This document shows positions 1 to 50,504 of a DNA stretch of 50,504 nucleotides, in pieces. How positions within the stretch are numbered: the first letter of the stretch is position 1; the number at the start of each line of letters is the position of its first letter. Below the pieces are notes generated by a model. The model had not been told where the DNA came from. It did not search any database and was given only the letters and a program-made list of their open reading frames with translations. Source of the stretch: Thermogemmatispora onikobensis (GTDB lineage: Bacteria; Chloroflexota; Ktedonobacteria; Ktedonobacterales; Ktedonobacteraceae); NCBI RefSeq assembly GCF_001748285.1, contig NZ_BDGT01000040.1, positions 1 through 50,504 on the forward strand, in the 5' to 3' direction. The position numbers and the translations under genes were made by a program.

Positions 1-449
1 TTCAAGCCATCGCGCACCACCTCATGGCGCATGGCATCCAGCGAGAACGGTCCCACCGTGATTGTTGACGAACTGGCGGAGCCGCGCACATTCGAGGCCC
101 GGCGCAGAATCGCCTTAATCCGCGCCAGCAACTGACGCGGGCTAAAGGGCTTGCGCAGGTAGTCGTCGGCCCCCAACTCCAGCCCGCGGATCTCATCCTC
201 CTCCTGATCATGGGCTGTCAGAATCAGCACCATCGAGTTGGTCTCATTGCGCATCTGGCGGCAGACCTCGAAACCGTCGATCTTGGGCATCTCAACATCC
301 AGGATCACCAGGTCGGGCAGTGTCTCGCGCCAGCGCTTGATCGCCTGCTCGCCATCGAAGGCGCGCACTACCTCGTAGCCATGCCCTTTGAGCCAGTAGC
401 TCAGGATGTCCACCATATCGCGGTCGTCATCCGCTACCAGGATCTTCAC
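1..449 (-). CDS. OmpR-type response regulator, C-terminus cut by window edge
   Basis: Two-component response regulator. It starts at GTG (447-449) behind a good AGGAGG; the ATG starts further in would delete the receiver domain. The receiver domain is complete: acidic pocket in MKILVADDDRD, phospho-acceptor D51 in VILDVEMP, and the conserved lysine near residue 100 in DDYLRKPF. After about residue 120 the sequence SSTITVGPFSLDAMRHEV is the opening beta-strand region of an OmpR/PhoB winged-helix DNA-binding domain, cut off at base 1. The partner histidine kinase is not in the window and probably lies to the left, as is common for this family. Identity as a PhoB/OmpR-class regulator is secure; its target genes are unknown. 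Confidence 0.93.
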   Translation of the reverse strand, partial: MKILVADDDRDMVDILSYWLKGHGYEVVRAFDGEQAIKRWRETLPDLVILDVEMPKIDGFEVCRQMRNETNSMVLILTAHDQEEDEIRGLELGADDYLRKPFSPRQLLARIKAILRRASNVRGSASSSTITVGPFSLDAMRHEVVRDGL

Positions 450-590
450 GTGTCTTTCCTCCTGATTTGCAAGCCTGTAGCTGCTCTTCTCCCCCAAGGG
501 GGACGGATCGGCGTGTGTTCGTGGCTATAGCTAGCCGGTCGAGCTTTCTTTCACTGCTAGTAACGGGCTGTGCTGAGGGGAGTAACAGCA

Positions 591-599
591 TGATACAAT
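591..599 (+). promoter_or_regulatory. extended -10 promoter for cytidine deaminase
   Basis: TGA-TACAAT is an extended -10 element. The -35 position (571-576, TGCTGA) is poor, as is usual when TGN is present. The predicted start near 606 gives a leader of about 200 nt. It is the only convincing plus-strand promoter in the 357-nt gap between the divergent regulator and the deaminase. Confidence 0.4.
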
Positions 600-645
600 C
601 TGGGCTATGACCAGTCACCTGATTGGCTACCTCGTCGTGCCAATC

Positions 646-670
646 CTGGACCCCCGGCGCCGGGGTCCAG
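646..670 (+). promoter_or_regulatory. leader hairpin upstream of cytidine deaminase
   Basis: Perfect 9-bp stem CTGGACCCC/GGGGTCCAG with a 7-nt loop, inside the predicted deaminase leader. A second pairing, CCAGCGC with GCGCTGG, follows just downstream. There is no U-tract, so this is probably a structured leader rather than a terminator. It matches no riboswitch class I know. Confidence 0.35.
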
Positions 671-806
671 CGCTGCGGCGACCAGATCAGAGAGGCAGGC
701 GCTGGACAAAGGCAGCGTGAGGCGAGGCGGGGTCAGCAGGTGTCGCTTCTCTCTTCTACCAGGGAGGGGCAACAAGCAGATCGCCAGAGGAAGGAGCACG
801 AGCAGT

Positions 807-1217
807 ATGACGAGTGCCCAATCCAGCACGCCAGGACGCGAGGCGTTGCTGGCGCAGGCGCGGGCGGCAGCTCTGCAGGCCCATGCGCCTTATTCCCATT
901 TCCGGGTTGGCGCGGTTGTGGTGGCCGATGGCCAGCTCTATCGCGGGGTGAATATCGAGAGCTCCAGCTATGGGCTGACGCTCTGCGCGGAGCGCGCGGC
1001 CCTGGCTGCCGCCCTCAGCGCGGGTGCGCGCCAGATCACGCATGTGGCGGTTGCCTGTATTGATGCGCCGCCTTCCGCTCCCGCTTCGGCGCGTACTCCC
1101 TGTGGGGCCTGTCGCCAATGGTTGGCCGATCTGGCCCCACAGGCGACCGTCTATATCGATGGGCTGGAAGAAAGCTTGACGGTCAAGGAGCTGTTGCCCT
1201 ACGCTTTCGTCCTGTAG
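807..1217 (+). CDS. cdd: cytidine deaminase
   Basis: Hydrolytic deamination of cytidine and deoxycytidine to uridine forms in cytosolic pyrimidine salvage. The product has 136 residues, the normal size of the short tetrameric class. Zinc-site motifs are both present: LTLCAERAAL (Cys ligand plus the catalytic Glu) and RTPCGACRQWL (two further Cys ligands). The N-terminal substrate-binding region reads HAPYSHFRVGAVV, and NIESSSYG is typical. ATG at 807 is chosen because AAGGAG lies 10 nt upstream; longer readings of the frame lack homology. It stands alone in this window, with divergent and downstream genes of unrelated function. Confidence 0.95.
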   Translation: MTSAQSSTPGREALLAQARAAALQAHAPYSHFRVGAVVVADGQLYRGVNIESSSYGLTLCAERAALAAALSAGARQITHVAVACIDAPPSAPASARTPCGACRQWLADLAPQATVYIDGLEESLTVKELLPYAFVL

Positions 1218-1391
1218 GCCCAGGGGCCTGCAGGCCCGCAGCGAACGACCGGGTCGGGCTGGACTGGCTCCGGCCCGATCCGCTGCTGACTGGCCCGGCT
1301 GCCGCATGCAAGATGTCGGCTGACCCTCTTCTTCCCTCAGCACCTGCTTTTATCTCCACCAATACGATATCTGGTGAAAATGATCGATTTC

Positions 1392-1400
1392 TGGTACAAT
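1392..1400 (+). promoter_or_regulatory. extended -10 promoter for ybdK-like gene
   Basis: TGG-TACAAT, an extended -10 element in an AT-rich patch. The -35 is weak (TGGTGA with a 17-nt spacer). The start is expected near 1407, about 100 nt before the coding start. Confidence 0.45.
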
Positions 1401-1414
1401 ATAAGCAGCGTGTT

Positions 1415-1443
1415 CCAGCATGGCTGATTGCTGGCCATGCTGG
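1415..1443 (+). promoter_or_regulatory. perfect hairpin at the 5' end of the ybdK-like transcript
   Basis: CCAGCATGGC pairs exactly with GCCATGCTGG around a 9-nt loop, about +9 to +37 from the predicted start. It may be a 5' mRNA-stabilising stem or an operator. No U-tract follows. Confidence 0.45.
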
Positions 1444-1505
1444 CCCCAGTTAGGGAGTGTACCTTGCCAGCCGGTTGCTTGTTCCTTCAACGCTGAGGAG
1501 GACAT

Positions 1506-2675
1506 ATGTTCCGAACATTTCAGCTGCCTACTCCTTCCATCGGAATTGAAGAAGAGTTCCAGCTTGTCGACCCCCAGACGGGCCGCCTTATGCCCGGCGT
1601 CCACACCATTCTTGAGAAAGGAGCCTCCCAATTTGGTGAACAGCTCAAGCCCGAGATGTTGCAGTCCACAATTGAGCTGATCAGTCCGATCTATCCCAAC
1701 ATCACCGCAGCGCGTCTGGAGACGCAGCAGCTGCGTGCCCGACTGGCGCGGCTGGTGAGCCAGGAGGGCCTGGCCCTGGTAAGTGCTGGCACGCATCCGG
1801 GCGGCTTGTGGCAGGAGCAGCAGCGATCGAACCATCCCCGCTATATCGAGCTTGAAGAGGAATTTCAGGATGTAGGTCGCTCGATTCTCATCTTTGGCCT
1901 CCATGTCCATATCGGCGTCGAGAACAACGACATCGCCATTGCGCTGATGAACCAGGTCCGTACCTGGCTGCCTCATCTGCTGGCGCTGTCGTCCAATTCG
2001 CCTTTCTGGGGCAACCGCTTCACTGGCCTGAAGTCGTATCGTGCTGTCGTCTGGAAGCGTTTCCCACGTAGCGGCCTGCCGGAGGTCTTCCCAAGCTGGG
2101 GCGATTTTGATCACTATGTGCAGGCGCTCATTGAAAGTGGCTGCATCGATAATGCGAAAAAGATTTGGTGGGATCTCCGTCCCCATCCGTTCTTTAAGAC
2201 GCTGGAGTTTCGCGTCTTCGATATGCCTGCGACCATCGAAGATACGCTGGCGCTGGCGGCGCTCTGCCAGGCGCTCGTGGCGAAGCTGACCTGGCTTTAC
2301 AAGCATGGGATGGGGCTTCATGTGATGCCTCGCGATTACCTGGAAGAGAACAAGTGGCGCGCTATGCGCTATGGCCTGGATGCTCAGGTTATTGATTTCG
2401 TGAACCATCGCACTCTGCCCATGCGCGATGCCATCCATGAGCTGCTCGACTTTGTCGATGATGTCCTCGACGATCTGGGCACACGCCGCGAGATCAATTA
2501 TCTGCGCTTCCTGCTCGATGATCCCCGTGGTACTGGCGCTGATCGCCAGATCGCTATCTGGAACGAGACGCACAGTTTTCTGGCTGTTGTTCGCTACCTG
2601 ATCGAGACGACGCTCGAAGGTGTCCCGCTCGATTCCCTGTCCGATCGCCAGTCCCTGACCACCCGATCTGAGTGA
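1506..2675 (+). CDS. YbdK-type carboxylate-amine ligase (GCS2 family)
   Basis: Member of the glutamate-cysteine ligase 2 family, ATP-dependent enzymes that join a carboxylate to an amine. E. coli YbdK has weak gamma-glutamylcysteine ligase activity; the physiological substrate of such proteins is usually unknown. Visible hallmarks are the opening SIGIEEEFQLVD (Mg/ATP glutamates), SAGTHPGG, LHVHIGVEN, LSSNSPFWG and FKTLEFRVFDMPA, spread in the expected order over 389 residues (typical 370-380). ATG follows GAGGAG by 5 nt. It could supply a low-molecular-weight thiol, but no gshB-like gene is adjacent. The reading frame is intact and the gene is monocistronic. Confidence 0.88.
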   Translation: MFRTFQLPTPSIGIEEEFQLVDPQTGRLMPGVHTILEKGASQFGEQLKPEMLQSTIELISPIYPNITAARLETQQLRARLARLVSQEGLALVSAGTHPGGLWQEQQRSNHPRYIELEEEFQDVGRSILIFGLHVHIGVENNDIAIALMNQVRTWLPHLLALSSNSPFWGNRFTGLKSYRAVVWKRFPRSGLPEVFPSWGDFDHYVQALIESGCIDNAKKIWWDLRPHPFFKTLEFRVFDMPATIEDTLALAALCQALVAKLTWLYKHGMGLHVMPRDYLEENKWRAMRYGLDAQVIDFVNHRTLPMRDAIHELLDFVDDVLDDLGTRREINYLRFLLDDPRGTGADRQIAIWNETHSFLAVVRYLIETTLEGVPLDSLSDRQSLTTRSE

Positions 2676-2936
2676 GGTTCTGGCGCTGGCCTGCTCTGGT
2701 TGCCCGGCGCCTGGCCTTGTTTGTAGGACCCGGCTGCCTCCTATGTTCTCTATGGCTCTTCCCTGCAGTGATGAGGCTCTTGGGCGAAAGGCCGATCTGT
2801 GCCTCTCGCCTGTGGTGGGGGCTGTGCTCTCTCGATCAGCGTGAGGCTGTTAGCCGTAGCGCTGTAGTGAGGGGCGCTGGCGAGCGCGCCCCTCCTGGCT
2901 GGCGCGCCGGCAAAGGGCCTTTCTGCAAGGTGCGGC

Positions 2937-2965
2937 TTGCGCTTCCCCGTGAGAAGGTGTATACT
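2937..2965 (+). promoter_or_regulatory. sigma-70 promoter for rplI
   Basis: TTGCGC, 17-nt spacer, TATACT. Predicted start is near 2972, giving a leader of about 100 nt. The remainder of the gap 2676-2936 shows no gene; its GC-rich frames lack ribosome-binding sites and recognisable products. Confidence 0.65.
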
Positions 2966-3072
2966 TCTCGGGAACAGACCACTAGCCAATACTGCGGGGA
3001 AGGCAGGCGCTCACTGCCCTGGCAGCTGGGGCGCTGCTCTTCTCCCTGTTCCAGGAGTTTTGAGTACGAGCG

Positions 3073-3588
3073 ATGAAAGTCATTCTCCTTCAGGACGTAG
3101 CGGGGCTGGGCAAAGCCGGCGATGTGAAAGAGGTCGCCAATGGCTACGCGCGCAATTATTTGCTGCCGCGCAAGCTGGCTGCCGGTGCCACACCGGCCTT
3201 GCTGGCCAATCGTGAGCAGCGTGTGGCGGCGGAGCGGCGCCGGCTGGAGAAGCAAGAGCAGCTCAACCGTCAGCTTGCCGAGCGTCTGAGCCAGGTCTCC
3301 CTGACCTTCAAGGCGCGTGTGGGACGCAACGGGCGGCTCTATGGCTCGGTGACAAGTCAGGATATTGCCGACGGCCTCCGCCAGGCCGAGGGCCTGACGA
3401 TTGATCGTCGCCTCATTGATCTGTCCAGCCCGATTCGGTCAATCGGCACCTTTGAGGTCCCGGTCAGAGTGGCCCGCAGTCTTGTCCCGCGCATTACCGT
3501 GCGCGTGATCGATCAGGACGCTGCTGATGCCGAGGGAGCGGCAGCGGCTGAGACCGCCGGACAGGCAGAGGCCGCGCAGGAAGAGTAA
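3073..3588 (+). CDS. rplI: 50S ribosomal protein L9
   Basis: Primary-binding 23S rRNA protein at the base of the L1 stalk. The N-terminal domain is clear: [33 protein letters not shown] is the L9 signature with its Gly/Lys loop. A long connecting helix follows (about residues 40-75, Arg/Glu/Gln rich), then the C-terminal domain ([17 protein letters not shown]). A 25-residue Ala/Glu-rich acidic tail extends beyond the usual end, for a total of 171 residues against about 150. The Shine-Dalgarno is odd: the best AGGAG lies 15 nt before ATG. In many bacteria L9 follows rpsF, ssb and rpsR, but here it stands alone with its own promoter. Confidence 0.97.
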
Positions 3589-3589
3589 A

Positions 3590-3620
3590 GGGCGCCCAGC
3601 CCGGCCTGCTCTGGGCGCCC
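3590..3620. terminator. bidirectional terminator hairpin between rplI and thiolase gene
   Basis: Perfect 10-bp stem GGGCGCCCAG/CTGGGCGCCC with an 11-nt loop, beginning 2 nt after the rplI stop. It is followed by a pyrimidine-rich run on the plus strand, so it would end rplI, and it may also stop the minus-strand thiolase message. Confidence 0.75.
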
Positions 3621-3637
3621 CCTTCATTGTCGCTATC

Positions 3638-3667
3638 TTCTTCTTCTTCTTCTTCTTCTTCTTCTTC
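3638..3667. repeat. (TTC)10 microsatellite
   Basis: Ten uninterrupted TTC units between the rplI terminator and the thiolase stop codon. Non-coding; prone to slippage. Confidence 0.95.
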
Positions 3668-3764
3668 TAGAACTTGGCCCCTCCCTGGTTTCTCCCTATT
3701 CGCTCGCTGCTCTTGCCCCGAGGATTCCTCTTGCTCAGGGAGGGCATTCAGGCGTGAAGCAACC

Positions 3765-4961
3765 TTAGAGACGCTCGATGACGGTGGCGATCCCCTGGCC
3801 AACGCCGATGCACATGGTTGCCAGTCCGTAGCGCCCGCCTCGTCGCTCTAGCTCATGCAGGAGCGTGACCATGATGCGCGCGCCGCTGCAACCGAGAGGG
3901 TGACCCAGGGCGATGGCACCGCCGTTCACATTGAGCTTCTCTTCATCGATTTCCAGCTCACGCACGCACTGCAGCACCTGAGCAGCGAAAGCCTCGTTCA
4001 GCTCAATCAGGTCGAGATCGTGGATGCTCAGTCCGGCGCGCTGCAGCGCCTTACGTGTCGCGGGAATTGGTCCCAGGCCCATATAGGCCGGATCGACGCC
4101 AGCGACCGCGGTGGCGACGATCCGGGCCCGTGGGCGCAGTCCCAGGGAGCGTGCCCGGCTCTCGCTCATCATGACCAGCGCCGCCGCCCCGTCGTTGATG
4201 CCGGCTGAATTGCCTGCGGTAACCGTTCCCCCTTCGCGGAAAGCAGGCTTGAGCGCGGCCAGCTTTTCCAGCGACGTATCGGGACGGGGGTGCTCATCTT
4301 TGCTCACTAGCGCTGGTTCCCCTTTTTTCTGCGGTACTGGCACCGGAACGATCTCCTCGGCGAAGCGTCCATCCTGCTGGGCGGCAACGGCGCGCTGATG
4401 ACTACGCAGGGCGTAGCGGTCCTGTTCCTCACGGCTGATGCCGTAGCGCGCGGCGACGTTCTCCGCCGTCTCGCCCATGCTGTACGGGTGGTGCATTGCG
4501 GCGAGCCTGGGATTGATGAAGCGCCAGCCCAGGGTTGTGTCGTAGAGGGTGGCATTGCGGCTAAAGGCGCTCTCGGCCTTGCCCAGGACGAAGGGGGCAC
4601 GGGTCATGCTCTCAACTCCGCCGGCGACAAAGGTGTCACCGGCGCCAACCTGGATCGCCTGGGCGGCGCTGTTGATCGCCTGGAGACCGGAGCCGCAGAG
4701 CCGATTGACGGTCTGGCCGGCCACATGGATTGGCAAGCCGGCCAGGAGCAAGGCCATACGGGCCACGTTGCGATTGTCTTCGCCCGCCTGGTTTGCGCAA
4801 CCCAGGACGACGTCTTCGACGCTGCCTGGCTCGATGCCGGCACGGCGAATGGCTTCGGCGATCACCAGGGCCGCCATATCATCGGGACGCACATCTTTGA
4901 GCGCTCCGGCGTAGCGCCCGATGGGGGTACGCACTGCTGAGACGATTACCGCTTCTTCCAT
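3765..4961 (-). CDS. acetyl-CoA C-acyltransferase (thiolase)
   Basis: Thiolase-fold enzyme that condenses or cleaves acyl-CoA at the beta-keto position. The 398 residues match the family. Catalytic residues are all present: acyl-accepting Cys89 in NRLCGSG, His354 in [11 protein letters not shown], and Cys384 in CIGVGQG. The first residues, [15 protein letters not shown], are the standard start. ATG at 4961 is preceded by AGGAGG at 8 nt spacing, whereas an upstream in-frame start would add 19 non-homologous residues. It is the last gene of the acyl-CoA cluster, 183 nt after enoyl-CoA hydratase. The sequence does not separate a degradative (FadA-like) from a biosynthetic (AtoB-like) role; the neighbours favour fatty-acyl or ring-derived acyl-CoA breakdown. 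Confidence 0.93.
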
Positions 4962-5045
4962 AGCTGCGGCCTCCTCTCGGGTTACTGCTGATTCTCCGTT
5001 GACGGCGATGTGAGACAACTCAGTCTCTCACGGAGCCTGATGAAG

Positions 5046-5085
5046 TCTGGTCTGGTCTGGCCAGGTCTGGTCTGGTCTGGTCTGG
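5046..5085. repeat. TCTGG pentanucleotide repeat
   Basis: Seven TCTGG units, three then four, separated by one CCAGG (its reverse-complement motif). It lies in the gap between enoyl-CoA hydratase and thiolase, about 85-125 nt upstream of the thiolase start. Confidence 0.95.
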
Positions 5086-5144
5086 CTGCGCCCTCTCTTC
5101 AGGAGCCAGTGCCAGCCAGGCCAGAGCTGGCCCGTTCGATCCGC

Positions 5145-5921
5145 TCAGCGTCCCTGGAACTGAGCGCGACGCTTTTCGAGGAAAGCGCGCATTCCTTCGC
5201 GCTTGTCTTCGCTGGAGAAGAGCAGGAAGAAGTTTTTGCGCTCGGCCTCCAGGCCCTCTTCCAGCGGGGTTTCGAAGGCTGCCAGCACGGCTTCCTTGGC
5301 CAGTCGGACGGCGATGGGAGGACGCTCGGCCAGCTCTTTGGCGATCTTCAGGGCCTCTTTGAGATGCTCGCCCTGGGGTACCACGCGGTTGACCAGGCCC
5401 AGCTCGGCCAGCTCGCGAGCGCTGATCTGGTTTCCCAGGAGAACCATCTCCATCGTGCGGTACTTGCCAAGGGTGCGCGCCAGGCGCTGGGTGCCGCCGG
5501 CGCCCGGGATAATCCCCAGGAGAATCTCCGGCTGACCGAAGCGGGCGTTCTCGGAGGCTACAATGATATCGCAGTGCAGGGCCAATTCGCAGCCTCCTCC
5601 GAGAGCGTAGCCGTTGACTGCGGCGATGAGAGGCTTTTTGATCCGCCGGATGCGCTCCCAGGCTTCGAAGCCGCTTAAAAGCATATCAATCGGCGACTTG
5701 TCGGCCATCTCTTCGATGTCGGCTCCAGCAGCGAAAGCGCGCTCACCGGCGCCGGTGATGACGATGCTGCGAATGGCCTCGTCGCGGTCGAGATCTTCCA
5801 GGGCGGTGCTCAGCTCGGCGACGAGCTGTGTATTGAGGGCGTTCAGCTTGGTGGGCCGATTGAGTGTGACAATGCCCACTCGCTCATCACGTTCAACCAG
5901 AATGTATTGGTAGGCTGTCAT
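5145..5921 (-). CDS. enoyl-CoA hydratase (crotonase family)
   Basis: Adds water across the 2,3-double bond of enoyl-CoA. It has 258 residues, standard for the family. The oxyanion-hole segments are GERAFAAGADIEEM and NGYALGGGCELALHCD; the second catalytic Glu is in FGQPEILLGIIPGAGGTQRL. The opening YILVERDERVGIVTLNRPTKLNALN is canonical. ATG follows a GAGGAG at good spacing. It sits between CoA-transferase subunit B and thiolase on the same strand, with gaps of 181 and 183 nt, so a shared transcript is possible but not proven. Substrate chain length cannot be read from sequence. No 3-hydroxyacyl-CoA dehydrogenase is present in the window. Confidence 0.94.
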   Translation of the reverse strand: MTAYQYILVERDERVGIVTLNRPTKLNALNTQLVAELSTALEDLDRDEAIRSIVITGAGERAFAAGADIEEMADKSPIDMLLSGFEAWERIRRIKKPLIAAVNGYALGGGCELALHCDIIVASENARFGQPEILLGIIPGAGGTQRLARTLGKYRTMEMVLLGNQISARELAELGLVNRVVPQGEHLKEALKIAKELAERPPIAVRLAKEAVLAAFETPLEEGLEAERKNFFLLFSSEDKREGMRAFLEKRRAQFQGR

Positions 5922-5997
5922 TTCTCTCCTCGTTGCCTTTATCTGAGTTACAAGCCAGCGCGGGAGCGGTCATTTGGACGAGATCAGCGTGAGGTGC

Positions 5998-6044
5998 GCT
6001 GGCTGGCTGGCTGGCTGACGAACTGACTGACGAACTGACGAACT
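5998..6044. repeat. GGCT and GACGAACT tandem repeats
   Basis: Four GGCT units (6001-6016) run directly into GACGAACT, GACT, GACGAACT, GACGAACT (6017-6044). They lie in the gap upstream of enoyl-CoA hydratase. Confidence 0.9.
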
Positions 6045-6102
6045 GGTGAGGCGTGAAAAGGGCCTGCCTGCGCTCGCTGGTCACTGACCAGCGAGCCAAA
6101 AA

Positions 6103-6882
6103 TCAGCTAGTCCAGACGCCGTGTGGGTCGCACTCACGAATCACGCGCAGCTCTTCTGGCGTTGGCGGGACTGTTTCGGCGCAGTCGGGGGCCAGGCGCA
6201 GCGGCCAGCCAGTTTGCTCCTGGACCTGCTCGATACTGCTGCCGGGGTGGTAGGACTGCAGCAGGGCCTCGCCAGTGGTTGGATCAAAGGTGAAGACGGC
6301 CAGCGTGGTGATCAATACTGCTGGTCCGCCGCGCGGCAAGCCTACGCGCTGGCGCCAGGCCACGCCGGCAGGACCGTGCTCATCAGGGTAGCCATAGCCC
6401 GGGCTGGTCACAAAATCGACCCGCTCGCGCAGGCGGTGCCGTTCATGGGGCATGATGATCGCCAGACGCTGGGCCAGCGAGGCAATATCAGCGCCGCCGC
6501 CGCTGCCGGGCAGTCGGACGCGCGGCTGCCGCCAGTCGCCGATCAGCGACGTGTTGAGGTTCCCATAGCGATCGATTTCGGCGCCGCCGATGAAACCAAG
6601 CTCGATTTCGCCGGCGGCCATCAGGCCGATAACGCTAATGGTGCTGGTGGCCCAGAGCGCTCCGCAGATATTGGGCGCATCGCCCATCGTGTAGAGCAGC
6701 TCGCGGGCCGGTGTATCGCGGATCAGACCAGTTTCGAAAATACCAACACAGTGAGGGGCATGGGTGCGCTTGGCCAGGGCGAAGGCTAGCAGTGGCAGAC
6801 GCATGCCAACGAAAACCCGCTCGCCATCGCGGATCTGGCGCGCGGCACAAACGACCATCAGCTCACGAGGCGTATACTCCAT
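6103..6882 (-). CDS. family I CoA-transferase, beta subunit (GctB/IpdB-like)
   Basis: Second subunit of a two-gene family I CoA-transferase or CoA-dependent hydrolase. Members include glutaconate CoA-transferase GctB and the steroid-ring enzyme IpdB. Seen: 259 residues, GERVFVGMRLPLLAFALAKR near the N-terminus, VGIFETGLIRDTP (the ExG region that carries the catalytic glutamate in GctB-type proteins), GEIELGFIGGAEIDRYGNLN, LPGSGGGADIASLA, and DFVTSPGYGYPDE near the C-terminus. ATG at 6882 has GGAGG upstream; an in-frame longer form adds a basic 22-residue leader without homology. The alpha subunit is encoded 165 nt upstream, and enoyl-CoA hydratase and thiolase follow. Substrate is unassigned; in IpdAB the pair opens a ring rather than transferring CoA. 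Confidence 0.85.
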   Translation of the reverse strand: MEYTPRELMVVCAARQIRDGERVFVGMRLPLLAFALAKRTHAPHCVGIFETGLIRDTPARELLYTMGDAPNICGALWATSTISVIGLMAAGEIELGFIGGAEIDRYGNLNTSLIGDWRQPRVRLPGSGGGADIASLAQRLAIIMPHERHRLRERVDFVTSPGYGYPDEHGPAGVAWRQRVGLPRGGPAVLITTLAVFTFDPTTGEALLQSYHPGSSIEQVQEQTGWPLRLAPDCAETVPPTPEELRVIRECDPHGVWTS

Positions 6883-7019
6883 TGCCCTTTTTCCTCCTTC
6901 TCTGATTGCTCTCTTGCGCTGCTCCTTCCCGACCAGAGCTGACGACACGAAGGAAGCTGGCTGTGTCCTTCCTGGGCCGGACTGCCAGCGCGAGAGCAGA
7001 GGGTCTCACCAAACCCGAG

Positions 7020-7040
7020 CGTTCGCTCGTTCGCTCGCTC
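7020..7040. repeat. GTTCGCTC tandem repeat
   Basis: Two and a half copies of GTTCGCTC in the 165-nt gap between the two CoA-transferase subunit genes. Short, but it is the third different repeat in consecutive gaps of this cluster. Confidence 0.8.
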
Positions 7041-7047
7041 AGATTGA

Positions 7048-7962
7048 TCAGTAGCCATAGTCGACGGGAGCGGCATAGCGGTGCTCCTTGACAGTCAGAG
7101 TGCCCCGGCGAGCCTCACCCAGCTTCGCCAGATACTCCTGGCGTGTCGAGAGGCCAAGCACCCACTCCTCCAGCCACTGCTGGAAACCCTCTGGTGTGCG
7201 GGTGCGAGTATGGTACTCGTGATAGAACTGGTGGTCGCGGTCATAGTAGCCCTGCACTGCTGAGGGATGGGCGCCCCACGGCTCGTGGACGACCGCACAG
7301 ACCTTGTATGAGGGTCCAATGACGCGGTTGGGATCGCTTATGATGACTTCGCGTGCTACGATCTCTTCAGCGACGATGATGACTTGACGGGCAGCCAGCA
7401 TAGCCTCCTGGCAGATGCCAAGGCTGCCCCAGAGATGAGCATTGCCATCCTCATCGCTGCGCTGGACGTGCAGGATAGTCAGGTCAGGTTGCAGAGCTGG
7501 GACGAGCAGCAAGGGACTGCCATCGAAAGGCGAGGTAGTCTGGAGAAAGGTAGGATTTTTGCGCGGGAGGTCGCTCCCCAGGAGCGAACGTGTGGGGATA
7601 AAGGGAGCGCCCAGGCTGGCAGCGCGCAGGGCCAGACCGATCGAGAAATTGCTGTGGTCCTCGGTGACGATGGGACGAGGCTGGGCTTGCTCCGTTGCTC
7701 GTCGATAGCAGTGGCCGAGGCCCTCACTGACATTACCTACCCAAGCCGCTTGAATCTTGGCCACGCAGCCGGCCCCGATCAGTTGATCGAAGAGGATATC
7801 CGAGATTGGTCCGATCAAAGTCAGGTTGCGGCGTCCCTGGCGAATGATCTCGTGGCCCGCAGCGAAGGGGATGCACGGTTCTAGGGCCAGGCCCAGTGCT
7901 ATCGAAGCCCCGTCGTGGACATAGCGTCTGATCGCCTCGGTCATAGAGAGCAGCTTACTCAT
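7048..7962 (-). CDS. family I CoA-transferase, alpha subunit (GctA/IpdA-like)
   Basis: Partner of the beta subunit encoded just downstream. Seen: an N-terminal SKLLSMTEAIRRYVHDGASIALG segment (DGxSIxxG is typical of family I alpha subunits), NLTLIGPISDILFDQLIGAG, and the mid-region LLLVPALQPDLTILHVQRSDEDGNAHLWG (PDxxIxHVQxADxxGN motif). EIVAREVIISDPNRVIGPSYKVCAVVHEPWGAHPS follows, found in IpdA-like proteins. At 304 residues it is longer than SCOT-type alpha subunits and fits the GctA/IpdA class. The ATG overlaps the stop codon of the upstream lipoprotein gene (ATGA, 7959-7962) and has little Shine-Dalgarno of its own, which points to translational coupling. Confidence 0.85.
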   Translation of the reverse strand: MSKLLSMTEAIRRYVHDGASIALGLALEPCIPFAAGHEIIRQGRRNLTLIGPISDILFDQLIGAGCVAKIQAAWVGNVSEGLGHCYRRATEQAQPRPIVTEDHSNFSIGLALRAASLGAPFIPTRSLLGSDLPRKNPTFLQTTSPFDGSPLLLVPALQPDLTILHVQRSDEDGNAHLWGSLGICQEAMLAARQVIIVAEEIVAREVIISDPNRVIGPSYKVCAVVHEPWGAHPSAVQGYYDRDHQFYHEYHTRTRTPEGFQQWLEEWVLGLSTRQEYLAKLGEARRGTLTVKEHRYAAPVDYGY

Positions 7963-8912
7963 GTCGGTGTAAACTCCACGATCATGTTTGCATAATCATC
8001 GGCCACGTAGATATGGTCATGTTGGTCGATGACCAGTCCCTGTGGCTCGATGAAGCCCTGGCTCGCCAGCGTTTCACGCTGGCCGGTAGCTGGCTGCAAG
8101 CGGATCAGCGCGTGCACGGCTGGTGCCAGATCTATCACCAGCAGGTTGCCGTGCCCATCCCAGGCCACATCGTCCGGCATGCCGAAGCCGCCGAAGCGAA
8201 CCTTGTGTCCGTTGGGGCTGATGCGCCAGACCGCCTGCCCACATTCATCAGCCACATAGACGTTGCCCGCCCCATCAACAGTGGCCCCGACCGGGCGCGC
8301 GATGCCGCTCGCCAGTGGCTGCAGTGTGCGGCCATCCAGGCTCATGCGATAGACCTCGCCGGTGGGGCTATCTGGTACAATCAGGGTCTGGGTTGTGCGA
8401 TCGAAAGCAATGCCATCGATCCCTGCTTTGCACGGCTGGCTGCCCGGTGTGCCTGGCAGAGTACGCAAGACCAGTGGCATCTGCGCCCCCGGCATCAACA
8501 ACAGCAGGCGGTTGGTGCGCTGTTCCGCTATGATGATTGTACCATTCTGGAGCACAACCAGCCCTTCTGGCGCCGCCAGGCCGCGCGCGAGCACGCTCAC
8601 TGTGCCATCGCGATTAAGACGGTTGATGGTGCCGTTATAGGCGTCGCTGAAGAAGAGGTTGCCTTGCGTATCAAGGGCAAGGTCATCGGGTCTGCCATAA
8701 CCGCGCAGGAGGAGATGGCTGCGGTAGTGGTGCGCCGCTCCCGCCGTGCCGCTGGCACTGGGGGGGGCGCTGGCTGTGCTGGTTGGCGATGGCGTAGGGA
8801 CGGTGCGAGCTGAAGATGAGGGAATGGCGGAGCCGGCGCTGCCACAGGCGCTCAAGATGAGCAGGCAGAGGAGCAACGCCGAAAGAATCCTCGAATGCTC
8901 GCTTCGCAGCAT
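7959..8912 (-). CDS. NHL/SMP-30-like beta-propeller lipoprotein
   Basis: Predicted extracytoplasmic lipoprotein of 317 residues. The signal peptide MLRSEHSRILSALLLCLLIL ends in a clean lipobox L-S-A-C (cleavage before Cys). A Ser/Pro/Thr-rich linker follows to about residue 60. Then come repeated six-bladed propeller motifs such as GRPDDLALDTQGNLFFSDAYNGTI, RPVGATVDGAGNVYVADECG and EPQGLVIDQHDHIYVADDYANMI. NHL/SMP-30 proteins include lactonases, esterases and binding scaffolds; the catalytic set cannot be judged here. Start chosen at 8912 (GGAAGG upstream). Its stop overlaps the start of the CoA-transferase alpha gene, an unusual partner for a surface lipoprotein. Confidence 0.82.
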   Translation of the reverse strand: MLRSEHSRILSALLLCLLILSACGSAGSAIPSSSARTVPTPSPTSTASAPPSASGTAGAAHHYRSHLLLRGYGRPDDLALDTQGNLFFSDAYNGTINRLNRDGTVSVLARGLAAPEGLVVLQNGTIIIAEQRTNRLLLLMPGAQMPLVLRTLPGTPGSQPCKAGIDGIAFDRTTQTLIVPDSPTGEVYRMSLDGRTLQPLASGIARPVGATVDGAGNVYVADECGQAVWRISPNGHKVRFGGFGMPDDVAWDGHGNLLVIDLAPAVHALIRLQPATGQRETLASQGFIEPQGLVIDQHDHIYVADDYANMIVEFTPT

Positions 8913-9184
8913 AGCATATCCTTCCCGAAAAACCCCGATAGTGTGATCAGCCGATTGGGAGTCAGCGGCTGCCGGGGGCCTGATCTGGAGGAACAGGCAA
9001 ACCCTGGCAGGAAACTGGCCGTTGCTGACAGGGCTGGCCAGGTGCTGTCTCTCCTGCCATCGTATCACAAGCGGGCGTCTTGAGGGAAATCAGGATCGGA
9101 AAGCGACTGCCACCCTTCCCGGAGCGACGAGCAGGACCGCGCCCACTCGCTGGCTGCCGCTCCGCCACTGCCGAGCGCGCTCAC

Positions 9185-10033
9185 TCAGGCATTCACAGGC
9201 GCGACTTCCTCAATCAAGTGGTGCAGCGTTTTGAGTGGGACCCCTGTGCCTTTGGTACCCGCGCGCCTGGTCATCACCAGCTCGGCGGCGATGCTGAGCG
9301 CGATCTCTTGGGGAGTGACAGCACCAATATCCAGGCCGATAGGCGTGTGTACCTGCTCAAGGCGCTCGCGAGGGATGCCTGCCTTGAGCAAATTGCGAAA
9401 GATGTTGCGGATTTTGCCGGCACTGCCGATCATACCCACATAGGCAGCCTCGCTTTCCACTGCGGCGCGCAGGGCCTCCTCGTCAAGCCGGTGCCCGCGG
9501 GTGACAATGACTACCCAGGTTGAGGCGTCCGGTCGCAGCTCTCGAATGGTCTGAGCGATGTCTCCGAAGACGAGCTGGACGCGCTCGCCAAAGGTACGCG
9601 GGTCTGCCAGATCACGACGGTCGTCTATTACCACAATGCGAAAGTCGAGGTCGGCGGCGAAGCGCGCTAGCGCCTGAGCCACATGGCCGGCCCCGGCAAT
9701 GATCAGTCGTGGCTCCGGCGAGATGGCCTCGACAAAGACTTCCAGGGTTGCGCCACAGCTGCCGACGGCTTCGTCGGGGTCGATGTGAATGTGAGTGAGG
9801 AACGAGCGCCCTTCCTGGAGAGCCTGCTGCATGGCTTTGATGGCCTGCTCGTCGGCGCGCCCTCCGCCAAAGCTGCCGCTAGCGCTGCCATCGGCATGGA
9901 GCAGCATGCGGACCCCGATATCGCAGGGTGCGGCTCCGATGGTCTTGACCACAGTGGCAATGCCAACGCGCTCGCCTCGTCGCAGCGCTGCTTGAATGGC
10001 CTCGTAGACGGCTGTGGGGCTAATGGCACTCAT
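9185..10033 (-). CDS. XdhC/CoxI-family protein
   Basis: XdhC proteins bind molybdenum cofactor, help sulfurate it and hand it to xanthine dehydrogenase-family enzymes. Seen: an N-terminal XdhC/CoxI segment (AALRRGERVGIATVVKTIGAAP, then GSASGSFGGGRADEQAI where the family normally has a GGG-x-x-E motif), a central Rossmann-like RLIIAGAGHVAQALARFAADLDF, and a C-terminal half with VVIVTRGHRLDEEALRAAV, YVGMIGSAGKI and HTPIGLDIGAVTPQEIALSIAAELV. It has 282 residues, within the normal range. No xdhA, xdhB or coxL gene is in the window, so it is an orphan here; the client enzyme is unknown. A gap of 272 nt separates it from the lipoprotein gene downstream. Confidence 0.88.
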   Translation of the reverse strand: MSAISPTAVYEAIQAALRRGERVGIATVVKTIGAAPCDIGVRMLLHADGSASGSFGGGRADEQAIKAMQQALQEGRSFLTHIHIDPDEAVGSCGATLEVFVEAISPEPRLIIAGAGHVAQALARFAADLDFRIVVIDDRRDLADPRTFGERVQLVFGDIAQTIRELRPDASTWVVIVTRGHRLDEEALRAAVESEAAYVGMIGSAGKIRNIFRNLLKAGIPRERLEQVHTPIGLDIGAVTPQEIALSIAAELVMTRRAGTKGTGVPLKTLHHLIEEVAPVNA

Positions 10034-10078
10034 GATGCTTCCCGTCCTCTGTCTGTTGCTCTCTGCGTGCTTCCCCTA

Positions 10079-10113
10079 CTCAATGATTGAGCAGGACACT
10101 CTTCATTATAACA
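10079..10113 (-). promoter_or_regulatory. promoter of the xdhC-like gene with dyad at the start site
   Basis: On the minus strand TGT-TATAAT (10105-10113) is a perfect extended -10; the -35 is poor. The start is expected near 10098. A perfect dyad CTCAAT-G-ATTGAG spans 10079-10091, just inside the transcript. It is divergent from the strong plus-strand promoter at 10137. Confidence 0.55.
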
Positions 10114-10136
10114 CAGGAAAATTGCCGTCTCCTTGC

Positions 10137-10165
10137 TTGACAGGCCGGTGCTGTTCACGTATAGT
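10137..10165 (+). promoter_or_regulatory. near-consensus sigma-70 promoter of an unexplained transcript
   Basis: TTGACA (10137-10142), exact 17-nt spacer, TATAGT (10160-10165). It is one of the two best promoter matches in the window. No recognised gene lies within the next 600 nt on this strand. Confidence 0.75.
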
Positions 10166-10178
10166 GAGTAGAACAAGA

Positions 10179-10191
10179 GTCACAGTGTGAC
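10179..10191. promoter_or_regulatory. operator-like palindrome after the 10137 promoter
   Basis: GTCACA-G-TGTGAC, a perfect 13-nt palindrome about 7 nt after the predicted start site, where a repressor or a 5' stem could act. Confidence 0.5.
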
Positions 10192-10342
10192 AGAGGTGTA
10201 GAGGCGCGGGTTAAGAGGGGTAACCTGGGAGGGAGCCTGGCCTAGATGGCAGGTCTGCTGTGGTCATGACCTACTGGCTGTTCTCTCTCTTGCCCTCCAC
10301 AAGGTCTTGGGGACCCATAATAGTGGTGAGCTTCGTCCCGAG

Positions 10343-10471
10343 ATGCTTCAGAAGAGTCTACGCTTGGCCTATGAATATTGCTATTTCTTGAAAACGCAGC
10401 TCTACCAGCGTCTACGGCTCTGGGAGCAGCATCATCCCGGCTTCACGCTCTTCCTGCCAGCCGACGAATAA
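10343..10471 (+). CDS. possible small protein, 42 residues
   Basis: An ATG-started frame reads MLQKSLRLAYEYCYFLKT, then a Tyr/Gln/Arg/Leu-rich part, and ends HHPGFTLFLPADE before TAA. The composition (amphipathic, Tyr, Gln, Leu and Arg rich) resembles a short helical protein and not the low-complexity junk of GC-rich shadow frames. The frame stays open upstream to about 10200, so the start is uncertain. The ribosome-binding site is weak (GGTGAG, about 14 nt upstream). It lies about 170 nt after the strong promoter at 10137 and resembles in style the 67-residue protein downstream of the annealing-protein gene. I do not recognise it. The transcript could instead be non-coding. Confidence 0.3.
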   Translation: MLQKSLRLAYEYCYFLKTQLYQRLRLWEQHHPGFTLFLPADE

Positions 10472-10486
10472 TTCTCCTTGGCTCGA

Positions 10487-10501
10487 AAAAGATCATCTTT
10501 T
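10487..10501. promoter_or_regulatory. palindrome AAAAGAT-C-ATCTTTT
   Basis: A perfect 15-nt dyad 15 nt after the small ORF. The right arm ends in TTTT, so it might act as a weak terminator for the 10137 transcript or as a protein-binding site. Confidence 0.35.
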
Positions 10502-10614
10502 GTCCTCTCTTGATCAAAATGCCCTTCCACTTTGACCCTCTCCTCTTGGAACGATTCTTTGGAGCACCTGATCTGGCCGCTGGGCACCCCTCTCTCGCTA
10601 AGCAAGCAGCTAGC

Positions 10615-10643
10615 TTGACAGAGGCTCCTCTGCCGGGTACAAT
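10615..10643 (+). promoter_or_regulatory. near-consensus sigma-70 promoter of the annealing-protein operon
   Basis: TTGACA (10615-10620), 17-nt spacer, TACAAT (10638-10643). Predicted start is near 10650, giving a leader of about 175 nt before the coding start. Confidence 0.8.
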
Positions 10644-10644
10644 A

Positions 10645-10662
10645 CTAGAACATAAATTCTAG
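10645..10662. promoter_or_regulatory. LexA/SOS-box-like operator over the start site
   Basis: Perfect dyad CTAGAA-N6-TTCTAG. Its core AGAAC-ATAA-ATTCT differs at one base from the Gram-positive-type SOS box pattern AGAAC-N4-GTTCT. It covers the predicted +1, an ideal repressor site. A second small dyad AGATC-TG-GATCT overlaps its right edge (10661-10672). Assignment to LexA is inference from the pattern and from the function of the downstream gene. Confidence 0.5.
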
Positions 10663-10825
10663 ATCTGGATCTCCTGAGCAGTCGAGCTACGGGTGCTCGT
10701 GAAGTGCCTGGGCGACTCGGCTCGCTCTCACCGCAACGATTTGCACAGCGTCCGGCGAGGTCGTTCAAGGAGGCCAGCCAGTCAGGCGCAGGGCGAGGAA
10801 CAGTCAGAAAGAGGAGACATTGTCT

Positions 10826-11644
10826 ATGACATCTCTTGGTGAGCACTCTCATTCCCAGAGCCGTGAGGAGCAGCGTCCACGTTTCAACCCAAGCGAGCAC
10901 CTGCTGCAGATCAGAAGCGGCAATCGTGGCGAGCTGCGCGACTACCTGCCTGTCCAGTGGCGGCTCGTCTGGTTTCGTGAACTCTGTCCCCAGGGGACCA
11001 TTGAAACCGAGATGGTGCACCTGGATCTGGAGCGTGAGACCGAGGAGGAGTATTACGGCTACAACAGTGAGACCCGGCGCAACGAAAAGATGGTTCGCCG
11101 GGCCAGGGGTTTTGTCATCTTCCGTGCCGTTGTCAGGGATGGCAAGGGAGGCGTTGCCACAGGTACTAAGTCAGAGAAGGCCGCCAGCTTTCCCGATTTC
11201 ATCGAGAAGGCTGAGACGGGCGCCATTGGGCGCGCCCTTGCCGCGCTCGGTTTCGGAACCCAGTTTGCCCCGGAGCTGGATGAAGAGCATCGTATCGTCG
11301 ACAGTCCCGTCGAACGGGCTGCTCCCCACTCTACAGGCGAGCACGCCCCGGAGGCCACGGCGGCCTCTGAGCCGGAGGCTGCCTCCTCCAACGCGCGCGG
11401 GGCTGCCGTCCCTGCTGTTTCCCCATCTCGCCAGCGCACCTCACCGCGATCGGGCAACGGCAGCGACAGCGAGCACGGCCCAATCACCGACCAGCAGCTC
11501 GCCAGCATCCGCAAGCTCTGCGATACTCTCGGCAAGTCGGAGCCAAATGACCTGGCTTCCTGGAACTACGCGGCGGCCCGGGAGCTGATTCTGCAGCTGA
11601 GCCGCGAATATCGCCAGCGCAACGAAAGTCGTAAAGCTTCCTAG
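10826..11644 (+). CDS. Rad52/DdrA-like single-strand annealing protein
   Basis: Resembles the Rad52/Rad22/DdrA group that binds ssDNA ends and anneals complementary strands. The core occupies about residues 20-155: RDYLPVQWRLVWFREL, then TIETEMVHLDLER, GFVIFRAVVRDGKGGVATGTKSEKA, and the hallmark FIEKAETGAIGRALAALGFG. A disordered Ser/Pro/Ala linker (about 160-225) leads to a C-terminal helical segment ITDQQLASIRKLCDTLGK, a tail module also seen on phage and bacterial annealing proteins. ATG at 10826 is 9 nt after GAGGAG; a TTG 6 nt earlier is too close to it. A strong promoter and LexA-like box precede it, and a small ORF follows 28 nt later. No phage gene is nearby. I could not test the family assignment by search. 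Confidence 0.75.
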   Translation: MTSLGEHSHSQSREEQRPRFNPSEHLLQIRSGNRGELRDYLPVQWRLVWFRELCPQGTIETEMVHLDLERETEEEYYGYNSETRRNEKMVRRARGFVIFRAVVRDGKGGVATGTKSEKAASFPDFIEKAETGAIGRALAALGFGTQFAPELDEEHRIVDSPVERAAPHSTGEHAPEATAASEPEAASSNARGAAVPAVSPSRQRTSPRSGNGSDSEHGPITDQQLASIRKLCDTLGKSEPNDLASWNYAAARELILQLSREYRQRNESRKAS

Positions 11645-11660
11645 CGTACACGTACACTAG
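11641..11660. repeat. imperfect dyad at the annealing-protein stop codon
   Basis: CTAGCGTAC-AC-GTACACTAG, nine positions per arm with one mismatch, spanning the TAG stop. It may modulate expression of the downstream small gene. Confidence 0.4.
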
Positions 11661-11672
11661 CGAGGATTGCTC

Positions 11673-11876
11673 ATGTCCTTTAAGCAACTGCAGTATGCCG
11701 AAAAGCGCATGCACAGGCTCTGGCACGATATGGTCGTGGCCGACGAGCGCGGCGCCTCACCCATCGAGCTAGAGCGCCTCTATGATGCCTACTTGCAAGC
11801 TCTTCAGAGCTACCTGCGCTGCTACGAAACCTACCGCCAGGAGTCAGGTGGGATTGACATTCATCGCTGCGCCTGA
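11673..11876 (+). CDS. small helical protein downstream of the annealing protein
   Basis: 67 residues beginning MSFKQLQYAEKRMHRLWHDM and ending SGGIDIHRCA. It is largely helical by composition, with two amphipathic stretches separated by ADERGASPIE and a Tyr/Arg-rich second helix (LERLYDAYLQALQSYLRCYETYRQ). ATG has GAGG 7 nt upstream; the gene starts 28 nt after the annealing-protein stop with no promoter between, so the two should be co-transcribed. I do not recognise the family. By position it may be a partner or regulator of the annealing protein, as small accessory proteins often accompany recombinases; that is inference. Confidence 0.62.
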   Translation: MSFKQLQYAEKRMHRLWHDMVVADERGASPIELERLYDAYLQALQSYLRCYETYRQESGGIDIHRCA

Positions 11877-11887
11877 AAACAGAGAGC

Positions 11888-11979
11888 GCCCAGGCCACCA
11901 TTGCCGCCTCCCTCCCTATCCTGATAGGCAGCAGAGAGAGGAGGCGGCAACGCAGAGCACACGAGACGGTGGCCTGGGC
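11888..11979. terminator. three-tier hairpin between convergent genes
   Basis: Outer stem GCCCAGGCCACC (11888-11899) pairs perfectly with GGTGGCCTGGGC (11968-11979). The middle stem TTGCCGCCTCC (11901-11911) pairs with GGAGGCGGCAA (11940-11950). The apex is CTATC-CT-GATAG (11916-11927). There is no U-tract on either side. It probably terminates both converging transcripts, or acts as a stable RNA element. Confidence 0.55.
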
Positions 11980-12042
11980 CTCCTCGGGCCAGACCACACA
12001 CACACTCTCTGTCTGTCTCAGGGCGGCAACCTGAGGCCGAAG

Positions 12043-12945
12043 CTAGGCGCGTGTTGACAGAGAGGACAGGAAGTCTCGAATGGCCCGCGCCACAGCCTCT
12101 GGCGCATCGAAGAGTACCAGATGGCCGGCCTGGGGAATAATGATCAACTGCGAACCCGGGACCTCCCGATGCAGACGCTGGGCATCCTTCACGGGAAACT
12201 GCCGATCTTCCTCCCCCCAGATGATCAACACAGGCTTTCCCACACGCGGCAGATCACTGGCCACCGAATTAACATAAGAGGGGATCAGGTTACGGATGTG
12301 CTGATAAAGGACTTCCTTGTGCAGCTCGCTATTCCAATGGTTCACGAAGTCATCGAGCATCTGCTGCTTAAACTGCTCAGGCCGCGTTGATGCGGCGGGC
12401 AGAGCGGCGCGCAGATCGCGCAGCACATCCTCAGCGCTGGCGCGCTTAGGAGCATCGTACTCCTGGCGCTCCTTCATTTGTGGCAGCGGCCAATCCTCGG
12501 CAAAGGCATGCAAATAGCAGACCGTGTCGATCAGCACCAGACCCGCCACACGCTCGCGACTCAGGCGGGTCGCTAGAATCTGAGCCACGCCGCCGCCGAG
12601 GCCGTGGCCCACCAGCACCACATTAGTCAACTGGAGGGCTTCCAGGAACATCGCCAGGTAGTCAGCGTGGCCCCAGACCGAGGTATCAGCCGGCCAGGGA
12701 TGATCAGAGAGGCCGTGGCCCAGCAGGTCCAGCACATAGATCGCGCGCCCGCTGCTGGTCAAGAGGGGGATCACCTCGCGCCAGGCGAAGGCCCCCGCCA
12801 GCACATCATGGAGCAGGACCAGCGCCCCATCGGTGCCATGCTCGGCCCCGTAGACATAGTAGGTCACATTATAATGGATCAGGCGGATCGTGCGCCGTTC
12901 ACCGGCGCCTGCCACCCGTGGTAACTGTGCTGTACTCTGTGTCAT
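12043..12945 (-). CDS. alpha/beta-hydrolase fold protein lacking the nucleophile serine
   Basis: 300 residues with the complete fold pattern: strand and oxyanion region ALVLLHDVLAGAFAWREVIPLL, VLDLLGHGLSDHP, nucleophile elbow VLVGHGLGGGVAQ, cap region around residues 150-215, acid strand PVLIIWGEEDRQFPV, and histidine loop IIPQAGHLVLFDAPEA. The elbow reads G-H-G-L-G, so the usual nucleophile (Ser in GxSxG) is Gly115, codon GGC at 12601-12603. The oxyanion His-Gly is also changed to His-Asp. The acid and His remain. It may be a non-hydrolytic or pseudo-enzyme; some family members work without a serine nucleophile. ATG follows GAGGAAG. The gene is convergent with the annealing-protein operon and 54 nt from enolase, which lies upstream on the same strand. 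Confidence 0.85.
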   Translation of the reverse strand: MTQSTAQLPRVAGAGERRTIRLIHYNVTYYVYGAEHGTDGALVLLHDVLAGAFAWREVIPLLTSSGRAIYVLDLLGHGLSDHPWPADTSVWGHADYLAMFLEALQLTNVVLVGHGLGGGVAQILATRLSRERVAGLVLIDTVCYLHAFAEDWPLPQMKERQEYDAPKRASAEDVLRDLRAALPAASTRPEQFKQQMLDDFVNHWNSELHKEVLYQHIRNLIPSYVNSVASDLPRVGKPVLIIWGEEDRQFPVKDAQRLHREVPGSQLIIIPQAGHLVLFDAPEAVARAIRDFLSSLSTRA

Positions 12946-12999
12946 TGCTTCTTCCTCACTCTTCCGTGCGCTGCGAACGAGCGTCTCTGCATCGCCCCT

Positions 13000-14385
<1,386 letters not shown>

Positions 14386-14751
14386 AATCGATGATAGCGC
14401 GGCGTTGCCCATCATTGCCGGCTGTATTGTAACGCGCGCCGCTGGTCGTGGGCAAGCATTTTCTTGGCAGACAGACAGGCTGCCAGACAGGCAATCTATC
14501 AGGCGAGCGCGTAAATCACCTTCTGGCGGTCAAAATGACCGAAAGGCATGGGACGATTGGAATGCCCATCGCAAAGAAGAGGATAGAAAGAGCAGTTGAC
14601 CGATGAAGGAGCGTAGCGTAACCCAACATTAACAGCAGTTGCCGACCTGCCAGACCTGGCTGATCCCTTCCTCTTCTCCCCCGGTACCAGGGGAAGTCAA
14701 GGCAGGTATCCAGATCCAGGCCGGCCACTAGGTCAAGCAGTCAGAGAGGAC
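14386..14751. other. non-coding gap between enolase and hisC
   Basis: No convincing gene on either strand. It holds CAGACAGG-type short repeats near 14468-14492 and small dyads. No tRNA, riboswitch or terminator with a U-tract was recognised. Confidence 0.5.
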
Positions 14752-15894
14752 TCAGCCAGCGCCGTTAGCGCCGGATCGTGCTCTGCCAGGGCTCACCTCA
14801 GCCAGAGCGCGTGCCAGCAGATCGGTATGCTCTGGCAGGCCCACGGTTACCCGCAAGACATTCTGCAGGTATGGATGCTGGAAATAGCGCAGGAGAATGC
14901 CGTATGCCTCAACGCTGGCCCGAATGTCCTCCACCGTAATTTCCTCATCGCAGACGCGCGCCATAATAAAGTTCCCCTGGGAAGGGACCGGCGCCAGATA
15001 CGGCTGAGAGGCCAGGACCTGGAAGAGGCGTTCACGTTCCTGGATCAGGAGCTGCACGCGCTCCCAGACGCAATCGAGGTGGGCCAGCGTCTCTATAGCG
15101 GCGATGTGGCCGGCCAGATTCACCTCAAAGGGGCACTGAGCGCGCCGCAAGTAGCTGGCGATCCACTCAGGGAAGAGGCCGTAGCCGATGCGCAGTCCAG
15201 CCAGGCCAGCCCACTTACTGAAAGAGCGCAGCACCACCAGATTGGGGTACTCGGGCACCAGATGGGCTACGCCCCGTGGCTGCTGCGAGAACTCCACGTA
15301 GGCCTCATCGACGACAACAATGCGCCCTGTCTCCAACAAGCGCAGAATATCATCCTGGGCCACCAGATTCCCGGTTGGATTGTTGGGGGAACAGAGCACG
15401 ATCAGCTTCGTCTCGGGAGTCAAGGCTGAGAGGATAGCCTCGACATCGAGGTCGTAGGACTCTGTCCGCGGAACCTCGATCACGTAGGCGCCGCAGAGCG
15501 TCGTCACCGTCGTATAGAGTGTAAAGGTAGGGGGGCAGCAGATAATATTGTCCCCGACCGACAGGAAGACGTGCCAGAGCAGATTGATCAGTTCATTACT
15601 GCCGTGGCTGAGCACGATATAGCGCTCATCCAGGCCCGTGAAGGCGGCCAGGGCCCGCCGTAGAGCGGTGGAGTCGGTATCGGGATAATTGTTATAGTGG
15701 ACGTACCGCCCCAGAGCGGCGAGTACCGGCGGGATAGGGCCATACGGATTCTCGTTGCTATTGAGCTTAATCAGGCGCTCGATAGGAATACCAGTTCTTT
15801 GAGAGAAAGCCTCTAACGATTCTCCTGGTACATAGGGAGCAATACGTTCGATCTCTGGACGGACCTGAACAACACGCGAGGCATATGGTTGCAT
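14752..15894 (-). CDS. hisC: histidinol-phosphate aminotransferase
   Basis: PLP-dependent class I/II aminotransferase making histidinol phosphate from imidazole-acetol phosphate and glutamate. 380 residues. Seen: KLNSNENPYGPIP (HisC start signature), NNYPDTDSTALRRALAAF, GSNELINLLWHVFL, LCSPNNPTGNL, VVDEAYVEFS, and the PLP lysine in VLRSFSKWAGLAGLRIGYG. The C-terminal IRASVEAYGILLRYF is typical. No other his gene is in the window, and some such enzymes also act on tyrosine or phenylalanine precursors. The start is 17 nt after the upstream membrane-protein gene, so the two form an operon. The Shine-Dalgarno is weak (AGGATGG, about 13 nt away), consistent with re-initiation from the upstream gene. 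Confidence 0.9.
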   Translation of the reverse strand: MQPYASRVVQVRPEIERIAPYVPGESLEAFSQRTGIPIERLIKLNSNENPYGPIPPVLAALGRYVHYNNYPDTDSTALRRALAAFTGLDERYIVLSHGSNELINLLWHVFLSVGDNIICCPPTFTLYTTVTTLCGAYVIEVPRTESYDLDVEAILSALTPETKLIVLCSPNNPTGNLVAQDDILRLLETGRIVVVDEAYVEFSQQPRGVAHLVPEYPNLVVLRSFSKWAGLAGLRIGYGLFPEWIASYLRRAQCPFEVNLAGHIAAIETLAHLDCVWERVQLLIQERERLFQVLASQPYLAPVPSQGNFIMARVCDEEITVEDIRASVEAYGILLRYFQHPYLQNVLRVTVGLPEHTDLLARALAEVSPGRARSGANGAG

Positions 15895-15911
15895 GGGCTT
15901 ATATATCCATC

Positions 15912-17072
15912 CTACTTTTCAGTATCAGCGTCCACGAAGATCTGAGCGGGACGGCGAATCAAGGAATTGCGCACAGGGGAGCTGGAGCCGGTATTGCCGC
16001 GCAGAGGGCCGCTGGTGCCGAAAGAGCGGAGGGACGTATGAGGAACGACGGGCTGCATCGCCGAGGTTTCCGGCAACTGGCCGCCGGTAGCCTGCAGCAT
16101 CTCCATACCGCGGCGCAAGGTCATCATATCCCGCAGGAAGCAGGCGACAGCGGAAGCGGCAGAGCCTTTTTCGCGAGCGCTTTCGAAGCGGCGCGCATTA
16201 GCCTCGCCGGCGTCCTGGGCCGCCTGAGCCAGCGGATCAGACGTATGGGCGGCAAAGGTATCCTGGAAAATGTCGTCCCAGCTGGACCAGCGTCCACGCA
16301 GCGGTTTCCAGCCGAGCTGGCTATCGCTGACCGTGCGCCACTTTTCCTCTGTAAACTGAACCCAATCCTCGATCAGGCGGATGCACGTCTCCAACTGCTG
16401 GCGCAGGCGCTCCTCCTCGGCGCTGTGGGACTGCGAGCCGCCGCTTTGCGGCAGGCCCTCGGCGGAGGGAGCGGACTGGCCATAGAAGCCGCTCTGGAAA
16501 TAAGCGGGAGCCTGCTGCACGCCGGGGAAGAAGCCAGAGTTACCGGGCACGCTGGAGAAGTCCGCGGCTCCCTGGCCAAATTGAGGCATAGGGCCTGTCT
16601 GACCTGTTTGCCCTGCGGGCAGGCCGAGAACCGGGCCTTGTGGGGAAGCCAGCTCGCCCGTCACTGTCACCCCTCCGAAAGCGGGGTTGAGGGCCAAGAT
16701 CGAGGAGCCATCGGGCATCAGCATGCCCTCGGGAATGGTAGGCAGACCACCGATCACGATCTCCTCGTGCCCGATCGCATCGAGGATGCGCCAGGCCAGC
16801 CGCGGGTGCTTGATAGCCCACCACAGGCGGCGTGCCAGAAAGGTACAGGCAAAGGTAAAGTTGACCAGCAGCCAAACCAGCCCGCGCACCGCCAGCCAGT
16901 TCACCAGACCGGCCACCACAATCCAGTACCAGGGATCGTGCTGTCCTGCCTCCTCAATAATGGTCAGGACAACCGCTACTGTGAGGCTGGGATCGCGCAG
17001 AGGATTAATCACATCGATGATACGCCAGAACCATGAACGCTCTGTCTTCTTCAAGATACGCTCCTCTGACAT
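15912..17072 (-). CDS. unknown membrane protein with Gly/Pro/Gln-rich linker
   Basis: Not recognised. About 386 residues from ATG at 17072. The N-terminal 90 residues hold two hydrophobic stretches: LTVAVVLTIIEEAG, then WYWIVVAGLVNWLAVRG running into LVWLLVNFTFACTFLARR. A short folded part follows (HPRLAWRILDAIGHEEIVIGG), then a Gly/Pro/Gln/Ser-rich linker (about 140-230). A charged helical domain comes next (EEERLRQQLETCIRLIEDWVQFTEEKWRTV and onward), then a Ser/Arg-rich tail ending RRPAQIFVDADTEK. The ribosome-binding site is poor, so the start is uncertain. It is co-transcribed with hisC but shows no feature linking it to histidine synthesis. Confidence 0.7.
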   Translation of the reverse strand: MSEERILKKTERSWFWRIIDVINPLRDPSLTVAVVLTIIEEAGQHDPWYWIVVAGLVNWLAVRGLVWLLVNFTFACTFLARRLWWAIKHPRLAWRILDAIGHEEIVIGGLPTIPEGMLMPDGSSILALNPAFGGVTVTGELASPQGPVLGLPAGQTGQTGPMPQFGQGAADFSSVPGNSGFFPGVQQAPAYFQSGFYGQSAPSAEGLPQSGGSQSHSAEEERLRQQLETCIRLIEDWVQFTEEKWRTVSDSQLGWKPLRGRWSSWDDIFQDTFAAHTSDPLAQAAQDAGEANARRFESAREKGSAASAVACFLRDMMTLRRGMEMLQATGGQLPETSAMQPVVPHTSLRSFGTSGPLRGNTGSSSPVRNSLIRRPAQIFVDADTEK

Positions 17073-17574
17073 CACACTACGATGCCGCTGTCTCTTATCC
17101 TTCGCTCGGCTCACTGCTCGCCGTTGGACCATGCGAGCGAGCCGTCCAGATCGCCAGGCCCCGACTGTCTGCCTGCCTGCGGGCCAGCTCTTGTTGTTCT
17201 GCCTCCGCTCCTCTTTCGTGGGCGACCGGCGCTGACCCTGCCTGCTTCGCTGCTGGAACGCTCCGCCTTCCTCCCTTGCCCACTTCCCTGTAGCCAGCTA
17301 GCGGGTGGACCTTGCCGGGAATGAGCTTTAGCCTGCAGCTCAGCCCCGCTCCTGGCGAGTGAGCTACTTCTCATCATCTGGCTCGCCTGCCGGCTGTCCT
17401 GTTGCCGTCTTGCACCTGCCTGTTCATAGACCTGCGGGGATCTCCTGGCGTGCTTGCCCCCCCCGTTCCTGCTGCTCTGTTGCTCTGTTTGCCTTCCGGT
17501 GTGGCTTCCGGCGAACCTCATGCAGACGAGCGGCCTTCTGCAGCTAGCTCTCTCATTCAGCCATTTGCGGGACG

Positions 17575-17603
17575 ATTCTAACATGGGCCCCTGGGGCCTG
17601 CAA
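17575..17603 (-). promoter_or_regulatory. candidate promoter for the membrane protein-hisC operon
   Basis: On the minus strand TTGCAG, 17-nt spacer, TAGAAT. Predicted start near 17568. Confidence 0.45.
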
Positions 17604-17722
17604 GCTTTGCCGGCAAGACAGGGGCATATTGGGCTATCCTGACACACCACATCACTGCCATTTTTATTGTACCAGAGCCACGAGTGAGGCAAGGGAGCAG
17701 GCTCCCCTGCGGAAACGAAGAA

Positions 17723-17740
17723 GCGGTACTTTAGTACCGC
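17723..17740 (-). terminator. rph terminator
   Basis: GCGGTACT-AA-AGTACCGC on the minus strand, a perfect 8-bp stem, followed by TTCTTCGTTTCC. It lies 82 nt after the rph stop. Confidence 0.6.
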
Positions 17741-17822
17741 CGACAGCTGCCTCAAACGGTAAGGGGGGAGCAAGAGGCAGCTTCCCCAGCCCAGTCTGGG
17801 AGAAAGGCCGAAGGAGTCCGGT

Positions 17823-18536
17823 TTAGCGCAGATACGGCTGTTGGAATGCCACCAGCTGCTTGATCCCCTCTTGGGCCAGCGAGAGCAATTCATCCAGGCG
17901 TGTGCGGCTAAAAACCCCGCCCTCGCCGGTACCTTGAACCTCGACGAAGTCGCCTTGGGCCGTCATCACTACATTGAAATCCACCTCGGCCCGCGCGTCT
18001 TCCTCATAGCAGAGATCGAGCAGCGCCTCTCCCTCGACGATCCCCACGCTCACGGCGGCCACCGCAGTGCGTACCGGATGAGTGGATAAAAGGCCGCTTG
18101 CTACCAGGCGGCTGCACGCCCGGTAAAGAGCCACGAAGGCGCCGGTAATGGCCGCAGTGCGGGTGCCCCCATCGGCCTGCAGCACATCGCAGTCAAGGAT
18201 CAGGGTCCGTGTCCCCAGGGCCTCCAGATCGACAGCCGCTCGCAACGAACGACCAATCAGGCGCTGAATCTCCTGGGTGCGCCCGCTGAGGCGTCCCTCG
18301 CGCTCGCGTGGCGTGCGGGACTGTGTGGCCCGGGGCAGCATACTATACTCAGCGGTGACCCAGCCGCGCCCGCTGCCCTCTAGAAAAGGGGGGACCTTCT
18401 CCTCGACGGTGGCGGCGCAGAGGACCCGTGTGCGCCCGGCCTCGATGATCACCGAACCCTCGGCGTAGTCGAGATAGTCAACCGTGAGACGTAGGGGGCG
18501 TAGTTGAGTCTGAGAACGCCCATCTGTGCGTATCAT
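17823..18536 (-). CDS. rph: ribonuclease PH
   Basis: Phosphate-dependent 3'-5' exoribonuclease that trims tRNA 3' ends, acting as a hexamer. 237 residues, standard length. Motifs: [11 protein letters not shown] at the start, [102 protein letters not shown] (phosphate and metal site), and [26 protein letters not shown] at 18536 has AGAGGG upstream. It is divergent from otsA; the shared intergenic region contains a 17-nt palindrome. In many bacteria rph is followed by an ITPase gene; here it is not. Confidence 0.97.
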
Positions 18537-18667
18537 AAGCGAAGCCCTCTTGTTACTTTCAACCTGTTCAAAACCTGGTTCCGAGTCATGAAAAATACTG
18601 AGGAAGGGTGCTCTCCTGTGGCAGGTAACCGCTTCCGCGAAGAGAAGCCCCCCATTCCCTCAGCGAA

Positions 18668-18684
18668 TATGTTACTATAACATA
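18668..18684. promoter_or_regulatory. 17-nt palindrome between divergent rph and otsA
   Basis: TATGTTA-CTA-TAACATA, a perfect dyad in the AT-rich part of the divergent region. It contains a -10-like sequence on each strand (TATAAC plus, TATAGT minus), though -35 boxes are poor. It is a likely shared promoter or operator. The rest of the gap (18537-18924) shows no gene except possible N-terminal extension of otsA. Confidence 0.45.
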
Positions 18685-18924
18685 AGGGTGTCTCCAACAG
18701 AGGTAGCTGACCGTGCCTCACCTAAAGAGGGCAGAGAAAGGTCTGCGTTCTCTCTCGCCGCCTCTGTCTTCTCGTACTTCAGTGCGAAGGTAGGCGGCGA
18801 AAAACGCACACCGGCCTGGCCCGGACAAGAAGGGAGCGGACAAACGAGCGAAACAGCGAGAGAGATGAAGAGCAGCAGAAAGTCGCAGCCGAAGCGCGAA
18901 CAACCTGTTAGAAAGGACCAACCT

Positions 18925-20535
18925 ATGTCTGCGCATAAAACGCTGCATCCTGCGCAAGCGGAGCCACTCCATGCGCATCGTCTCATCATTGCGACCAACC
19001 GCGGTCCCGTTGAATTTTATCTTACACAAGATAAAGTCTTGAAGTCTCGGCGCGGAGCGGGAGGAGTCGTTACGGCTCTCATCGAGGCGGCCAGCCGCAT
19101 GGAGGTCACCTGGGTGGCGATGGCGATGACAGAAGGGGACCGTCTGGCGGCGCGCAGCGCTGAAGCTGAGAGCGGATGCATTCCCTCGCCGCTGCCAAAC
19201 CTCAAGATGCAGCTTCGCTACGTCGTCATTCCCAAGACGGCCTACCGCAAGCACTACGACCTCATCAGCAACCGCGTTCTCTGGTTCCTGCAGCATTATC
19301 TGTATGACCCCAGCAGCGACTCTTTCAACTATCAGCGGCTGCAGGATGCCTGGAAGAACGGCTACCGGGTGGCCAACCAGGCCATTGCCGAGGCAGTGAA
19401 TGCCGAGATCGAGCGTGCTGAGACCATGCCGGTGGTCATGCTGCACGACTATCACCTCTATCTGGTAGCCGCCATGATCCGCGAGCGGCACCCTACCATT
19501 ATTACCCAGCAATTTATCCATATTCCCTGGCCAGACAGCCGTTGCTGGCACTTCCTGCCCAGTAACATCACGCAGGAGATTTATCGCGGCCTGGTGGGCA
19601 ACGACATCGTCGGCTTCCAGACCGAGCGCGATGCGCGCAATTTCCTGGAAGGGGCGCGGACCGTTCTCGAAGGAGCCGAAGTCGACTTTGAAGAAGGGAC
19701 CGTTGTCTGGCAAGGCCATCGTACACTGGCGCGGGCCTACCCGATTTCAATCTCGGTGACCGAGGAACGACGCATTGTCCAGGGCCTGGCCGGACGGCGC
19801 GCTGCCGAAAAGATTCTTCCCCTGTTAGGGGAGCAGACAATCATGCGCGTCGACCGCATCGAGCCGACGAAGAACATTCCCCGTGGCTTCCAGGCTTATG
19901 CCCAGATGCTGGAGGAGCATCCCGAGCTACGGGGGAAGGTGAAATTCCTGGCCTTCCTTGTTCCTTCACGTCAATCACTGCCCGAATACAAGCGGCTCAA
20001 CAGCGAGGTGCTCAAGCTCGTCGAAGAGATCAATGCCCGCTATGGAGATGCCAGCTGGAAGCCCATCGAGGTCTTCTGCGACAACGACCGTACACGGGCA
20101 TTGGCGGCCATGCAGTTCTATGATGTGCTGCTGGTCAACCCCATTATCGATGGGATGAATCTGGTGGCCAAGGAGGGAGCGGTGGTCAACAAGCGCAATG
20201 GTCTGCTTGTGCTTTCGCGCACCGCTGGCGCCTTCCAGCAACTTGGCAAGGCGGCGATTCCGACCTCTCCTCTCGATGTGGCCGAGACCGCCGAGGCTCT
20301 CTACACTGCGCTGACGCTCCCGCCGGAAGAGCGTGAGCGGCGGGCCAAGCTGGCCCGGCAGATAGTGGAGCAGAACAATCTGCATACCTGGCTGACCCGA
20401 CAGATTGAAGATATTAACGAGCTGCTCGATCTGGCCCGTTTAGCTGCTGAGAATGAGGAGCGGCAGCGCGAACGGGATGAGCCTGAAAGTGAACCCGAGC
20501 TTGCGCCCAGCCCGTTATCCCTTTCAGCAGGATGA
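18925..20535 (+). CDS. otsA: trehalose-6-phosphate synthase (GT20 family)
   Basis: Transfers glucose from a nucleotide sugar to glucose-6-phosphate, forming trehalose-6-phosphate. GT-B fold; 536 residues. Seen: RLIIATNRGPVEF (N-terminal glycine loop), RRGAGGVVTALIEA, VMLHDYHLYLVAAMIRER, FIHIPWPDSRCWHFLP, NDIVGFQTERDARNFL, VDRIEPTKNIPRGF (sugar-nucleotide phosphate contacts) and NPIIDGMNLVAKEGAVVN. The usual SRLDYSKG-type motif is VDRIEPTKN here, so it sits in a divergent OtsA branch, and the donor is uncertain. ATG at 18925 is chosen for GAAAGGA at 7 nt; an ATG at 18865 with GAGAGAG would add 20 Lys/Arg-rich residues. otsB lies convergent downstream. Confidence 0.9.
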   Translation: MSAHKTLHPAQAEPLHAHRLIIATNRGPVEFYLTQDKVLKSRRGAGGVVTALIEAASRMEVTWVAMAMTEGDRLAARSAEAESGCIPSPLPNLKMQLRYVVIPKTAYRKHYDLISNRVLWFLQHYLYDPSSDSFNYQRLQDAWKNGYRVANQAIAEAVNAEIERAETMPVVMLHDYHLYLVAAMIRERHPTIITQQFIHIPWPDSRCWHFLPSNITQEIYRGLVGNDIVGFQTERDARNFLEGARTVLEGAEVDFEEGTVVWQGHRTLARAYPISISVTEERRIVQGLAGRRAAEKILPLLGEQTIMRVDRIEPTKNIPRGFQAYAQMLEEHPELRGKVKFLAFLVPSRQSLPEYKRLNSEVLKLVEEINARYGDASWKPIEVFCDNDRTRALAAMQFYDVLLVNPIIDGMNLVAKEGAVVNKRNGLLVLSRTAGAFQQLGKAAIPTSPLDVAETAEALYTALTLPPEERERRAKLARQIVEQNNLHTWLTRQIEDINELLDLARLAAENEERQRERDEPESEPELAPSPLSLSAG

Positions 20536-20562
20536 CCCTGCTGCTAGATGCCGCTGTCTTCG

Positions 20563-20618
20563 GGCTGGCAAGAAAAGCGCGTGGAGATCATCCACTACGC
20601 ACGCTTTTCCTGCCAGCC
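20563..20618. terminator. large inverted repeat at the otsA/otsB convergence
   Basis: GGCTGGCA-A-GAAAAGCG pairs with CGCTTTTC-C-TGCCAGCC (8+8 bp with one mismatch), and an inner GTGG/CCAC closes the loop. The right arm lies inside the last codons of otsB. There is no U-tract, so it is a probable but atypical bidirectional terminator. Confidence 0.6.
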
Positions 20619-21446
20619 TGGCGAGGACGCCCCAGTCTCACCCTCCAGCTCCAGAAAGGTCACCATTTCCTCTAGCAGGGCTGCCATGCCGGCCACTCCC
20701 TCAACGATGAGATCGGCCCGCTCTAAGAGCCGGGGAGGAGTGTCGGCGTGGCGCACAGCAATTGTCACGGCTGTCGAGCAGATCCCCTCTTCACGCAAGC
20801 GAATCAGGGTCTCTACTCCATCCAGGTCGGTGGTATCATCTCCTGCGAAGAGCGCGCTACGTAGCTGCTGTTGCTCGATGAAGCGCTGCAAAGCCTGACC
20901 TTTATTCAGGCCGGGTACGCGCAGCTCGACGGCCATCTTCCCTTCTGTGAGCAGGAGGCCGCTCGCCTGCGCTGGCTCCCTCAGCAGCTCCAGGATCTGC
21001 TGTCGTGCCTGGACAGGATCGGGGCAACGGCGATAGTGAATGGTCCCGCCGATACTTTTGTATTCGATCTGCGCACAGGGTAGCGCTGATGCCAGGTGCT
21101 GCTCTGCCAGCGCGAGCAACCGCTGCGCGGGGAGGCGGTAGGCTTCGGCCTCTGGAAGGAGCCTGATGGGATGGTGCTCCGGGAGGCCCTCGGCCCACTC
21201 TAAACCATGATTGCCGATGTACGTGATCTCGTCGACCCCTACCAGGGCCGCGGCACTGGTGATTCCTCTGCCCGTGACCACCGCCACGCTGGCATAGGGG
21301 CGCAGGCGTTCCAGCAGAGAGGCCACGCCTGGAAAGAGGCTGGCTGCTTCAGGCGTTGGTGCAATGGGGCTGAGCGTGCCGTCGATGTCGAAAGTCAATC
21401 CACAAGGACGAGTGAGTAGGACGTTGCGTAGTACGGCGGTCAGCAT
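20595..21446 (-). CDS. otsB: trehalose-6-phosphate phosphatase
   Basis: HAD-superfamily phosphatase that releases trehalose from trehalose-6-phosphate, completing the OtsA pathway. About 283 residues. HAD motif I LTFDIDGTLSPIAP (two catalytic Asp), motif II VAVVTGRG, substrate-cap segment ITYIGNHGLEWAEG, motif III lysine in VPGLNKGQALQRFIEQ, and motif IV ALFAGDDTTDLDGVETL. The start is uncertain: 21446 (AAAGGAG, 12 nt) or 21491 (AGGAGG, 10 nt; 15 more residues, basic). It converges on otsA rather than forming the usual otsBA operon, and its 3' end forms part of the shared inverted repeat. Confidence 0.92.
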   Translation of the reverse strand: MLTAVLRNVLLTRPCGLTFDIDGTLSPIAPTPEAASLFPGVASLLERLRPYASVAVVTGRGITSAAALVGVDEITYIGNHGLEWAEGLPEHHPIRLLPEAEAYRLPAQRLLALAEQHLASALPCAQIEYKSIGGTIHYRRCPDPVQARQQILELLREPAQASGLLLTEGKMAVELRVPGLNKGQALQRFIEQQQLRSALFAGDDTTDLDGVETLIRLREEGICSTAVTIAVRHADTPPRLLERADLIVEGVAGMAALLEEMVTFLELEGETGASSPGWQEKRA

Positions 21447-21853
21447 GGTGGCCTGATGCTCCTTTGTTTGAAGCTGCCTGTCACGGCGCATGCTCCCCTT
21501 GCCTCCTGGGGAAGAGTGCGCGCCTTGCATTCTATCATGCGGTGTTGCTGCACTGCGTCTCGCGTGGTACTATGTAAGAAAAGGAAAAGCATTGCAGATG
21601 CGGTTCCTTACTGCAGAGCTAGCCTCATAGCTCAGGCCAGGTAGCCAGGCTGCTTATTGCCCGCAAGCATGGTCCCCGCGCGAGGAGGAGAGAGAACGGA
21701 GAGATTAAGCGACCTGATCCCATAGCTGCCGGTCTCTGGGGCATGGTGGGCCTGGCTCCGCTCTGTCCTGAGCTGAGCAGACCTGGCTGGCCGATGATTC
21801 TGCCTCTGCGCGGAACAGTGATAGACTTCTTGATCTCATGAAGGGGGTTGGAG
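21447..21853. other. divergent gap between otsB and the TerC-like gene
   Basis: No gene supported. I looked for a yybP-ykoY manganese riboswitch ahead of the exporter and did not see its conserved loops. No clear promoter pair stands out. Confidence 0.4.
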
Positions 21854-22684
21854 ATGCCGCAGACCTGGCTGCAGTTTCTCAGCACTGTCGGCGGTATTAT
21901 TCTCGTTGATCTTGCTTTGAGTGGCGATAATGCTCTGGTCATTGGTGCGGCCACTGTGGGCATCCCACGACAACGGCGCTGGGCAGCCCTGTCTCTCGGG
22001 GGCGGTCTGGCTATTTTCCTCCGTCTTACCTTCGCCGCTCTGGCTACCTGGCTCCTGCAGATCCCTTATCTCCAGGCCATTGGCGGTCTTGTCGTGCTCT
22101 CAATCGCCGTCCGTCTCTTTTTCAGTCGGGCGGAGGAAAAGGAGGAGCGTCAGGCTACGAACCTGGCCCGCTCAGCTCCGGTGAGCGAGACTTCGCGCGT
22201 CACTCAGCCACTAAATGAGGGACCGGCTAGCGTGCTGGGCAAGGCTCCCCATCTGCGGCGCCTGCTGGAGCGTCACCTCTCGCCAGAAAATACCAGCTTT
22301 GTGCTGGCCATGCTCACGATCGTGGTAGCCGACGTGACCATGAGCCTGGATAATGTGATTGCCATTGGCGCTATTGCCCAGGGACAGCTCCCGGTCCTCA
22401 TTATCGGTCTCCTGACCAGCATTCTGCTCTTGCTTCTGGGCAGTGCGCTGATTGCTGAGGTGCTCAGCCGGCTCCCTGGCCTCACTCTGGTAGCCAGTTT
22501 TATCCTGGCCTGGGTGGCGGCCAATTTGGTTATTAACGATCCTGCCATCGGCTTCCTCCAGGACCATGAGCTGGCTGTCTATGGTGGAACATTCCTCTTC
22601 GTTGGGGTGATGGCGCTCATTGCCTATCTTCAGCAACGCCATCAGCGTTACCTGCATTCCTCCTCGCCCCCCTCTTCTCGCTAA
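21854..22684 (+). CDS. TerC/YjbE-family metal exporter
   Basis: Integral membrane protein of the TerC/YkoY/YjbE group; characterised members export manganese, sometimes to charge secreted enzymes. 276 residues with about seven hydrophobic segments. The two acidic transmembrane motifs typical of the family are present: GIILVDLALSGDNALVIGAA near the N-terminus and VVADVTMSLDNVIAIGAIA in the second half. A cytosolic loop with charged residues (about 92-135) divides the halves. ATG at 21854 has AAGGGGG 6 nt upstream; TTG at 21848 is also possible. Metal specificity is inferred from the family only. Confidence 0.85.
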   Translation: MPQTWLQFLSTVGGIILVDLALSGDNALVIGAATVGIPRQRRWAALSLGGGLAIFLRLTFAALATWLLQIPYLQAIGGLVVLSIAVRLFFSRAEEKEERQATNLARSAPVSETSRVTQPLNEGPASVLGKAPHLRRLLERHLSPENTSFVLAMLTIVVADVTMSLDNVIAIGAIAQGQLPVLIIGLLTSILLLLLGSALIAEVLSRLPGLTLVASFILAWVAANLVINDPAIGFLQDHELAVYGGTFLFVGVMALIAYLQQRHQRYLHSSSPPSSR

Positions 22685-22924
22685 GCTGGGTTGAGCCTGA
22701 CTCGCTCTCGCCACCAGGATGTGAGTGAGAACACAAAAGAGACGACCTGCTCAAGCGCCTTCTTCCCCGCATTGGCCAGTCGGAAAATCATCGAGGAAAA
22801 AGAGACTTCGATCCCTCGTTGTTGCAGCTAATTGATAAAGGGTAATGTTCTGGTAAAGATTGCGAGAGAGAAAGAAAGCGATCAAAGGAGCAACGTGTCG
22901 CGTGGGGCAGGAGCAAAGAACAGA

Positions 22925-22952
22925 AGGGACTCCCCTACTTGGGGGAGTCCCT
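22925..22952. terminator. terminator between the exporter and kinase genes
   Basis: Perfect 11-bp stem AGGGACTCCCC/GGGGAGTCCCT with a 6-nt loop. On the minus strand it is followed by TTCTGTTCTTT, so it fits the kinase transcript best and may serve both converging genes. The remaining gap 22685-23092 shows no gene. Confidence 0.7.
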
Positions 22953-23092
22953 TGTCGTTGCAGCTCTGCTTGTTCTTGTCCCTGATGGGCAGGTTGCTGA
23001 TCGCTGTAGCGCAGCTCAGCTCAGGATCATACCGCCCTCGGTGCTCTTCAAGCGAACCGGCCAGGCGGCGCCCTGTCCCGCTCCCGCAGGCT

Positions 23093-24901
23093 CTAAGGGG
23101 AGCTGGGTGGTACTGTCACCGAAGGCTGAGGGTGGGCCGTTGGTGACGGCGATGGCGATGGTGTTGGTGACGGCGATGGCGATGGTGTTGGTGACGGCGA
23201 TGGCGATGGTGTTGGTGACGGCGTCGGCGATGGCGTTGGGACGGAGGTCGGTGAGCCAGTGCTGAGATTCACCACGTAGAGAATCACGCTCTGGCCGTTG
23301 GGCAACTCCTCGCCGCTCTTCGGCGAAGTGCGGTCAACGTAGTTGGCTGGCTTTGTGGGATCAGTGCCGTCGGACTGGACCGTAAAGGGAATGCCCTGGC
23401 TACGCAGAATGCGTTCCGCCCCAGCCAGCGTGTTGCCCACCAGTCCATCGGGAACAATGACCCGTGTCGGTCGCTCTTGCAAGTCGACCAGGATCGTCGA
23501 GCCACGTGGGGCCAGGGCAGGTGGCTGCGGCGACTGTCGAACCACGTAGCCCGAGGTCAGGCCGTTGTGGACCTGCAGCGTAAAGCCTGCATTGGTTGCG
23601 CGGGTCAGAGCCTGCTGGTAGGTGAGGCCGATCAGCGATGGAACAGGCACCTCGGGCGGGGCAGGAGTTGCCTGGGTAGAAAGGTGTAGAAAAGGCACGA
23701 ATCCCAAAATAGAAGCCAGATAGATGCTGAAGCCGAGGAGCAGGACGGTGGCGATAAGGATAAGAGCAGTGATAATACCAGCTAAGCGTGAACTTCGCTC
23801 ACCGGCGATCGCATCGCGCTGGAAAGGACGAGTGGTGCCTGACTGAACAAAGCCCCCATAGGGTGCAGGCCCGGGAGCGGGGGCTGCCTCGGGGGGGGCG
23901 TAAGGAGAAGCTGCCAATGCGCCGCCAGGGAGGGGGCGCTGATCGTAGCCAGGGGCAGCAGCTGCGGCAGGGGCCTCATTGACCAGACCATGCCCGACGC
24001 CGGAGGACGAGGGCCGGTAAGGGGAAGTGACCACGGTTGGTGCTGCAGCCACATCGACGACAGGCTCTGCGAGCTCGGTTTCGCCAAGGGCCTCCAGAGC
24101 GCGAGCCAGAGCACTGCCATCGCGATAGCGCATCTCTGGGATCTTTTCCAGGCAGCGCAGAATAATCTCCTCGAGGGCAGGAGGAATAGCCGGATTATAG
24201 TGGCTGGGGGGGATCGGTGGGTCCTGGATGTGCTGCATGGCCACAGCCACCGGGGTGTCGCCCTCGAACGGAGTGCGCCCGGTCAGCATCTCGTACATAA
24301 CGATCCCGAGCGCGTAGACATCGGCGGCTGGGCTAACGATCTCGCCCTGAGCCTGTTCTGGTGCGTAGTATTGCACCGTACCGAGTGTCATTCCCGTTGT
24401 TGTGAGACGCTCGGCATTGATATCCTTGTAGACGCTGGCGATACCGAAATCGGTCAGCTTAATCGAGCCATCGCGCCCGACCAGGATATTCTGGGGCTTG
24501 ACATCGCGGTGAACGATGCCGCGGCGATGGGCGGCGCCGAGGCCGAGAGCAACGTCGTGGGCGATAATCACCGCGCGCTCCACATCCAGCACGCCGCGGG
24601 AGCGCAAATAGCGGCGTAAGTCTGTGCCCTCGACCAGCTCCATCACGATATAATAGTTCCCATCGCTCTGCCCGTAGTCGTACACCTGGACAATATTAGG
24701 GTGCTGCAAGGCAGAGGCGGCCTTTGCCTCGCGCTGGAAGCGCGTGACAAACTTCGGGTCGGTACTGTAGACCTCGCGTAGCACCTTAATCGCCACAGGG
24801 CGATCCATGCGCAGGTCCCGCCCGCGGTAGATGGTTGCCATGCCCCCCCGACCGATGGGGTCTAATAGCTGGTATCGCTCGCCCAGAACTTCTGTTTGCA
24901 T
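23093..24901 (-). CDS. membrane Ser/Thr protein kinase with PASTA domains
   Basis: PknB/PrkC-type receptor kinase, 602 residues. Kinase domain (about 8-280): glycine loop IGRGGMATIYRG, Lys39 in VAIKVL, HRDVKPQN with Asp133, LTDFGIA, GTVQYYAPEQAQG. A Pro/Ala/Gly-rich juxtamembrane linker (about 280-365) precedes one transmembrane helix (LAGIITALILIATVLLLGFSIYLASILGF). Outside are two PASTA repeats (VPSLIGLTYQQALTRATNAGF and VPDGLVGNTLAGAERILRSQGI), which in relatives bind peptidoglycan fragments, then a Pro/Ser/Thr tail built from an 8-residue repeat. ATG follows GGAGAG. No partner phosphatase lies nearby. Wall genes at 31-41 kb are plausible but unproven targets. Confidence 0.93.
   Translation of the reverse strand: MQTEVLGERYQLLDPIGRGGMATIYRGRDLRMDRPVAIKVLREVYSTDPKFVTRFQREAKAASALQHPNIVQVYDYGQSDGNYYIVMELVEGTDLRRYLRSRGVLDVERAVIIAHDVALGLGAAHRRGIVHRDVKPQNILVGRDGSIKLTDFGIASVYKDINAERLTTTGMTLGTVQYYAPEQAQGEIVSPAADVYALGIVMYEMLTGRTPFEGDTPVAVAMQHIQDPPIPPSHYNPAIPPALEEIILRCLEKIPEMRYRDGSALARALEALGETELAEPVVDVAAAPTVVTSPYRPSSSGVGHGLVNEAPAAAAAPGYDQRPLPGGALAASPYAPPEAAPAPGPAPYGGFVQSGTTRPFQRDAIAGERSSRLAGIITALILIATVLLLGFSIYLASILGFVPFLHLSTQATPAPPEVPVPSLIGLTYQQALTRATNAGFTLQVHNGLTSGYVVRQSPQPPALAPRGSTILVDLQERPTRVIVPDGLVGNTLAGAERILRSQGIPFTVQSDGTDPTKPANYVDRTSPKSGEELPNGQSVILYVVNLSTGSPTSVPTPSPTPSPTPSPSPSPTPSPSPSPTPSPSPSPTAHPQPSVTVPPSSP
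23140..23235. repeat. 24-bp coding minisatellite in the kinase C-terminus
   Basis: Four copies of a 24-bp unit, three nearly identical and the fourth diverged, encoding the Pro/Ser/Thr repeat that ends the extracellular tail. Copy number could vary in frame without disrupting the protein. Confidence 0.9.
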
Positions 24902-25427
24902 AGCTCTCCGCTTTGACCGTACAGCTTATCAGGAGGGGCCACAAGGGCCTTGGAGCCTGGCCGGGCCGGCCTTCCACCCCTCTCTCTCCTGCTTTGGCCT
25001 TGGCTACTCCTCGCTCTTCCTGCCAACCAGCCTGCTCGTTCCCTGTCCGCCTTCGCCTGTGGTCGCTTCTGTGCTCCTCTTCTCTGAGTCTGGCTGGCAT
25101 GCTTCTGCTGGTCTGGCCCGCTGCTTCCACGCTCCAGCAAGCGCGCCCTCCGGATGGGACGAGGTACTCTTTCACAAACGCCCTGCTATGGACGATAAAC
25201 GCAGGATACCCGGTAAACTACAGTTCGCTCCTTATTGTAGCGCATCCTATCTCCATTGGGAACAGTATTCCCCGGGCTACTGCGCAACACAGACAGACTG
25301 GCTTCCTCTTCTGGAATCACCTCAAGGATGGCGGTCTTGCTCCCGATACTGGCCCAGGTTCCACTGCTCGCCTTGCCTTGCCTCGCCTCGCCTCGCGCTT
25401 GCCCCTGGGACTGGGAACCGCCAGCTC
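24902..25427. other. non-coding gap between kinase and selB
   Basis: No supported gene and no tRNA-Sec found. A weak kinase promoter may be TTGTGG, 17 nt, TACGGT on the minus strand (24916-24944). Five GCCTY units occupy 25370-25394, another short tandem repeat. Confidence 0.45.
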
Positions 25428-27350
25428 TCAGATGCCTGCTGCTTGGGGAAAGCGAACGCGGGTATCGCCTACCCGCCGCGTAATACGCTGTTCGTCCATA
25501 TGTTCCAGAAGGGGTAAGACGTACTTGCGCGTCGTTCCCAGCAGATCGCGCGCCTGAGCTACAGTAATGGTACCATGCTCTTGCAAATAGGATGTGATAA
25601 GTGCTACCGCTCTCTCATAGGCTTCGCGCAGAAAAAGGATGGTCCCATCCCCCATCTTCACTAGCTCACCACGCTCAAGCAGCGCATTCACTAGCTCCGC
25701 CCCGATCAGGGCTTCGGCCTCGCCGCGCGTTGGCGGCATAAATGGATTCTCACGGAAGGCTTGCAGTAAACGCTCGACCTGTCGCTGCTGCTCAGCGCTC
25801 AAGGTTGGTGTAAACTCGGGGAGGCGAAGCAGGCCCGCGCTGCCAGCTTCCGTGAGCAGGCCCTCGCTGCGCAGAGTTTCGAAAACCTCCAGTGCCAGGC
25901 GTGGTGGCAGGTGGAGGCGGGAGCGCCATTCCTCTTTCGACAGTCCGTTGCGCAAAGGAAACTGCGCATGGTAGTCGCGGACCAGGCGGAGGGCCGCCTC
26001 GCTGAGGGCCTGCCAGACACTCTGCGCGAACCAGTATGTTCCCACACGTCGCACTCGTCTCTGAGTTAACAACGTCTCCAGGGCCTGCCGCGTCACAGGC
26101 TGGGTGAGATTACTCAGGTGGGCCAGCTCGGCGGTTTCGTAGGCTGGCCACTGGAGATGCGTTGTGCCTGTCGCGCGGCGTCCTGGCTGTTCGAGATGGG
26201 TCAAGACGATGGCTTCGGGATTGCCCTGGGCCAGGGTTGCCAGGTGCTGCAGCACCTCACTGCGGCGTCGGCGGTGATAGCGTGGGTGAGCGTCGATGAC
26301 CTCGCCGCCCCCGATCGTCAGGCTGGGTGAGGGAATGCGCACGATGAAGCGGTCGTGGCGTGCAACCACGGTCGGCTGCTGTAGACGTAGTTGAGCCCAG
26401 GCACTGTCACCGGGGGCCAGCTCGTCGCTCTCCAGCAGGCGCACAGTGGCCGGTACTACCTGGGAGCCGCAGTAGAAATCAACCAGGGCGTTGTGGCTCA
26501 GCGGGCGTGGAGCATCGGCCAGCAGGCGCAGGCGGACATCGATCAGGGTGGTCGACTGCAGCAGGCCCGGCAGGGTCACCACGTCGCCTCGCTCTATTTC
26601 CTGGTGTCCAATGCCGGCCAGATTGAGGGCCGTGCGTTCTCCGGGCTGGGCGACGGTAATAGCGTGCCGATGGCGCTGGAGGCCGCGAATCCGGGCCTTG
26701 AGGCCGCGTGGCAGAATCTCGACCTCTTGCCCTGACTGGAAGCAGCCATCGATGAGCGTCCCTGTGACAATGGTGCCGAAGCCAGCGAGGGTAAAAACGC
26801 GATCGACAGGGAGGCGGGGATGGCCCCGGTCGGGGCGCTCTGGCGCTCTCGCGGTTGCTTCTTGCAGGTAGCTAAGCAGGGTGGCTATCCCCTGGCCGCT
26901 GATGGCCGAGACGGGCACGATGGGAGCGCCCGCCAGACTGGTGGGCTGGAGCAGCGTGGCAATCTCCTCGCTGACCAGGGCCAGCCATTCCTCATCGACC
27001 AGGTCAGCCTTGGTCAAGGCCACCACGCCGCTGCGAACCTGCAGCAAATCGAGAATGGCCAGATGCTCGCGAGTCTGTGGCATCGCTCCCTCGTCGGCAG
27101 CCACTACCAGCAAGGCGACATCGATGCCTCCCACTCCGGCCAGCATGTTCTTGATGAAGCCCTCATGACCCGGAACATCGATGAGGCTGACTTCGCGCCC
27201 ATTCGGCAAGGTCAGCCAGGCAAAGCCGAGATCGATCGTCATGCCGCGAACTTTCTCTTCGGTCAGACGATCTGGATCGATGCCTGTCAGGGCCTTGACG
27301 AGGGTTGATTTTCCGTGATCAATGTGCCCGGCTGTTCCTATACATGTCAT
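25428..27350 (-). CDS. selB: selenocysteine-specific elongation factor SelB
   Basis: Delivers Sec-tRNA to UGA codons that have a SECIS hairpin. About 640 residues from ATG at 27350. G-domain: GTAGHIDHGKSTL (P-loop), TIDLGFAWL (switch I), DVPGHEGF (G3), TKADLVD (G4), VSAISGQG (G5). Domains II and III follow (VFTLAGFGTIVTGTLIDG; IGHQEIERGDVV), then the C-terminal winged-helix repeats that bind SECIS (PLRNGLSKEEWRSRL; GELVKMGDGTILFL; TVAQARDLLGTTRKYVLPLLEHMD). A frame extension to 27587 lacks homology and lies upstream of the predicted start site. Shine-Dalgarno is poor. selA, selD and selC are not in the window. Confidence 0.94.
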   Translation of the reverse strand: MTCIGTAGHIDHGKSTLVKALTGIDPDRLTEEKVRGMTIDLGFAWLTLPNGREVSLIDVPGHEGFIKNMLAGVGGIDVALLVVAADEGAMPQTREHLAILDLLQVRSGVVALTKADLVDEEWLALVSEEIATLLQPTSLAGAPIVPVSAISGQGIATLLSYLQEATARAPERPDRGHPRLPVDRVFTLAGFGTIVTGTLIDGCFQSGQEVEILPRGLKARIRGLQRHRHAITVAQPGERTALNLAGIGHQEIERGDVVTLPGLLQSTTLIDVRLRLLADAPRPLSHNALVDFYCGSQVVPATVRLLESDELAPGDSAWAQLRLQQPTVVARHDRFIVRIPSPSLTIGGGEVIDAHPRYHRRRRSEVLQHLATLAQGNPEAIVLTHLEQPGRRATGTTHLQWPAYETAELAHLSNLTQPVTRQALETLLTQRRVRRVGTYWFAQSVWQALSEAALRLVRDYHAQFPLRNGLSKEEWRSRLHLPPRLALEVFETLRSEGLLTEAGSAGLLRLPEFTPTLSAEQQRQVERLLQAFRENPFMPPTRGEAEALIGAELVNALLERGELVKMGDGTILFLREAYERAVALITSYLQEHGTITVAQARDLLGTTRKYVLPLLEHMDEQRITRRVGDTRVRFPQAAGI

Positions 27351-27467
27351 AAGCGTCGTGTGCGATGAATTCGATCGGGACCCGACTGAGATGCTCGCCT
27401 TCGTCTTCTCAGTTTGGTGGTAGGCTGCTCTCTGCTTGGGCCGTGGCAGGAAGGAGAGCCTCTCTAC

Positions 27468-27496
27468 AGTATACATCGTTGTCTGCCGACTGGCTA
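27468..27496 (-). promoter_or_regulatory. candidate selB promoter
   Basis: On the minus strand TAGCCA, 17-nt spacer, TATACT. Start near 27461 gives a leader of about 110 nt and supports the shorter SelB start. Confidence 0.45.
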
Positions 27497-27599
27497 TGGA
27501 GAACTGCCAGCAGGAATGGAGCGGCTTGGGGCGGGCTGAGATGATGAACGGGCTGGCCTTAGCCCGGTTGAGAAGACGGTCAGTCATCGCGAGAGGAGC

Positions 27600-27628
27600 T
27601 TGATTTTTGGTAGAGCATTGGCTACGCT
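27600..27628 (+). promoter_or_regulatory. candidate acyl-CoA synthetase promoter
   Basis: TTGATT, 17-nt spacer, TACGCT. Start near 27635, about 90 nt before the coding start. Four GCCYT units follow at 27663-27682 within the leader. Confidence 0.35.
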
Positions 27629-27725
27629 AGCTGTGAGTGAAGGGACGGGCATGGTCCAGCCCGCCCTGCCTTGCCCTGCCCTGTAGCGCCCTGTTGTCTC
27701 GTTCAGCGTCAGAGGAGAAAGCACT

Positions 27726-29474
27726 ATGACCATGACTCAATCATCCGCATCTGAAGGGGCCACAGCGCCTGTGGCCCGGCAATGGAGCTATGCCAGCGGT
27801 CCCAGCGATGTCCCGCTGCTGGGTCTGACCATCGGCGATCTCTTTGATCAGACAGTTGAGCGCTTCCCTGACCATCCTGCTCTGATTGCCCGCCATCAGG
27901 GTATCCGCCTCACCTATCGCCAGCTGCAGGCCGAGGTCAATCGTTGTGCCAGGGCCCTGATGCAGCTCGGCATTCAGAAGGGCGAGCGGGTCGGGATCTG
28001 GGCCCCTAACTGTGCTGAGTGGTGCATTACGCAGTTTGCGACGGCCAAGATTGGGGCCATTCTGGTCAATATCAATCCCGCCTATCGCCTGCATGAGGTC
28101 GAGTATGCTCTCTCTCAGTCGGGCTGTAAGGCCCTGATCACCGCTGCCGCCTTTAAGTCCTCCAACTACATCGAAATGCTGACCTCGCTGGCACCCGAGC
28201 TGGCAAGCTCTGCACCGGGCGAGCTGCACGCCGCGCGTTTGCCCGAGCTGCGCCTGATTGTCCAGCTCGGCGAACAGGCGGTGCCCGGTATGCTGCGCTG
28301 GAGCGAGCTGCTGGCCCAGGCTGAGGCTGTCAGCGATGAGGCATTAAGGGCAAGACAAAGAGAGCAAGAATTTGATGATGCGATCAATATTCAGTATACT
28401 AGCGGCACAACCGGGTATCCCAAAGGGGCGACGCTGAGCCACCACAACATTCTCAATAATGGTTATTTCGTGGCTCGCCTGCAGGGCTTCACCCACGAGG
28501 ATCGGCTGTGTATTCCGGTGCCTCTCTACCACTGCTTCGGGATGGTGATGGGCAATCTGGGTTGTGTGACGCACGGGGCGACGATGGTTTACCCGGCGGA
28601 GAGCTTTGAGCCGCGAGCCGTGCTGGAGGCGGTCCAGGAAGAGCGCTGTACAGCCCTCTATGGGGTGCCGACCATGTTCATCGCCGAGCTGGAGCACCCC
28701 GACTTTGAGCAGTTCGATCTGAGCAGCCTGCGCACGGGCGTGATGGCTGGTTCTCCCTGTCCGGTGGAAGTGATGCGCAAGGTCATCGAGAAGATGCATA
28801 TGAAGCAGGTGGAGATCTGCTACGGGATGACGGAGACGTCGCCCGTCTCGACCCAGACCAGGCTTGATGACCCTCTGGAGAAGCGCGTGAGCACAGTGGG
28901 GCAGGTGCATCCGCATCTGGAGATCAAGATTGTCGATCCGACGAGCGGTAAGGTGGTAGCTGTAGGCCAGCCGGGCGAGCTATGTACGCGCGGCTATAGC
29001 GTGATGCTGGGGTATTGGAGTAATCCCGAGGCCACGGCTCAGGCCATCGATCGGGCGCGCTGGATGCACACCGGCGATCTGGCGGTCATGGATGCCGACG
29101 GGTACATCAACATCGTGGGGCGCATCAAGGATATGATCATTCGGGGCGGTGAGAATGTCTATCCACGTGAGATTGAGGAGTTCCTTTATACGCATCCCAA
29201 GATCAGTGATGTCCAGGTGATCGGGGTTCCAGATGCGAAGTATGGCGAGGAGATCATGGCCTGGATCAAGCTCAAGCCGGGCGAGCAGGCCACGCCGGAG
29301 GAGATCCGTGCCTTCTGTCAGGGGCAGATCGCCCATTACAAGATCCCGCGCTATATCAAGTTCGTCGATGGTTTCCCCATGACGGTGACGGGCAAGATCC
29401 AGAAGTTTGTCATGCGCGAGCAGGCTATTCAGGAGCTGGGCTTGCAGGAGGCTGCTCGTATCCAGACGGCCTAG
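27726..29474 (+). CDS. medium/long-chain acyl-CoA synthetase (AMP-binding)
   Basis: Activates a fatty acid to acyl-CoA through an acyl-AMP intermediate. 582 residues in the ANL superfamily order: [21 protein letters not shown]-loop [48 protein letters not shown] (A5 region), [38 protein letters not shown] (A7-A8 hinge), and the catalytic Lys in [13 protein letters not shown] follows AGAGGAG. It resembles FadD-type enzymes of the FadD3/AcsF2 kind more than acetyl-CoA synthetase. It is a single gene with its own terminator. It could feed substrates to the thiolase, hydratase and CoA-transferase cluster, though it is 18 kb away. Confidence 0.92.
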
Positions 29475-29552
29475 ACCTGGCCTTGCCTGTGAGCCGAGGG
29501 GATGGGCGCGGACCTGCGGCCAATGCCCACCGACCCGACCGCGTTAACATGG

Positions 29553-29590
29553 CGCCAGCGGGGCTGCTCCCTGCCCCCTGGCGTTTATTT
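29553..29590 (+). terminator. intrinsic terminator of the acyl-CoA synthetase gene
   Basis: CGCCAG-C-GGGG pairs with CCCC-CTGGCG around a 10-nt loop, followed directly by TTTATTT. It lies 79 nt after the stop. Confidence 0.8.
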
Positions 29591-29624
29591 GGCGGGCCGA
29601 TTCTCTGTGATGCTCTGCGCCTGG

Positions 29625-30407
29625 CTAGCGAGCAGCCAGGTGCACAATCTCGACCAGGGCTTTGAGGAGGCAGGCATTAGGCTGGAGCGGAACCCAGGTG
29701 TGATACCAGTCCGAGGTCCGTCCCTCGCGCCGAATGACGATGCGCTCTGGCCCAATCTCGATCTTTTCGACCTGGCTCCAGGGCAAGAAATCCCCTTTGT
29801 TCAACAGGCCGTCTCGGCTGACGTATAGCGGATCAAAGTTTAAAATCTCGCCCCGTTGATAGCCTTCCAGAAGGGCAGGAAGGTGGGTGGCGACAAAATA
29901 ACTCTCGATGGTATCGCAGATGCGCGCCCGTTCATGCTCACTCAGTTTATGAAAGGTGGAGATCTCGAAGCCTCTGCCTTGCTTGTCCCTGATCTTGATC
30001 GTATCGATGTCCTGTACTCCTGCGGATTGAGTATCGCTGCTGTTCTCGTAGGTGCCTCGCCAGAGCGTCTTGATCTCCTTCCAGGGAAAGATCTGCTGGT
30101 TGAGGGGGCTGGTGTGTATAAAGCCGTTGCTGAAGAGATCAAGGCGGCTGCGGGAAGTATCGAATGTCCAGAAAGCCCAGAGGACGAGCAGTCCAAGGGT
30201 TATACCCAGTGTGATCAGAGCGCCAAGGGCAAGCGGGCTGCCGACGAAGATCAGCTCCATGAAAAGCAAAGCAAGGAGGAGAAAGAGGCAGCCCCAGGTC
30301 TTCTGGGGCAGTCTATAGCTAAAGAGCCAGTCGCCAAGCCCCCTGGCCTCTGCCTGTCTCAGGATAGAAGCAGGAACTGGCTGCCAGGGTGAGCATTCTT
30401 GCTGCAT
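29625..30407 (-). CDS. unknown two-helix membrane protein (DUF6585/PH-like)
   Basis: About 260 residues from ATG at 30407 (AAGGTGGG upstream). A cytosolic N-terminus (about 45 residues) is followed by a hydrophobic pair, TWGCLFLLLALLFMELIFVG and LALGALITLGITLGLLVLWAF. Then comes a beta-rich domain with alternating patterns typical of small PH-like modules: LDLFSNGFIHTSPLNQQIFPWKEIKTLWRG, DTIKIRDKQGRGFEIST, GLLNKGDFLPWSQVEKIEIGPERIVIRREG. It resembles the DUF6585 membrane proteins of Chloroflexota and actinomycetes, but I cannot confirm that without a search. No functional context is evident; the neighbours are an acyl-CoA synthetase (convergent) and a lysozyme-like lipoprotein. Confidence 0.72.
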   Translation of the reverse strand: MQQECSPWQPVPASILRQAEARGLGDWLFSYRLPQKTWGCLFLLLALLFMELIFVGSPLALGALITLGITLGLLVLWAFWTFDTSRSRLDLFSNGFIHTSPLNQQIFPWKEIKTLWRGTYENSSDTQSAGVQDIDTIKIRDKQGRGFEISTFHKLSEHERARICDTIESYFVATHLPALLEGYQRGEILNFDPLYVSRDGLLNKGDFLPWSQVEKIEIGPERIVIRREGRTSDWYHTWVPLQPNACLLKALVEIVHLAAR

Positions 30408-30818
30408 AGAGGACCCACCTTCGTTCACGAGAGGACTCTTAGCTGCGGCGACCTTCCCGCCTCGGCCAAGAACCTGCACGTTGCAAGACCTGTTCACTGA
30501 GAAATTACCATGAGGGCTAAGCAAGAGGCAAGGGTATTTGCTGTTGTTCGCTCCTTTATCTGGTCGCCAGCGCACCGCCGCCGGCAGGGATCTCGATGGC
30601 AGTCGATCCGGTAGAGCTGCTATTGCGCCTGGCTGGTTGTAATGATCCGTCGGTAGAGCATGCAGTTATTGCTCTTCTCATTCTCCATCCCGAGCTGGCT
30701 TCCGCCGCGCAAGAGGCCCCTCCGACGCGGTGAGGGCCAGGTCCGTAAAGAAATCGAAGCTCTTGCCTGAGCGCCTACGGCAACGCTACCGGGCTTTTCG
30801 CCCCCTGCTGTAAAGCGA
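30408..30818. other. non-coding gap
   Basis: No gene supported. A weak stem GAGCA/TGCTC near 30657-30675 is the only structure noted. The sequence just upstream of the PH-like gene carries no clear promoter. Confidence 0.4.
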
Positions 30819-31805
30819 TTAGAACCATCGACCGAGCCACGGCTTCTCTTGTAGCGTCTTCTGCACTTCCTGAATATAGTGGATGGCGCCACTGTCATAC
30901 CACTGGCCACTGAACCAGGAGCCCAGGCAGCCCCAGATATCGCCGGCGTGATAGCGTGGGTAGCCCGCGCTGGGCGTCGCGGCCTGCAATTGAGTTGCCA
31001 GGCCCTCATAGCACATGCGCATCATCCCGTAGACGTAGTCGGCATTGAAGGCCGTATCATCGCGCATCATCGGCCACTCGTGGCTGAAATAGCGATAAGT
31101 GATTTGCAGCAGACCATAAAAGGAAGGGCAAGATGAGCCGCTCCAGGTGCCTGGCGGACAATAGCGGCTCTCGGTGGTCTTGCCTGCTGCCGTGCTCTGG
31201 TGCCACCACGACTCGACCGCTGCTTGAGCGCGCACCAGATCGGCGTTGACTCCCCACTTGCAGGCCACCCACTGGATAATCTCATCAGTGGTCCCGGTAA
31301 AGTTGCCGCTAATGCGTGCACTATAGCGGTTGGCCAGGGGATTCTGCGTATAGGTAGGGTAGAACTGATCGATCGCAGCGAGCTGCTGAGCTGTGGGCAC
31401 GCGGTGATTGGCGGCAGTATTGTCTGGGCGCGGCTCCCATGAGCTATAGTGGATGCTGGCGGCGCACTGCTGATCAGAAGGAAGAGCAGCCCCCGCAGCG
31501 CTGACCAGGCCCTGTACAGCGGGTGCCGTCGCCGCCGGGCTGACGGTCGCCGTGCTGGGGAGCGGCGAGGGGGTCGGCAGCGCTGCCGGCTGAAAGGTCA
31601 TGGCCCCAACAGTGGGGGTCAGAGGCCGTAAGCCCGGGCCAGCCGACGGGCTGACAGGCTGCTGTGTTCCTCCGCAGGAGCTGAGCAGCACGGCACTCAT
31701 AAGCAACGCTGCCCTACCCGCCTGCTGTGATCGTTGCCACGCTCGCCGAAGCAGGCCGCCAACCGCCAGCCGTAAGGTCCAGCCTGGAGCACAGCGCATC
31801 CTCAT
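30819..31805 (-). CDS. lipoprotein with lysozyme-like (transglycosylase) domain
   Basis: Predicted surface lipoprotein of 328 residues. A long basic signal region (Arg/Gln rich) precedes the hydrophobic stretch and lipobox L-S-S-C (about residue 44). A Pro/Thr/Ser-rich linker runs to about 110. The C-terminal domain has a goose-type or SLT-like pattern: IIQWVACKWGVNADLVRAQAAVESWW carries a candidate catalytic Glu, followed by SFYGLLQITYRYF (the G-L-x-Q-I/V element), Cys pairs, and GDIWGCLGSWFSGQWYDSGAIHYI. These residues fit peptidoglycan cleavage, but the exact glycosidase family is uncertain. It lies next to the MurF-Alr fusion on the same strand, 157 nt downstream of it. Confidence 0.75.
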   Translation of the reverse strand: MRMRCAPGWTLRLAVGGLLRRAWQRSQQAGRAALLMSAVLLSSCGGTQQPVSPSAGPGLRPLTPTVGAMTFQPAALPTPSPLPSTATVSPAATAPAVQGLVSAAGAALPSDQQCAASIHYSSWEPRPDNTAANHRVPTAQQLAAIDQFYPTYTQNPLANRYSARISGNFTGTTDEIIQWVACKWGVNADLVRAQAAVESWWHQSTAAGKTTESRYCPPGTWSGSSCPSFYGLLQITYRYFSHEWPMMRDDTAFNADYVYGMMRMCYEGLATQLQAATPSAGYPRYHAGDIWGCLGSWFSGQWYDSGAIHYIQEVQKTLQEKPWLGRWF

Positions 31806-31962
31806 GATCAGCTCTCGGTCGTACCTGTATCACTCTATGTCATTTAATCTATCTATAGAACGAAGCAAGACCGAGATCTTCACTGGAGGCAACCAGGCTG
31901 TCCCTTTTCCGCCTCGCCTTGCAGATTTTTCGTGGGTAATCCCTGCAGTGGAGGCGTGGCGC

Positions 31963-34551
31963 TCAATCGACCCGGGGCACGCGCGCCAGAATCTCCGACA
32001 CCACCTCATAATTAATCGTGCCCAAGCGTTCGGCCACCTGCTCCGCTGTCAGCGTTGCCTCGCCCTGGCGCCCGATCAGCACCACCTCATCGCCCACGCG
32101 CACCCCGGGGATATCCGTGACATCGATCATGCACTGATCCATACAGACCCGGCCCACGATAGGGGCTTCCCGGCCATGAATCAGCACCGAACCCCAGGTA
32201 CGGGGAGCGCGTCGGAAGCCATCGGCGTAGCCGACCGGCAGGACTGCAATGCGCGTCGGGCGTGTTGTCACATAGGTACAGCCATAGCCGATGCACTCGC
32301 CCTCTGGAACGAGCTTCACCTGAGCCACCTGTGTCTTAAAAGAGAGTGCTGGCCGAAATCCCGGAGGCAGCCGGACCTCTGGCGAGGGATCGAGACCATA
32401 GAGGGCGATCCCGGGCCGTACCATATCGAAATGTGCCTCTGGCACTGTCAGCGTTGCGGCGCTATTGGCGGCATGGGCCAGCGGCGGGCGCAGCCCTTCG
32501 GCCTCCAGAGCCTGCAGCACCTGCTGAAAGCGTGTCAGCTGTCTGCGGGTATAGGACTGATCGCGAGCATCGGCCATCGCGAAATGGGTAAAGATCCCCT
32601 CCAGCTCCAAACCTGGCAGGCGGGTGATCTCACGTGCCAGCCCCACAATGGCCTCGATCTCCTCAGCGCGGATGCCCAGGCGTCCCATGCCTGTATCCAC
32701 CTTCAGGTGAACCTTCACCGTACGCTGCAGGGCCTGGGCAGCGCGTGAGAGCGCCTGTGCGGCTTCGCTCGAATAGAGCGTAATCGTCAGGTCCAGGCGG
32801 ATCGCCTCGCGCATCTGCCAGTGAGGCACGTAGCCAAAGACCAGGATCGGGGCAGTAATACCCGCTTCGCGCAAGGGAGTAGCCTCGCTAACCGTGGCCA
32901 CGCCCAGTCTGCTGGCCCCATTCAGCAGCACCGTGCGAGCAACCTTCAAGGCCCCATGTCCATAGGCATCGGCCTTCAGACTGGCCAGCACCTGCACGCC
33001 AGGTCCTACCAGTTCCTTGATGCGCCGCGTATTATTGGCGATGGCGCTCAGATCGATCTCCAACCAGGTTGGTCGCTCCGGGCGCATGCGCACAATCTGC
33101 TTCCAGCCTGGTGTCTGGCGCACCAGGCGATCGGGGGCCTGGGCAGGATCTGCCAGCAAGCGCTCCGTCACGCGCTCCATGCGGGCCTCCTCGGAGCCTT
33201 TGATGAGCACCACATCGCGAGGCTCCCCTTCTGCTGGCTGCTCGGCCTCTTCCAATAGAGCGAGCACGGCCCGTGCTGCATCCTCATGGGTTGAGGTCTG
33301 GACGATGCGCTCAGCGGGCAGGCCGGCCTCGCGTGCCGCCTCAGCGATCAGCGCCGCTCGTTCGCCGCGGGTCACCAGATAGTCGACCTGACCTGCAGCC
33401 GCCTGGCCGACGAGGGCGTGGCCTTCCTCTTCGAAGCTTCCCAGATTAAGCATATCGCCCAGCACGGCGATGCGTCGTCTCGCCGGCAAGCGTGCCAGCG
33501 TCTCCAGTCCTGCCAGCATTGAAGCCGGTGCTGCATTGTGCGTATCATCCAGCAGCCAGGTCCGTCGCAGGCCGGGCAGAGGATTCAGGCGACCTGACAA
33601 CGGAGCAAATTCCGCCAGGGCCTCGCTCACCTGCTCAGCGGGCAACCCGCACAAGCGGCCCACGGTCCAGGCGGCCAGCATAGTTGTCACAAAATGCGCG
33701 CCGAGCAAGCGCGTTCTGAGCGCCGGCCCACGGCCTGGCCAGCGGGCTTCTGTCCCCTGCCAGGAGACGAGCACCTGCTCCAGAGCCGCGGCGGTAAAAG
33801 CCTGGAGCTGGCGATCCTCACCCCGTCGCAGCAGGCGGCGAATCAGCTCATCGTCCCCGTTGACCACCAGCGTGCCCTCGGCGGGCAGATAAGTCGCCAG
33901 GCTGATCAACTCCGCGGCCAGGCGCTCCAGGCTCCCGAAATACTGCAACTGGGTCGGGCTAATATTAGTCAGCACCCCGATGCGAGGTTGGGCGATGCGG
34001 CAGAGATCGCCGATCTCACCTGGATGGTCGCAGCCCAACTCGACGACTGCATACTCATGGTGCTCCTCCAGGCGTCCCAGCGAGAGGGGCAGGCCCAGCA
34101 AATCATTATAATTCTGCCAGCTCCTGAAGGTGGCAAAATAGCGCTCAAGCACATGGGCGATAGCTTCCTTCGTCGTCGTTTTCCCGGTGCTCCCTGTGAC
34201 CGCGATTACTGTAGGCTGCCAGCGGGCCAGGATGGCCCGCCCATAGGCTTGCAGCGCCTGACGTGTATCTGCAACCACCACCACTGCTGCGCCACTCTCC
34301 TGCATAGTGGTGCGCTGCTCCTCGGAGAGCGCGTTGAAGTAGCGGCCCTCGATCAGCAGGCCCCCAGCTCCGTGGCGCAGGGCATCTTGCCAGTAATCGT
34401 GTCCATCGCCGCGCTCGCCGCGGACAGCCACAAACAGCTCGCCGGGTAGCAATTGACGTGTATCGTGGTTGAAAGCTGGAAACTGCTGTTGACGTCCAGA
34501 AAAAGCTAACCTCCCTCCAGTCGCCTCCAGAAGGTGATCCAGCAAGATCAT
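31963..34551 (-). CDS. fused MurF ligase and alanine racemase
   Basis: Bifunctional 862-residue protein. The N-terminal half (about 1-455) is MurF, which adds D-Ala-D-Ala to UDP-MurNAc-tripeptide: NHDTRQLLPGELFVAVRG, ATP loop AVTGSTGKTTTKEA (about 117-130), SWQNYNDLLGLPLSL, VVELGCDHPGEI, DDTHNAAPASMLAGLETL. The C-terminal half (about 480-862) is PLP-dependent alanine racemase: WLEIDLSAIANNTR, PLP lysine in ASLKADAYGHGA, KVDTGMGRLG, GIFTHFAMAD, HAANSAATL, VRPGIALYGLDP, catalytic Tyr region IGYGCTYVT, and GRVCMDQCMIDVT. ATG at 34551 is 8 nt after AGGAGAGG; an upstream GTG would contain that site. dprA lies 41 nt upstream. The racemase makes D-Ala, the precursor of the dipeptide MurF uses. No ddl gene is here. 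Confidence 0.95.
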   Translation of the reverse strand: MILLDHLLEATGGRLAFSGRQQQFPAFNHDTRQLLPGELFVAVRGERGDGHDYWQDALRHGAGGLLIEGRYFNALSEEQRTTMQESGAAVVVVADTRQALQAYGRAILARWQPTVIAVTGSTGKTTTKEAIAHVLERYFATFRSWQNYNDLLGLPLSLGRLEEHHEYAVVELGCDHPGEIGDLCRIAQPRIGVLTNISPTQLQYFGSLERLAAELISLATYLPAEGTLVVNGDDELIRRLLRRGEDRQLQAFTAAALEQVLVSWQGTEARWPGRGPALRTRLLGAHFVTTMLAAWTVGRLCGLPAEQVSEALAEFAPLSGRLNPLPGLRRTWLLDDTHNAAPASMLAGLETLARLPARRRIAVLGDMLNLGSFEEEGHALVGQAAAGQVDYLVTRGERAALIAEAAREAGLPAERIVQTSTHEDAARAVLALLEEAEQPAEGEPRDVVLIKGSEEARMERVTERLLADPAQAPDRLVRQTPGWKQIVRMRPERPTWLEIDLSAIANNTRRIKELVGPGVQVLASLKADAYGHGALKVARTVLLNGASRLGVATVSEATPLREAGITAPILVFGYVPHWQMREAIRLDLTITLYSSEAAQALSRAAQALQRTVKVHLKVDTGMGRLGIRAEEIEAIVGLAREITRLPGLELEGIFTHFAMADARDQSYTRRQLTRFQQVLQALEAEGLRPPLAHAANSAATLTVPEAHFDMVRPGIALYGLDPSPEVRLPPGFRPALSFKTQVAQVKLVPEGECIGYGCTYVTTRPTRIAVLPVGYADGFRRAPRTWGSVLIHGREAPIVGRVCMDQCMIDVTDIPGVRVGDEVVLIGRQGEATLTAEQVAERLGTINYEVVSEILARVPRVD

Positions 34552-34592
34552 ACAGCCGACCTCTCCTCTCAGGCTCACGCAGCGCCATAAAC

Positions 34593-35786
34593 TTAGCGGG
34601 CCAGCACGTAGTACATCGCGCCCACCTGTTTTATCATACCCTTTAGCTCCAGGGTCAGCAACGTCGCGGCCACGCTTGGCGCGGGCAATCCTGACGAGCG
34701 AATCAGCTCATCGATATGGCGAGGCTCATGGTTCAGCAAGGCCAGCAATTGGCGTTCGAGCGGGTCTTCCGGCAGCGTCTGTTGCAGCTCCAGGCACTGT
34801 GAAACCGTAAACAGGTTGAGCGTATCCAGGATATCCTGCACACCGATAATCAAATGGGCTCCATCCTGGATTAAGCGATTGACTCCCTCACTCCCGCGGG
34901 AAAACATATTGCCGGGGACAGCAAAGACATCGCGGCCAGCCTCCAGCGCATGACGGGCCGTGATCAGCGCGCCGCTCTTCTGGGGAGCCTCGGTCACCAG
35001 CACGCCCAGCGCCAGGCCGGCGATAATGCGGTTGCGGGCAGGAAAATTGCCGCTATCAGGATAGACGCCGGGAGGATACTCGCTTAGCAAGGCCCCCTGA
35101 CCTGAGCTGACGATGCGGCGCGCCAGATTGACATTCGACCCTGGATAGAGGACATCCAGACCGCAGGCCAGGACCGCGATCGTGCGTCCCCCAGCCGTCA
35201 GAGCCGCCAGGTGAGCTGCTGTATCGACGCCGACCGCCAGACCACTGACAATCGTCACCCTGTGGCGGGCCAACTCCGTTGCCAGATGCTCTGTGACCAG
35301 CTTGCCATAGGCGCTCATGCGGCGGGTTCCCACAATAGCCAGAGCACAGCGATCATTGGGGCTGAGCTGACCCCGCACGTAGAGTACGGGAGGCGCATCG
35401 CTCAGACGCCGCAAGGCTGGCGGATAGAGCTGATCTCTGAGTGTCAGCGCCTCAATATCCAGACGCTGCAAACGAGCAAGCTCCTCCTCGGGAGCAATCG
35501 ACGTGCGCTGTCGGAGCAAGCTTTCCACAAGACGGGTGTGGAGACCGGCGTAGAGCAGCTCTGCGCGCCCAGCGTTCCAGGCGGCAGCCAGGTCACCGTG
35601 GAAGAAAGTCAGAAGCTTCTTGAAGCTGGCTGGCCCAATCCCACGGATGCGACTAAAAGCTACCCAGTACGAGCGTTCTTCCTCAGAAAGAGGATCGCAG
35701 GGAGACTCGTCAGAAGAGGTGGAGGTGCTTGCTTGCGCCGATGCCGGAGCTGGGAGAGCAGTGATGTCATCCATTGGATCGCTCAT
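34593..35786 (-). CDS. dprA: DNA-processing protein DprA/Smf
   Basis: Loads RecA onto incoming single-stranded DNA in natural transformation; in non-competent bacteria its role is unclear. 397 residues. A low-complexity N-terminus (Ser/Thr/Ala) is followed by a helix-hairpin-helix-like part (FSRIRGIGPASFKKLLTFF). Then the Rossmann-type DprA core appears: LSDAPPVLYVRG, LAIVGTRRMSAYGK, VSGLAVGVDTAAHLAAL, TIAVLACGLDVLYPGSN, LLSEYPPGV, FPARNRIIAGLALGVLVTEAPQKSGALITA, DVFAVPGNMFS, SEGVNRLIQDGAHL. A C-terminal winged helix (PSVAATLLTLELKGMIKQVGAMYYV) completes it. ATG at 35786 has AAAGGA at 8 nt. It forms an operon with murF-alr. Confidence 0.95.
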   Translation of the reverse strand: MSDPMDDITALPAPASAQASTSTSSDESPCDPLSEEERSYWVAFSRIRGIGPASFKKLLTFFHGDLAAAWNAGRAELLYAGLHTRLVESLLRQRTSIAPEEELARLQRLDIEALTLRDQLYPPALRRLSDAPPVLYVRGQLSPNDRCALAIVGTRRMSAYGKLVTEHLATELARHRVTIVSGLAVGVDTAAHLAALTAGGRTIAVLACGLDVLYPGSNVNLARRIVSSGQGALLSEYPPGVYPDSGNFPARNRIIAGLALGVLVTEAPQKSGALITARHALEAGRDVFAVPGNMFSRGSEGVNRLIQDGAHLIIGVQDILDTLNLFTVSQCLELQQTLPEDPLERQLLALLNHEPRHIDELIRSSGLPAPSVAATLLTLELKGMIKQVGAMYYVLAR

Positions 35787-35931
35787 TATGCACGTCCTTT
35801 CCACATCACACACAACTCATCTTTCTATGGGGAGGTCCCCCCTCTACTAGCCCCATCCTGATTATTTGGTCAGCTCGCTCTCTTGCTAGAGAGAAAGCAG
35901 CGATTGTGCGAAGATTGACCAGCGCTGCTGG

Positions 35932-35955
35932 TCGCCAGCATCTCGAAGCTGGCGA
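35932..35955. repeat. inverted repeat downstream of the membrane peptidase gene
   Basis: TCGCCAGC-N8-GCTGGCGA, perfect 8-bp arms, extended by TGCTG/CAGCA after a 2-nt internal loop. It lies between the peptidase stop and dprA; a possible terminator without U-tract. Confidence 0.45.
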
Positions 35956-36035
35956 TGCAGCAAGACAGCATCCGTCAGAGAACTGGACAGCAGGCTAGCA
36001 GGCTCGCTCCTGCTCCAACCTGCTGTCGGGCTTCC

Positions 36036-37625
36036 TCAGTGTTCCGAACCGGGGGACCACGGTCCCTGGCCCTCTGATTCAGGTTCCTGGGATGGTGGAG
36101 ACAGCGGCCCTTCCTCCTTGCCTGGCAGGCCGAAGGGCCGATCACGATCGAAGTACGAAAACCCGCTGGCAGTCCCGGGCGCTGATGGTCCAGGCCAACC
36201 GCCCTGGGGTCCAGGCGAGGGAGGAACCCCAAAGGGAGGGGGACCCTGCCAATCTCTGCGACTGACCGCCAGAATCTGCTCTGCCGCCTCTACCGCTGCC
36301 AGCGCCTGAAGACGCTGATTGCGGACCGACACCAGAAGCAGCGCTGTCCCTAGCAGAGCGGTTAGCATCAGCAAAGCTCCCAACCCCGCCAGGGCTATGT
36401 CACGATTATCACTTGTGGCAGGCACCGGCAATTGAGAGCGGGCCGTGGTGACGGGCTGCGCGACCGGTGTCTGCATCTCTGCAGGGGAGAGCGTTGGAGG
36501 CTGATGGAGAGCCAAATGCCATTGATTCTCCAGATGCGCCTGGTCCTCGCCGATTGCTGCCTGGAGCGACTCATCGAAGGTCTGCTTGCCGCTGCCGAGC
36601 AGCTGAAAGAGATGCTGCAGTGTCGGCTTGCCAAAGGTACGATACATATAATCGACCAGATTCCAGCTCTCTGCGTAAGCCAGATAGGCGGAATCGCTGT
36701 CGCTTGGGAAGCGCTCCATGAGCCGGGACAACGGGAGCAGCGAATGGCTGCGCAAGGCCTCATTGAGGCGATCGGTCATTTCTGGCTCGTGATAGAGCTG
36801 GCAATAGACGGCCAGGCCCTCATCGAACCAGAGAGGGACATCTGTATGAGCAGAGACCGTCTGATGCAGCAGCAGATGGGTCATCTCGTGAGGCATATCG
36901 CGAGCCAGTGTCTCATCTGTGAGGCTACTCACCATAAAGAAAGCCTCGTTGAGGGGAGGGAAAGCCTCGCCGCCTACCCATTCGAGCGTATCGGGAGGGA
37001 GGGCACTGCGGAAAGCGTTCTCGCTGCTGTAGACCCAGAGGTCAAAGGTCTGGTGATAATTCAGGCCGGTCACCTCTACCAGGTGCTGCTCATCGGTCGT
37101 AGCGCGTGTGAGCAAAGCCTGGCCGAACCCTGGAGTCTCGCTATACCAGTGAAGATGCATATATCCCTGAGTGGCGCTTTTCCAAGAGAAACGAGTATCA
37201 GTTACAATAAAACTGGTATATTTATTTGAATGGACGTTTCCCAAAGAATCGCTAAGTTCCCAATAGTAGGTGATTGTTGCTCCTGGCATTACATAATTGT
37301 CGCCGCTGGTATTCATGCGCCAGTGAAGGGTGATCGTTTTTGCCGCGTTCACAGCGACCCGATTAGTATTATCGACGTCGAGCAGAGGGATGGAGACATG
37401 GATATAGGCGGAGACGATAGGAGCCAGGCTATCGGAGGCGCTCATCTGGAAATCGATATAATCAGGAAAATGGACGTTTTGGGATTGGGCCATGACCGAG
37501 ATTGGGTCGGCGGCTCGCTCGGCCAGGGCTGGGGGGGCCAGTCCCCCTGTGATAAGCAGCCAGGCAACAGCAAGAGAAGAAAGAACTCTGACAAGCAACG
37601 GCAAGCGAGCATAGAGCACAAGCAT
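36036..37625 (-). CDS. membrane-anchored gluzincin-type metallopeptidase (peptidase MA-like)
   Basis: Predicted exported protein of 529 residues. An N-terminal signal (LLVRVLSSLAVAWLLITGGLA, cleavage near ALA) is followed by a beta-sandwich-like domain to about 190. Then a zinc peptidase domain: DMPHEMTHLLLHQTV (HExxH) and WFDEGLAVYCQLYHE (the downstream Glu ligand of gluzincins). A transmembrane helix follows (IALAGLGALLMLTALLGTALLLVSV, about 415-440), then a cytosolic Pro/Gly-rich tail of about 80 residues. ATG at 37625 has AAGGAG at 10 nt; a TTG seven codons earlier overlaps that site. The topology, with outward peptidase and disordered inner tail, suggests a surface or wall-associated role; the substrate is unknown. 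Confidence 0.82.
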   Translation of the reverse strand: MLVLYARLPLLVRVLSSLAVAWLLITGGLAPPALAERAADPISVMAQSQNVHFPDYIDFQMSASDSLAPIVSAYIHVSIPLLDVDNTNRVAVNAAKTITLHWRMNTSGDNYVMPGATITYYWELSDSLGNVHSNKYTSFIVTDTRFSWKSATQGYMHLHWYSETPGFGQALLTRATTDEQHLVEVTGLNYHQTFDLWVYSSENAFRSALPPDTLEWVGGEAFPPLNEAFFMVSSLTDETLARDMPHEMTHLLLHQTVSAHTDVPLWFDEGLAVYCQLYHEPEMTDRLNEALRSHSLLPLSRLMERFPSDSDSAYLAYAESWNLVDYMYRTFGKPTLQHLFQLLGSGKQTFDESLQAAIGEDQAHLENQWHLALHQPPTLSPAEMQTPVAQPVTTARSQLPVPATSDNRDIALAGLGALLMLTALLGTALLLVSVRNQRLQALAAVEAAEQILAVSRRDWQGPPPFGVPPSPGPQGGWPGPSAPGTASGFSYFDRDRPFGLPGKEEGPLSPPSQEPESEGQGPWSPGSEH

Positions 37626-37672
37626 GTGGATATTGCTCCTTTGCAAGAGAACGGCCCAGGCTTCTATTGTCC

Positions 37673-37706
37673 CATGTATTGTACATGATTTATCTGGAGA
37701 TGTGAA
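37673..37706 (-). promoter_or_regulatory. promoter of the membrane peptidase gene with overlapping palindrome
   Basis: On the minus strand TTCACA (37701-37706), 17-nt spacer, TACAAT (37678-37683). A perfect dyad CATGTA-TTG-TACATG (37673-37687) overlaps the -10 and the predicted start near 37671, as an operator would. Confidence 0.7.
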
Positions 37707-37745
37707 GCTATGAGTTGGTACAACTGGGAGCGTGCATCAGGGTCT

Positions 37746-37822
37746 GGGGGGTGAGCGGGACCTGGGCAAGAGAGTAATGGGTGTGAAGGTGGGGGGATGG
37801 GAAGGGATGGCCTGAAAGGGGG
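37746..37822 (+). other. G-tract cluster upstream of the PBP gene
   Basis: Eight runs of three to six G in 77 nt on the plus strand, with loops of 2 to about 12 nt, a possible G-quadruplex. It lies between the minus-strand peptidase promoter and the PBP gene. No sure PBP promoter was found; TTGTCG, 15 nt, TATTAT (37875-37901) is a weak option. Confidence 0.45.
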
Positions 37823-38060
37823 ATAACTGTAGGCAATTATCTTACCGTGTGCTATTGTGTCTACGTCCGATGGATTGTCGAGCAAAGCAAGCAAGTATTA
37901 TGTCTGGTATTCAAGAGAAGAGGAAGGAGAGCAGAGCTGCAGGCTTGCCATGCTGGTTGGAGCCTGTGGGGGGTGGGCCTCTCTCCCTGGACCAGCGTCC
38001 TGGTGTATTGACAGCCGGGCGGTGGTATACAAGGAGTCTTACTGAGGGGATTGTGAACCG

Positions 38061-41000
38061 ATGAGCAACAGTCAGTGGAAGCAGCCGTTCAAGCATCCAG
38101 AAGGGTCGAGCTATAACGGTCATCAGCAAGAACGAGCATCGGGGAGCCTCTTACGCCGCTATGGTGAGCAGCCTGCCGGGGGAGCGTCGGCCCTGCCATC
38201 GCAGCCGGCAGGGCCGGGGCTGAACGCGGCGCCAGGGCAGCAGGCGGGCTATCCAACCGTACCGCAGGGGACGGGGAGAGCGCCGACGCCCTTGCCGCTG
38301 CAGGCGGGTCCGAGCAATCAGGAGGGTCAACCGCGGCGCACCGGCCTGCTTTCGGGGCGTTACAATAATTGGGTCTCCAACGTCTCTCACGTCGTTCGTC
38401 GTTGGTCTGGCAAAGTCGTAGCCGTAGCCGGCAACATGGGCCTTGGCTCCCCTTCCCAGGCAGCGCGTCCCTTGACTTCCTCCCAGGTCCTGCGTTCTCC
38501 AGCCCTGCCTACAGGCCCCGGTACTGGCCTGGGGGAGAGGCCGGCGGCCTCCTCGTCCCAGCCAGGCGTCTCCCAGAAAGGCCAGCCCTGGCGTCGCTCG
38601 CGTACTCTACGCATTTCCATGCTCAGACGGAGGCGCCGTCAGCGTCTCAAGAGCCAGCAGTTTGGCCCGCGGCGAGTAGTGACTGTCATGGCCTCGGTCC
38701 TGGCCGTGCTCGTCTTGATCTTTCTCTCAACAGGTGGAGCATCGGCCTATGCTTATTATCAAGAACAGTACCCGCGCGTGCAACAGCTGGCGAGTCAGCA
38801 TGTCAGCCAGACCTCACGCATCTATGATCGCAACATGAACCTGCTGTATCAGGCCTATGACACGGAGAGCCAGTACGCCGGGCGGCGGACTCCAGTGGCC
38901 TATAAGGATATCCCGATGGTCATGCAGCAGGCAATGGTTGCCGCTGAGGACCCAACCTTCTGGCAGAACGCGGGGTTTGACCCCCAGGGTATCCTGCGCG
39001 CTTTCGTCGAGCATAACGGTGGTGGCAGTGGCTTGACGCAGCAGCTCATCAAGAACCTGACGCACGATGATCAATATTCCTATTCGCGCAAGATCACTGA
39101 GGCGGCTCTCGCTATTGCCCTGACCCAGCAGTATCCCAAGTGGAAAATCCTGGAGATGTACTTTAATGTGGCGCCCTTTGGGGCCCAGGAGCTGGGCATC
39201 GAGGCAGCAGTCGAAGACTATTTTGATCTCAAGCCGCATTGCGATGTCCACTTCAACTGTATTCCTGGTATCAGGTATCTCGATGTTGACTTGAAAACGG
39301 GCAAACACGATCCGCTTTTGGGTCTGGCGCGCGCCTCCTTCCTGGCGGGCCTCCCCCAGAACCCGGACTACTACGATCCCTCGCTGGAGCACGTCATCCC
39401 GGGCAACATTGAGCGCGCTCTCAACCGTCAGAAGTACGTGCTCAACCAGATGATCAAGCTCGGCATGGTCGTGGATGGCGTGGGGCAGGTCACTCCCGAG
39501 GTCGCGGCCAAGGTTGAGGCCATCTCGGCCCAGTTCAAGTTCCACCCCTACGTTAACACTATTCGGGCGCCTCACTTTGTTTTCTGGGTCATTACCCAGA
39601 TTGAGGACGCTCTCGGCCACGGGGATATGCAGGCCGGGAAGGTGGCTTTTCTGACTGGTGGCTTCAATATTCGGACGACAGTCGATGTCAATCTAGAGAC
39701 CTTTGTCGAGAAGGCGATAGATCGCCACCTGAATCAGCCCGAGTGTCGCTATTTTGCCAGCTATACCGGCTGCGGTCCCTTAAGCACCATTAACAACGTC
39801 AACGATGCCGCTGTGGTCGTCATGGATGCCAAAACCGGCGAGATCCTGGCGATGGATGGTAGCTCTAACTGGAATTCCAACAAGCCTCAGATCAAGGGCC
39901 AGGTCAACGCAGCCCTCTCGCCGCGCCAGCCAGGTTCATCCTTCAAGCCCATTGTCTACGCGACCGCTTTCCAGATGGGCTGGTATCCAGGCATTGTGCT
40001 ACCGGATATCAAGACCTACTTCCCCTATACTTTGAATAACGATTTGTTGGATCTACTCAAAAATACCTATCAACCAACCGATTATGGTAATACCTACCAT
40101 AATTGGAATTCGACCATCCGCGAGGCTCTACAAAACTCCCTTAACGTACCGGCTGTCAAAGCGATAGAGTTCACTGGTATACAGAACGTGATCACGATGG
40201 CTGAGCGTATGGGCATTACCGCCATCCGCGATTACGATCTGCCAGCCTGCCGTCAGAGTAAAAATAACCCGAAGCTCACCTACCAGGATTGTTTCTTCCC
40301 AAGCCTGGCCCTGGGCACTGCCGAGGTGCCGCTCTTGCAGATGACGGGGGCCTATCAGGTCTTTGCCGATGGGGGCATGCGTGTCCCACCCCAGGGTGTG
40401 CTCGACATCTGGGATAACTACGGTCACCATCTGTATCACTATGATACCAGTCATCCCCCGGCCACACGTGTGCTCAGCCCACAGGTCGCTTATCTGATGA
40501 CCAGCGTCCTTTCAGATGAGGCTTCCCGCTCCAAGGAATTCGGTGGCGACCATACGCTATCGATGTGGGACTGGCGCCTGCCCAATGGTCAGGTGCCCGA
40601 TGTGGCAGCCAAGACCGGCACGACCGATAATTTCAAAGATAACTGGACCATTGGCTATACGCCCGATGTGGTGGTGGGGGTCTGGGCCGGCAATGCCAAT
40701 AACGAGCCGTTCCGCGGCAACGTGATCGGTATTACGGGAGCGGCCCCAATCTGGCATAGTGTGATCGAGCGAACGATGGGCGCCTGCAACGCGGATGGCG
40801 CTGATATCCCCTGCGGCTCCTATAAGTCGCCCTATCATGACTACTTCTTCACAGCCCCATCGGGTGTGAAAAAGGTGTGCGTCAATTCGGTGAATGGTCT
40901 GCAGGGCAGCGGTTACTGCGATGTTATGCTTGAGGGAGAGGAGCCGCAGCAGACTGGTCTACTGGCGACCAATTCCAATTCATCGTCAACGGGAACGGGT

Positions 41001-41102
41001 GATACCAACGGAATGAATCAGGGCAATGGCGGCGACACTGCTGCCACGCCAACAGCCACGGCAACAACCAATAATGGGGCCTCACCCACAGCCACACCGT
41101 GA
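38061..41102 (+). CDS. class A penicillin-binding protein with long cytosolic tail
   Basis: Bifunctional peptidoglycan glycosyltransferase and transpeptidase, 1013 residues. An unusual disordered N-terminal tail of about 200 residues (Gly/Pro/Gln, then Arg-rich) precedes the transmembrane anchor VVTVMASVLAVLVLIFLSTGG. Glycosyltransferase 51 domain: QAMVAAEDPTFW (Glu296), GSGLTQQLIKNL, RKITEAALAIALTQQYPKWKILEMYFN. The family's EDxxFxxHxG is EDPTFWQNAG here, so the His is changed. Transpeptidase: S626-SFK629 in RQPGSSFKPI, S693LN, and K851TGTTD. A Thr/Asn/Ser tail ends the protein. RBS TGAGGGG precedes ATG. It stands alone and divergent from the membrane peptidase. Confidence 0.95.
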   Translation: MSNSQWKQPFKHPEGSSYNGHQQERASGSLLRRYGEQPAGGASALPSQPAGPGLNAAPGQQAGYPTVPQGTGRAPTPLPLQAGPSNQEGQPRRTGLLSGRYNNWVSNVSHVVRRWSGKVVAVAGNMGLGSPSQAARPLTSSQVLRSPALPTGPGTGLGERPAASSSQPGVSQKGQPWRRSRTLRISMLRRRRRQRLKSQQFGPRRVVTVMASVLAVLVLIFLSTGGASAYAYYQEQYPRVQQLASQHVSQTSRIYDRNMNLLYQAYDTESQYAGRRTPVAYKDIPMVMQQAMVAAEDPTFWQNAGFDPQGILRAFVEHNGGGSGLTQQLIKNLTHDDQYSYSRKITEAALAIALTQQYPKWKILEMYFNVAPFGAQELGIEAAVEDYFDLKPHCDVHFNCIPGIRYLDVDLKTGKHDPLLGLARASFLAGLPQNPDYYDPSLEHVIPGNIERALNRQKYVLNQMIKLGMVVDGVGQVTPEVAAKVEAISAQFKFHPYVNTIRAPHFVFWVITQIEDALGHGDMQAGKVAFLTGGFNIRTTVDVNLETFVEKAIDRHLNQPECRYFASYTGCGPLSTINNVNDAAVVVMDAKTGEILAMDGSSNWNSNKPQIKGQVNAALSPRQPGSSFKPIVYATAFQMGWYPGIVLPDIKTYFPYTLNNDLLDLLKNTYQPTDYGNTYHNWNSTIREALQNSLNVPAVKAIEFTGIQNVITMAERMGITAIRDYDLPACRQSKNNPKLTYQDCFFPSLALGTAEVPLLQMTGAYQVFADGGMRVPPQGVLDIWDNYGHHLYHYDTSHPPATRVLSPQVAYLMTSVLSDEASRSKEFGGDHTLSMWDWRLPNGQVPDVAAKTGTTDNFKDNWTIGYTPDVVVGVWAGNANNEPFRGNVIGITGAAPIWHSVIERTMGACNADGADIPCGSYKSPYHDYFFTAPSGVKKVCVNSVNGLQGSGYCDVMLEGEEPQQTGLLATNSNSSSTGTGDTNGMNQGNGGDTAATPTATATTNNGASPTATP

Positions 41103-41186
41103 CTCTGAGTCCGATCCGGCTGGCGGGGAGGAGCTGGTGGCAAGGGTGAGGAACGGAGCGTGTTGCAGTGGCCTCTGTGGAGGCAG

Positions 41187-41258
41187 AAAAAAGGGCAGGT
41201 CCACCTCTCGCTGACATGCGCCAACCGACAAGGCGTGTCGCAGGAGGTAGACCTGCCC
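41187..41258 (-). terminator. intrinsic terminator of the DUF2690 gene
   Basis: GGGCAGGT-CC-ACCT (41193-41206) pairs with AGGT-AG-ACCTGCCC (41245-41258). An inner CGACA/TGTCG stem closes the loop, and six T follow on the minus strand (41187-41192). It may also stop the plus-strand PBP transcript. The rest of 41103-41405 shows no gene. Confidence 0.8.
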
Positions 41259-41405
41259 ACTGTTTGCGACGCTACGGCCAAACCATCCACATACCCGGCT
41301 TCCGTTGCTCTCCTCGCTCCGGTCTGGACCAGAACGATCCGACCTTTCCAGCTAGCGGACTCAGCCAGACCGGGGCAGGGATGAGCTCAGGCCAGCGAGA
41401 AGCCT

Positions 41406-41957
41406 TTATTGATTGACGCAGACCTGGCGCGAGAGAGAACCCCAGATCGCCAGGCTCGCGCAGGCTGTGGTCAGGAAGTTCCCATCAACCATGTTGGTCC
41501 AGGCAGGGAAAGCCTTGCCCGTATAGTAGCTGGTGCAGTTCTCTGGATAGCACTGGCGTTCAGAGCTGCCGACTGTTGAGATGCGGATCGAGATGGCATA
41601 AGGAGCGTTGAGCCAGACGACAGCCCAGTTAGCCTGACAGAGAGTTGAGTAGTAATTATAGAGCTGGCCGATCCAGGTCCCCCCTCCCTGGGGGCCGCCG
41701 GTCCAGATATCGACCGCTGTGAGCGTAACGCTATTATTGGCGCTGCTTTTGCCACAGGTTGTCGTGTAAGGATCATCTCCGTAACATTCGGCCCCCTGGC
41801 AGGGTGGTGGGTAGTAGTGGGGCTGAACGCTCTGATTGCTGCTGGTACGAGCCTGAGCGTGTGCAGCAGGCGAAGCAAGCAGTGCGGGGAAAAGGATTGC
41901 CAGGACGACCAGTAGGAAAGAGAGGGGAATGATTAAGCGACGTTGGAGAAATAGCAC
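41406..41957 (-). CDS. secreted DUF2690-family protein
   Basis: 183 residues with a clear Sec signal (LIIPLSFLLVVLAILFPALLASPAAHA, cleavage after AHA). The mature part matches the DUF2690 pattern: C-x-G-x-x-C-x-G-x-D-P-Y in PPPCQGAECYGDDPYTTTCG, then VTLTAVDI, IGQLYNYYSTLCQANWAVVWL, and a Cys-containing C-terminal extension (RQCYPENCTSYYTG; CVNQ). In this group the cysteines likely form disulfides outside the cell; no function is established to my knowledge. GTG at 41957 is 8 nt after GGGGAGG. It has its own strong promoter, dyad and terminator. The promoter region is AT-rich compared with its surroundings. Confidence 0.82.
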   Translation of the reverse strand: MLFLQRRLIIPLSFLLVVLAILFPALLASPAAHAQARTSSNQSVQPHYYPPPCQGAECYGDDPYTTTCGKSSANNSVTLTAVDIWTGGPQGGGTWIGQLYNYYSTLCQANWAVVWLNAPYAISIRISTVGSSERQCYPENCTSYYTGKAFPAWTNMVDGNFLTTACASLAIWGSLSRQVCVNQ

Positions 41958-42000
41958 TGTGAGAACCTCCCCAATCTTGCTTCATATGAGATTCACTCGG

Positions 42001-42025
42001 AGAGATCACCTTTCAAGTGATCTCT
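42001..42025. promoter_or_regulatory. dyad at the start site of the DUF2690 gene
   Basis: AGAGATCAC-N7-GTGATCTCT, perfect 9-bp arms covering about +1 to +24 of the predicted transcript. Operator or 5' stabilising stem. Confidence 0.6.
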
Positions 42026-42030
42026 TTGAT

Positions 42031-42059
42031 ACTTTAGTATATACATGCTAATTTGTCAA
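42031..42059 (-). promoter_or_regulatory. promoter of the DUF2690 gene
   Basis: On the minus strand TTGACA (42054-42059), 17-nt spacer, TAAAGT (42031-42036). Start near 42024. Confidence 0.65.
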
Positions 42060-42142
42060 TATTGGTTTCGAGAGGCTCATCGCTATCTTCCAGTATGTGA
42101 GGTGGGAGTGGGAGGGATGTCAGGGTTGCCGGTCACCTCCCC

Positions 42143-42172
42143 TTGACAATCCGTTCTGCCGAGTGCTATGCT
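42143..42172 (+). promoter_or_regulatory. hrcA operon promoter
   Basis: TTGACA (42143-42148), 18-nt spacer, TATGCT (42167-42172). Start near 42179, leader about 115 nt. Confidence 0.7.
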
Positions 42173-42206
42173 GTACTTGCAGTCTCATTATGAGACTGCT
42201 AGCACT
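42162..42206. promoter_or_regulatory. nested dyads at the hrcA start: everted CIRCE half-sites
   Basis: The outer pair AGTGCTA (42162-42168) and TAGCACT (42200-42206) are CIRCE half-sites in everted order. The inner GCAGTCTCA-TTA-TGAGACTGC (42179-42199) is a perfect 21-nt dyad starting at the predicted +1. A canonical CIRCE (TTAGCACTC-N9-GAGTGCTAA) is absent. Probable operator region for autoregulation. Confidence 0.5.
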
Positions 42207-42294
42207 TATTTTGGCCTCATTGATGCCTGAGCAACCCGGCGGAGAGTGGAGGGCCGGGGGCTGGCTAGAGCCAGAGATAGGGGCCTGTGAGCCG

Positions 42295-43386
42295 ATGTCG
42301 ATCCCGCTGAGTCCACGCAAACAAGAGATCCTGCGAGCACTGGTTGAGGAATACATCCACACGGGGATGCCAGTGGCTTCTGAGACGCTCGTACGCAAGT
42401 ATGGCCTCAGATATAGCTCGGCCACGGTGCGGCACGAGCTGGCGGGCTTAGAGGAGGCAAAGCTGATCTATCAGCCGCATACTTCGGCGGGGCGAGTGCC
42501 GACCAACCAGGGCTATCGCTATTTCGTCGAGCATCTGATGGAAGAGTCGGCGCTCTCTCTAGAGGAGCAGCGGCTGATCCGGCATCAGTTCTATCAGGTG
42601 CAGGATCAGCTCGACCAGTGGGTGCGCCTGACGGCCTCGGTCATGGCGCGGATGCTGCACAGTGCTGCGGTGATGACACCGCCGCGGGCCAGTGTGGGAC
42701 AACTCAAGCATTTTGAGGTCCTCTCGGTCTCCGATTACTCGGCCCATCTGGTCCTGGTAATGAGCGATGGCACAGTGAGGCAGCGGCGCCTATTGCTGGA
42801 GACGCCTTACAAGCAAGAGGATCTAAGCGCCATCTCGACGCGCCTGAATAAGCTCTTCCAGGGGAAGAATGCCGCCGAAGTCATGGCGATCTTAGGGAGG
42901 CGGGGCTTCTCGCCGGTGGAGCAGCTAATCGGCACGGCGATCGCCCAACTACTTGAGCAACACAGCCGTCTTGTTAGTGATCTCTTCTATCGTGAAGGTG
43001 TCCTCAACATTCTAGAGCCGCCTGATGGGCGAAGCCGGGCTGGCGACGAGGAGCGGCGTGAGCGTAGCCATCGTGCACTGGAAGAGGAGCGGCGTGAGCG
43101 TGTCAACAAAGTGATCAAGGTGCTGGAAGAGAAGAGCTTTTTACCAGCCCTGGCCTCACATGTGCGCGAGTCCGATGGGGTTCAGGTGATCATCGGTGGA
43201 GAAGACGAGTGGGATGAGATGAAGGATGTCAGCCTCGTTGTTGCTCGCTATGGGCGCGAGGATAAGCTGAGCGGCCTCTTGGGAGTGATCGGCCCCACGC
43301 CCATGCAATACGGGCGGGCCGTGGCGGTTGTCCGCTATATGGTTGAGGTGATGAACGATCTGCTGGAGGAGGGCTATGGCCTCTGA
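42295..43386 (+). CDS. hrcA: heat-inducible transcription repressor HrcA
   Basis: Represses chaperone operons by binding CIRCE; activity depends on GroE in other bacteria. About 363 residues. The N-terminal winged helix reads PLSPRKQEILRALVEEYIHTGMPVASETLVRKYGLRYSSATVRHELAGLEEAKLIYQPHTSAGRVPTNQGYRYFV, a near-textbook HrcA start. The dimerisation and GAF-like parts follow (VLSVSDYSAHLVLVMSDG; VQVIIGGEDEWDEMKDVSLVVARYG; LGVIGPTPMQYGRAVAVVRYMVE). A charged Glu/Arg insertion (about 245-270) contains the repeat EERRERSHRALEEERRERV. ATG at 42295 has AGGGG upstream; a longer frame upstream lacks homology and covers the promoter. It heads hrcA-dnaK-dnaJ. The grpE gene commonly found here is missing. 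Confidence 0.95.
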   Translation: MSIPLSPRKQEILRALVEEYIHTGMPVASETLVRKYGLRYSSATVRHELAGLEEAKLIYQPHTSAGRVPTNQGYRYFVEHLMEESALSLEEQRLIRHQFYQVQDQLDQWVRLTASVMARMLHSAAVMTPPRASVGQLKHFEVLSVSDYSAHLVLVMSDGTVRQRRLLLETPYKQEDLSAISTRLNKLFQGKNAAEVMAILGRRGFSPVEQLIGTAIAQLLEQHSRLVSDLFYREGVLNILEPPDGRSRAGDEERRERSHRALEEERRERVNKVIKVLEEKSFLPALASHVRESDGVQVIIGGEDEWDEMKDVSLVVARYGREDKLSGLLGVIGPTPMQYGRAVAVVRYMVEVMNDLLEEGYGL

Positions 43387-43484
43387 GCGGGCGGCTGAGC
43401 TGCGGTATAGTGTATAGATCAACCCCACCTGGGCGGGTGGCTGACGAGCAGACAAGCGAGATGAGGCGCTGCTGCGGTGGACAT

Positions 43485-43532
43485 GGGGTGATGGTGGGGT
43501 GGTTGGAGGGCTGGGGAGGTGAGGGAAGGGGG
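43485..43532 (+). other. G-tract cluster in the hrcA-dnaK spacer
   Basis: Six runs of 3-5 G on the coding strand with loops of 7, 11, 2, 6 and 2 nt, a candidate DNA or RNA G-quadruplex. It lies in the 369-nt spacer (43387-43755), which contains no grpE, no other gene, no CIRCE and no convincing promoter. Confidence 0.5.
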
Positions 43533-43755
43533 TGGCCAGCGGTCATCTTCACTGGGTTCCCTTCTACCGCGTGCACGCTGGTGCTCTCCTGGCTCTGACG
43601 GGTGCGGGTTGAGGCTGGGCCCAACAGTCAGGCTGTCAGTGTAGGTAAGCAGACCGAGTGATAGAGCTAGAACGGACAGGCGGCTCCTTGCGATCATCCT
43701 GCTGTTCTCTCCCCCGGCCAGCGCAGAAAATCTTGCGAGATTGTAGGAGGCAACT

Positions 43756-45663
43756 GTGCCACGAGTTATTGGCATTGATCTTGGGACGACGAACTCTTGC
43801 GTTGCTGTTATGGAAGGCGGCGAGCCGGTAGTGATTCCCAACGCCGAGGGCTCGCGCACGACACCGTCCGTCTTTGCGGTGACGAAGAACGGCGAGCGGC
43901 TTGTCGGTGAAATGGCGAAGCGGCAGGCCATTACGAATCCCGAGAACACCATTTATTCCATCAAGCGCTTCATGGGGCGCAAATACGACGATCCCGAGGT
44001 CGTGCGAGATCGCAGCCTCGTTCCCTATAAAGTGATCCGTGCCAGCAACGGCGACGCCTGGGTCGAGATCCAGGGGCGTCAGTACAGCCCGCCTGAGATC
44101 TCGGCCATGATCCTTCAGAAGCTCAAAGCCGACGCCGAAGCCTATCTGGGCGAGCGCGTGACTCAAGCGGTCATCACAGTGCCAGCCTACTTCAACGATG
44201 CTCAGCGCCAGGCGACGCGCGACGCAGGCCGGATCGCCGGTCTGGAGGTCCTGCGCATCATCAATGAGCCGACAGCGGCCTCGCTGGCCTACGGCCTGGA
44301 TAAGAAGAAGGATGAGCGCATCGCCGTCTACGACCTGGGCGGAGGCACCTTCGATATCTCGCTGCTGGAGCTTGGCGAAGGGGTCTTCGAGGTCAAAAGC
44401 ACCAATGGCGATACCCATCTGGGAGGCGATGATTTCGATCAGCGCATCATCAACTGGATGGCCGAGGAGTTCCAGAAGGAGCATGGCATCGATCTGCGCC
44501 AGGATCGCATGGCCTTGCAGCGCCTGAAGGAGGCTGCTGAGCGCGCCAAGAAGGAGCTGTCTAGCTCGCTGCAGACAGAGATCAATCTGCCCTTCATTAC
44601 CGCTGATGCCAGTGGCCCCAAGCATTTGATGGTGACCTTGACGCGCGCCAAGCTGGAGCAGCTGGTGGAAGACTTGATTGAGCGCTCGCGCGGGCCGGTG
44701 ATGCAGGCCCTGGCCGACGCCGGCGTGCGCCCCGGCGATATCCAGGAGGTGGTCCTGGTCGGTGGCCAGACGCGCATGCCCGCTGTTCAGGCTCTGGTGC
44801 GCCGGATCTTTGATCGCGAACCTCATCGCGGGGTCAATCCTGATGAGGTAGTGGCCGTGGGGGCCGCCATTCAGGCCGCCGTTCTGACCGGCGATATTAA
44901 GGACGTCTTGCTGCTCGATGTGACGCCGCTCTCCCTGGGTATCGAAACAATGGGGGGAATCTTTACCCGCTTGATCGAGCGCAATACGACGATCCCGACC
45001 CGCAAGAGCCAGATCTTCTCTACCGCCAGCGACAATCAGCCGAGTGTCGAGATCAATGTGCTGCAGGGCGAGCGCGAGTTTGCTAAGGATAACCGCTCGC
45101 TGGGCAGCTTCATCCTCGATGGTATTCCGCCCGCTCCTCGCGGCGTGCCGCAGATCGAGGTGACTTTCGATATCGATGCCAATGGCATTGTGAATGTCTC
45201 GGCTCGCGATAAAGGCACCGGGCGCCAGCAGAAGATTACCATTATGCCCTCCAGTGGCCTCTCTCAGGAGCAGATCGAGCGCATGATCCGAGAAGCTGAA
45301 GAGCATGCGGCAGAAGATCAACGGCGCAAGGAGGAGGTCGAGGAGCGTAACCAGGCCGATAGCGCCGCCTATCGCGCAGAGAAAAGCCTGGCTGACCTGG
45401 GCGAGAAACTCTCTCCCGAGCAGCGTAACGAGCTAGAGACGAAAATCGCTGACGTCCGTGCTGCTTTGGAGGGTGACGATATCTCTCGCGTCAAGGCTGC
45501 ACGCGAGGCGCTTGAACAGAGCTTCTATCGTGTCAGCGAAGCCCTCTATCGTCAGGCGGAGAGCGCCGATGGCTCTTCCTCTACCACTGCGAGCGGCGAG
45601 AATGGCCAGTCGCAGGGAACGACGCAGGACGATACGATCGAGGGCGAGTACAAGGAAATGTAG
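43756..45663 (+). CDS. dnaK: molecular chaperone DnaK (Hsp70)
   Basis: ATP-dependent cytosolic chaperone that works with DnaJ and GrpE. 635 residues. Seen: [18 protein letters not shown] (phosphate 1), [54 protein letters not shown] (phosphate 2), [21 protein letters not shown], the interdomain linker [14 protein letters not shown], substrate domain from about 385, and the lid. The C-terminal EEVD-like acidic end reads [14 protein letters not shown] start at 43756 follows AGGAGG at 6 nt. dnaJ starts 26 nt after the stop. No residue of the ATPase core looks altered. Confidence 0.98.
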
Positions 45664-45689
45664 TTCTCTCACGTTAAAAGGACCTGTCG

Positions 45690-46847
45690 ATGCCTGCTGG
45701 TAAACGAGATTACTACGAAGTTCTGGGTGTATCGCGCCACGCAAGCGAGGAAGAAATTAAGAAAGCGTTCCGCCGCCTTGCCAAGCAGTATCACCCGGAC
45801 GCTAACAAAGAGCCAGGCGCTGAAGCGCGCTTCATTGAGATCAATGAGGCGTACGAGGTCCTGAGCGATCCGCAGAAACGCGCGGCCTACGATCGCTATG
45901 GCCATGCCGGGGTCGGCAATGGCAGCGGGGCGGCTGGCTTTGGCGGGTTCGGCGGTTTCGGCGATTTCGGCTCATTCACGACGCTCAACGACATCTTCGA
46001 GACCTTCTTCGCTGGAACGGCAGGTTCGCAGCGCCGGACGGGACCCCAGCGGGGCGCTGATATTCGCTATGAGCTGACGATTACCTTCGAAGAGGCCGTT
46101 TTCGGTTGTCAGAAGGAGATCGAGCTGCCTCGCTGGGAGACCTGTCCCCACTGCCACGGGAGCGGCGCTCAGCCAGGCACTTCGACAGCTCGCTGCTCCT
46201 CCTGCGGCGGTACTGGCGAGATCCGGCGCGTGCAGCAGTCGATCTTTGGCCAGTTTGTCAATGTGACCGTCTGCGAGCGTTGCCGGGGCGAGGGGCGTGT
46301 GATTACGACGCCCTGTGAGAAGTGTCGTGGCCAGGGGCGCGTGCGCAATAATCGTCGCGTGGTGGTCAATATCCCTGCTGGCGTGGACGATGGGATCAAT
46401 GTGCGCGTGACCGGTGAGGGCGAGGTCAGTGCCCGCGGTGGTACGCCTGGCAACCTCTATGTGATCCTGACCGTTAAGCCCCATCCCTTCTTTAAGCGCC
46501 AGGGCAACGATATCATCTATGAGCTGCCCATCAGCTTTACACAGGCGGCTCTCGGTGACGAGGTCGAGGTGCCAACGATCGATGGCAAGGCTGCAACGCT
46601 CAAGATCCCCCCTGGTACGCAGAGCGGTCGCTCTTTCCGCCTGAAGGGCCTGGGCGTCCCGGTGGTCCATAGTAGTGCGCGTGGCGATCAGCATGTGATC
46701 GTGAAGGTGGTTACTCCTACAAACCTGACCCCCGAGATGCGTCGTCTCCTCGAAGAGTTTGCTCGCCTGGAGCGTGAGCAGAGCGAGCAGAACGATAAGA
46801 ACATCTTTCGCAATCTCTTCGAGAAGACGAAAGATGTCTTTCAGTGA
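45690..46847 (+). CDS. dnaJ: chaperone protein DnaJ (type I Hsp40)
   Basis: Co-chaperone that stimulates DnaK ATPase and presents substrate. 385 residues with all type I parts: J domain (about 6-70, HPD in [10 protein letters not shown]), Gly/Phe-rich region ([12 protein letters not shown]), and four zinc-binding repeats [24 protein letters not shown] and CEKCRGQG. Next come the two C-terminal beta domains ([53 protein letters not shown]). The C-terminus ends in a short charged helix. Start ATG lies 26 nt after dnaK and is certainly co-transcribed with it. Confidence 0.98.
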
Positions 46848-46893
46848 GCCTTGATGGCGCACCTGCGCTCGAAGAGTGCCTTCAGCAGGCCGG

Positions 46894-46943
46894 GGAGGTG
46901 AGGGCGAGGAGGAGGTCTAGACTTCTTCTCTGCCCTCCCTTCC
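46894..46943. terminator. hairpin between convergent dnaJ and the EEP-fold gene
   Basis: Lower stem GAGGGC/GCCCTC extended outward by five more pairs after one mismatch, plus an inner palindromic GAGGTCTAGACTTC. Probably terminates both genes. There is no strong U-tract. Confidence 0.5.
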
Positions 46944-46973
46944 AATGGGCCACTGAGGCCAGCCTGGCCTGAT

Positions 46974-48002
46974 TTACGGCAAGGAAAGGGTGGCAAGCGC
47001 CTGGGGCGTGGTTTGGGTTGGGTCGCTCTCCGGGGATGGTGTTGCGCTTGGGCCAAACTCGGCCAGCACGGGCAGGTGATCACTGGCCTGAGACCCCGAG
47101 ATGCCGTTGCCTTCCTGCACGACCTGGCAGGCCCGCAGCCGCGGGGCCAGTTCGGGACTGGCAAAGATGAAGTCGATCCTTCCCGCTGGCATGAGCGCCG
47201 GACAGGTGAAACCTGGCTCGTGCGGATGCTGGTGGCGGAAGCAGTCGATGTAGCCTGCGCGCTGCAGCAAGGCAATGCTCTTGCGCGGCACATAAAGGCC
47301 AGCCAGGGCGTCGATGAACCAGAGCGCTGGCCGATTGCGCGCGAGGTGCGCCAGCAGTGGCTGCAGAGGACGCAGACGGTCAGGCAGCACATAGGCAAGA
47401 TGGGGATGGCCGTCGCGCTCTTGGCCCTCGTCAGGCAGGGTCTGATCCAGGTAAAGCACATAGCGTAGCAGGGCACTGGCTCGCAGCGGCTCGCCCGGAG
47501 CCAGCGCATTGAAGTCGCCCATGAGTAGGTGAGGCTGACCGTGCACGCCGGCCATGATGTTCAGAATGGCCTCGATCTCTCGCTGCCGCAGGTGCTCTGC
47601 GGCCCGCCCCTTGTGAAAGCTTGCAAGCAGATGGGCTACAAAGACGGTCAGCTCGCTCCCATCCTCCTCGCGCACGTGTATCTCCAGGACCGGGCGAGTC
47701 AGCACACCTGGCCGGACATGCACCCGGCTGGCAAGGACCGGTAGCCTGGTGAGGCAGGCCACCTGAAACTCATCGCCTGCCGTCGGGTGGTCTCCCCGAA
47801 TCAAGGTCATCTCCAGGCGCTCTGCCAGCTCCTCTACAACAGCTTTCTCCGTTCCCCGGCGTGGATTAAGCCCCTCGGGCAACCCGATAAGGTCGGGCTG
47901 GACGGCGCTGATCAGGCGCAGCAGAGGCTCGGTGCGTCGACCCTCTCCAGCGCAGGGAGTCATGCCACCGGCCAGAATATTATATGAAAGAACTCGTGTC
48001 AT
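46974..48002 (-). CDS. endonuclease/exonuclease/phosphatase-fold protein
   Basis: 342-residue member of the EEP superfamily (DNase I, exonuclease III, sphingomyelinase and inositol phosphatase relatives). The metal and catalytic motifs are intact: VLSYNILAGG at the start, VQPDLIGLPEGLN (Mg-ligand Glu), VFVAHLLASFHKG, LLMGDFNALAPGEP, RIDFIFASPEL, and the terminal SQASDHLPVLAEF. No signal peptide, so probably cytosolic. The C-terminal 20 residues are Pro/Ser/Thr rich. The substrate (nucleic acid or phosphoester) is not decidable by eye. The ATG has AAGG directly next to it, a poor Shine-Dalgarno distance. A perfect palindrome GCTTTGCA-N5-TGCAAAGC (48028-48048) lies 26-46 nt upstream. Confidence 0.82.
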   Translation of the reverse strand: MTRVLSYNILAGGMTPCAGEGRRTEPLLRLISAVQPDLIGLPEGLNPRRGTEKAVVEELAERLEMTLIRGDHPTAGDEFQVACLTRLPVLASRVHVRPGVLTRPVLEIHVREEDGSELTVFVAHLLASFHKGRAAEHLRQREIEAILNIMAGVHGQPHLLMGDFNALAPGEPLRASALLRYVLYLDQTLPDEGQERDGHPHLAYVLPDRLRPLQPLLAHLARNRPALWFIDALAGLYVPRKSIALLQRAGYIDCFRHQHPHEPGFTCPALMPAGRIDFIFASPELAPRLRACQVVQEGNGISGSQASDHLPVLAEFGPSATPSPESDPTQTTPQALATLSLP

Positions 48003-48505
48003 CCTTGTCAGTGACGGTGCTCTTCGCGCTTTGCAGAACTTGCAAAGCTCTCTTGGCTGCTCGTTCGCCCTTCACCGTGCTGTGCTCCCCGTCGGCGAAC
48101 GGCAGCGGGGCGCACAGATAGCGACCATGCTCTGCTCTCGGCTGCATGACCACTCGCAATTTAAGAACGGTTTGACCAGGGCGAAAAGCACAATCTGTTT
48201 CTCTCTGCTTCTCACTGTCTCTCGGTGGCCTCTCCCTCTGCTGTACGGCGCCGCGCTCTGCGTTAGCAAGGAGACGGTAAAAGCAGAGAGGGGAGCGGGC
48301 CGCTCAGGGAGAGTGCTGGATCGTCGAGGTGCTCGAAGGCGGGGAGTCGTAAAGAGGCTGGCTGGTTAGTTGGACCAGGTGACACCGGGTCAGGAGCCGA
48401 GCGAGCGTGTCAGGCACCAGAGGGGAGCAAGCCCAGCCCGCCGCTGTGGTGGCCTGCTCCCCCTGCTACTGAATCCAGCTTAGTTGCGAAAGATGCCCTG
48501 CTCAA
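48003..48505. other. non-coding gap with upstream palindrome and glyS 3' hairpin
   Basis: No gene supported. GCTTTGCA-N5-TGCAAAGC at 48028-48048 is an operator-like dyad for the EEP-fold gene. GGGGAGCAAGCC/GGCCTGCTCCCC (48422-48433 with 48451-48462) is a GC-rich hairpin 44 nt after the glyS stop on the minus strand, probably its terminator despite no U-tract. Confidence 0.5.
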
Positions 48506-49873
48506 TCAATGCCAGGTGACGCGCTCGAGCAAGTAAGCTGGCAGCTCCTCGATGGCCAGGCGTACCTGAGTCATCGTATCGCGGTCGCGCACCGTCACCG
48601 TTTGATCCTCCAGGGACTGGAAGTCGACGGTCACGCAGTAAGGTGTACCGATCTCATCCTGGCGTCGGTAGAGGCGCCCGATGCTGCCCGTATCGTCGTA
48701 TTGGGCCACCATCAATCGGCGCAGGCGCTCGTAGATCCCGCGGGCCAGCGTCACCAGCTCCTCGTTATTGCGCTTCAGTGGGAAGACGGCCACCTTCACC
48801 GGGGCGAGCATCGGATGCAGATGGAGCACGGTGCGTGTTTCGCCGCTCTTGCCCTGGGGATCAGGCTGCTCCTCATAGGCATCCAGCAGCAGATAGAGGA
48901 AGGTGCGATCGACGCCGCCGGAGGTCTCCACGATCCAGGGGATATAGCGCTCCTTGGTCACCTCGTCGATGTAGCTCAGGTCCTCGCCGCTATACTGGCT
49001 GTGGCGCGAGAGGTCCCAATCCTGGCGCCAGTGGATGCCCTCCCACTCCTGCCAGCCAAGGATCGTCTGATACTCGATATCGAAGGCCTGGCGGGCGTAG
49101 TGAGCCAGCTCATCGGGGCCATGCTCGCGCAGGCGTAGGCGATCCTTATGGTTAATCAACCCGCGATACCACTCGAAGCGGCGCTGTTTCCAATAGTCGA
49201 ACCACTGCTGCATCTCGCTCGGGTGGACGAAGAACTGCAGATCCCACTGTTCAAACTCGCGCTGACGGAAGAGAAAATTCCCGGGTGTCACCTCGTTGCG
49301 GAAGGCTTTGCCGATCTGGCAGATCCCAAAGGGAATCTTCATCCGTGAAGACTTAACGACGTTCAAGAAATCCAGATAGATATTCTGGCAGGCCTCACCG
49401 CGCAAGTAGGTCTTCACGCGGTCGTCTTCGACCACGCCGAGGTAGGTCTCCATGAGCAGGTTGAAGGTACGGGGTTCCATCAGCTCGCCGCCATCGTTGG
49501 GGCACTTGCGCTGCTCCAGGTTCTCGGGCGGCAGGTGATCGACGCGGAAACGCTTCTTACAGGTCTTGCACTCGACCAGGCGATCCACGAAATTCTCGAC
49601 GTGGCCGCTGGCCTCCCAGACGCGGGGATGAGTCAGGATAGCGCCCTCGATCCCCACGACGTTCTCCTGCGTCTGAACCATCGACCACCACCAGTAGCGG
49701 CGGATGTTATTGCGCAATTCGACGCCCAGAGGGCCGAAGTCGTAGACGCCAGAGACGCCACCATAGATTTCCGAGTTGGGGTACACGAAGCCGCGCCGCT
49801 TACAGAGCGAGACAATTTTCTCAAGAGGAACAAAAGCTGTTTCGCTGGTCTGTGGCTGTTCAAGCTGGGTCAT
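48506..49873 (-). CDS. glyS: glycyl-tRNA synthetase, single-chain dimeric type
   Basis: Class II synthetase that charges tRNA-Gly, of the alpha2 type also found in archaea, eukaryotes and Gram-positives. 455 residues. Motif regions: LCKRRGFVYPNSEIYGGVSGVYDFGPLGVELRNNI near the start, a Cys-x2-Cys pair in VECKTCKKRF, FGICQIGKAFRNEVTPGNFLFRQREFEQWDLQFFV (motif 2), IVETSGGVDRTFLYLLLDAYEE (motif 3), and an anticodon-binding domain (LAPVKVAVFPLKRNNEELVTLARGIYERLRR). ATG at 49873 is about 12 nt after GGAGGAG; an in-frame upstream extension runs through the leader terminator and is not real. Expression is controlled by the T-box directly upstream. Confidence 0.97.
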   Translation of the reverse strand: MTQLEQPQTSETAFVPLEKIVSLCKRRGFVYPNSEIYGGVSGVYDFGPLGVELRNNIRRYWWWSMVQTQENVVGIEGAILTHPRVWEASGHVENFVDRLVECKTCKKRFRVDHLPPENLEQRKCPNDGGELMEPRTFNLLMETYLGVVEDDRVKTYLRGEACQNIYLDFLNVVKSSRMKIPFGICQIGKAFRNEVTPGNFLFRQREFEQWDLQFFVHPSEMQQWFDYWKQRRFEWYRGLINHKDRLRLREHGPDELAHYARQAFDIEYQTILGWQEWEGIHWRQDWDLSRHSQYSGEDLSYIDEVTKERYIPWIVETSGGVDRTFLYLLLDAYEEQPDPQGKSGETRTVLHLHPMLAPVKVAVFPLKRNNEELVTLARGIYERLRRLMVAQYDDTGSIGRLYRRQDEIGTPYCVTVDFQSLEDQTVTVRDRDTMTQVRLAIEELPAYLLERVTWH

Positions 49874-49899
49874 AGGCGAGTGGTCTCCTCCTCTGCAAG

Positions 49900-50276
49900 A
49901 AAAATCGCCCCAGGCGTTCACGAACGCCAGGGACGAATATCGCCAGTGCAAGCCGCCCGGGGCTGACCTCTCTCAGGCGATATGCGCGGTTCCACCCTGC
50001 TTCTTCGCGCTCTGTGTCCCTGCCTGCCGCCTCTTCCGATGTGGAAGCTGGCCATTACAGGGCGAGAGGGAATCTCAGCGCGAAGCCACTCATTGTAGAC
50101 ATCCCGGCTCCGAAGCGCCCTTCACCGGTTCTGGATTGCCGGCCTTCCACCAACCGCCGGCTCGCTGTTATCCTCGACCGGTTACTCCTCTTCATCATCG
50201 CCGGTCTCGTTGTTCAGTTGGTCTCTCTGTCGGTCGCCAAAGGAATTGCTCTGTTAGCAGTCAGGAGCTTCTGTGT
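49900..50276 (-). promoter_or_regulatory. glycine-specific T-box riboswitch with transcription terminator
   Basis: Leader RNA that senses uncharged tRNA-Gly. On the minus strand: Stem I bulge motif GATGAAGAGGAGTA (50183-50196), distal-loop sequence AGCGAGCCGG then GGTTGGTGGAAG (about 50143-50166), specifier region TGAAGGGCGC with a GGC glycine codon at 50117-50119, and the exact T-box AGGGTGGAACCGCG (49985-49998). The competing terminator is CGTCCCTGGCGTTC-GT-GAACGCCTGGGGCG (49906-49935) followed by five T (49900-49904). The glyS Shine-Dalgarno follows within 20 nt. All canonical elements are in order and fit a transcriptional T-box of glyS. Confidence 0.93.
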
Positions 50277-50282
50277 GTCTGT

Positions 50283-50311
50283 AGTATAGCAGGGTGTAGT
50301 GGTCAGTGCAA
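50283..50311 (-). promoter_or_regulatory. promoter of the T-box-glyS transcript
   Basis: On the minus strand TTGCAC (50306-50311), 17-nt spacer, TATACT (50283-50288). Start near 50276, just before Stem I. Confidence 0.75.
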
Positions 50312-50380
50312 GAGGGCAGGACCGACCCGTCCCTGCCTGCCTGGCGTCTCCTGCCCGGCGGCCAGCCTGGCCGTCCCTGC

Positions 50381-50409
50381 TTGCCCCCTTCCTTCTTTCG
50401 TGCTACAAT
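50381..50409 (+). promoter_or_regulatory. promoter placed for a leaderless message
   Basis: TTGCCC, 17-nt spacer, TACAAT. The next six bases end at the ATG (50416), so the predicted start coincides with the start codon. Confidence 0.55.
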
Positions 50410-50415
50410 GAAACC

Positions 50416-50504
50416 ATGAAACAAAATGGCCGTGCAAAGTCTCCCACGCGGAAGAGAGTTTTTCATGTTGAGCAGCACCGTAGTCTGTTGTCTGGTAGCG
50501 CGTT
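50416..50504 (+). CDS. start of an unknown gene, cut by window edge
   Basis: Frame opening MKQNGRAKSPTRKRVFHVEQ and continuing to the window end without a stop (29 codons). The N-terminus is basic and looks disordered. No Shine-Dalgarno precedes the ATG; together with a -10 ending 6 nt before it, this suggests a leaderless mRNA. The product cannot be recognised from this fragment. Some Ktedonobacteria place DNA-repair or ribosome-related genes next to glyS, but I have no evidence here. The frame is short, so it could be chance. Confidence 0.4.
   Translation, partial: MKQNGRAKSPTRKRVFHVEQHRSLLSGSA

Follow-up and report, generated by a model that had tools for sequence, protein, structure and literature searches.

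The window analysed here is a stretch of 50,504 nucleotides from Thermogemmatispora onikobensis and, as we conclude with good confidence, carries a host operon that is repressed by LexA and encodes a member of the Rad52 superfamily acting on single-stranded DNA (ssDNA). Computation supports the operator-like box in front of the operon, its match to the lexA promoter, its conservation, the Rad52 fold of the 272-aa product (here called the annealase) and the conserved operon with a small partner gene. In bacteria, Rad52-superfamily annealing proteins have been described chiefly in phages. If a host copy is indeed inherited vertically and controlled by the SOS response, annealing would be a regular part of damage repair in some bacteria, like eukaryotic RAD52. 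The operon suggests that the Thermogemmatispora family possesses a reserve system of its own for repairing DNA breaks. The analysis further predicts an SOS regulon for Ktedonobacteria. In the literature searched, neither a published regulon nor a LexA motif was found for this class, and no paper on Ktedonobacter LexA or Thermogemmatispora DNA repair bears on the locus. It also yields a candidate partner protein, and thermophilic annealases are possibly useful for recombineering.

The mechanism that we infer comprises LexA binding, damage induction, annealing activity, SSB docking and a role for the partner. LexA bound to the box at +1 would block transcription of the two-gene host operon. Upon DNA damage, RecA filaments would provoke self-cleavage of LexA and the operon would be expressed. 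The Rad52-type protein would then form rings or filaments on ssDNA and pair complementary strands in double-strand-break and gap repair, probably docking on SSB-coated DNA via its C-terminal helical domain, while the 67-aa helical hairpin may well act as cofactor or regulator.

The features of the locus are given in Table 1. Promoter, dyad and two open reading frames (ORFs), all described in an earlier note made from the sequence alone, were confirmed to the base. TTGACA and TACAAT are separated by a 17-nt spacer and form a near-perfect sigma-A promoter (11/12 matches), the sole strong promoter between 10400 and 12060; shuffled sequences contained 0.2 promoter-like sites. The gap between the annealase gene and the 67-aa gene is 28 nt. 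Among named relatives, Thermogemmatispora tikiterensis is the closest at the annealase locus (97% protein identity).

Table 1. Features of the predicted operon and its upstream region (positions in the window).
Feature	Position	Strand	Remarks
Second promoter-like element, genus form TTCCACTTT-N14-GGAACGAT	10525-10555	+	From alignment with relatives and the recA leader
-35 hexamer TTGACA	10615-10620	+	Direct reading; kept across the family
-10 hexamer TACAAT	10638-10643	+	Direct reading; kept across the family
Predicted LexA operator (SOS box) CTAGAACATAAATTCTAG, core GAACATAAATTC	10645-10662	.	Over the predicted start site
Chromosomal single-strand annealing protein (predicted), 272 aa	10826-11644	+	ATG 10826, stop TAG 11642-11644
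Rad52-like annealing core (predicted), residues 19-148	10880-11269	+	AlphaFold pLDDT mostly >90
C-terminal helical domain, residues 216-266	11471-11623	+	Resembles Red-beta SSB-binding domain, lead only
Predicted operon partner, 67-aa helical hairpin	11673-11876	+	ATG 11673, stop ends 11876

Sequence searches gave little indication of what the annealase is. It has no Pfam match at E<=1, searches of NCBIfam and PDB sequences name nothing, and Pfam Rad52_Rad22 (PF04098) matches none of 27 family members. Three PHROG families of unknown function are matched, and 22 columns are invariant across 27 relatives. The AlphaFold model is confident at residues 30-140 and 216-266, which are joined by a linker of low confidence. 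In Foldseek the first 13 matches are all RAD52, with modest E-values (2e-3). Using VIA-align, the core reaches Z 9.9 over 112 residues with RAD52, Z 8.1-8.2 with Sak of phage 80alpha and Z 7.6 with Mgm101, as compared to Z 7.8 for ribosomal S5-type folds. The predicted core has the beta-sheet crossed by an alpha-helix of the Rad52 superfamily, and its alpha-beta-beta-beta-alpha order aligns with human RAD52 45-171 and phage 80alpha Sak, which resembles the RAD52/Sak/Sak3 branch despite the missing Pfam Rad52 match. Among viral predicted structures an uncultured Caudovirales protein ranks first (38% identity), and the match in fourth place carries the name of a PDDEXK exonuclease protein. Membership of the 272-aa protein in the Rad52 superfamily is thereby supported at the level of the predicted model. 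The earlier note had called the protein Rad52/DdrA-like. Its superfamily assignment stands by predicted fold, with RAD52, Sak and Mgm101 fitting best and no non-annealing family fitting, but the support does not extend to DdrA in particular.

The C-terminal residues 216-266 overlay the SSB-binding domain of Red-beta, the structure of which (8tg7) was solved with an SSB peptide. The overlay with 8tg7_A has an rmsd of 1.3 over 51 residues at 18% identity and Z 7.6, a value below 8 which for helical segments can arise by chance; the annealase core is of Rad52 type, not Red-beta. KAS, RAS or VA is the usual ending of both the annealase (window 11633-11641) and the partner across genera, and could be a degradation tag.

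Annealing is likely to be the main activity of the 272-aa protein. RAD52 and DdrA also have mediator or end-protecting roles, and in Deinococcus DdrA is controlled by DdrO/RDRM, not LexA. A Rad52-fold protein could hence be mainly a RecA-loading mediator or an end-protecting ssDNA binder rather than an annealase, and a Thermus phage relative is indeed annotated only as an ssDNA-binding protein. DdrA itself, likewise host-encoded, is named a Rad52 homologue preserving genome integrity (PMC515370). We regard this alternative as rather unlikely, given that Rad52, Sak3, Erf, RecT and Red-beta constitute one superfamily, mostly bacterial and phage, which is defined by annealing proteins (PMC11783212).

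The partner family comprises proteins of 60-94 residues with the pattern YAExRMQQxWYxLxxAEQxGASxxxLERLYxAYxxAVExYNR. They are encoded 3' of the annealase gene in most genomes of the family, and other families of the order show the same arrangement. The partner is modelled as a helical hairpin (pLDDT 90), in agreement with the small helical protein of the earlier note. A search for known relatives found none. Assigning a function from the fold was rejected, since Rop, F-BAR and efflux-pump hairpins score at similar Z. From the shared operon, the chances that the partner serves the annealase as cofactor or regulator appear about even.

LexA very probably controls the annealase operon, a prediction drawn from comparison of promoters. 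In Bacillus the LexA motif is GAAC-N4-GTTC, which by extension holds for Gram-positive bacteria (PMC3323433). The annealase-box core differs from it by one base, as in the earlier note, and follows a like logic of promoter position; the Ktedonobacteral form is TAGAAC-N4-(A/T/G)TTC. In the same genome the lexA promoter reads TTGACT-17-TATCAT followed by CGAATAGCCGTTCTA, the opposite strand of which is TAGAACGGCTATTCGA, one mismatch away from TAGAACNNNNATTCTA, the pattern describing the annealase box. The lexA promoter has the annealase-box core (GAACNNNNATTC) in the equivalent position behind its -10, where the annealase operator too would be in a repressing position. GAAT-N4-GTTCTA directly follows the lexA -10 in 27/28 family genomes with lexA, this one included, 79-163 nt 5' of the matched protein start; the lexA site of G026 (GAAAGGCTGTTC) is one base off. 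The earlier note had staked its SOS reading on lexA and recA not carrying a different box, and alongside the lexA match the recA gene of this genome has the half-site TAGAACAT, identical to that of the annealase box, inside a degenerate site. In other genera of the family, TGGTAC-N4-GTTCTA overlaps the -10 of the recA promoter; the Thermogemmatispora form is TTTGACAGATGTTCTA in 5/6 genomes and CTTGACAGATGTTCTA in G023. These GTTCTA half-sites stand in a conserved promoter. The genome encodes RecA and a LexA that, judged from conserved sequence residues only, is cleavable: it keeps Ala-Gly at the cleavage site as well as the protease Ser and Lys.

A weight matrix built from lexA boxes alone finds the annealase box upstream of most orthologues, ranking these boxes in the top 0.01-0.07% of 316,828 positions. 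The combined pattern of promoter plus box has 36 matches in 12 genomes, as compared to 5 in the control. The 12-base box core by itself, at <=2 mismatches, is not enriched in the whole genome (36 forward/40 reverse versus 78/97 in the reversed control), and the dyad CTAGAA-N6-TTCTAG occurs as a single copy in 5.56 Mb. What makes the box significant is therefore that it lies right after the -10, matches the lexA box and is conserved; sequence counts alone do not. The lack of enrichment, together with an annealase box (CTAGAA...TTCTAG) more extended than the lexA box, would also suit an operator of another repressor, e.g. a dedicated local regulator. We consider this very unlikely, as the lexA promoter has the same core at the same position, recA carries the half-site, and the same box precedes the gene of a helix-hairpin-helix DNA-binding protein in eight genomes.

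This last gene is part of a small SOS regulon that can be predicted from the box and is new beyond the first finding. It encodes a protein of ~205 aa (HHH_8/HHH_5) resembling the N-terminal part of PolX, and the box stands right after its -10 in the eight genomes (L263-L266, L269, L274, L279, L292); in the genome studied here (L147 1188-1862) the box is a variant. In five genomes (L272, L288, L268, L291, L273) a promoter with the box is followed by the gene of a Ser/Thr protein kinase or by the conserved leader of that gene. In Thermogemmatispora and in one further genus, the box also precedes FG-GAP-like proteins for which a membrane segment is predicted (L116/L284, L122, L271, L282, L118); these are candidate SOS-induced membrane proteins. 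Most of 20 weaker box-like sites inspected are without a good promoter. As compared to the Gram-positive LexA regulon, the regulon predicted here has the annealase operon, the helix-hairpin-helix protein and the Ser/Thr kinase.

The annealase gene is present in 28/29 family genomes, almost always complete and in single copy. Among the 28, the box is found 5' of the gene in 27 and directly after the -10 in 25; in G007 and G005 it precedes a first exon split off by a group II intron. The sole family genome with the gene and without the box is G026, where the annealase copy is broken by two in-frame stops. Relatives of the annealase occur in 47/301 Chloroflexota genomes. Several orders outside the family likewise have the box in this position (G298, G090, G054, G210, G093), and variants such as TTAGAACAGATGTTCGTA and CTAGAACTAATGTTCTGG are located right after the -10 in other orders and classes. 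Thermomicrobia-like orthologues have a perfect Gram-positive box, GAACATGCGTTC, between -35 and -10. Upstream of Bdellovibrio and Deinococcales homologues the box was looked for and not found. Two related family genomes, one of them Dictyobacter arantiisoli, have group II introns (RF00029) at different sites within the annealase gene and retain the box before exon 1.

The best-studied bacterial single-strand annealing proteins are phage-borne, whereas the annealase described here is chromosomal, predicted to be LexA-controlled and accompanied by a small partner. The absence of phage genes around the locus, claimed in the earlier note, holds for the neighbours tested, which are ordinary genes (XdhC, an NHL protein, an alpha/beta hydrolase, enolase and an aminotransferase); neither phage neighbours nor a patchy presence was seen. 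Protein distances of the annealase track those of RecA (r = 0.89, as compared to 0.90 for RecA versus LexA), which fits vertical descent. Viral and chromosomal copies intermingle in a tree of 118 sequences, which forces at least 10 label changes; phages and hosts have therefore exchanged the gene on more than one occasion. The Thermus phage relative adjoins genes for a helicase, a Holliday-junction resolvase and a primase, and a gene located two places 3' of the annealase homologue on one viral contig reads SSB-like by eye. None of 60 viral homologues has a box placed after the -10; two core matches among them are both GC-rich and without promoter, with 1.3 expected by chance, and the partner gene is found in 0/61 viral loci. 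The absence of the box from viral homologues makes it a mark of host copies, and the host line appears to have kept its own regulated annealase through phage-host transfers. That the gene is a prophage remnant or recent cargo, with the box reflecting control of prophage induction, finds some encouragement in these interleaved viral homologues (up to 58-70% identity), but it is mostly refuted by phage copies lacking box and partner and, given also the near-universal single copy, the neighbours tested and the tracking of RecA, is highly improbable.

Upstream of the sigma-A promoter, a second promoter-like element seems to be common to annealase, recA, rpsF(-ssb) and polA genes in the family, a result beyond the first finding. 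TTTCCGNTTTT and AAAGAATA, fixed at an N10 spacing, precede most annealase promoters and are found in the recA leader; TTTCCG, 17 nt and AAGAAT look like a -35, spacer and -10. The stretch at 10525-10555 is the genus counterpart of this family-wide TTTCCG-N17-AAGAAT and weaker than in other genera. The exact genus-form pattern occurs once in the genome, and the element in the window rests on alignment with relatives for this reason. With <=1 mismatch, TTTCCG-N17-AAGAAT has 129 matches in nine genomes versus 35 in the reversed control (L213-L262). Genes 3' of it include annealase, recA, polA-like, rpsF and ung-like genes (polA, rpsF and ung identified by eye) and that of a helix-hairpin-helix protein; rpsF usually has ssb in the same operon. 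Many other genes, e.g. for glyoxalases and hydrolases, follow it too, and the element may therefore be a general stress promoter. A tentative reading, to which we give somewhat less than even chances, is a Ktedonobacteral host annealing module under double control by LexA and by the TTTCCG-N17-AAGAAT class, the latter read by a sigma factor or activator and also serving recA, rpsF(-ssb), polA and ung; this module would include the small hairpin as a new helical annealase cofactor. Finally, a short conserved ORF (..LRLAYEYCYFLKTQLYQRLRLWEQHHPGF..) on the + strand at window ~10220-10471 ends 5' of the annealase gene and is shared by five Thermogemmatispora genomes and G011.
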